From NCBI GenBank assembly GCA_020720385.1, contig DYOR01000016.1:6615-41764 (forward strand): a stretch of 35,150 nucleotides of DNA. Reading direction: 5' to 3'. Numbering within the stretch: the first letter of the stretch is position 1; the number at the start of each line of letters is the position of its first letter. The position numbers and the translations under genes are program-made. This document shows, piece by piece, positions 1 to 35,150 of this stretch. The stretch is from Rubrivivax sp. Lineage in GTDB: Bacteria > Pseudomonadota > Gammaproteobacteria > Burkholderiales > Burkholderiaceae_C. The notes under the pieces were generated by a model, which worked only from the letters and a program-made list of their open reading frames with translations, did not search any database and had not been told where the DNA came from.

Positions 1-2
1 AA

Positions 3-1994
3 GACGCCTCCGCCCCGCCCCGCACGGCCAGCGCGATCGACGCGTCGGCCGCGCTGCTGGCGCTGGCGGTGGACCTGGGCAATATCGCCATCTGGCGTCA
101 CGACCTGGCCAGCGGCCGCACGCACTGCAACGAGCAGGCTTGCCGCGTGCTCGGCATACCGGCCCGGCCCGAGGGGCTGGCCGTCGAGGAAATGCGGGCA
201 TTCATCCACCCGGATGACCTGGACCAGGAACTCGCCTCTGCCAGGGCGGCCCTGGCCAGCGCGGACCCCGTCGACATGGAGGCGCGCTACCGGCGAGCGG
301 ACGGATCCTGGCGCCACGTGATGACGCGCCGCGTGGTCGAGCGCGACGATGAGGGCCGCGCGCTGGCCTTCGTTGGCGTGGCGCTCGACCTCACCGAGCG
401 GCGACACATCGAGATGGCGCTGCGCAGCGCCAACGAGCGCGCGGCGCTGGCCGCCCGCGGCACCGGCCTGGGCACCTGGGAGCTCGACCTGCGCACGGGG
501 GAGGCGATCTGGGACGAGCAGATGTGGTTGCTGCGCGGGCGCGCTGCCGCGCCTCGGGCCACGACCGAGGCCGAGCGGCTGGCCTGCGTGCACCCCGAGG
601 ACCTGGACCGCGTGAGGCTCTTCCTGCGCGAGCCCGAAACCGCCGGCGCGACGCTGGATCAGGAGTTCCGCGTGCTCTGGCCCGACGGCAGCGTGCGCTG
701 GCTGGCGTCGCGCTCGCTCGAGTTGCGCGACGAGCTCAGCGGGGAGCGTCGGCGCATCGGCGTGAACTGGGACGTCACCGACCGGCGCATGGCCGAGGCC
801 GAGCGCCAGGCCCGCGAACTCAGCCACAGCCAGAGCCTGGCCAAATCGAAGTTCCTCTCGCGCATGAGCCACGAACTGCGCACTCCCTTGAACGCGGTGC
901 TCGGTTTCTCCCAGCTGTTGCTCGCCGAAGAGCCGCAGGACCAGGACGCGCCGGCCCACGCCCGGCGCCGTCGCCTGGAGCAGATCCGCTCGGCCGGCCA
1001 GCACCTGCTGAGCCTGATCAACGACGTGCTCGACCTCTCGCGCCTGGAGGGCGGCGAGATGAGCATCAGCTTGCAGGCCGTGCCCCTGCGCGAGCTGGTG
1101 ACCGAGTCCCTGCCCATGCTGGCACCGCTGTGCGAGCGCCACCGCGTCACGCTGCGCAGCGGGGCGCTCGATGCCACTGCCATCGCCGACCCCACGCGGC
1201 TGCGCCAGGTGCTGCTCAACCTGCTCTCCAACGCCATCAAGTACAACCGGCCGGGCGGCAGCGTCGTCGTCGAGGCCCTGGACTGCGGCGCGCAGGTGCG
1301 GGTGCGCGTTTCCGACACCGGCCAGGGGCTCGACGCGCAGCAACTCGAGCACCTCTTCGAGCCCTTCAACCGCCTGGGCCGGGAAAACGAAACCAGCGAG
1401 GGCACGGGCATCGGGCTGGCCATCGTCAAGGCGCTGGTCGAGCGCATGGGCGGGACGGTCCACGTGCAAAGCGAGCCGGGCCGGGGCAGCGTCTTCGAGG
1501 TGCGGCTCGCCGCGCCCTGCGCAAGCGGTGTGGTGGCGCCGCCACCCCTGCCGGCAGGCCCGGATGCCCACGCCCCCCTGCCCGCGAACGGCCACCGCGC
1601 CAGCAGCCCCCCGGCCCCGCAGCACCGCCTGCTCTACATCGAGGACAACCCGATCAACGCGATGATCATCGGCGAGCTCGTGGCCCGGCGCAGCGACCTG
1701 CGGCTCGATGTCGCCGTCGACGGCGCGAGCGGCGTGGCGCAGGCCGCGGCGCTGCGGCCCGACCTCATCTTGCTCGACATGCAACTGCCCGACTTCGACG
1801 GTTTCGAGGTCCTGCGGCGGCTGCGCCAGACGCCGGCCACCGCGGCCATCCCGTGCATCGCGCTGAGCGCCAACGCCATGCCCGAGGACATCCAGCGCGC
1901 GCTGCAAGCGGGGATGTCCGACTACTGGACCAAGCCGCTGGACTTCAAGGCGTTCATGGCCTCCATCGAGGCCCTCTTCGGCCCGGCGCCCTAG
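3..1994 (+). CDS. PAS-PAS hybrid sensor histidine kinase with receiver domain (5' partial)
   Basis: Two-component hybrid kinase. Counting from the GTG at 69, two PAS/PAC sensor modules occupy about residues 1-115 and 120-245. They are followed by a HisKA dimerisation helix with the phospho-acceptor His in MSHELRTPLN (H268). The HATPase_c domain shows the N box LNLLSNAIKYN, the G1 box DTGQGLD and the G2 box GTGIGLAIVKALVERMGG. After a Pro/Ala linker comes a C-terminal receiver starting IEDNPINAMII, with the acceptor Asp in LLDMQLPD (D570) and the conserved Lys in TKPLD. The frame is open to the left edge with no stop. The first PAS helix (AALLALAVDLGNIAIW) begins before the GTG at 69, so the true start lies outside the window. 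No membrane segment is visible in this part. The signal sensed is unknown. It converges on prlC, and the two stop codons share the sequence CTAG. Confidence 0.9.
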   Translation, partial: DASAPPRTASAIDASAALLALAVDLGNIAIWRHDLASGRTHCNEQACRVLGIPARPEGLAVEEMRAFIHPDDLDQELASARAALASADPVDMEARYRRADGSWRHVMTRRVVERDDEGRALAFVGVALDLTERRHIEMALRSANERAALAARGTGLGTWELDLRTGEAIWDEQMWLLRGRAAAPRATTEAERLACVHPEDLDRVRLFLREPETAGATLDQEFRVLWPDGSVRWLASRSLELRDELSGERRRIGVNWDVTDRRMAEAERQARELSHSQSLAKSKFLSRMSHELRTPLNAVLGFSQLLLAEEPQDQDAPAHARRRRLEQIRSAGQHLLSLINDVLDLSRLEGGEMSISLQAVPLRELVTESLPMLAPLCERHRVTLRSGALDATAIADPTRLRQVLLNLLSNAIKYNRPGGSVVVEALDCGAQVRVRVSDTGQGLDAQQLEHLFEPFNRLGRENETSEGTGIGLAIVKALVERMGGTVHVQSEPGRGSVFEVRLAAPCASGVVAPPPLPAGPDAHAPLPANGHRASSPPAPQHRLLYIEDNPINAMIIGELVARRSDLRLDVAVDGASGVAQAAALRPDLILLDMQLPDFDGFEVLRRLRQTPATAAIPCIALSANAMPEDIQRALQAGMSDYWTKPLDFKAFMASIEALFGPAP

Positions 1995-4075
1995 CCTGCG
2001 CCGCCGGGCTCCACCGGCTCGAGCAGGCCGCGCTTGTGCAGCAGAGGCTGCACGCGTGGGGCGCGCCCGCGGAAGGCGGCGTACGCCGCGCCGGGGTCGA
2101 CGCTGTTGCCGGCGGCGTAGACGTGGCGCTTCAGGCGCCCCGCGACTTCGGCATCGAAAGGACTTCCGGCTTCCTCGAAGGCGCCGTAGCCGTCGGCGTC
2201 GAGCACCTCCGCCCACAGGTAGACGTAGTAGCCAGCGGCATAGCCGCTGCTCGCGAAGAGGTGCTGGAAGTGCACCAGGCGGTGGTTCATGCCGACCCCA
2301 TGCGGCAGGCCGGCGCGGCGCAGCCACTCTGCCTCCCAGGCACACAGGTCGGGCGGTGGCTCGGCGTCGGGCAGCGCGTGCACGGCCATGTCGACCAGGG
2401 CGCTGGCGGCGTAGCGCACGGTCTCGTAGCCCTGGTTGAAACGCCGCGCGCGCTGCAGGCGCTGCACCAGCTCGGCGGGGATCGGCTCGCCACTCTTCCA
2501 GTGGCGCGCATGGCGCTGCAGCACCTCGGGTTCGAGGATCCAGTGCTCGAATATTTGCGAGGGCAGCTCGACGAAGTCGCGCAGCACCTGCGTGCCCGAC
2601 AAGCGCTCGAAGCTCACCTCCGAGAGCAGGCCGTGCAGCCCGTGGCCGAACTCGTGGAACAGCGTGCGCGCGTCGTCCAGCGAGAGCAGCGTGGGTTCGT
2701 CCCCCGGGCCCTGGCCGGCGCGGGCAAAGTTGTTGTTGTTGAGGATCACCGGCAGCTGCCGGCCGCCGCCCGCGATGTTGCGGCTCTGCCAGCGCAGTGC
2801 GCTCATCCACGCCCCGCTGCGCTTGTTCGGCCGTGCGAAGTTGTCCTGCAAGAAGATGCCCGCCACCTCGCCCGCGGCATCGCGCACCTCGTAGGCCACG
2901 ACATCGGGGTGGTACACGGGGATGTCCGCCCGCGGCTCGAAGCTCAGCCCGAAAAGCCGCTGCGCGCAGTCGAAGGCCGCCTGCACCACGCGGTGCAGCG
3001 GGAAATAGGGCTTGACCTCGGCGTCGTCGATGGCGAAGCGCTGCCGGCGCACCTTTTCGGCCCAGTAGCGCCAGTCCCAGGGCTCGATCTCGCCCGTGGC
3101 GCCCGCACCCGCCATCACCTCGCGCAGCGCGGCGCGTTCGCGCTCCACCGCGGCCAGTGCCCGCGGCCAGACCTCACCCAGCAGCCGCTCGACGGCGTCG
3201 CGCGTACCCGCCATGGTGTCGCTGAGCGCGTAGTCGGCGTAGCTCTCATGTCCGTGCGCCCGCGCCTGCTCGTGGCGCAGGCGCAGGATGTCGCGCGCCA
3301 CTTCGCGGTTGTCGTGCTCGCCGGCATGCTCGCCGCGGCCCACCCAGGCGCGCCAGGCCTGTTCGCGCAGGTCACGCCGCTCGGAAAACGTGAGGAAAGG
3401 CACCACCAGCGACCGCGACAGCGTGATCACGGCCCCCGTCAGGCCGCGCTCGGCCGCCGCCTGGTGCGCGGCGCCGCGCAGCGCCTCGGGCAGCCCGGCC
3501 ATGTCGGCGTCGCCGTGCAGCGGCAGTTGCCAGGTGGATTCGTCGTGCAGCACGTTCTGCGCGAAGCGCGTCGTCAGGCCGGCGAGCTGCTGCATCACCT
3601 CGGCATAGCGCTGCTGCGCCGGGCCGGCCAGGCGGGCCCCGGCACGCACGAAGTCCAGGTGCACGCGCTCGAGCAGGCGCAAGGCCTCGGGCGCGAGGCC
3701 CAGCGCGGCGCGCTCGCGGTGCAGGGCGTCGATGCGCCGGAACAGCGCCGCGTCCATGACCACGGCGCTGTGGTGCGCGGCCATGGGCGCGGCCATGCGG
3801 CGCTGCACCGCCTGCAGCTCGGGGCTGGTGGCCGAGGAGGTGAGGTTGTAGAACGCCGCGGCCACGCGCGCCAGGCGCCGGCCGGCGCGATCGAAAGCCG
3901 CCAACGTGTTGTCGAAGTCCGGCGGCTGCGGGTCGGCGGCGATGAGCTCGAGCTCGGCGCGGTGCTGCTGCATCGCGGCGCGCAGCGCCGGCTCCACATG
4001 CGCGGCACGAATGCGCTCGAAAGGGGGCAGGCCGTAGGGCGTGTCCCAGTCCTGCAGCAAGGGGTTGTCGCTCAT
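1991..4075 (-). CDS. prlC: Oligopeptidase A, M3 family zinc metallopeptidase
   Basis: Cytosolic thimet-type metallopeptidase that degrades short peptides, including released signal peptides. The predicted protein has 694 residues, close to E. coli OpdA/PrlC. The zinc motif HEFGH lies at residues 474-478, in the context DDARTLFHEFGHGLHGLLSE, followed by the downstream region ELPSQIFEHWILEPEVL that carries the third-ligand Glu and is typical of M3A enzymes. The start MSDNPLLQDWDTPYGLPPF (ATG at 4073-4075) was preferred to a longer in-frame start at 4174, because the first 33 residues of the longer form are low-complexity and overlap the upstream gene. It lies 10 bp downstream of a secreted coiled-coil protein gene and probably shares its transcript. 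The final stop overlaps the stop of the histidine kinase. Confidence 0.93.
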   Translation of the reverse strand: MSDNPLLQDWDTPYGLPPFERIRAAHVEPALRAAMQQHRAELELIAADPQPPDFDNTLAAFDRAGRRLARVAAAFYNLTSSATSPELQAVQRRMAAPMAAHHSAVVMDAALFRRIDALHRERAALGLAPEALRLLERVHLDFVRAGARLAGPAQQRYAEVMQQLAGLTTRFAQNVLHDESTWQLPLHGDADMAGLPEALRGAAHQAAAERGLTGAVITLSRSLVVPFLTFSERRDLREQAWRAWVGRGEHAGEHDNREVARDILRLRHEQARAHGHESYADYALSDTMAGTRDAVERLLGEVWPRALAAVERERAALREVMAGAGATGEIEPWDWRYWAEKVRRQRFAIDDAEVKPYFPLHRVVQAAFDCAQRLFGLSFEPRADIPVYHPDVVAYEVRDAAGEVAGIFLQDNFARPNKRSGAWMSALRWQSRNIAGGGRQLPVILNNNNFARAGQGPGDEPTLLSLDDARTLFHEFGHGLHGLLSEVSFERLSGTQVLRDFVELPSQIFEHWILEPEVLQRHARHWKSGEPIPAELVQRLQRARRFNQGYETVRYAASALVDMAVHALPDAEPPPDLCAWEAEWLRRAGLPHGVGMNHRLVHFQHLFASSGYAAGYYVYLWAEVLDADGYGAFEEAGSPFDAEVAGRLKRHVYAAGNSVDPGAAYAAFRGRAPRVQPLLHKRGLLEPVEPGGAG

Positions 4076-4085
4076 GGTGACGAGC

Positions 4086-4841
4086 CTACTTTCCCTGCCG
4101 GATGGCGGTTTCGTCGTCCTCGCGGTAGCGGCGGTTGTGGCAGTTGTCGACCCAGTCCTGGCGTTTCGCTTCAATGTCGCGCGAGGTCCGGTTCCACTCC
4201 TCGTTGCGCTGGTTCCATTCCTTGGCCCGCAAGTCGAGCGCCGTGGCCTTGTCGTTGTAGGCCTTCACCGCAGCCTGGCTGTCCGCCGTCAGCTTGGCCT
4301 TGGCGTCTTCCAGTTCCTTCTGTCCCTTGCCGAGTTCCTCGTGCTCGCGCTTGATCTCGGCACGCTGGCGGTCGAAGCGTGGCCCCTGGCGATCGTTGTT
4401 GTTGAACTCCTCGGACTTCGCGTTCCAGGCCTCGACCTTGGCCGAGAAGGCCTTCATGCGCGCACCCAGCTCGTCGGCCTGACGCCTGAGGTCGTCCAGC
4501 GGCGCGCGCTGCTCGCGCAGCGCCAGTTGGTCGGCGGCGATGCCTTCCTTGTCCTTGTCCAGCGGCTGGCGCTGCTCGCGCAGCGCGGCCAGCCGCGTGC
4601 GCACCGACTCCTCCTGCTTCAGGCAGGCACGCAGTTCCTCGCGCGTGAGCAAGGCGCCGGCGCCCGAACCCGACCCGTAGGAAAGGGTCTTGGCGTCGCC
4701 CGCCACGGGCGGCTCGGTCTTCACCGTCTTCGCCGGCTTCACGGTCTTCGCGGGCGTGGCCACCTTGGGCGTGGTCTGGGCCAGGACCAGCGACGACGAT
4801 GCCGCGCAAACCGCGGCCAGCAGCAGTGTCTTCAGCTTCAT
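4086..4841 (-). CDS. Secreted coiled-coil protein of unknown function
   Basis: 251 residues. The N-terminus MKLKTLLLAAVCAASSSLVLAQ is a clear Sec signal peptide, probably cleaved after LVLA, so the protein should be periplasmic or secreted. A short Lys/Thr/Pro linker (about residues 23-45) leads into a long charged helical region (about 65-225) rich in Leu, Glu, Lys, Arg and Gln. It has coiled-coil character and repeated motifs such as LREQR and EWNQRNEEWN. Two Cys residues are visible, in RACLKQEE and in DNCHNRRY, and could form a disulfide. I do not recognise a named family. The same strand continues into prlC after a 10-bp gap, so it may be co-transcribed with a peptidase, but no functional link is shown. 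The divergent neighbour is yaeQ, 169 bp away. Confidence 0.75.
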   Translation of the reverse strand: MKLKTLLLAAVCAASSSLVLAQTTPKVATPAKTVKPAKTVKTEPPVAGDAKTLSYGSGSGAGALLTREELRACLKQEESVRTRLAALREQRQPLDKDKEGIAADQLALREQRAPLDDLRRQADELGARMKAFSAKVEAWNAKSEEFNNNDRQGPRFDRQRAEIKREHEELGKGQKELEDAKAKLTADSQAAVKAYNDKATALDLRAKEWNQRNEEWNRTSRDIEAKRQDWVDNCHNRRYREDDETAIRQGK

Positions 4842-5010
4842 CTACATCCTCGCACTGAGCAGCGCCGGCACACCGGCAAAAGTTCGAATGATGCCACCCC
4901 GGCAGCCCGGTGCGCCCGTGTGGCACAGTGCGCTGCCCTGCCATGACCCCTCCCAGCGCGCCCATGTCCCGCCCCACCTGCCCTGCCCCGATACCAACCA
5001 GACGTTTTCC

Positions 5011-5571
5011 ATGGCACTGAAGTCCACCATCCACAAGGCGAGCGTGGAGATCGCCGACATGGACCGCTCCCTGTACGCCTCGCACCAGCTGACGCTGGCC
5101 TGCCATCCTTCGGAGACCGACGAGCGCCTCATGGTGCGGCTGCTCGCCTGGGCGCTGAACGTGCCGGCCGACGACCACGACGGCGCGCTGCAGTTCGCGC
5201 GCGGCTTGTCCGACAGCGACGAGCCGGCGCTGTGGCAACACAGCCTGGCCGGCGTGCTGCGCCACTGGATCGAGCTCGGCCAGCCCGACGAACGCCGCCT
5301 GGCGCGTGCCTGCGGCCGTGCCGAACGCGTCACGCTGTATGGCTACAGCGCCTCCACACCCATCTGGTGGGCGCCACTGCAGGCCAAGGTGGCCCGCCTG
5401 GCCAACCTCGCCGTGTGGCAGATTCCTGCCGCGCAGAGCCAGGCCCTGGCGGCGCTGGCGGCGCGCGCGATGACCTTGCAGGTCACCGTCCAGGAAGGCC
5501 AGGTCTGGGTCGGCGATGCCACGCGCAGCGTCGAGATCCACCCCGTTGCACTGAAAATGCCCCATCCATGA
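5011..5571 (+). CDS. yaeQ: YaeQ family protein
   Basis: 186 residues, matching the length of E. coli YaeQ (about 181). The start MALKSTIHKASVEIADMDR and the internal HPSETDERLMVRLLAWAL, WIELGQPDERRLARAC and IWWAPLQAKVARLANLAVW blocks are all recognisable YaeQ signatures. The family adopts a PD-(D/E)XK nuclease-like fold and was linked genetically to RfaH suppression in Salmonella, but its biochemical activity is not established. The ATG at 5011 was chosen because family homology begins exactly there, although the frame is open further upstream. The stop TGA overlaps the ATG of the following prolyl oligopeptidase gene (ATGA), indicating co-translation of the two. Confidence 0.9.
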   Translation: MALKSTIHKASVEIADMDRSLYASHQLTLACHPSETDERLMVRLLAWALNVPADDHDGALQFARGLSDSDEPALWQHSLAGVLRHWIELGQPDERRLARACGRAERVTLYGYSASTPIWWAPLQAKVARLANLAVWQIPAAQSQALAALAARAMTLQVTVQEGQVWVGDATRSVEIHPVALKMPHP

Positions 5572-7682
5572 AGGCTCTCTTCGCCATCGCCGCGCTCGCC
5601 GCCGGCCTGCTGGCCCACGCTCCCGCCATGTCCCAAACCCAGGACCAAGACCCTTACCTCTGGCTCGAGGACGTGCAGGGCCAGCGCGCCCTGTCCTGGG
5701 TGCGCGAGCGCAACGCCGAGAGCGAAAAGCTGCTGCAGGCGCAGCCCGGCTTCGCCGCCGCGCGCGCCAGCATCCGCGAGGTGCTCGATGCGCGCGAGCA
5801 GATCCCCTACGTCGCGCGCCAGGGCGGCTGGTTCTACAACCTCTGGCGTGACGCCGACAACCCGCGCGGCCTGTGGCGCCGCGCCACGCTGACCGAATAC
5901 CGCAAGCCCAAGCCGGCCTGGGACACGGTGATCGACCTCGACGCCCTGGCCCGTGCCGAGGGCGAGAACTGGGTCTGGGCAGGTGCCGCCTGCCTGGGGC
6001 CGGCGTACCGGCGCTGCCTGGTCTCGCTCTCGCGCGGCGGCGCCGACGCCAGCGTGGTGCGCGAGTTCGACACCGTGTCCAAGCGCTTCGTCGACGACGG
6101 CTTCAAGCTGCCCGAGGCGAAGACGCAGGTCGACTGGATCGACGCCGACCATGTCTACGTGGGCACCGATTTCGGCCCCGGCTCGCTCACCGACTCGGGC
6201 TACCCGCGCATCGTCAAGCGTTGGCAGCGCGGCCAGCCACTGGCTGCCGCGACCACGGTCTTCGAGGCCCGGCCCAAGGACGTCTACGCCTTCGTCAGCG
6301 TCGACCGCACGCCGGGTTGGGAGCGCACGGTGTTCGGTCGCGCGCCGGACTTCTACAAGTCGAGCACGTTCCTCCTCGACGGCGCGGCACTGGTCCCGAT
6401 CGACAAGCCCGAGGACGCGCAGCTCAGCTTCCGCCGCGACCGTGTCTTCGTCGAACTGCGCAGCGACTGGGCGCTGCCGGGGCAAACCTGGCCGCGCGGC
6501 TCCCTGCTCGTGGCCGACGCCGCCGCCTACCTCGAGGGTGAGCGGCGCTTCACGGCACTCTTCACGCCCACCGCGACGCGCTCGCTCGCCGGCTTTTCGC
6601 TCAGCCGCGACGTGGTCCTGCTCGACGTGCTCGACAAGGTCGCCAGCCGGCTCGAGGAGTGGCGCGAGGCGGACGGCGGCTGGCAGCGGCGCGAGGTGCG
6701 CGCACCCTATCCGGGCCACCTGAGCGTGGCCGCCCTGCACGACCCGCTGCTGCCCGCGGACCCCCTGGCCGAGTCCTACCTGCTCAACGCGGCCGACTTC
6801 CTCAGCCCCGATTCGCTGCAGCTCGGCCGCACCGGCAGCGACGCGCGCGATCTGCTCAAGTCGCGCCCGACCTTCTTTGATGCCACCGGCATGCGCGTCG
6901 AGCAGCAGTTCGCCAAGAGCAAGGACGGCACGCGCATCCCGTACTTCGTCATCTGGCCCCAGGGCGCCACGGCCAACGGCGACAACCCCACGCTGCTTTA
7001 CGGCTACGGCGGCTTCGAGGACGCGCAGACCCCCTGGTACTCGGGGGTGCTGGGGCGCCTGTGGACCGGCCGCGGCGGCGTCTTCGTGCTGGCCAACATC
7101 CGCGGCGGCGGAGAGTTCGGGCCGGCCTGGCATCAGGCGGCGGTGAAGGCGCACAAGCAAAGGAGCTACGACGACTTCGCCGCGGTGGCCGAGGACCTCG
7201 TCGCGCGCAGAATCACCCGCCCCGCGCGCCTGGGCATCCAGGGCGGCAGCAACGGCGGCCTGCTCGTGGGCGCGGTGATGCTGCAGCGGCCCGAGCTCTT
7301 CAACGCCGTCGTCTGCCAGGTGCCCCTGCTGGACATGCGGCGCTACCACAAGCTGCTCGCCGGTGCCTCGTGGATGGCCGAGTACGGCGACCCCGATCAA
7401 CCCGAGGAGTGGGCCTACATCGGCAAGTACAGCCCCTATCAGAACGTGTTGGCCGGCGTGAAGCTGCCGCGCGTGCTCTTCACCACGTGCACGCGTGACG
7501 ACCGCGTGCACCCGGGCCACGCGCGCAAGATGGCCGCACGCATGCGCGAACAAGGCCATGCGCTGCTCTACTGGGAGAACACCGAGGGCGGACACGGTGG
7601 CGCGGCCGACAACAGCCAGCGCGCGCAGATGCTGGCCCTGGAGTACAGCTTCCTGTGGCTGCAACTCGGCGCGCGTCACTAA
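5568..7682 (+). CDS. Prolyl oligopeptidase family serine peptidase (S9A), exported
   Basis: Serine peptidase of family S9A, which cleaves short peptides after proline. The length is 704 residues, as usual for the family. An N-terminal signal peptide ([22 protein letters not shown]) predicts periplasmic location. The N-terminal cap starts [18 protein letters not shown], followed by the beta-propeller region to about residue 430 and the C-terminal alpha/beta hydrolase domain. The catalytic Ser is in GGSNGG (S561), the Asp is in the RDDRVHP motif (D644/D645), and the His is in EGGHGG (H676). The start ATG overlaps the yaeQ stop by 4 bp. Together with prlC, aat and bpt it makes the neighbourhood rich in peptide and protein turnover functions. 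Substrate specificity within S9A cannot be settled from sequence alone. Confidence 0.92.
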
Positions 7683-7708
7683 CCCGCCGCTGCCCCGCGC
7701 CACGCACC

Positions 7709-8440
7709 ATGCTGACCTGGGTCGACGACGGCACACCGCTGCCGCCGGCGAGCAGCGCCCTGGGGCGCGACAGCGACGCACCCGGCCTCGTGGCGGCCGG
7801 CGGCAGCCTGTGGCCCGCGCGCCTCGAGGAGGCCTACGGCAAGGGCCTTTTCCCCTGGTTCAGCCCGGGCCAGCCGGTGCTGTGGTGGAGCCCCGACCCG
7901 CGCATGGTGCTGCCCACGGCGCAGTTCCGGCTCTCGCACTCGCTGCGCAAGACCTTGCGCCGGTTCCTGCGCACGCCAGGCAGCGAGGTGCGCTTCGACA
8001 CTGCGTTCGCACAGGTCATCGATGCCTGCGCCCGCACGCCGCGGCGCGGGCAGGACGGCAGCTGGATCGTCCCCGCGCTGGCCCAGGCCTACAGCGCCTG
8101 GCACGCCGCAGGGCGCGTGCACAGCGTGGAGACCTGGGTCGATGGCGACCTTGTCGGCGGCCTGTACTTCGTCAACCTGGGGCGCATGTGCTTCGGCGAG
8201 TCGATGTTCGCGCGGCGCGGCGACGCCTCCAAGATCGCCCTGGCCGCCTTCGTCGCCGCCGCGCTGCAACGCGACATCCCGCTCATCGACTGCCAGCAGA
8301 ACACCGCCCACCTGGCCACGTTCGGCGCGCGCGAGATCCCGCGCCGCGAGTTCCTCGCCCACCTGGCCCTTACCCATGGGGCTGCCGCGCCCGTGGAATG
8401 GACCTATGATGAATCGGCCTGGGCGCGGCTCGCGCTGTGA
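7709..8440 (+). CDS. aat: Leucyl/phenylalanyl-tRNA-protein transferase
   Basis: Transfers Leu or Phe from aminoacyl-tRNA to N-terminal Lys or Arg of proteins, making N-degrons recognised by ClpS/ClpAP in the cytosol. 243 residues (E. coli Aat has 234). Diagnostic blocks are [76 protein letters not shown] and [20 protein letters not shown]. The start at ATG 7709 ([13 protein letters not shown]) agrees with family starts, whereas the 18 residues upstream in frame are Arg-rich and not conserved. The gene lies 26 bp after the prolyl oligopeptidase and 27 bp before bpt, which acts in the same N-degron pathway, so the pair is probably one transcript. Confidence 0.95.
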
Positions 8441-8467
8441 CGGGCAGGCAGCGAGAACCGGCGCCGC

Positions 8468-9253
8468 GTGACACACCTCAAGGAACTCCCCCTTCGCTCG
8501 TTGCAGTTCTATGCAACGGCGCCCTATCCCTGCAGCTACCTGCCGGCGCGCCAGGCGCGCTCGCAGGTGGCCACGCCCAACCACCTCATCAACGCCGACA
8601 CCTACTCCGGCCTGGTGGCGGCCGGTTTCCGCCGCAGCGGCATGTTCACCTACCGCCCCTACTGCGACGGCTGCCGCGCCTGCGTGCCGTTGCGCATCCC
8701 GGTGGCCACCTTCGAGCCCTCGCGCAGCCAGCGTCGCGCCCAGCGCGCGCACGGGCAGCTCAAGGCGCGCGTGCTGCGCCTGTGCTTCACCGCCGAGCAT
8801 TACCAGCTCTACCTGCGCTACCAGTCGGGGCGCCACACCGGCGGTGGCATGGACCAGGACAGCGTCGACCAGTACACGCAGTTCCTGCTGCAGACCCGCG
8901 TCAACTCCAGGCTCGTGGAGTTCCGCGAGCCGGGCAGCGACGACGAGCCCGGCGTGCTGAAGATGGTCTCCATCCTCGACGTGCTGGGCGACGGTCTCTC
9001 GGCCGTGTACACCTTCTACGAACCAGAGCCGGCCACGAGCTACGGCACCTACAGCGTGCTCTGGCAGATCGAGCAGACGCGCCTGCTCAAGCTGCCGCAC
9101 CTCTACCTGGGCTACTGGATCGAGCGCAGCGGCAAGATGGCCTACAAGTCGCAGTTCAGGCCGCACGAGTTGCTGCTCGACGGCCGCTGGCAGGCCGCGC
9201 CCGGCCGCTCCGAAGGACCTTCGCGCCACCTTGGGGGGCAGCGAACGAAGTGA
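8468..9253 (+). CDS. bpt: Aspartate/glutamate leucyltransferase (bacterial ATE-like)
   Basis: Transfers Leu from Leu-tRNA to N-terminal Asp or Glu, the acidic branch of the bacterial N-degron pathway that complements Aat. Hallmarks are [16 protein letters not shown], an N-terminal Cys cluster in [20 protein letters not shown], and the ATE C-terminal blocks [22 protein letters not shown] and [19 protein letters not shown]. The start is GTG at 8468 ([20 protein letters not shown]). The last 17 residues (245-261) and the stop codon are encoded entirely within a 63-bp dispersed repeat (9200-9262), so the C-terminal tail is not ancestral sequence. The conserved family fold ends before this tail, so the enzyme is probably still active. 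Confidence 0.94.
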
Positions 9254-9262
9254 GCTTGGGGG
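9200..9262 (+). repeat. Dispersed 63-bp repeat, copy A
   Basis: This segment matches 21357-21419 in the same orientation at 58 of 63 positions with no gaps (own alignment by eye). It contains a short inverted repeat CGAAG-GAC-CTTCG and ends GCAGCGAACGAAGTGAGCTT followed by a G run. It encodes the last 17 codons and stop of bpt on the + strand. On the minus strand it lies 5 bp after the stop codon of the Nudix-MBL gene. Short GC-rich elements of this kind are common between genes in Comamonadaceae genomes, but I cannot name the family. Confidence 0.85.
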
Positions 9263-9267
9263 CCGTA

Positions 9268-10905
9268 TCAGCGCGCTGACCAGTCCTGGCCGTCCAGGCG
9301 CGCCGTGCCCTCGGCCTGCAGCTTGAGCAGGTGCGCCAGGAGCGAGCGGCTGGCCATGGCGTGAAGGGCCGGCGCCACGTCGTCGTAGACCCGCGGCAGC
9401 AAGGCGCCGAGCGCGGCCGGGCCGGCTGCACGCAGGGCGGCGACGACCTTGGCCTCGCGCCGCAGGCGATGTGCAATGAGCGCACGCACCACCTCGTGCG
9501 GCCGCTCGACAAGGAAGCCGTGGCCGGGCGCGAGCCATTCCAGATCCTCGTCGAGCAGCGCGTGCAAGGTCGCGAGGTACAGCGCCATGTCGCCATCGGG
9601 CGGGTTGATGACCACGGTCGAGCCCTGCATCACGTGGTCGCCGGTGAAGAGCGTCTTCTCCTCCTCGAGCAGATAGCACAGGTGGTTGGCGGCGTGGCCC
9701 GGCGTGTGCAGCACGCGCAAGCTGACCCCGGGCGCCAGCGCCAGGCGCTCGCCGTGCTGCAGTTCGCGCTGCGGCACGAAGCCCGTGTCGTGCCACTCGG
9801 GGTGCACTGCGGCGCGACCCCACGCCGGCGCCCCCGTGGCCTGCGCCAGCGCCGCCGCGCCGGGCGAATGATCACGATGCGTGTGCGTGACGAGGATGCG
9901 CGCGATGCGCCCGGGCGCGGCCGCGCGCAGCGCCTGCAGGTGTGCCTCGCTCACCGGACCGGGGTCGATCACCGTCCAGTCGTCGCCCTGCCCGACGAGG
10001 TAGCTGTTCGTGCCCGGTCCGGTCATCGGCCCGGGGTTGGGCGCGGTGACGCGGATCACGTGTTCGGACAGGCGCACTGCGCGGCCCGGCAGCAGTTCGC
10101 AGTGCACATCACCGCGCCCCGCGGGATCGAGCCGCGCGATCTCGGCATAGGCCAGTTCGTCGGGCAGCACGGGGCGCGGGCCCTTGCTCGACAGGCCCAC
10201 GCGCGGCATGGTCAGGCCGATGGCCGTGCGCGCGCGCGCCTGCGCCATGGCCTGCGCGGCGGTGGCGCTGCATGCCAGGTCCTGCAGCGTGCGCCGCGTC
10301 ACCGGCAGCAGCTTGAGGCCGCGCCGCGGGTCCAGCGCGGCCTGCGGCGTGAGCCACATCAGCTCCTGCGCCTCGCCGAAGTCGGCCTGCGCCTCCTGCC
10401 CGGCCGGTGCCAGCGCGGCGAAGAAGCGCGTGTCGAAGCGCTTGGGCAGGCCCGGCGGTGTGAGCCAGTGGCTGAAGTACACCAGACCGCGCAGGTCGAG
10501 CTGCAGGCCCAGCGCGCGGCAGAACTCATCGACACCCGCCTGCCCGGCCTGGAAGCGCTCGCGCCAGGGGCGCAACGACTCGAGGTCGAACTCGCCTGCC
10601 GCGAGCAGCAGCCCGACTTCCTCGAAGGTCTCGCGCAGCGCGGCGATCATGTAGTCCAGCCCGCCCTTGCCCAGGCCGAGTCGCCGACTTGCCTGCTCGT
10701 CACTCGGGCCCAGGCAATGCGCGTGTCCGGCGCGGTCGCGCGCGTCGAGCACGCCGCCGGGGAACACCGCCACGCCGCTGCGCAGGTCGTCGTCGCGCTC
10801 GGCGCGGCGCAGCATGAGCACTTCCAGGCCCTGCGGCCCGTCGCGCAGCAGCAGCAGCGAAGCGGCCGTGCGCGCATCGGCGGGCGGGGTGTAGCCGGCG
10901 TTCAC
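9268..10905 (-). CDS. Nudix hydrolase - metallo-beta-lactamase (LACTB2-like) fusion protein
   Basis: 545-residue two-domain protein. The N-terminal half (about 1-235) is a Nudix domain. It has [12 protein letters not shown], then a long insertion, then the box end RETFEEVGL (R91, E92, E95, E96). This split-box layout is characteristic of NUDT19/RP2p-type CoA or acyl-CoA pyrophosphatases. The C-terminal half (about 270-545) is a metallo-beta-lactamase fold resembling LACTB2. It has [10 protein letters not shown], the zinc motif HTHRDH (H341, H343, D345, H346), [19 protein letters not shown] and LAPGHG. The start is GTG 10905, which overlaps the stop of the upstream racemase-like gene (GTGA), so the two are translationally coupled. 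A longer in-frame reading to 11232 would run antiparallel through that gene's coding frame and is not credible. Joint action on acyl-CoA compounds is an inference from the neighbour. Confidence 0.85.
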
Positions 10906-12044
10906 CGCGCCACCCCGGCGGCCTGCAGCGCGGCGATCTCGGCGGCCGTATAGCCGGCCTCGGCCAGCACCTCGGCGGTGTGCTGGCCGATCTCCGGCGC
11001 GGGCTGCGGCGTACCCGCGGGCGTGCGGTCGAAGTGCGGCGCCGGCGCGGGCTGCACCACGCCTTCGAGCGTGACGAAAGCCTGCCGCGCCAGGGCATGC
11101 GCGTGGCGCGGCGCCTCCTCGAAGGAGAGCACGGGAGCGAAGCAGGCATCGCTGCCCTCCAGGCGCCGGCACCACTCGTCGCGGCTGTGCTGGCACACCG
11201 CGGCGGCGATGGCCTCGCGCATCTGCGGCCACAGCTCGCGCTCGTACTGCCGCCGCACGAAGCGCTCCTCGAGGCCGAGCGCGGCGGCGAGCTGGGCGAA
11301 GAACTTGGGCTCCAGCGGCGCCAGGCTGACGAAGCGGCCGTCGGCCGTCTCATAGCTGTCGTAGAAAGGTGCGCCACCGTCGAGCAGGTTGGCACCACGC
11401 TCCTCGCCCCACAGGCCGGCGGCGTGCAGGCCGTAGAAGATCGAGGCCAGCGAGGCCGCGCCGTCGACCATCGCCGCGTCCACCACCTGGCCACGCCCGG
11501 AGCGTTGGCGCTCGAAGAGCGCGGCCATGATGCCGAACGCCAGGTAGAGGGCCCCGCCACCGTAGTCGCCCACCAGGTTCAGCGGCGGCACAGGCTTGCC
11601 GCCGGCCGGACCCAGGGCGTGCAGCGCACCGCTCAGGGCGATGTAGTTCAGGTCGTGCCCCGCGGCCGCGGCCAGCGGGCCGCTCTGGCCGAACCCCGTC
11701 ATGCGCCCGTAGACCAGCCGCGGGTTGCGCGCGTGGCACTCGACCGGGCCCAGGCCCAGGCCCTCGGTGACGCCCGGGCGCAGGCCTTCGACGAGCACGT
11801 CGGCGCCGTCCACGAGCCGCAGCAGCGCCTGGCGCCCAGCGTCGCACTTGAGATTCAGCGCCACCGAACGCCGGCCGCGCGCATTCACGTCGAAGCGCCG
11901 CGCCATGGGCAAGCCCAGCCCGCTGGGCTCGAGCCGGTCCACGCGCACGACGTCGGCGCCCAGGTCGGCGAGGAGCATGCCGCACATCGGCCCCGGGCCG
12001 ATGCCCGCCAGCTCGATCACGCGCAGTCCATTCAAAGGTCCCAT
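10902..12044 (-). CDS. CaiB/BaiF family alpha-methylacyl-CoA racemase-like protein
   Basis: 380-residue class III CoA-transferase fold protein. Its catalytic pattern matches alpha-methylacyl-CoA racemases rather than transferases. His130 (AAAGHDLNY) and Asp160 (NLVGDYGGG) keep the spacing of His126/Asp156 in the Mycobacterium tuberculosis enzyme. The [14 protein letters not shown] and [18 protein letters not shown] blocks are typical. Such enzymes epimerise 2-methylacyl-CoA esters so that branched-chain acids can enter beta-oxidation. The start ATG 12044 ([20 protein letters not shown]) fits the family, and the 24 residues upstream are not conserved. Its TGA overlaps the GTG of the Nudix-MBL gene. 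A CoA-transferase role cannot be excluded without biochemical data. Confidence 0.88.
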
Positions 12045-12116
12045 GGACGGCAAGTGTGCCCCAGGGCCGGGGCAGGCGTTGCGCGGCGCATGCGGCGGCC
12101 ATGCCGGCCGCGCCAA

Positions 12117-12139
12117 TGCAAACAGCGCCCTCGGGCGCC
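12117..12139 (-). terminator. Candidate terminator after tRNA-Val
   Basis: Read on the minus strand, a GC hairpin (arms GCGCCC and GGGCGC at 12125-12138) is followed by TGTTTGC, the only T-rich stretch nearby. It lies about 18 bp past the encoded CCA end of the tRNA. The T tract is short, so this is a moderate call. Confidence 0.45.
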
Positions 12140-12156
12140 GTCGATGTGCAGGTGCG

Positions 12157-12231
12157 TGGTGGGCGGTGCAGGTTTCGAACCTGCGACCCCGTCGGTGTGA
12201 ACGACGTGCTCTACCCCTGAGCTAACCGCCC
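12157..12231 (-). tRNA. tRNA-Val (anticodon CAC)
   Basis: 75 nt including an encoded CCA (12157-12159). The minus strand folds as a complete cloverleaf: acceptor GGGCGGT/ACCGCCC, D arm GCTC-AGGGGTA-GAGC, anticodon arm CGTCG-TTCACAC-CGACG, variable loop GGGTC, T arm GCAGG-TTCGAAA-CCTGC, discriminator A. The anticodon CAC reads the Val codon GUG, which is heavily used in this GC-rich genome. The gene is 41 bp downstream of dnaQ on the same strand and may be partly transcribed with it. Confidence 0.97.
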
Positions 12232-12272
12232 TATTTGCGGGTGTCCCCGGCCGATGCCGGAGCAGCCTTGAA

Positions 12273-12992
12273 TTATGCCATGGCTTCAGGTGCCGACGCC
12301 GCGCGCCACACCGCCTTGCCGCCGCTGCTCTGGTCGATGTCGGCGAGCATGGCGGCATGCTCGGCCAGCTCGGCCGCGGTGGCATGCAACACGGGCAAGG
12401 CGTAGGCGCTTAGGTCGGCCCCTGCATGATGGCGCACGCCGGCGCTGGGCTCTGCGGCGTCGATGACCAGCGAGTCCTGACCGCGCGTCATGCGCAGGTA
12501 GACCTCGGCGAGCAGCCCGGCGTCGAGCAGCGCGCCGTGCAGCTCGCGCCCGCTGTTGTCCACCTCCAGACGCCGGCACAAGGCGTCGAGCGAATTGCCC
12601 TTGCCGGGGAACATCTCGCGCGCCATGAGCAGGCTGTCGGTGATGCCCGCCGTCTCCGCGACAAACCGCCCCAGGCCCGCACGCGCGAACTCGGCTTCGA
12701 GGAAGGCCAGGTCGAAGGCCGCGTTGTGGATGATCACCTCGGCGCCGGCGACGAAGGCCCGCAATTCCTCGGCGATGGTGGCGAAGAGCGGCTTGTCGGC
12801 GAGGAAGGCGTCGGTGATGCCGTGCACGCGCACCGCGTCGGGGTGGCTCGTGCGCTGCGGGTTGACGTAGTGGTGCAGCCGCCGCCCGGTGGGGCGCCGG
12901 TGGTCGAGCTCGATGCAGCCGATCTCGACGATGCGGTCGCCCGCCTCGGCGTTCAGGCCGGTGGTCTCGGTGTCGAGGAAGATCTGCCTCAT
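12273..12992 (-). CDS. dnaQ: DNA polymerase III epsilon subunit, 3'-5' exonuclease
   Basis: Proofreading exonuclease of the replicative polymerase, 239 residues (E. coli DnaQ has 243). DEDDh-family motifs are Exo [11 protein letters not shown] (D7, E9), Exo [18 protein letters not shown] and Exo [17 protein letters not shown]. The C-terminal tail is where the polymerase alpha subunit binds in the family. The start ATG 12992 ([20 protein letters not shown]) is fixed by homology and by a 4-bp ATGA overlap with the stop of lgt, so the two are co-translated. A 28-residue Arg/Val-rich N-terminal extension seen upstream in frame is rejected because it falls inside lgt. Confidence 0.95.
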
Positions 12993-13804
12993 GCCCGGGA
13001 TCCTAGCGTCCGCACGCGCCGGCCGCACCACCACCACAGCGCCGCACCGCCGGCGATCATCGGCACGCACAGCCACTGCCCCATGCTCATGCCCAGGGCG
13101 AGCAGGCCGAGGAAGCTGTCAGGCTCGCGGAAGTACTCGGCCACGAAACGCAGCACGCCATAGCCGACGACGAAGGCCGCCGCCACCTGCCCGGCGGGGC
13201 GCTCGCGCCGCCCGTACCACCAGGTGAAGGCAAAGAGCAGCAGCCCCTCGAGCGCGAACTGGTAGAGCTGCGAGGGGTGCCGGGGAATCATGCTGCCGCT
13301 CTGCGGGAAGACCATCGCCCAGGGCAGCGAGGGGTCGGCGGCGCGGCCCCAGAGTTCGCCGTTGATGAAGTTGCCCAGCCGCCCGGCCGCCAGCCCGGTG
13401 GGCACGCAGGGCGCGACCACGTCCATCACCTCCAGGAAGGGGCGCTTGCGCGCGCGCGCGAAGCCGACCATCGCCAGCATCACCCCGAGCAGCCCGCCGT
13501 GGAAGGACATGCCGCCCTTCCAGACCATGAGGATCTGCTCCGGGTGCACCAGGTAAAGGCCGGGCTTGTAGAAGAGCACATAGCCCAGGCGGCCGCCGAT
13601 GACCACGCCCAGCACGCCGTAGAAGAGCATGTCTTCCACGTCGCGCCGCGTCCAGCCCGCGCGCGCGAAGTGCGCCAGGCGCACGCGCCGCGCACCGAGC
13701 GCGACGAAGAGCAGGAACGCCGCCACGTAGGTCAGGCCGTACCAGTGGATCTGCAACGGCCCGAGGGACAGCGCCACCGGGTCGAACTGGGGATGCACGA
13801 GCAT
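12989..13804 (-). CDS. lgt: Prolipoprotein diacylglyceryl transferase
   Basis: Inner-membrane enzyme that transfers diacylglycerol from phosphatidylglycerol to the lipobox Cys, the first step in lipoprotein maturation. 271 residues with about seven hydrophobic segments. Signatures are [15 protein letters not shown] (the conserved YG region), [10 protein letters not shown]-like [25 protein letters not shown], and the Lgt signature [14 protein letters not shown] with the essential Arg and Asn. The [14 protein letters not shown] block follows. The start ATG 13804 has an AGGAG Shine-Dalgarno upstream. It diverges from ilvD across 83 bp, and its stop overlaps the dnaQ start. Confidence 0.96.
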
Positions 13805-13829
13805 CGAAGGTCTCCTATGACTGGCCCCG

Positions 13830-13835
13830 ATTGTC
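13830..13835 (-). promoter_or_regulatory. Candidate -10 element for lgt
   Basis: GACAAT on the minus strand, 25 bp upstream of the lgt ATG. The same hexamer followed by C recurs upstream of the murA paralogue and the GNAT gene. No convincing -35 could be assigned, so the call is tentative. Confidence 0.3.
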
Positions 13836-13887
13836 CATGCCGGGCGCGCCGGCCCGATAAACTCACGGCCAAACCACGAGGACCGCC

Positions 13888-15560
<1,673 letters not shown>

Positions 15561-15564
<4 letters not shown>

Positions 15565-15574
15565 CGCGCGTCAG
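15561..15574. terminator. Palindrome spanning both stop codons of ilvD and the Trp-rich gene
   Basis: CTGACGCGCGTCAG is a perfect 14-bp palindrome. It contains the TGA of ilvD on the + strand and the TGA of the convergent gene on the minus strand. The transcript from either side could form a CTGAC/GTCAG stem with a four-base loop. There is no T tract, so a role in termination is only possible. Confidence 0.35.
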
Positions 15575-15918
15575 TGACGCCGGTCGCGCCGCGGCGCGTC
15601 GGCGCCGTGGGTGGCCTGCGTCGGGTCGGCGGTCTCGCCCAGGCGACGGGCGTTTTCCTTGCGCGCTTCGGAGACGTCGCGCTGCCGGCGCGAGTTCAGC
15701 CCCAGGGCATGCATGGCGTTCTCGCGGCGCTCGGCCTTGCGCGCTTCCATCTTCTCCATCACGCGGCGCCGCGTCCAGCCGCTGGAATCGGCGAACTCCC
15801 ACCACAGCACGGCCACGGCAAACGGCGCCAGCACGATCCACCACGACCAGTGGGCAAACGGCCCCCACTCGGCCAGCTTGGCCACGAGCAGCAGCACTCC
15901 GATGACGACCATGGGCAT
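15571..15918 (-). CDS. Small Trp-rich membrane protein, TIGR04438-like
   Basis: 115 residues of unknown function. The N-terminus MPMVVIGVLLLVAKLAEWG begins a membrane segment. It is followed by FAHWSWWIVLAPFAVAVLWW, a second membrane segment unusually rich in Trp. After the Trp-rich part comes a highly charged tail (RRRVMEKMEARKAERRENAM). This layout matches the betaproteobacterial small Trp-rich protein family known as TIGR04438. The start ATG 15918 has AGGAGA seven bases upstream (15926-15931). It lies 122 bp downstream of acs on the same strand and converges with ilvD. The family has no established role. Confidence 0.82.
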   Translation of the reverse strand: MPMVVIGVLLLVAKLAEWGPFAHWSWWIVLAPFAVAVLWWEFADSSGWTRRRVMEKMEARKAERRENAMHALGLNSRRQRDVSEARKENARRLGETADPTQATHGADAPRRDRRH

Positions 15919-16040
15919 GATGCGTTCTCCTGCGGCCACTGTAGCGCAAGCGATGCGCTGGCGCGCTGCAGGCCAGGCCGCAGCCCGCGCCGCCCCTCGC
16001 GGCAGGGCAGCGGCCCCCTCGACCAGGGTCGTGCGCGCGC

Positions 16041-18014
<1,974 letters not shown>

Positions 18015-18118
18015 GCGTGTCTCCTGGCGAATGAACGGGGATCCGTGGCCGGACGAAAGCTAAGGGGCGGCTCTGACGGACCCCTTACGAGGCCGCGTGG
18101 CCGCGCCACCGGGGAAAC

Positions 18119-18124
18119 TACAAT
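18119..18124 (+). promoter_or_regulatory. Candidate -10 element for the UPF0114 gene
   Basis: TACAAT, one mismatch from TATAAT, lies 43 bp upstream of the ATG at 18168. A small inverted repeat GGGGATTACCCC (18133-18144) sits just after the expected transcription start and could be an operator. The -35 is not clear. Confidence 0.35.
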
Positions 18125-18167
18125 TTCAGCCTGGGGATTACCCCTGAACCCACCAAGGCTCCCCCCG

Positions 18168-18770
18168 ATGTCCCAACCCGAAAGCACCGCCCGCGCCCCG
18201 CTGCGCCCCCTGCCGCGCCTCGTCTTCGCCTCGCGCTGGCTGCAGTTGCCGCTCTACCTGGGACTGATCGTGGCGCAGTGCGTCTACGTCTACCACTTCT
18301 GGGTCGAGCTCACGCACCTCATCGCCGCGGCTTTCGGCGACGCGCACGCGCTGCAGTTGCTGGTCACGAGCATCGGCTACCGCGGCGATGCGAGCTGGGT
18401 GCCCAAGCTCGACGAGACGGTGATCATGCTGGTGGTGCTGGGCCTCATCGACGTGGTCATGATCAGCAACCTGCTCATCATGGTCATCGTCGGCGGTTAC
18501 GAGACCTTCGTCTCGCGCATGTACCTCGAAGACCACCCCGACCAGCCCGAATGGTTGAGCCATGTCAACGCCTCGGTGTTGAAGGTCAAGCTGGCCACGG
18601 CCATCATCGGCATCAGCTCGATCCATCTGCTCAAGACCTTCATCAACGCCGAGAACTACCAGGACAAGGTGCTGCTCTGGCAGACCCTCATCCACATCGC
18701 CTTCCTCCTCTCCGCGCTGGCCATCGCCCTGGTCGACCGCCTGATGACACCGAGCGCGCCCCACGACTGA
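18168..18770 (+). CDS. UPF0114 (YqhA-like) inner membrane protein
   Basis: 200 residues with four hydrophobic segments: [40 protein letters not shown] (continuing into [10 protein letters not shown]), [18 protein letters not shown], and [16 protein letters not shown]. The GYETFVSR and [13 protein letters not shown] stretches are characteristic of the UPF0114/TIGR00645 family, whose function is unknown. The start ATG 18168 ([20 protein letters not shown]) is the first in frame after the promoter region. The class I fumarase begins 14 bp after its stop, so the two are probably co-transcribed. Confidence 0.88.
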
Positions 18771-18784
18771 ACCGAGACCCCGCC

Positions 18785-20314
18785 ATGAGCATCACCACGA
18801 TCCGCGCCAACGACCTCGCCGAATCCGTCGCCGCTGCGCTGCAGTACATCAGCTACTACCACCCGGCCGACTTCATCAGCCACCTGGCACGCGCCTACGA
18901 GAAAGAGGCCTCGCCGGCGGCCAAGGACGCGATCGCGCAGATCCTCACCAACTCGAAGATGTGCGCCGAAGGCCACCGGCCGATCTGCCAGGACACCGGC
19001 ATCGTCAACGTCTTCCTGAAGATCGGCATGGACGTGCGCTTCGAGGGCTTCCCCGAGGGCATCGAGGCGGTGGTCAACGAAGGCGTGCGCCGCGGCTACC
19101 TGAACGCCGACAACAAGCTGCGCGCCTCGGTGCTTTCCGATCCCATCTTCGAGCGCAAGAACACCCGGGACAACACGCCGGCGGTGATCCACATGAGCCT
19201 GGTGCCGGGCAACAAGCTCGACGTCACCGTGGCGGCCAAGGGCGGCGGCAGCGAGAACAAGAGCAAGTTCATCATGATGAACCCGAGCGACAACCTGGTG
19301 GACTGGGTGATGAAGACCGTGCCCACGATGGGCGCGGGCTGGTGCCCGCCGGGGATCCTGGGCATCGGCGTGGGCGGCACGGCGGAGAAGGCCATGTTGC
19401 TGGCCAAGGAAGTGCTGATGGAACCGATCGACATGTTCGACCTGCTCGCGCGCGGCCCGAAGGACAAGCTCGAGGAGCTGCGCATCGAACTCTACGAAAA
19501 GGTCAACGCCCTGGGCATAGGCGCTCAGGGTCTGGGCGGCCTGACCACGGTGCTCGACGTGAAGATCGCCACCTTCCCCACGCATGCGGCGAGCAAGCCG
19601 GTGGCGATGATCCCGAACTGCGCCGCCACGCGCCACGCCCACGTCGTGCTCGACGGCTCCGGCCCGGCCTACATGACCCCGCCCGACCTGAGCCTGTGGC
19701 CCGACGTGAAATGGGCCCCCGACTACAACAAGAGCAAGCGCGTCGACCTGAATGCACTCACCCGTGCCGAGGTGGCGACCTGGAAGCCCGGAGACACCCT
19801 GCTCCTCAACGGCAAGATGCTCACCGGGCGAGACGCCGCGCACAAGCGCATCCAGGACATGCTCGCCAAGGGCGAGAAGCTGCCCGTGGACTTCAGCAAC
19901 CGCGTCATCTACTACGTCGGCCCGGTCGATCCGGTGCGCGACGAGGTGATGGGCCCGGCCGGCCCGACCACGGCCACGCGCATGGACAAGTTCACCGAGA
20001 TGATGCTCGCGCAGACCGGCCTCATCGCCATGATCGGCAAGGCCGAGCGCGGCCCGGTGGCCATCGAGGCGATCAAGAAGCACAAGAGCGCCTACCTCAT
20101 GGCCGTGGGCGGTGCGGCCTACCTCGTGGCCAAGGCCATCAAGAGCGCTCCCGTGGTGGGCTTTGCCGACCTGGGGATGGAGGCCATCTACGAGTTCGAG
20201 GTGGTGGACATGCCGGTCACCGTGGCCGTGGATGCGCAGGGCACGAGCGTGCACAACACCGGCCCGAAAGAGTGGCAGGCGCGCATCGGCAAGATCCCGG
20301 TCACCGTGGTCTGA
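18785..20314 (+). CDS. fumA: Fumarate hydratase, class I (iron-sulfur)
   Basis: Interconverts fumarate and malate in the TCA cycle in the cytosol, using an oxygen-sensitive [4Fe-4S] cluster. 509 residues in the single-chain class I form, with an N-terminal alpha domain and a C-terminal beta domain in one polypeptide. Cluster Cys are C68 (ICQDTGI), C187 (GAGWCPPGILG) and C279 (MIPNCAATRH), whose spacing agrees closely with the ligands in the Leishmania enzyme. The GIGVGGTAEKA and GPAGPTTATRMDKF blocks are family hallmarks. The start ATG 18785 (MSITTIRANDLAESVAAALQ) fits the family. The fumA versus fumB symbol is not decided by sequence. Confidence 0.95.
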   Translation: MSITTIRANDLAESVAAALQYISYYHPADFISHLARAYEKEASPAAKDAIAQILTNSKMCAEGHRPICQDTGIVNVFLKIGMDVRFEGFPEGIEAVVNEGVRRGYLNADNKLRASVLSDPIFERKNTRDNTPAVIHMSLVPGNKLDVTVAAKGGGSENKSKFIMMNPSDNLVDWVMKTVPTMGAGWCPPGILGIGVGGTAEKAMLLAKEVLMEPIDMFDLLARGPKDKLEELRIELYEKVNALGIGAQGLGGLTTVLDVKIATFPTHAASKPVAMIPNCAATRHAHVVLDGSGPAYMTPPDLSLWPDVKWAPDYNKSKRVDLNALTRAEVATWKPGDTLLLNGKMLTGRDAAHKRIQDMLAKGEKLPVDFSNRVIYYVGPVDPVRDEVMGPAGPTTATRMDKFTEMMLAQTGLIAMIGKAERGPVAIEAIKKHKSAYLMAVGGAAYLVAKAIKSAPVVGFADLGMEAIYEFEVVDMPVTVAVDAQGTSVHNTGPKEWQARIGKIPVTVV

Positions 20315-20332
20315 GCCCCGACCGCAGGCACA

Positions 20333-20956
20333 GTGTCGCAGCTCTTCGAGGTCCACCCGCAGAACCCGCAGCCGCGGCTGCTCAAGCAGGCCGCGCAGAT
20401 CCTGCAGGACGGCGGCGTGGCCGCCGTCCCCACCGACAGCAGCTATGCCCTGGTGTGCCGGCTCGACGACAAGGCGGCGGCCGAGAACATGCGCCGCATC
20501 CGCCAGGTGGACGACAAGCACCACCTCACGCTGCTGTGCCGCGACCTGAGCGAACTGGCGAGCTACGCCAAGGTGGACGACCGCCAGTACCGCATGCTCA
20601 AGCTGGGCACGCCGGGGCCCTACACCTTCATCCTCGATGCGACCAAGGAAGTGCCGCGGCGGCTCTCGCACCCCAGCCGGCGCACCGTCGGCCTGCGCGT
20701 GCCCGACCACAAGGTGACGCAGGCCCTGCTGGCGATGTTCGGCGAACCGCTCGCCGCCACCACGCTCATTGCGCCGGGCGAGACCGAGCCCTTGAACGAC
20801 GCCGCGGCGATCCGCTCGCGCTTCCAGAAGCTGCTGCAAGCCGTGGTCGACGCCGGCGCCTGCCCGATGCAGCCCACCACCGTGCTCGACCTCAGCGGCG
20901 AGGAACCGGTGCTCGTCCGCCAGGGCCGCGGCGAGTTGTCGCGGCTGGGGCTGTGA
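20333..20956 (+). CDS. yciO: YciO/Sua5/YrdC family protein
   Basis: 207 residues, the size of E. coli YciO (206) and without the extra C-terminal Sua5 domain. The sequence follows YciO closely: HPQNPQPRLLKQAAQIL, VPTDSSYALVCRLDDK, RIRQVDDKHHLTLLCRDLSE, TPGPYTFILDATKEVPRRL, TVGLRVPDHK and QPTTVLDLSGEEPVLVRQG. The family shares the fold of threonylcarbamoyl-AMP synthases that act in tRNA t6A37 formation, but YciO itself is generally considered a paralogue with a separate or weaker activity. The start is GTG 20333, and the gene lies 18 bp after the fumarase stop. It converges with the RidA-like gene. Confidence 0.9.
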   Translation: MSQLFEVHPQNPQPRLLKQAAQILQDGGVAAVPTDSSYALVCRLDDKAAAENMRRIRQVDDKHHLTLLCRDLSELASYAKVDDRQYRMLKLGTPGPYTFILDATKEVPRRLSHPSRRTVGLRVPDHKVTQALLAMFGEPLAATTLIAPGETEPLNDAAAIRSRFQKLLQAVVDAGACPMQPTTVLDLSGEEPVLVRQGRGELSRLGL

Positions 20957-20976
20957 GCCCACACCCGCGGCCGCCC

Positions 20977-21001
20977 CGGCGCCGCGTGCCCGGCGGCGCC
21001 G
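20977..21001. terminator. Strong GC hairpin between convergent yciO and RidA-like gene
   Basis: Two 8-bp arms CGGCGCCG (20977-20984 and 20994-21001) flank a nine-base loop in the 45-bp gap between two convergent stop codons. The position suits a bidirectional terminator. There is no T tract on either side. Confidence 0.45.
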
Positions 21002-21346
21002 TCAGAGCGCCGCCGTCACCACCATCTCCACGCGCCACTCGGGCTTGGCCAGGTTCGCCTGCACGGTGGCGCGCGGGGGCGCGGCGCCGGCCGGCAGCCA
21101 GGCCTCCCACACCGCATTCATGGCCGTGAAGTCGGCCAGGTCCCGGATGAAGATCTGGCACATGAGCAACTTGCTCTTGTCGCTGCCGGCACGCGCCAGC
21201 AGCGCGTCGATGGCGGCGAGCACCTGCCGCGTCTGGCCCGTGATGTCCTGCGCGCCATCGGCCGCGACCTGGCCAGCCAGGTAGCACACGCCGTTGTGCA
21301 CCGCCATCTCGGACAGGCGCGCTCCGACGTCGAATCTCTGGACCAT
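21002..21346 (-). CDS. RidA/YjgF/UK114 family protein
   Basis: 114 residues. RidA-type enzymes hydrolyse reactive enamine/imine intermediates from PLP enzymes in the cytosol. Conserved blocks are NGVCYLAGQVAADGAQDITG and PPRATVQANLAKPEWRVEMV, the latter containing the Arg that binds the substrate carboxylate in active members. The C-terminus ends in VEMVVTAAL, whereas classical RidA has a VEI/IDAIA-type tail, so this is probably one of the Rid subgroups rather than RidA itself. The start is ATG 21346. It lies downstream of plsY on the same strand, with repeat copy B between them. Confidence 0.85.
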   Translation of the reverse strand: MVQRFDVGARLSEMAVHNGVCYLAGQVAADGAQDITGQTRQVLAAIDALLARAGSDKSKLLMCQIFIRDLADFTAMNAVWEAWLPAGAAPPRATVQANLAKPEWRVEMVVTAAL

Positions 21347-21356
21347 ATCAGTACCG

Positions 21357-21419
21357 CCCGGCCGTTCCGAAGGACCTTCGCGTCCCCTCAGGGGGCAGCG
21401 AACGAAGTGAGCTTGGGGG
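21357..21419 (+). repeat. Dispersed 63-bp repeat, copy B
   Basis: Second copy of the element at 9200-9262 (58 of 63 bases identical, same orientation). In this copy the centre reads CCCCTCAGGGG, a clean small inverted repeat in addition to CGAAG-GAC-CTTCG. On the minus strand it lies 7 bp after the plsY stop and about 10 bp before the ATG of the RidA-like gene, so it forms almost the whole intergenic spacer. Confidence 0.85.
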
Positions 21420-21426
21420 TTTCATC

Positions 21427-22119
21427 TCAGTGGTGCCCCTTCCTGGGCTTGTGATGGGCTGCGTGGTGTGCGTGCGCCTTGCCTGGCGCATGCAGTGCGC
21501 CTTGCGGCCCGGCCTTCTGCCCGATCTTGCTTTCCGTTCCCGCGAGCAGCTTGCGGATGTTGCCCTCGTGGCGCCAGATGAGGACCAGACTCATCGGCAC
21601 GATGGCCAGCAGCGCGGGCTCGACGCCCCAGATCAGGGCCTGGTAGAACGGTGCGAAAAGCGCCGCCACCAGCGACGCCAGCGACGAGTAGCGGAAGAAC
21701 GCCGCAATGATGAGCCAGGTGAGCAGCGTCGCCGCCCCCAGCCAGGGGTTGATGGCCAGCAGAGCGCCGGCGGCGGTGGCCACGCCCTTGCCGCCCTGGA
21801 AGCGGAAGAACACCGGCCAGACATGGCCGGCGAAGGCCGCCAGCCCGACAAACGCCGCCGTCGTCTCGCCCAGGCCGAAGCGCGCTCCGTAGACCAGCAC
21901 CAGCAGCACCGGCACATAGCCCTTGAGCGCGTCCAGCGACAGCGTGAGGATGGCCGCGGCCCGACTTCCGGAACGCAGCACGTTGGTGGCGCCCGGGTTG
22001 CCCGAGCCGTAGGTGCGCGGGTCGGACAAACCCATCGCGCGGCTGACGATGACGGCGAACGACAACGAGCCGACGAGGTAGGCCGCGACGATGGCGAGGA
22101 GGGAATTCAGGCCTTGCAT
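21427..22119 (-). CDS. plsY: Glycerol-3-phosphate acyltransferase (acyl-phosphate dependent)
   Basis: Inner-membrane enzyme that acylates glycerol-3-phosphate from acyl-phosphate, the first step of phospholipid synthesis. 230 residues with about five membrane segments. Family motifs are GSLSFAVIVSR, DPRTYGSGNPGATNVLRSG (glycerol-3-phosphate binding), the DALKGY motif, GHVWPVFFRFQGGKGVATAAG and LIWRHEGNIRKLLAGTE. The last 30 or so residues form a His/Lys/Ala-rich tail beyond the usual end of PlsY (about 200 residues). The start ATG 22119 is consistent with the first membrane helix. It diverges from the biotin carrier operon. Confidence 0.95.
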   Translation of the reverse strand: MQGLNSLLAIVAAYLVGSLSFAVIVSRAMGLSDPRTYGSGNPGATNVLRSGSRAAAILTLSLDALKGYVPVLLVLVYGARFGLGETTAAFVGLAAFAGHVWPVFFRFQGGKGVATAAGALLAINPWLGAATLLTWLIIAAFFRYSSLASLVAALFAPFYQALIWGVEPALLAIVPMSLVLIWRHEGNIRKLLAGTESKIGQKAGPQGALHAPGKAHAHHAAHHKPRKGHH

Positions 22120-22242
22120 GGGGTGGGGAGTTTACGCGGCGGCTGCGGGCGCCGGCCGCCTGAAGCCGCCCCTGGCACGCGCCTTGGCCGTCACCGGTGG
22201 ATGGGGCCCGGCGCCACTTCGGGGTAACTCCTCATGGACGCC

Positions 22243-22256
22243 GATTGTTAACAATC
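22243..22256. promoter_or_regulatory. Palindromic operator candidate for the GntR/FCD regulator
   Basis: GATTGTTAACAATC is a perfect 14-bp palindrome, 13 bp before the ATG of the first operon gene and inside the only AT-rich patch nearby. Its core TTGTTAACAA fits the GntR pattern GT(N)nAC. It resembles the ATTGTATACAAT-type sites bound by FCD regulators of malonate genes such as MdcY and MatR. The second gene of the operon encodes a GntR/FCD protein, so autoregulation is likely. Binding is inferred. Confidence 0.6.
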
Positions 22257-22269
22257 TGATGATTTACTT

Positions 22270-22482
22270 ATGACCCCTGCATCCTCCGAAGTCACCGGCA
22301 TCGTCTGCCTCGTGCAGGCCCATGCCGGCCAGGTCGTGGCCGAAGGCGACACCCTCGTCGTCGTCGAGTCCATGAAGATGGAAATCCCCGTCTGCGCGCC
22401 ATGCGCCGGCACGGTGCGCGAGCTCCTCGTGGCCGTGGGCGAGGCCGTGGCCGAGGGCGACACCGTGGCCGTGTTGGGCTGA
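22270..22482 (+). CDS. Stand-alone biotin carboxyl carrier protein
   Basis: 70-residue single biotinyl/lipoyl-attachment domain. The biotin site is K36 in VVESMKMEIPV, and the typical Gly turns are HAGQVVAEGDTLVV and VAVGEAVAEGDTVAVLG. It carries CO2 between carboxylase and carboxyltransferase subunits. It is about half the size of the housekeeping AccB and lacks the AccB N-terminal region, so it should serve the acyl-CoA carboxyltransferase at the end of this operon. ATG 22270 is 13 bp after the palindrome, which leaves little room for a leader. The GntR gene starts 4 bp after its stop. Confidence 0.88.
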   Translation: MTPASSEVTGIVCLVQAHAGQVVAEGDTLVVVESMKMEIPVCAPCAGTVRELLVAVGEAVAEGDTVAVLG

Positions 22483-22486
22483 GCCC

Positions 22487-23227
22487 ATGCGCGCCATCGA
22501 CGCCGACCCCGCGCTCTTCTCCCGTTGGGAGGGCGCGGTGGCGTTTCGCCTCTTCGCCGACGAGCCCGTGCCCACGCTCACCGTGCCCGAGCAGATCGCT
22601 GCCCAGGTGGGCGAGCGCATCCTCGACGGCCGGCTCGCGCCCGGCGTGCGCATCGGCGAGCGGGAACTGGCCGACGAATTCCAGGTCAGCCGTGGCCCCG
22701 TGCGCGAGGCCATCCGCATCCTCGAGCGCGAGGGCCTGGCCACGATCCTGGCGCGGCGCGGCGCCATCGTCACGGAACTCTCGGCCGATGAACTGCGCGA
22801 GATCTTCGAGCTGCGCGCGGGCCTCTTCGACATCGTGGCGCGCAAGGTGGCGGCGGCGCCGCCTGCGGAGCTCGTGGCCGTGCTGCGTTCGGGCCTGCTG
22901 CGCCTGGAGACGCTGGCCGAGGCGCCCGAAGGCGGCAGCGACTATGCCGAGACCACCTACCGGCTGCTCCTCATCACCGCACGCTTCTGCGACAACCGGC
23001 GCGTGCAACGGCTGCTCGCGGCACTCTCGCTGCAGACATTGCGCTACAGCAAGCTCGGCCTGGCCACCGTGGAGCGCCGCCGACGCTCGGTGAAGCTGTG
23101 GCGCCAGGCGATGACGGCGCTGGAGCGTGGCGACGCCGAGCGCCTGATGGCCTTGACGCGCCAACGCATTCACGAGTCGGGCGACGAAGCTGCGCGCCGG
23201 CTCGAACCCCGGGGCACCCACACATGA
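22487..23227 (+). CDS. GntR family regulator, FadR/FCD subfamily
   Basis: 246-residue transcription factor. The winged helix-turn-helix (about 33-100) has the GntR signature IAAQVGERILDGRLAPGVRI, ELADEFQVSRGPVREAIRIL and EREGLATILARRGAIV. The C-terminal all-helical FCD effector domain covers about 105-235. Positions that carry metal-binding His in many FCD proteins appear changed: YRLLLITARFCDN where FH.L...SGN is usual, and SVKLWRQAM where an H is usual. Effector binding may therefore be metal-independent. About 30 N-terminal residues precede the wHTH. It probably controls its own operon through the palindrome at 22243-22256. Its TGA overlaps the CoA-transferase ATG. Confidence 0.88.
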   Translation: MRAIDADPALFSRWEGAVAFRLFADEPVPTLTVPEQIAAQVGERILDGRLAPGVRIGERELADEFQVSRGPVREAIRILEREGLATILARRGAIVTELSADELREIFELRAGLFDIVARKVAAAPPAELVAVLRSGLLRLETLAEAPEGGSDYAETTYRLLLITARFCDNRRVQRLLAALSLQTLRYSKLGLATVERRRRSVKLWRQAMTALERGDAERLMALTRQRIHESGDEAARRLEPRGTHT

Positions 23228-24417
23228 ACGAACGCAGCACGAGAGGCCCGCTCGCCGGGCTCACCGTGATCGAGATCGGCAACACCATCGCCGGCCCGGC
23301 CTGTGCGCGGCTGCTGGCGGACTTTGGCGCCGACGTCATCAAGATCGAGCCGCCCGAGGGCGACCCGGTGCGCCAGATGGGAAGGCATGTCGCCACCGAG
23401 TCGGGCGACGCCTCCCTCTATGCCGCGTCGATCCTGCGCGGCAAGCGCTCGGTGGTCCTCGACCTCAAGTCGACCGAGGGCCGCGCCGCCGCGCATGCGC
23501 TGATCGAGCGCGCCGACATCCTGGTGGAGAACAACCGCCCCGGGGTGATGGAGCGCCTGGGCTTCGGCTATGACGTGCTCGCGCAGCGCAACCCCGGCCT
23601 GGTGATGGTGCGCATCAGCGGCTTCGGTCAGGACGGTCCTTACGCCGGCCGCCCCGGCTACGGCGCCATCTGCGAGGCGGTGGGCGGCGTGCGCCACCTC
23701 ACCGGCGACCCCGACCGGCCGCCCGCGCGCGTGGCCCTGGCCACCACCGACTACCTGACTTCGGTGTACGCGGCCTTCGGCGCCATGGCGGCGATTCACG
23801 AGCGCCAGCGCTCGGGGCGCGGACAGGTGGTGGACGCCGCGCTGTACGAGGCCGCCTTCACGCAGCTCGAGCCGATCGTCCCGGCCTACGAGAAGCTGGG
23901 CGAAGTGCCGATGCGCGAAGGCCCCAACCTGCCTTCGATGGCCCCCAACAGCTCGTACCCGACGCGCGACGGCGGCTACGTGCTCATCGCCGCCAACAGC
24001 CAGCCCACCTGGCTGCGCCTGGTGGCCGCCATGGCGCAGCCCGAGCTGGCGCGCGACGAACGCTTTGCCACCATCCGCAGCCGCGGCCGGCCCGAGCACA
24101 TGAAGGCGCTGGACGCGATCATCGCGGCGTGGACCGTGCGCTTCGATGGCCCGGCGCTGGAGGCGCTGCTGCAGGCCGCCGACGTGCCCAATACGCGCGT
24201 CTACACCATCGCCGACATCTACGCCGACGCGCAGTTCACCGCGCGCGGCATGCTGCTGCAGGTGCCCCACCCCACGCTGGGCCACACCACGCAGGCGGGC
24301 ATCGTGCCGCGCCTGTCGGCCACCCCGGGGTGCGTGCGCCACACCGGCCCGGAACTCGGCGCGGACACCGCCGCCGTGCTCGAACAGATCCGTTCATACA
24401 AGGAGCCCACGCCATGA
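23224..24417 (+). CDS. CaiB/BaiF (class III) acyl-CoA transferase
   Basis: 397-residue class III CoA-transferase. It shows the N-terminal GLTVIEIGNTIAGPACARLL, the conserved DFGADVIKIEPPEGDPVR, the nucleotide-binding-like NRPGVMERLG, and the likely catalytic Asp D176 in ALATTDYLTSVYAAFGA, where formyl-CoA transferase has D169. Such enzymes move CoA between a donor ester and a carboxylic acid. The His/Asp racemase pattern of the gene at 10902 is absent, so a true transferase is more likely here. Both ends overlap neighbours by ATGA. It presumably makes the CoA ester of the acid imported through the Bug receptor, which then becomes the carboxyltransferase substrate (inference). Confidence 0.9.
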   Translation: MNERSTRGPLAGLTVIEIGNTIAGPACARLLADFGADVIKIEPPEGDPVRQMGRHVATESGDASLYAASILRGKRSVVLDLKSTEGRAAAHALIERADILVENNRPGVMERLGFGYDVLAQRNPGLVMVRISGFGQDGPYAGRPGYGAICEAVGGVRHLTGDPDRPPARVALATTDYLTSVYAAFGAMAAIHERQRSGRGQVVDAALYEAAFTQLEPIVPAYEKLGEVPMREGPNLPSMAPNSSYPTRDGGYVLIAANSQPTWLRLVAAMAQPELARDERFATIRSRGRPEHMKALDAIIAAWTVRFDGPALEALLQAADVPNTRVYTIADIYADAQFTARGMLLQVPHPTLGHTTQAGIVPRLSATPGCVRHTGPELGADTAAVLEQIRSYKEPTP

Positions 24418-25418
24418 ACCACCCCAACCGCCGCGATGCGCTGGCCTGCCTGGCCGGACTGGCCACGGGCTCCATCCCGCTGGGCACCGCAGCGCAAGCC
24501 CCTGGCTGGCAGCCCACCGAGCGCATCACCTACCTCATCGGCGTGGCTCCCGGCGGCACGGTGGACCTCTACGCCCGCGGCATCCGGGACACGCTGGAGA
24601 CGCTCAAGCTCGTCAACGGCCAGACGATCGTCCCCGAGAACAAGGTCGGTGCGGGCGGCGCACTGGCCCTGCAGGCGCTGGCGGCACAGGCCGGCAACGG
24701 CCACTACCTGGCCACCTTCCACACCGGCGCCATTGCCGGTGCGGTGACCGGCCTCATCCGCGCGGACGTGCGCCAGTTTCCCCCGGTGTCGATGATGGTC
24801 GAGGAAACCTCGCTGGTGGCCGTGCGCGCCGATTCGCCGCTGAAGAGCGCGTCGGACCTGGTGGCCGCGCTCAAGGCCGACCCGATGGGGCTGCGCATCG
24901 CCGTGGCACCGGCGTTGGGGCAGAACACGCACATGGCCATCGCCAAGCCGCTGAAGGTGGCCGGCGTGGCCATCGACAGGCTCACCATCGCGCCCTTCCG
25001 TTCCTCGGGCGAGTCGGTGACGGCCCTGCTCGGTGGGCATGTGGACGTCGTCTCGGCCACCGCGCCGGTGGTGGTGGCGCATGTCGCGGCGGGCAAGCTG
25101 CGCCTCATCGCCAGCGCCGCGGCCGAGCGCGGCAGCGGCCCGCTGGCCGAGGTGAAGACCTGGCGCGAGCAGGGCGTGGCCGCGGACTACGTGAGCTACA
25201 ACGGCGTGCTGTTGGCTCCGAAGGCCACACCCGAACAGTTCCAATTCTGGGAGGTGGCGCTGCGCAAGGTGGCGCAGCACCCGGCCTGGATCGCCATGGT
25301 CGAGCGCTCGGGCAACAAGGCGATCTTCCGCGGCCACGAGGAGTCGATGCGCTACCTGGACACCGAATGGAAGGCGGCGAGCGCGCTGGCCGCCGAGCTC
25401 GGGCTGGCCGGCAAATGA
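24414..25418 (+). CDS. Bug/TctC family periplasmic solute-binding protein
   Basis: 334 residues. The N-terminus (NRRDALACLAGLATGSIPLG) looks like a twin-arginine signal, with cleavage after AQA. The mature part shows Bug family features: ITYLIGVAPGGTVDLYAR near the start, VPENKVGAGGALALQAL, SPLKSASDLVAALKA, and a long region on ligand specificity that cannot be read by eye. Bug proteins bind carboxylates for tripartite tricarboxylate (TctAB) transport, and many Burkholderiales Bug genes are orphans, as here with no tctA or tctB. The overlaps with the CoA-transferase and carboxyltransferase genes imply that the ligand is the pathway substrate. The ligand itself is unknown. Confidence 0.87.
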   Translation: MNHPNRRDALACLAGLATGSIPLGTAAQAPGWQPTERITYLIGVAPGGTVDLYARGIRDTLETLKLVNGQTIVPENKVGAGGALALQALAAQAGNGHYLATFHTGAIAGAVTGLIRADVRQFPPVSMMVEETSLVAVRADSPLKSASDLVAALKADPMGLRIAVAPALGQNTHMAIAKPLKVAGVAIDRLTIAPFRSSGESVTALLGGHVDVVSATAPVVVAHVAAGKLRLIASAAAERGSGPLAEVKTWREQGVAADYVSYNGVLLAPKATPEQFQFWEVALRKVAQHPAWIAMVERSGNKAIFRGHEESMRYLDTEWKAASALAAELGLAGK

Positions 25419-26977
25419 CCCGGCGCGATTTCGAGCCCGCCGGCGAGTGGGCCGCCGAGCTCGCCGAGCTGCAGGCCCGGCGTGCCCAGGCCGCGGCCAT
25501 GGGCGGGCCCGAGGCGCTGGCCAAGTTCGCCTCCAGTGGCCGGCTGAATGCGCGCGAGCGCATCGCTGTGCTGTGCGACGAAGGCAGCTTCTTCGAGATG
25601 GGTCGCATTGCCGGCAAGGGCCACGACGAGGTCGATGGCAGCTTCAAGCGGCTCGACCCGACGAATGCCATCGTCGGCACCGGCCGCATCGACGGGCGCA
25701 AGGTGGCGCTGCACGCCGACGACTTCACCATCCGCGCGGGTTCCTCCGAAGCCACCATCGCCGACAAGTGGATCTACATCGAACGCCTGGCGCAGCAGCT
25801 GCGCATGCCACTGGTGCGGCTGGTGGATTCGGCCGGCGGCAGCGTCAAGCTGCTGATGCAGATCGGCGGCACGAAGATCCCCGAGTACCCGAGCTGGCCG
25901 GCGCAGGAACTGCTGCGCACGGTGCCGGTGGTGGGCGTGGCGCTGGGCGCCTGCGCCGGCCAGGGCGCGATCAAGGTGCTCTCGTCGCACTTCTCGGTGA
26001 TGGTGCGCGGCCAGGCCCAGGTGATGGCCGCCGGGCCGCACGTGGTGCGCCAGGCCTATGGCGTGGAGATCGACAAGAACGAGCTCGGCGGCCACGCCGT
26101 GCACCGCAAGAGCGCCCTGGTGCACAACGAGGCCGTGGACGAGCGCGATGCACTGGCACAGGTGCGGCGCTTCCTCTCGTACCTGCCGGCGAGCGTGTTC
26201 GACATCGCCCCGGTGCTGCCGCGCAGCGACGACCCCGGTCGCGCCGAGGACTCGCTCAAGGACGCCATCCCGCGCGAGCGGCGCAAGATCTACGAGCCGC
26301 GCAAGATCCTCGAAGCGGTGTTCGACCTGGGCTCGATCTTCGAGATCGGACGCTGGCAGGCGGGATCGGTGGTCACCGCGCTGGCGCGCCTGGACGGTAT
26401 CCCGGTGGGCGTGATCGCCAACGACCCCAAGGTGCAGGGCGGCGCGATGAACGCTGCGGCGGCCTACAAGATGGAGCGCCACGTCGAGCTGTGCAGCCTC
26501 TTCGGCCTGCCGGTGGTGAACTTCGTCGACCAGCCCGGCAACGCCACCGGCCTTGAGGCCGAGCTCGCCGGCACGCTGCTCGGCGCCACGCGCCTGGGCC
26601 GGGCGCTGCACGAGAGCCGCTCGCCCTGGGTGAGCATCCTCGTGCGCCGTTGCTTCGGCATGGCCGGTGCGCTGCACGGCCCCAAGGGTGGGGAGCGGCT
26701 CAACCACCGCTTCGCCTGGCCCTCGGCGCGCTGGGGGTCGATCCCCATCGAAGGCGGCGTGATGGCCGCGCACAAGGCCGAGATCGACGCCGCGCCCGAC
26801 CCCGCGGCCAAGCGCGCCGAGCTCGAGGCGCACTATCTGAACATGACCTCGCCGTTTCGCACGGCGGAGAAGTTCGGCGTGCTCGACATCATCGACCCGC
26901 GCGAGACGCGACCCATCCTGTGCGACTGGGTGCAGGACGCCTGGCGCGTGGCCTGCCACCGCGGTGCGCCGCGGTAG
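25415..26977 (+). CDS. Acyl-CoA carboxylase carboxyltransferase subunit (PccB/MmdA-like)
   Basis: 520 residues with the two crotonase-like halves of biotin-dependent carboxyltransferases. The N-terminal half shows the LNARERIAVLCDEGSFFEMG start block, DDFTIRAGSSEATIADKWIY, LVDSAGGSVKL and GACAGQGAIKVLSSHFSVMV. The C-terminal half shows VIANDPKVQGGAMNAAAAYK, VVNFVDQPGNATGLEAELAG and the FAWPSARWGSIPIEGG block. Residue choices around the active sites (AGGSVKL for the usual SGGARIQ, QPGNATG for QPGFMVG) are divergent, so the acyl substrate is not predictable. It could act as a carboxylase with a biotin carboxylase encoded elsewhere, or as part of a decarboxylase like MmdA. The ATG at 25415 overlaps the Bug gene stop. 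Confidence 0.85.
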   Translation: MTRRDFEPAGEWAAELAELQARRAQAAAMGGPEALAKFASSGRLNARERIAVLCDEGSFFEMGRIAGKGHDEVDGSFKRLDPTNAIVGTGRIDGRKVALHADDFTIRAGSSEATIADKWIYIERLAQQLRMPLVRLVDSAGGSVKLLMQIGGTKIPEYPSWPAQELLRTVPVVGVALGACAGQGAIKVLSSHFSVMVRGQAQVMAAGPHVVRQAYGVEIDKNELGGHAVHRKSALVHNEAVDERDALAQVRRFLSYLPASVFDIAPVLPRSDDPGRAEDSLKDAIPRERRKIYEPRKILEAVFDLGSIFEIGRWQAGSVVTALARLDGIPVGVIANDPKVQGGAMNAAAAYKMERHVELCSLFGLPVVNFVDQPGNATGLEAELAGTLLGATRLGRALHESRSPWVSILVRRCFGMAGALHGPKGGERLNHRFAWPSARWGSIPIEGGVMAAHKAEIDAAPDPAAKRAELEAHYLNMTSPFRTAEKFGVLDIIDPRETRPILCDWVQDAWRVACHRGAPR

Positions 26978-27008
26978 ATCGGCCGCACGCATCGCCAACG
27001 GTCCGGCA

Positions 27009-27497
27009 CTACAGCGCGCAGTTCACGGCGCGCGCGCCCAGCACCGCCACGAGCACCGCCGGCGCGATGCCCACCAGGTAGCCGCGCCGCCCGCCGTTGA
27101 TGTAGATGCGCGGCAGTTCGAGCACGCTGGCCTGCACGAACACCGGCACGTCCTTCCTGAAGCCGAAGGGCGAGGTGCCGCCGACGAGGTAGCCACTGTG
27201 GCGCTGCGCCACCTCGGGCTTGCACGGCTCGACCGCTTTCACGCCGATCTCGCGCGCCAGGTTCTTCGTGCTCACCTGGCAGTCGCCGTGCATGAGCACG
27301 ACGAGCGGCTGCGCCTTCTCGTCCTGCATCACCAGCGTCTTCACGACGCTGTGTTCGTCCACACCCAGCTGCCTGGCCGACTCGGCCGTGCCGCCGTGTT
27401 CGACGTAGTCGTAGGGGTGCTCCGTGAACCCGATGCCATGCCCGCGCAGCCACTGCGTGGCGGGCGTCTCGCTGACGTGCTTGGCCTTTTTCGCCAT
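27009..27497 (-). CDS. ybaK: Cys-tRNA(Pro)/Cys-tRNA(Cys) deacylase YbaK
   Basis: Trans-editing enzyme that hydrolyses mischarged Cys-tRNA(Pro), 162 residues (E. coli YbaK has 159). Signatures are YDYVEHGGTAESARQLG, VVKTLVM with the key Lys K53, LVVLMHGDCQVSTKNLARE, HSGYLVGGTSPFGF and RIYINGGRRGYLVGI. The start ATG 27497 (MAKKAKHVSETPATQWLRGH) lies 7 bp after the stop of the murA paralogue, so the two should be co-transcribed. A longer in-frame reading upstream runs into murA and is rejected. It converges with the carboxyltransferase gene 31 bp away. Confidence 0.94.
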   Translation of the reverse strand: MAKKAKHVSETPATQWLRGHGIGFTEHPYDYVEHGGTAESARQLGVDEHSVVKTLVMQDEKAQPLVVLMHGDCQVSTKNLAREIGVKAVEPCKPEVAQRHSGYLVGGTSPFGFRKDVPVFVQASVLELPRIYINGGRRGYLVGIAPAVLVAVLGARAVNCAL

Positions 27498-27504
27498 GCC
27501 GGAG

Positions 27505-28806
27505 TCATTCCCCCTCGACCCACTCGATCTGCGCACCCAGCGCGCGGATGTTCTCGGCGAAATGCGGGTGCGCCCGGCGCACCGGCGTGGCGTTGCGGAT
27601 GGTCGACTTGCCGGGGATGCTCGCCGCGAGCATGAGCAGCGCGATGGCCACGCGGATGATGTAGGGGCTCTCCACCTCGGCGGCGGCGAGCGGTTTGCCG
27701 CCGAAGGTGATGATGCGGTGCGGGTCGGCCATGAAAGCATGGGCGCCGAACTTGCTCAGCTCGCTGGTCCAGCCCATCGCCCCTTCGTAGACCTTGTTCC
27801 AGTACATCACGCTGCCCTCGGCGCGCACGCCCAGGGCGACGAAGATGGGCAACAGGTCCACCGGCAGGTAGGGCCAGGGTGCGGCCTCGATCTTCTGCAG
27901 GATGTTCCTGGTGAAGGGCTCGCGCACCTTCAGCGGGCCGTCGACCACCGTGTGGCTCCAGCCGCCCTCGTGCACCACCTGCACGCCGAACTTGGCGAAG
28001 GTGCGGTCGATGAGCGGGAACTGCTCCGGGGCACTGTTCTTCACCGTGATGCAGCCGCCGGTGATGGCGCCCAGCGCCATGAAGGTCACGGCTTCATGGA
28101 AGTCCTCGGCGAACCTGAACTCGCCGCCACCGAGGCGGCGCACGCCGTGCACGGTGAGCTTGCTCGTGCCTATGCCCTCGATCTGCGCGCCGAGCAGCGC
28201 CATGAAGTGGCAGAACTCCTGCACGTGCGGCTCGCTGGCGGCGTTCATCAGCGTGCTCGTGCCGTGGGCCAGGGCAGCGCACAGGACAAAGTTCTCGGTC
28301 GTGGTGACGCTGGCGTAGTCGAGCCAGTGGTGGCTCGCCTTGAGGCCGCCGTCTGCATGGATGATGAGGGCCTCGGGCCGGCGCTCGACGCGGCAGCCGA
28401 AGCGCTCCATCAGTTCCACATGCGGGTCGATCTCGCGCACGCCCAGGGTGCAGCCCTGCACGTCGTTCTCGATGCGCGCGGCGCCGAAGCGCGCCAGCAG
28501 CGGCGGCACGAGCATGATCGACGAGCGCATCTCCTCGGGCAGGTGGTGCTCGGCGGGGTCGAAGCGCGTGTCGCGGTGGTGCAGGTCGAGGGTGCCCGCG
28601 GCGTAGTCCACGCTCACCTGGCTACCGAGCGCGCGGAAGATCTCGAGGATCTTGCGCACGTCGGTGATCTCCGGGATGCCGACGAGCCGCACCGGCTCGG
28701 CCGAGAGCAGCGTGGCGCAGAGGATGGGCAGCACGGCGTTCTTGTTCGCCGAGGGGACGATGCGGCCGGTCAGCGGCGTGCCGCCATGGACGATGAGGTT
28801 GGCCAT
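27505..28806 (-). CDS. murA: UDP-N-acetylglucosamine 1-carboxyvinyltransferase (divergent MurA paralogue)
   Basis: 433-residue EPSP-synthase-fold protein. MurA adds enolpyruvate to UDP-GlcNAc in the first committed step of peptidoglycan synthesis. Key residues are kept: K22/N23 in SANKNAVLPIL, the PEP-reactive Cys C119 in QGCTLGVREID, and the general-base Asp D317 in YLPVDLLP. Many surrounding positions differ from classical MurA, for example APWPYLPVD in place of the usual HPAFPTD. The C-terminal AHPHFAENIRALGA also replaces the common ERIEDKLRALGA. It is not in a murA-hisG type cluster. It may be a second copy with a different role. The start ATG 28806 (MANLIVHGGTPLTGRI) is well supported. 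Confidence 0.85.
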   Translation of the reverse strand: MANLIVHGGTPLTGRIVPSANKNAVLPILCATLLSAEPVRLVGIPEITDVRKILEIFRALGSQVSVDYAAGTLDLHHRDTRFDPAEHHLPEEMRSSIMLVPPLLARFGAARIENDVQGCTLGVREIDPHVELMERFGCRVERRPEALIIHADGGLKASHHWLDYASVTTTENFVLCAALAHGTSTLMNAASEPHVQEFCHFMALLGAQIEGIGTSKLTVHGVRRLGGGEFRFAEDFHEAVTFMALGAITGGCITVKNSAPEQFPLIDRTFAKFGVQVVHEGGWSHTVVDGPLKVREPFTRNILQKIEAAPWPYLPVDLLPIFVALGVRAEGSVMYWNKVYEGAMGWTSELSKFGAHAFMADPHRIITFGGKPLAAAEVESPYIIRVAIALLMLAASIPGKSTIRNATPVRRAHPHFAENIRALGAQIEWVEGE

Positions 28807-28836
28807 GAAGGGTCTTCTGTGAGTCGGATGGCTGCG

Positions 28837-28842
28837 ATTGTC
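28837..28842 (-). promoter_or_regulatory. Candidate -10 element for the murA paralogue
   Basis: GACAAT on the minus strand, 30 bp before the murA ATG and just downstream of the stop of the truncated aldo/keto reductase. It matches the hexamer seen before lgt and the GNAT gene. No -35 was identified. Confidence 0.3.
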
Positions 28843-28883
28843 GCGCCCGGCGCAGCGCCGCCGCGCCGGCGTGCACTCGGTTA

Positions 28884-29420
28884 CTACGCCGGGTCGCGCA
28901 GGCGCCAGCGGATGGCGTCGATCTCGGCCAGCAGTTCGGTCGGCAGCCGGGTGCCCCAGGCGGCGAGGTTCTCGTCGAGCTGGGCCAGGCTGGTCACGCC
29001 GATGATGGTGCTGGCCACGCGCCAGTTGCCGTAGCAGAAGGCCAGCGCCATCTGCGTCGGCGTGAGCCCATGCCGGCGCGCCAGCGCGTTGTACTCGCGC
29101 GCCGCGGCCAGGGCCTCGGGCCGCGCCCAGCGCTGCTGGCGCATGGCGGCGAACTCGGCGATGCGGCCGAGCTCGGGCTGCTGGGCATCGAACCCGGGCT
29201 CGTCGTACTTGCCGGTGAGCGTGCCGAAGCCCAGCGGCGAGTAGGCGAGCAGACCCACGCCGGTGCGGTGCAGCGTCTCGTCGAGGCCGTCGTCCAGCGC
29301 CCGGTTCAGCAGCGCATAGGGGTTCTGCACGCTGACGATGCGCGGCAGGCCGTGTTCGGCCGCCACGCGCACGAACTCGCACACGCCCGCCCACGTCGGG
29401 CCGCTATGCTCGCGGCCCAT
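28884..29420 (-). pseudogene. Aldo/keto reductase (Tas-like), 5'-truncated remnant
   Basis: The 178-residue reading corresponds only to the C-terminal half of Tas-type aldo/keto reductases (usually about 345 residues). It has AEHGLPRIVSVQNPYALLNR, GVGLLAYSPLGFGTLTGKYD, ARRHGLTPTQMALAFCYGNW and ASTIIGVTSLAQLDENLAAW. The N-terminal half, with the catalytic Asp, Tyr, Lys and His of the family, is absent. No matching sequence occurs upstream in any frame, where a divergent proline-rich gene begins instead. The homology starts within a few codons of an inverted repeat at 29398-29418. The remaining frame is intact, so the loss may be recent, but an active reductase is not possible from this part alone. 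Confidence 0.75.
29398..29418. repeat. Perfect 7-bp inverted repeat at the reductase truncation point
   Basis: GGGCCGC and GCGGCCC flank the 7-base spacer TATGCTC. The element ends directly before the ATG of the + strand gene (29419) and overlaps the first codon of the truncated reductase frame. It could be a scar of the rearrangement or a hairpin at the 5' end of the + strand transcript. Confidence 0.6.
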
Positions 29421-30090
29421 GGCCGAACGCTTCCATCGCCGCGGGCCGCGGACCGGTCCTGCAGCGCTGGTGCTGGCCTTGCACCTGCTGGCCGCGGCGC
29501 TGTGGCCGCAGCTGGGCGCGTGGCGCGACCGTCACCCCGCGGCACCGGCGCAGCCTCCCCTGGTGGTGGTGCTGCTGCCGCCGTCGGCGCCACCACCGCG
29601 GGTGCTCACCCCGCCCCGGTCCGCGGCCACGCACCGGCCGCCGCGCCCACCCGCCGCGGTCGCCCCAGACGCCCAACCGCGCCGGCCCGACGCGGCCGCC
29701 GTGCTCACCCCCGGCGGCATCGAACCCCAGGCGGTCCCCGTGCCGTCACCGGCAGCCGCCGCGGCGGCAACGGCACGCCACAGCGGCCCCGGCGCAGCAT
29801 TGAACCTGGCCCTGCCGCGCGCGGCTTCGGCCCCCTGGCGCAGGCGCAACCCGGCGCTCGACGACCCGCGCAGCAACACCGCCCCCTCGAGCCTGGAACA
29901 GCGCCTGGCCGATGCCATGGGCGGGGACGGCGCGTGGGTCGAAGAAGCCATCGATGCGGACCACCGGCGCCTGCGCCGCGGCAACACCTGCGTCTACCTG
30001 CAGCGCCCGCGTGCCGCGCAGATCGACCCCTTCACGCCCGGCAACCGCGCCCTGCCCTGGCAGGCCGGTGCGCCGGTGACCTGCCGCTGA
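29419..30090 (+). CDS. Membrane-anchored proline-rich protein, TonB-like layout, function unknown
   Basis: 223 residues. A basic N-terminus (MAERFHRRGPRTG) precedes one hydrophobic segment (PAALVLALHLLAAALWPQL). A Pro/Ala/Arg-rich region follows (about 40-150), and then a small C-terminal domain with SSLEQRLADAMG and two Cys, in GNTCVYLQRP and in the last residues PVTCR. The order membrane anchor, proline-rich spacer, small periplasmic domain is like TonB, but no TonB signature is visible. I do not recognise the C-terminal domain. The start ATG 29419 overlaps the divergent ATG of the truncated reductase. It converges with the acyl-CoA synthetase 10 bp away. Confidence 0.65.
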   Translation: MAERFHRRGPRTGPAALVLALHLLAAALWPQLGAWRDRHPAAPAQPPLVVVLLPPSAPPPRVLTPPRSAATHRPPRPPAAVAPDAQPRRPDAAAVLTPGGIEPQAVPVPSPAAAAAATARHSGPGAALNLALPRAASAPWRRRNPALDDPRSNTAPSSLEQRLADAMGGDGAWVEEAIDADHRRLRRGNTCVYLQRPRAAQIDPFTPGNRALPWQAGAPVTCR

Positions 30091-30100
30091 GGCCGGCCCT

Positions 30101-31819
30101 TCAGCGCGTGCCTGCCGCCCGCTCCTGTTCGCGCAGCCGCAGCACGCGCCGCTGCAGCTTGCCCGTGGTGGTCATCGGCAACTCGTCGATGAACTCGATC
30201 TCCTTGGGGTACTCGTAGGGGGCGAGCCGGGCGCGCACATGCGCCTGCAAGGCCTGCACCAGGGCCGCGTCGCCGAGATGGCCCGCCGCGAGCACGACAT
30301 AGGCCTTGACCAGCGCACCGCGCTCGGGGTCGGGCTTGGGCACCACGGCGGCATTGGCCACGGCGGGGTGCTTGACCAGGCAGTTCTCGATCTCGCTCGG
30401 CCCGATGCGATACCCCGCGGACTTGAAGACGTCGTCGCTGCGGCCCTGGTACCAGAGGTAGCCGTCGTCGTCCATCAGCGCCGTGTCGCCGGTGCGGCAC
30501 CAGCTGTCGCTCGGCTCGCCGGTGAACTTGGCGCGCGTGGCCGTCTCGTTGCCCCAGTAGCCGAGGAAGAACACCGGGTCGGGGTCGCCGTGCACGTCGA
30601 GCCGGTGCACGGCCACGTCGCCCGGGGTGCCACGCGGGCACTCGCGCCCTTCCTCGTCGATCACCGCCACGCGGTGGCCAGGGTAGGCACGGCCCATGCT
30701 GCCCGGCCGCGCCGGCCAGGCCGGGTGACGGCGGCCAGCGGCATCGACATAGCTGGCGCCGTTGCCGACGATGTAGTTCATCTCGGTCTGGCCGAACATC
30801 TCGTTGACGCGCACGCCCAGCGCCTGGGCGCACCAGTGGAAGACCGCGTCGCCCACCGCCTCGCCGGCGCTCATCAGCGCGCGCAACTTCAGTGCAAAGT
30901 GCCGCCGCGGCTCGGGCACCGTCTTCATCATCGCCTTGAGCGCGGTGGGGAAGAGGAAGGTGTGCGTCACCGCGTGGCGCTGCATGAGTGCGAAGGCACG
31001 CTCGGGCACGAAGCGCCCCTGGTAGGCGACGATGCGCCGGCCGAAGTACAGCGTGGGCAGCAGCGCGTCCATGAGGCCGCCCGTCCAGGCCCAGTCGGCC
31101 GGGCTCCAGAAGACCTCGCCCGCCTCGCTGCCGAACCAGTTCTGGCTGCACACGAAGCCGCTCAGGTTGCCGATGAGCGCGCGGTGCGGGATCAACGCGC
31201 CCTTGGGCGGGCCGGTGGTGCCGCTGGTGTAGATGAGCAGTGCCGCGTCCTCGGCCCGCGTGTCCACCGCGGCAAAAGGCAGGGCGTTCGCCGCCAGGGC
31301 GGCGATCCAGTCCTCGGCACCCGCCGCGCCACCGCCCAGCGCCAAGACGCCGCGCAGCGCCGGGCATTCGGCGCGCACCGCGAGCAGCGCTGCGGCGCTG
31401 GGCTCGTCGGCCAGGGCGAGCACGGCGCCGCTGTCCTGCAGCCGGTAGGCCAGCGCCTCGGGCCCGAAGAGCACGGACAAGGGCACGGCCACCGCGCCCA
31501 TCTGGTAGATCGCCATGTGCGCCACCGCCACCTCGGGCCGCTGCGGCATGACGATGGCGACGCGGTCGCCGCGCTGCACACCACGGCGCACCAGGGCGTG
31601 GCTGAGGCGGTCGGCCTGGTCCTGCAGGCCCGCGTAGCTGAGCTCGCCGCTGCGGCCGTCCTCGTGTTCCCAGGCCACGGCCACAACGCGCGCCGAGCCG
31701 GTGCCCCGTGCCCAGCGCGTGCAACAGGCCTGGGCGATGTTGAACTGCGCCGGCACCTGCCAGCGAAAGCCGCCGTGCAAGGCGTCGTAGGCGTCCGGTC
31801 GGTGCTTGGGTCTGGCCAT
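30101..31819 (-). CDS. AMP-dependent acyl-CoA synthetase, medium-chain (ACSM)-like
   Basis: 572-residue ANL-superfamily enzyme that activates a carboxylic acid to its CoA ester via the acyl-AMP. The P-loop is LIYTSGTTGPPKGALIPHRA, the A5 motif is VNEMFGQTEMNYIVGNG, the A7 region is WCRTGDTALMDDDGYLWYQG, and the hinge is RSDDVFKSAGYRIGPSEIEN. The C-terminal PMTTTGKLQRRVLR carries the catalytic Lys (K554). The FNIAQACCTRWARGTGS start and the SPADWAWTGGLMDALLP block resemble medium-chain/benzoate-type ACSM enzymes more than acs. The start ATG 31819 (MARPKHRPDAYDALHGGFRW) was preferred over in-frame upstream starts that enter the divergent promoter region. The substrate is unknown. Confidence 0.9.
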   Translation of the reverse strand: MARPKHRPDAYDALHGGFRWQVPAQFNIAQACCTRWARGTGSARVVAVAWEHEDGRSGELSYAGLQDQADRLSHALVRRGVQRGDRVAIVMPQRPEVAVAHMAIYQMGAVAVPLSVLFGPEALAYRLQDSGAVLALADEPSAAALLAVRAECPALRGVLALGGGAAGAEDWIAALAANALPFAAVDTRAEDAALLIYTSGTTGPPKGALIPHRALIGNLSGFVCSQNWFGSEAGEVFWSPADWAWTGGLMDALLPTLYFGRRIVAYQGRFVPERAFALMQRHAVTHTFLFPTALKAMMKTVPEPRRHFALKLRALMSAGEAVGDAVFHWCAQALGVRVNEMFGQTEMNYIVGNGASYVDAAGRRHPAWPARPGSMGRAYPGHRVAVIDEEGRECPRGTPGDVAVHRLDVHGDPDPVFFLGYWGNETATRAKFTGEPSDSWCRTGDTALMDDDGYLWYQGRSDDVFKSAGYRIGPSEIENCLVKHPAVANAAVVPKPDPERGALVKAYVVLAAGHLGDAALVQALQAHVRARLAPYEYPKEIEFIDELPMTTTGKLQRRVLRLREQERAAGTR

Positions 31820-31880
31820 GCCCGAGCTTAAGCCCGCCACGCCCATCGGCAAGCCCGCACCCTGGCGCCGGCCGGGTGGG

Positions 31881-31908
31881 TCAAGTTCGGCGCCGCCATG
31901 CCGAATAA
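31881..31908 (+). promoter_or_regulatory. FliA (sigma-28)-like promoter
   Basis: TCAAGTTC at 31881-31888, an 11-bp spacer, then GCCGAATAA at 31900-31908. This follows the flagellar sigma-28 consensus TAAAGTTT-N11-GCCGATAA, with one extra A in the -10. Transcription would begin near 31915, about 30 bp before the ATG of the degenerate HD-GYP gene, which leaves room for a short leader. Confidence 0.6.
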
Positions 31909-31946
31909 CGCTCATCGCCTTGCGGCCTTCCGACTGCACCTGCATC

Positions 31947-33068
31947 ATGCACTTCGCTGAACTGTCCACCGTCAAGCACCGCGTCCGCCTCGGTGCCCCG
32001 CTGCCGTTCAACGTGCGCGACGCCGACGCCTCCCTGCTCCTTGCGCGGGGGCAGCAGATCGAATCCACCGAGCAACTCGTCGCCCTCTTCGAACGCGGGG
32101 CGCTGGTCGACGTGGCGGAGCTGCAGACGGCGCGCGAGGAAATCCTCAAGGCGCCACGTGAACAACTGCCGCGGCTGTGGGCGCGCAACCTGGAACGCAT
32201 CTCGATGGTGCTGCAAAGCCACCCCGGCGAGAGCTTCAGTGTCGCGCTGGACGAAGCCAGCGCGCCGGCGCAGGCCCTCATCGAGCGCGACCCAGACCTG
32301 GCCATCTTCCAGGTGCTGCGCCAGGGGGGCAACGAAGACCTCAGCTACGGCGCGCGCCGCTCGCTGCAGACCGCCACCACCGCCTTTCTCGTCGCCCAGC
32401 GCCTGGGCTGGGACGGCGCGCAATGCGAGCGCGTGTTCAAGGTGGCGCTGACGATGAACCTGTCGATGCTCGAGCTGCAGGGCGAGCTGGCGCGCCAGAG
32501 CACGCGGCCCACGCCGCAGCAGCGCGAAGAACTACAGTCGCACCCGCTGCGCAGCGTGCACATCCTGGAGCTCGCCGGCGTCGCCGACCCCGCCTGGCTG
32601 CAGGCGGTGCTCAAGCACCACGAGCACGAGGACGGCAGCGGCTACCCCAGCGGCACCACCGAAGTGGGCGAACTCGCCTCGCTGGCGCGCCGCGCCGACG
32701 TCTACACCTCCAAGCTGGCCTCGCGCGCCTCGCGCGACGCCCTGGCGGCGGACATCGCCGGCCGGCAGATGTTCATGCAGGACCCCGGCCACCCCATGAC
32801 CGCCGCACTGGTGAAGGAATTCGGCATCTACCCGCCAGGCTGCCACGTGCGCCTGGCCTCGGGCGAGCTGGCCATCGTCGTGGCGCGCGGGGACCTCATC
32901 ACCACGCCGGTGGTGGCCTGCCTGACCAACGAACGCGGCGCACCCCTGGCCACGCCGCTGCGCCGCGAGACCGCCACCCGGCAGCACGCCGTGCTCGGCG
33001 TGGTGGGCGAAGGCAGCCTGCCCTCGCGCCTGTCGGCCGAGCACCTGGCCACGCTCGTGGCGGGTTGA
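31947..33068 (+). CDS. Degenerate HD-GYP domain protein lacking the HD dyad
   Basis: 373 residues. HD-GYP proteins normally hydrolyse cyclic di-GMP with a metal centre. Here the GYP motif is intact (HHEHEDGSGYP, residues 224-234) and the SHPLRSVHILE helix is present. The stretch where the family has LLHDIGK, however, reads ALTMNLSML, so the His-Asp dyad is replaced by M170-N171. Phosphodiesterase activity is therefore doubtful and a binding or scaffold role is more likely (inference). The N-terminal 150 residues or so have no recognised domain, but include PFNVRDADASLLLARGQQIE, a layout often seen before HD-GYP domains. The start is ATG 31947 (MHFAELSTVKHRVRLGAPLP). The FliA-like promoter suggests coordination with flagellar genes. 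Confidence 0.82.
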   Translation: MHFAELSTVKHRVRLGAPLPFNVRDADASLLLARGQQIESTEQLVALFERGALVDVAELQTAREEILKAPREQLPRLWARNLERISMVLQSHPGESFSVALDEASAPAQALIERDPDLAIFQVLRQGGNEDLSYGARRSLQTATTAFLVAQRLGWDGAQCERVFKVALTMNLSMLELQGELARQSTRPTPQQREELQSHPLRSVHILELAGVADPAWLQAVLKHHEHEDGSGYPSGTTEVGELASLARRADVYTSKLASRASRDALAADIAGRQMFMQDPGHPMTAALVKEFGIYPPGCHVRLASGELAIVVARGDLITTPVVACLTNERGAPLATPLRRETATRQHAVLGVVGEGSLPSRLSAEHLATLVAG

Positions 33069-33069
33069 T

Positions 33070-33558
33070 TCAGGACGGCGCAAACGCCGCCAGCGCCCCG
33101 CCGGCAAGGCGGCAGATGCGCCAGTCGGGCATCACCGTGGCGCCCATCTTCTCGTAGAAGCGGATGGCGTTCTCGTTCCAGTCGAGCACGCTCCATTCAA
33201 AGCGGCCGCAGCCGCGTTCCAGCGCCAAGGCGCCCAGGTGCTGCAGCAGCGCCTTGCCCAGGCCCACGCCGCGGTGCTCGGGCTGCACGTAGAGGTCCTC
33301 CAGGTACAGCCCCGGCTGCCCGAGGAAGGTGGAGAAGTTGGTGAAGAACAGGGCGAAGGCGACGACGCGGCCCTGCACCTCGCCCACCACCGCCTCGGCC
33401 ACCGGCCGCGGGCCGAAGAGGTGCGGCTGCAGCGATTCGGGCGTCACCACCACGAGGTGGGCCAGGTTCTCGAACTCCGCCAGCTCGCGGATCAGTCCGA
33501 CGATGGCGCTCAGGTCGTCCGGCGTGGCCGGGCGCAGGGTGTGGGTGCTCATGTTCAT
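33070..33558 (-). CDS. GNAT family N-acetyltransferase (SSAT-like)
   Basis: 162-residue acetyl-CoA dependent N-acetyltransferase. The acetyl-CoA loop is VQPEHRGVGLGKALLQHLG, preceded by the LYLEDLYV strand. The C-terminal WSVLDWNENAIRFYEKMGA is the pattern seen in spermidine/spermine-type and related acetyltransferases. The N-terminal LRPATPDDLSAIVGLIRELA is typical GNAT helix 1. A polyamine or diamine substrate is suggested but not shown. ATG 33558 and ATG 33552 (MSTHTLRP) are both possible starts. The candidate -10 at 33565-33570 is only 6 bp before the first, which favours leaderless translation or the second start. Its stop lies 1 bp from that of the HD-GYP gene. Confidence 0.88.
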   Translation of the reverse strand: MNMSTHTLRPATPDDLSAIVGLIRELAEFENLAHLVVVTPESLQPHLFGPRPVAEAVVGEVQGRVVAFALFFTNFSTFLGQPGLYLEDLYVQPEHRGVGLGKALLQHLGALALERGCGRFEWSVLDWNENAIRFYEKMGATVMPDWRICRLAGGALAAFAPS

Positions 33559-33564
33559 GCGCTG

Positions 33565-33570
33565 ATTGTC
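33565..33570 (-). promoter_or_regulatory. Candidate -10 element for the GNAT gene
   Basis: GACAAT on the minus strand, 6 bp before ATG 33558 and 12 bp before ATG 33552. If real, the transcript would start at or inside the first candidate start codon. No -35 was assigned. Confidence 0.25.
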
Positions 33571-33644
33571 GCGGCGCGCCGATGGCGCTGTTCGTTTCGC
33601 CAGTAGCTCGCAATTTGAGCCACCCCGCCCGGCAGAATGGTTGC

Positions 33645-35150
33645 ATGGCGCCCTCGAACCTTCACCCAGAGCCGGCGGACAAGCAGGCCATTTGGTCCGC
33701 GCCGCTCTACTGGGGCAAGGCACGGCCAGACGCCCGCGCGCACTCCACGGCCCGCTGGCATCTGCTGCCTCAACACTGCATCGACGTGGCCTCCGTGGGA
33801 GTTGCTGCCCTCGATCGCCTGCCTGCGCTGCGCTCGATGCTGGCGCGACGCCTTGGGCTGCCAGAGGCGCAGCTGAAGCGCTGGGTCGCCTTCTGGCTTG
33901 CCTTGCACGACCTTGGCAAGTTCGCCGAATCCTTCCAGAGCCAGTGCCCGGATGTCTTTCAAGCCCTGCGCCGGCGTGCACCGCACCCCGCCAAACCCTA
34001 CACCCTGCGCCACGACAGCCTGGGCATGTTGTTCTGGATGGAAGTACTGCGCGAGCGCGTCATCGACGAGGCCTGGTTCGGCGACAGCTCGGTCGATCTG
34101 GCCGACGGGCTGGACTTCTGGGCCCGCGCCTGTACCGGGCACCACGGCCAGCCGCCGACCGAAGGCGACCACTGGGGCCAGCACTTCGACACCCTCGAGG
34201 ACGGCGCCGCCGCGCTGGCCTTCGTGGCCAATGTGCGTGGCCTGTTCATCGACGCCGGGCTGGCCAGCGCCATTGGCGCCATGGACCCCGTCGCCTTCCT
34301 GGAAGCCAGCCAGGACCTGTCGTGGTGGCTGGCGGGGCTGGCGGTGCTGGCCGACTGGCTGGGTTCGAACACGGCTTTCTTCGCGTATCACGACCAGCCG
34401 GTGGAATTGGCCGACTACTGGCAACAGGCGCAAAGGCAAGCCGCCATCGCGCTGGACGCCAGCGGAGTCGTGCCGCCGGCCAGTGCGTCAGCCATGTCCT
34501 TCGGCGCCCTCTTTCCGGCCATAGCCACCGCGTCGCCCTTGCAGCAGTGGGCCGAAGGCGTACCTCTGCCGTCCAGGCCGCAGTTGCACCTTCTGGAAGA
34601 TGTGACCGGCGCCGGCAAAACGGAGGCCGCGCTGCTGCTCACGCACCGGCTGATGGCGGGCGGCCAGGCTGGCGGCTTCTTCATCGCCCTGCCCACCATG
34701 GCCACGGCCAATGCCATGTACGGGCGCATTGCCCAGGCCTATGCACGCCTGTTCGCCGACCCCGCCAGCCTGGTGCTGGCGCACGGCCAGCGCGCCCTGG
34801 TCGACGATTTCGCAGCGACCGTGCTCGTGGATGACTTCGCCGCCGCCGTGTTGCCGGCCAGCACCGAGGAACACGACCCTCGCCAGCGCGATGAAACCGC
34901 TTCGGCCCGTTGCACGGCCTGGCTGGCGGACCACAACAAGCGCGCACTGCTTTCGCCGGCCGGCGTGGGCACCATCGACCAGGCCCTGCTGGCCGTGCTG
35001 CACAGCAAGCACCAATCGCTGCGGCTGCTGGGCCTGCTGCGCAAGGTGCTGGTGGTGGACGAGGTGCACGCCTGCGATGCCTACATGCAGGGTCTGCTCG
35101 AGGTCCTGCTGGAATTCCACGCGCGTGCGGGCGGCAGCGCCGTCCTGCTG
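33645..35150 (+). CDS. cas3: CRISPR-associated helicase/nuclease Cas3, type I-E-like (3' partial)
   Basis: Effector that nicks, unwinds and degrades DNA marked by Cascade. The frame is open for 502 codons from ATG 33645 to the right edge with no stop, so the gene continues outside the window. The N-terminal HD nuclease domain shows LYWGKARPDARAHSTARWHL, the LPQHCIDVASV helix, LALHDLGKFAESFQ (H88, D89) and CTGHHG (H166, H167). The SF2 helicase starts near residue 300. Motif I is LEDVTGAGKTEAALLL (K325), the GFFIALPTMATANAMYGRIA block follows, and Walker B is VVDEVHACDAYMQGLLE (D472, E473, H475). The YWGK..HLL..HC.DVA start and LPTMATANAM are typical of type I-E Cas3. Cascade genes and the array are expected to the right. 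Confidence 0.93.
   Translation, partial: MAPSNLHPEPADKQAIWSAPLYWGKARPDARAHSTARWHLLPQHCIDVASVGVAALDRLPALRSMLARRLGLPEAQLKRWVAFWLALHDLGKFAESFQSQCPDVFQALRRRAPHPAKPYTLRHDSLGMLFWMEVLRERVIDEAWFGDSSVDLADGLDFWARACTGHHGQPPTEGDHWGQHFDTLEDGAAALAFVANVRGLFIDAGLASAIGAMDPVAFLEASQDLSWWLAGLAVLADWLGSNTAFFAYHDQPVELADYWQQAQRQAAIALDASGVVPPASASAMSFGALFPAIATASPLQQWAEGVPLPSRPQLHLLEDVTGAGKTEAALLLTHRLMAGGQAGGFFIALPTMATANAMYGRIAQAYARLFADPASLVLAHGQRALVDDFAATVLVDDFAAAVLPASTEEHDPRQRDETASARCTAWLADHNKRALLSPAGVGTIDQALLAVLHSKHQSLRLLGLLRKVLVVDEVHACDAYMQGLLEVLLEFHARAGGSAVLL

Follow-up and report, generated by a model that had tools for sequence, protein, structure and literature searches.

Gene Content and Organization of the Locus

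The window analyzed here, a stretch of 35,150 nucleotides from Rubrivivax sp. (contig DYOR01000016.1), contains an operon of five same-strand genes that encode a biotin carrier, a GntR/FCD regulator, a CaiB/BaiF CoA-transferase, a Bug/TctC receptor, and an acyl-CoA carboxyltransferase (table 1). The carrier and regulator genes are separated by a gap of 4 bp, the three later junctions are ATGA overlaps, and all five frames are intact. An earlier note on this DNA had described the same genes, direction, and junctions, which we confirm together with the lack of a biotin carboxylase (BC), and its view that solute reception, CoA activation, and biotin chemistry are combined in one operon is supported. 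Its operon start at 22243 needs correction, as no gene begins there and the first ATG of the carrier gene is at 22270.

Table 1. Features of the operon and its upstream region (positions within the window).
Feature	Position	Strand	Assignment or supporting match
Perfect palindrome ATTGTTAACAAT	22244..22255	.	Predicted operator for the operon's GntR/FCD regulator
Stand-alone 70-aa biotin carrier with ESMKME biotinylation motif	22270..22482	+	PF00364, 56.3 bits; NCBIfam PRK05889, 75.3 bits (cut-off 75)
GntR/FCD transcriptional regulator, 246 aa	22487..23227	+	PF00392 and PF07729; best NCBIfam phnR_burk, 95 bits (below cut-off 271.5)
CaiB/BaiF (family III) CoA-transferase, 397 aa, proposed acid activator	23224..24417	+	PF02515, 404.6 bits
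Bug/TctC periplasmic solute receptor, 334 aa	24414..25418	+	PF03401, 105.7 bits
Acyl-CoA carboxyltransferase, 520 aa, GGSVK subfamily	25415..26977	+	PF01039, 256.6 bits, residues 40-503

The palindrome ATTGTTAACAAT occurs once in the window when up to one mismatch is allowed, and not at all in 100 shuffles; it precedes the carrier gene in the same place in 22 of the 23 loci, window included, that have all five genes in order. Judged from its sequence and placement, it is likely bound as an operator by the GntR protein that the operon itself encodes. Operator-like sites were also counted in 30 other genomes; the genome of the window has two at up to one mismatch. The second lies next to genes for a further GntR protein and an ABC receptor; a wider regulon was considered and rejected. 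No sigma-70-like promoter was found, and the single terminator-like site, on the minus strand, compares with a shuffle mean of 1.5.

Conservation of the Gene Order and Replacement of the CoA-Activating Enzyme

We compared 48 close loci, window included, and 67 distant loci, and based the locus counts on a BLAST table because simple codon-score gene calls miss genes in lower-GC contigs (L121 and L125). The layout of the window (layout A) is found in 25 close loci, cultured Limnohabitans parvus and Hydrogenophaga among them, 11 show a ligase-carrier block (layout B), 10 have other arrangements, and 2 are fragments (L097 and L110), which were placed in layout B on account of their BC itself. The complete five-gene order recurs in 23 of the 48 close loci and so is not due to chance. 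The order, the operator, and most of the overlaps are kept in loci whose carboxyltransferases are as little as 72% identical to that of the window. The distribution is patchy: in a family-wide survey, 4 of 150 genomes, the window's own included, have a close relative of the operon, and the one genome of the same genus among those listed has none.

The best NCBIfam match of the CaiB protein is succinyl-CoA:mesaconate CoA-transferase (NF041294; 259.1 bits, short of the cut-off of 700), and its two best matches, both below cut-off, act on dicarboxylates (mesaconate and glutarate). An AMP-forming ligase stands in its place in sister loci (identified by Pfam in L130 and by BLAST in the others), and other loci have SucC/D-like or ADP-forming synthetases or a 3-oxoacid CoA-transferase instead. 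Such replacements are expected if CaiB is the activator, and the family looks like a portable import, activation, and carboxylation cassette with interchangeable activating enzymes. Two guesses at the substrate could not be supported, namely mesaconate-like dicarboxylates and sulfo-acids, the latter prompted by YeiH and Mo-cofactor oxidoreductases in L056.

A Distinct Carboxyltransferase Subfamily

PccB structures are the best PDB matches of the carboxyltransferase (6ybq, 231.9 bits), and its PF01039 match spans both domains of an acyl-CoA carboxylase beta subunit. The motif GGSVK is present in 52 of 53 close carboxyltransferase rows (the remaining one has GGSVR) and VDQPGN[AQ]TG in 51 of 53, and both are absent from 26 PccB/MccB-like rows. 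The unusual acyl-binding motifs pointed out in the earlier note (AGGSVKL and QPGNATG) are thus real, but they mark a subfamily and are not peculiar to the protein of the window. The protein groups with relatives 79-84% identical to it, mostly encoded beside an AMP-forming CoA ligase that replaces the CoA-transferase; the group that joins it with the proteins of L093, L097, L105, and L110 has SH-aLRT support of 95. GGSVK proteins form a large, apparently uncharacterized carboxyltransferase subfamily with a conserved gene set and a predicted operator.

Biotin Carboxylases in the Genome and in Related Loci

The carrier is predicted from its PF00364 domain and ESMKME motif to be biotinylatable, as expected of an acyl-CoA carboxylase, and the operon contains no BC of the same enzyme. 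BC C-domains in the 93% complete draft genome occur only in AccC, PccA, and MccA, all encoded on other contigs, and AccC is the only stand-alone BC found; further BCs could be missing because the draft is incomplete. Each of the 27 genomes searched has at least two BC matches.

When neighborhoods were queried with AccC and PccA, a BC was found beside the operon in none of the 25 layout-A loci, in 3 of the 11 layout-B loci plus the two fragments placed there, and in 3 of the 10 close loci with other arrangements; among the 67 distant loci, 18 have one. Carboxyltransferases 82-84% identical to that of the window adjoin a BC in L093, L097, L105 (a locus of Ideonella type), and L110. L093, L105, and L127 encode full-length BCs, which retain AccC-like motifs at the positions of ARHVEIQ, ERECSTQRRHQK, and EMNTRIQVEH. 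The BCs encoded in cis across the loci fall into different lineages (16 rows in one clade with support of 100, the three layout-B sequences in another with 99, and two Roseomonadaceae rows in a third with 100), which fits a repeated demand for a BC. The earlier note had proposed that a BC regularly encoded beside this gene set would undo its reading; some close and distant relatives, and a Variovorax cluster described below, do encode one, but the layout of the window does not. The BC missing from the operon was most likely lost.

Proposed Function and Alternatives

From the observed gene content, order, and conservation, we infer that the operon works like an acyl-CoA carboxylase of the PCC/ACC type for an imported, CoA-activated acid, with a BC acting in trans; we assign a probability of about 0.6 to this carboxylase having its carrier charged by a housekeeping BC (AccC, possibly PccA or MccA). 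A carboxylic acid inducer would free the GntR/FCD repressor from ATTGTTAACAAT, and the Bug protein would bind the acid in the periplasm for uptake by a TctAB-type permease encoded elsewhere in the genome, which has two TctA matches. CaiB would then transfer CoA to the acid from a cellular acyl-CoA. Once biotinylated, the carrier would receive its carboxyl group in an ATP-consuming reaction from a BC whose gene lies outside the operon, AccC being the likeliest, and the carboxyltransferase would pass CO2 from carboxybiotin to the acyl-CoA, in what we take to be the forward direction. Against this model, only 3 of the 11 sister loci that show the ligase-carrier block were seen to have a BC, and the model does not explain why the cluster includes a complete or partial YeiH-type (PF03601) gene in 13 of the 48 close loci.

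The alternative of a biotin-dependent decarboxylase gives these genes a role: the carboxyl group of a CaiB-activated, imported dicarboxylate would move to biotin, and carboxybiotin would be discharged either by a membrane protein, which in relatives would be the PF03601 product, or by a reversed BC. The PF03601 genes lie 3' of the carboxyltransferase gene in 10 of the 22 layout-A loci that have at least 600 bp downstream (among them a 79-aa fragment in L090, two frames in L115, and a gene ended by the contig end in L123) and between the carrier and receptor genes in L107. The dicarboxylate preference of CaiB's two sub-cut-off matches fits this reading, as does the placement of PF03601 and OAD_beta in one CPA/AT clan (PMC8396727); the two differ, however, in fold type. 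PF03601 and a BC in cis never occur together in the 48 close loci, but this exclusion is not significant (PF03601 in 0 of 8 loci with a BC and in 13 of the 40 without; p = 0.088 by Fisher's test, with rows that are not independent), and L068, outside those loci, has both within 9 kb. The genome of the window shows neither PF03601 nor OAD_beta. Because OAD_beta (PF03977, the MmdB-type membrane subunit) was found in 0 of the 27 genomes searched (controls matched in 2 of 14), a Na+-pump subunit was rejected. Together with the BCs beside carboxyltransferases 82-84% identical to that of the window, this disfavors the MmdA/MmdC-style decarboxylase suggested earlier and favors the alternative of the earlier note, common use of the housekeeping AccC; we consider decarboxylation unlikely.

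Another reading is a transcarboxylase in the manner of the 12S/1.3S/5S enzyme, which like the operon has a carrier and a 12S-like subunit but no BC; the PDB matches of the carboxyltransferase include a 12S structure (1on3). The carrier would then pass CO2 from one acyl-CoA to another, or take it from an oxo acid, with no need of ATP; however, the 5S-type PYC_OADA domain is absent from the draft genome and present in 4 of the 27 genomes overall, and relatives have a BC, which makes this highly improbable. It is similarly very doubtful that the operon is a decaying remnant left after the loss of its BC, or that its main role is to sense or sequester a substrate: the patchy distribution would fit, but the intact frames and the persistence of order, operator, and most overlaps argue against it.

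The natural series of relatives with and without a BC makes the charging of a foreign carrier by a housekeeping BC testable in Proteobacteria, and the operator, the activator replacements, and the receptor are routes toward the substrate. As a speculation that we regard as quite unlikely in its entirety, receptor, carboxyltransferase, and an activator that can be any of at least five types may travel together as a portable cassette that loses and regains its BC, so that a catabolic carboxylase becomes wired to the fatty-acid enzyme AccC; in relatives, the membrane partner that is otherwise missing may be the YeiH-type CPA/AT protein, which would provide the carboxylase with bicarbonate or else replace OadB in a novel way by discharging carboxybiotin.

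Comparison with Known Systems

The carboxyltransferase belongs to the same family as PccB (PDB 6ybp and 6ybq, and the holoenzyme), which works with a biotin carrier and a BC. The window encodes a 70-aa carrier and no BC, whereas PccA of the same genome is a BC-carrier fusion adjoining PccB. The window protein has GGSVK where PccB has GGARIQEG, and an alanine at a PccB position that is aspartate in 6ybp and isoleucine in 6ybq. Methylmalonyl-CoA decarboxylase (MmdABCDE) likewise has a separate carboxyltransferase and carrier and no BC. It differs in its MmdB-type subunit, absent from all 27 genomes, and in that the window's carboxyltransferase scores 276 bits against TIGR01117 (mmdA; cut-off 998.8), which excludes little by itself because the genome's own PccB stretch also misses the cut-off (769.5).

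AccA3 of Actinobacteria is a BC-carrier fusion. According to PMC4064979, a carboxyltransferase works there with an alpha subunit that also serves other carboxylases. The biotinylated subunit is there shared as one protein, whereas the window has a private carrier and lacks the BC alone; the precedent thus does not extend to a BC charging a foreign carrier, which counts against the carboxylase model.

The earlier note knew of no characterized pathway with exactly this gene set, and we likewise found no characterized operon of this kind in the literature searched. A plasmid cluster of Variovorax sp. PBL-E5 (NZ_LR594673.1), for which annotation is generic only, encodes homologs of CaiB (67% identical), the carboxyltransferase (56%), the carrier (51%), and the Bug protein (41%); it differs in adding a BC and a second carboxyltransferase and in having MarR and LysR genes in place of GntR.

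Gene content and layout of the operon

All five same-strand genes described in the earlier note are present in the window, and they are as tightly packed as it had claimed, the junctions in gene order being +4, ATGA, ATGA, and ATGA. The operon start, which it had placed at 22243, moves to the first ATG of the carrier gene; position 22243 instead borders a palindrome. The window also contains a second CaiB-family gene, with 35% identity to the CaiB of the operon.

Coordinates of the operon and associated features in the window
Feature	Position	Strand	Basis
Five-gene operon	22270-26977
Biotin carrier, 70 aa	first ATG at 22270	same as other four	Pfam
GntR/FCD regulator	within 22270-26977	same	Pfam
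Family III CoA-transferase (CaiB)	within 22270-26977	same	Pfam
Bug/TctC receptor	within 22270-26977	same	Pfam
Carboxyltransferase, two-domain	within 22270-26977	same	Pfam
Predicted operator, ATTGTTAACAAT	22244-22255
Second CaiB-family gene	10905-12044	minus

Close relatives comprise 48 loci (the window, L088–L133, and L142; the six loci L068–L073 were kept out). Layout A, defined as CaiB, Bug, and carboxyltransferase genes in order, is found in 25 of them, with all five genes in order in 23. No biotin carboxylase (BC) is encoded in any of the 25 layout-A loci, as had been claimed for the operon; 17 of them have 6.9 kb or more of upstream sequence together with no less than 3.8 kb downstream, and the rest are shorter, so that a remoter BC could escape. 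Layout B, defined as a ligase and a carrier gene on the strand opposite to Bug and carboxyltransferase genes, is visible as a block in 11 loci, three of which have a BC (L093, L105, and L127). Only BC, Bug, and carboxyltransferase genes are visible in the fragments L097 and L110 (carboxyltransferases of 82% identity, BC adjoining); these two were assigned to layout B on account of their BC and are excluded from any BC frequency. The remaining 10 close loci include three with a BC (L126, L129, and L131), and 18 of 67 distant loci have one within 9 kb. The refuting case named in the earlier note, a BC regularly encoded beside this gene set and merely missing here, is half borne out: some sister and distant loci encode one, and no layout-A locus does.

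L199, on a Variovorax plasmid (NZ_LR594673.1), has within 25 kb two window-like and two PccB-like carboxyltransferases, two CaiB proteins, two carriers, one BC, and several Bug receptors, with the consecutive order Bug, second carboxyltransferase, BC, carrier, Bug, CaiB, carboxyltransferase. In L056 (9421-18373), a window-family carboxyltransferase gene precedes a tandem pair of Mo-cofactor oxidoreductase genes (PF00174 and PF03404), an ETF pair, and genes for another carboxyltransferase and a BC; L065 and, from gene calls and BLAST, L066 show this arrangement, for which the Pfam assignments come from L056. Among the distant loci, L083 and L138 appear to be one locus, their BCs being identical.

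Carboxyltransferase subfamily and activating enzymes

A quick carboxyltransferase tree (78 rows, SH-aLRT support only, rooted on MccB) places the window's protein with 14 rows, mainly of layout B (support 95), outside the main layout-A group; the L127 protein (68%) falls outside that cluster despite its layout-B-type ligase-carrier-BC-Bug block. The identities of the window's receptor agree with this tree (median 72% to 12 layout-B loci versus 60% to 24 layout-A loci), and together they indicate that closely related enzymes pair with CaiB or a ligase, with or without a BC. PccB and MccB lie outside the subfamily, although long branches make deeper joins unsafe. The acyl-binding motifs described as unusual are real; they are not peculiar to this protein, being shared by 51–52 of 53 close rows. 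Of these, 52 carry GGSVK and one, L119, has GGSVR; among the 69 distant rows, GGSVK is present in 44 and GGGGSV in 53. VDQPGN[AQ]TG is seen in 51 close and 0 of 69 distant rows, and neither motif in any of 26 PccB/MccB-like rows. Where PDB 6ybp has Asp and 6ybq has Ile, at a position that would tune acyl size, the window's protein has alanine, which points to no particular substrate.

CaiB is replaced in relatives by an AMP-forming ligase (Pfam on L130; BLAST for others), by SucC/SucD-like subunits (L127 and L070 by Pfam; L071 and L072 by BLAST), by an ADP-forming acyl-CoA synthetase of ~700 aa (L049 and L077 by Pfam; L052, L055, L083, L084, and L138 by BLAST), or, on a Diaphorobacter plasmid, by an annotated 3-oxoacid CoA-transferase. 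These swaps are the best evidence that CaiB would activate the acid with CoA.

Source of the biotin carboxylase and alternative functions

The BC tree (25 rows, 24 different) has one clade (100) of 16 cis BCs, those of Advenella and L068 among them; the three layout-B BCs form a separate clade (99) and two Roseomonadaceae rows a third (100). We read this as possible loss of an ancestral BC in layout A and recruitment of a different one in layout B, gain versus loss being undecidable from the tree alone. The layout-B BCs retain AccC-like motifs, presumably including the catalytic residues. In the window's source assembly (GCA_020720385.1), AccC is the sole stand-alone BC found, PccA and MccA being fusions; most likely, the carrier is charged in trans.

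A decarboxylase with an MmdB-like membrane subunit, or a transcarboxylase, would be the alternative. OAD_beta (PF03977) was found in 0 of 27 genomes searched, and a 5S-type domain in 4 of the 27 and not in the source assembly. Against NCBIfam mmdA the window's carboxyltransferase scores 276 (cut-off 998.8), a weak test given that the PccB stretch of the same genome also falls below (769.5). Another membrane protein, PF03601 (YeiH/PSE; Pfam on L088 and L107), is encoded in 13 of 48 close loci. Of the 22 layout-A loci with 600 bp or more of sequence 3' of the carboxyltransferase gene, 10 have it there, as do fragments L089 and L091; L107 has it between the carrier and receptor genes. The match is full-length in 10 of 13 (L090 is a 79-aa fragment, L115 is in two frames, and L123 is cut by the contig end). 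In L068, a PF03601 gene and a BC both lie within 9 kb, and in L107 (7914-8942) the PF03601 protein takes the place of the BC of sister loci L093 and L105. PF03601 matches lie somewhere in 23 of 34 genomes searched, within 9 kb of 0 of 67 distant loci, and nowhere in the source assembly. YeiH is described as conferring sulfite resistance in Salmonella (PMC12880088), and PF03601, OAD_beta, and Sbt_1 bicarbonate transporters are placed in the CPA/AT clan (PMC8396727). In relatives, the PF03601 protein may supply bicarbonate or discharge carboxybiotin; neither role applies to the window's genome as sequenced.

Regulation

ATTGTTAACAAT is the sole match in the window at one mismatch or fewer (0 in 100 shuffles). 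Of the 23 loci with the complete five-gene order (window counted), 22 have it upstream of the carrier, the single exception being L106, whose carrier match starts at base 45 of its contig. The exact site recurs in both Advenella loci (L129 and L131); of the 11 layout-B loci showing the carrier, all but L093 have a one-letter variant, ATTGTTGACAAT, near the carrier/receptor promoter, and ATTGTCAACAAT lies upstream of GntR in L105, L107, and L130. We infer that the operon's own GntR binds this predicted operator and that the operon probably regulates itself. The source assembly has two sites at one mismatch or fewer, that of the operon and ATTGTCAACAAT in L169 (C14:3180), where its neighbours are an ABC receptor gene and a PhnR_burk-like GntR gene (246.5 bits against a cut-off of 271.5); two paralogous regulators may thus use nearly the same operator. 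Counts of the degenerate pattern ATTGTYRACAAT over 31 genomes give one copy in 13, two in 12, and 3 to 7 in 6, versus one copy in 2 genomes and zero in 29 for its reversed control, so the pattern is rare, yet not strictly unique.

Distribution and comparison with known systems

At a threshold of E 1e-100, the carboxyltransferase query matches 32 of 300 genomes from the order; within the family, 4 of 150 match at 1e-160 or better (own genome counted in both), and the only same-genus genome among those listed has no match. The best 80 of 169 confirmed loci, taken from named genomes, occur in Limnohabitans, Hydrogenophaga, Rhodoferax, Rubrivivax, Ideonella, Advenella, and others, many hosts being metagenome bins, and more distant copies lie on plasmids (11 records, each <60% identity). 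From this patchy occurrence and the plasmid copies, the cluster appears to be an accessory, mobile trait. The statement that no characterised pathway has exactly this gene set agrees with searches of the open-licence literature, in which no characterised operon of such make-up was found. The enzyme is of an ordinary kind in an unusual arrangement, a conserved carboxylase operon without a BC.
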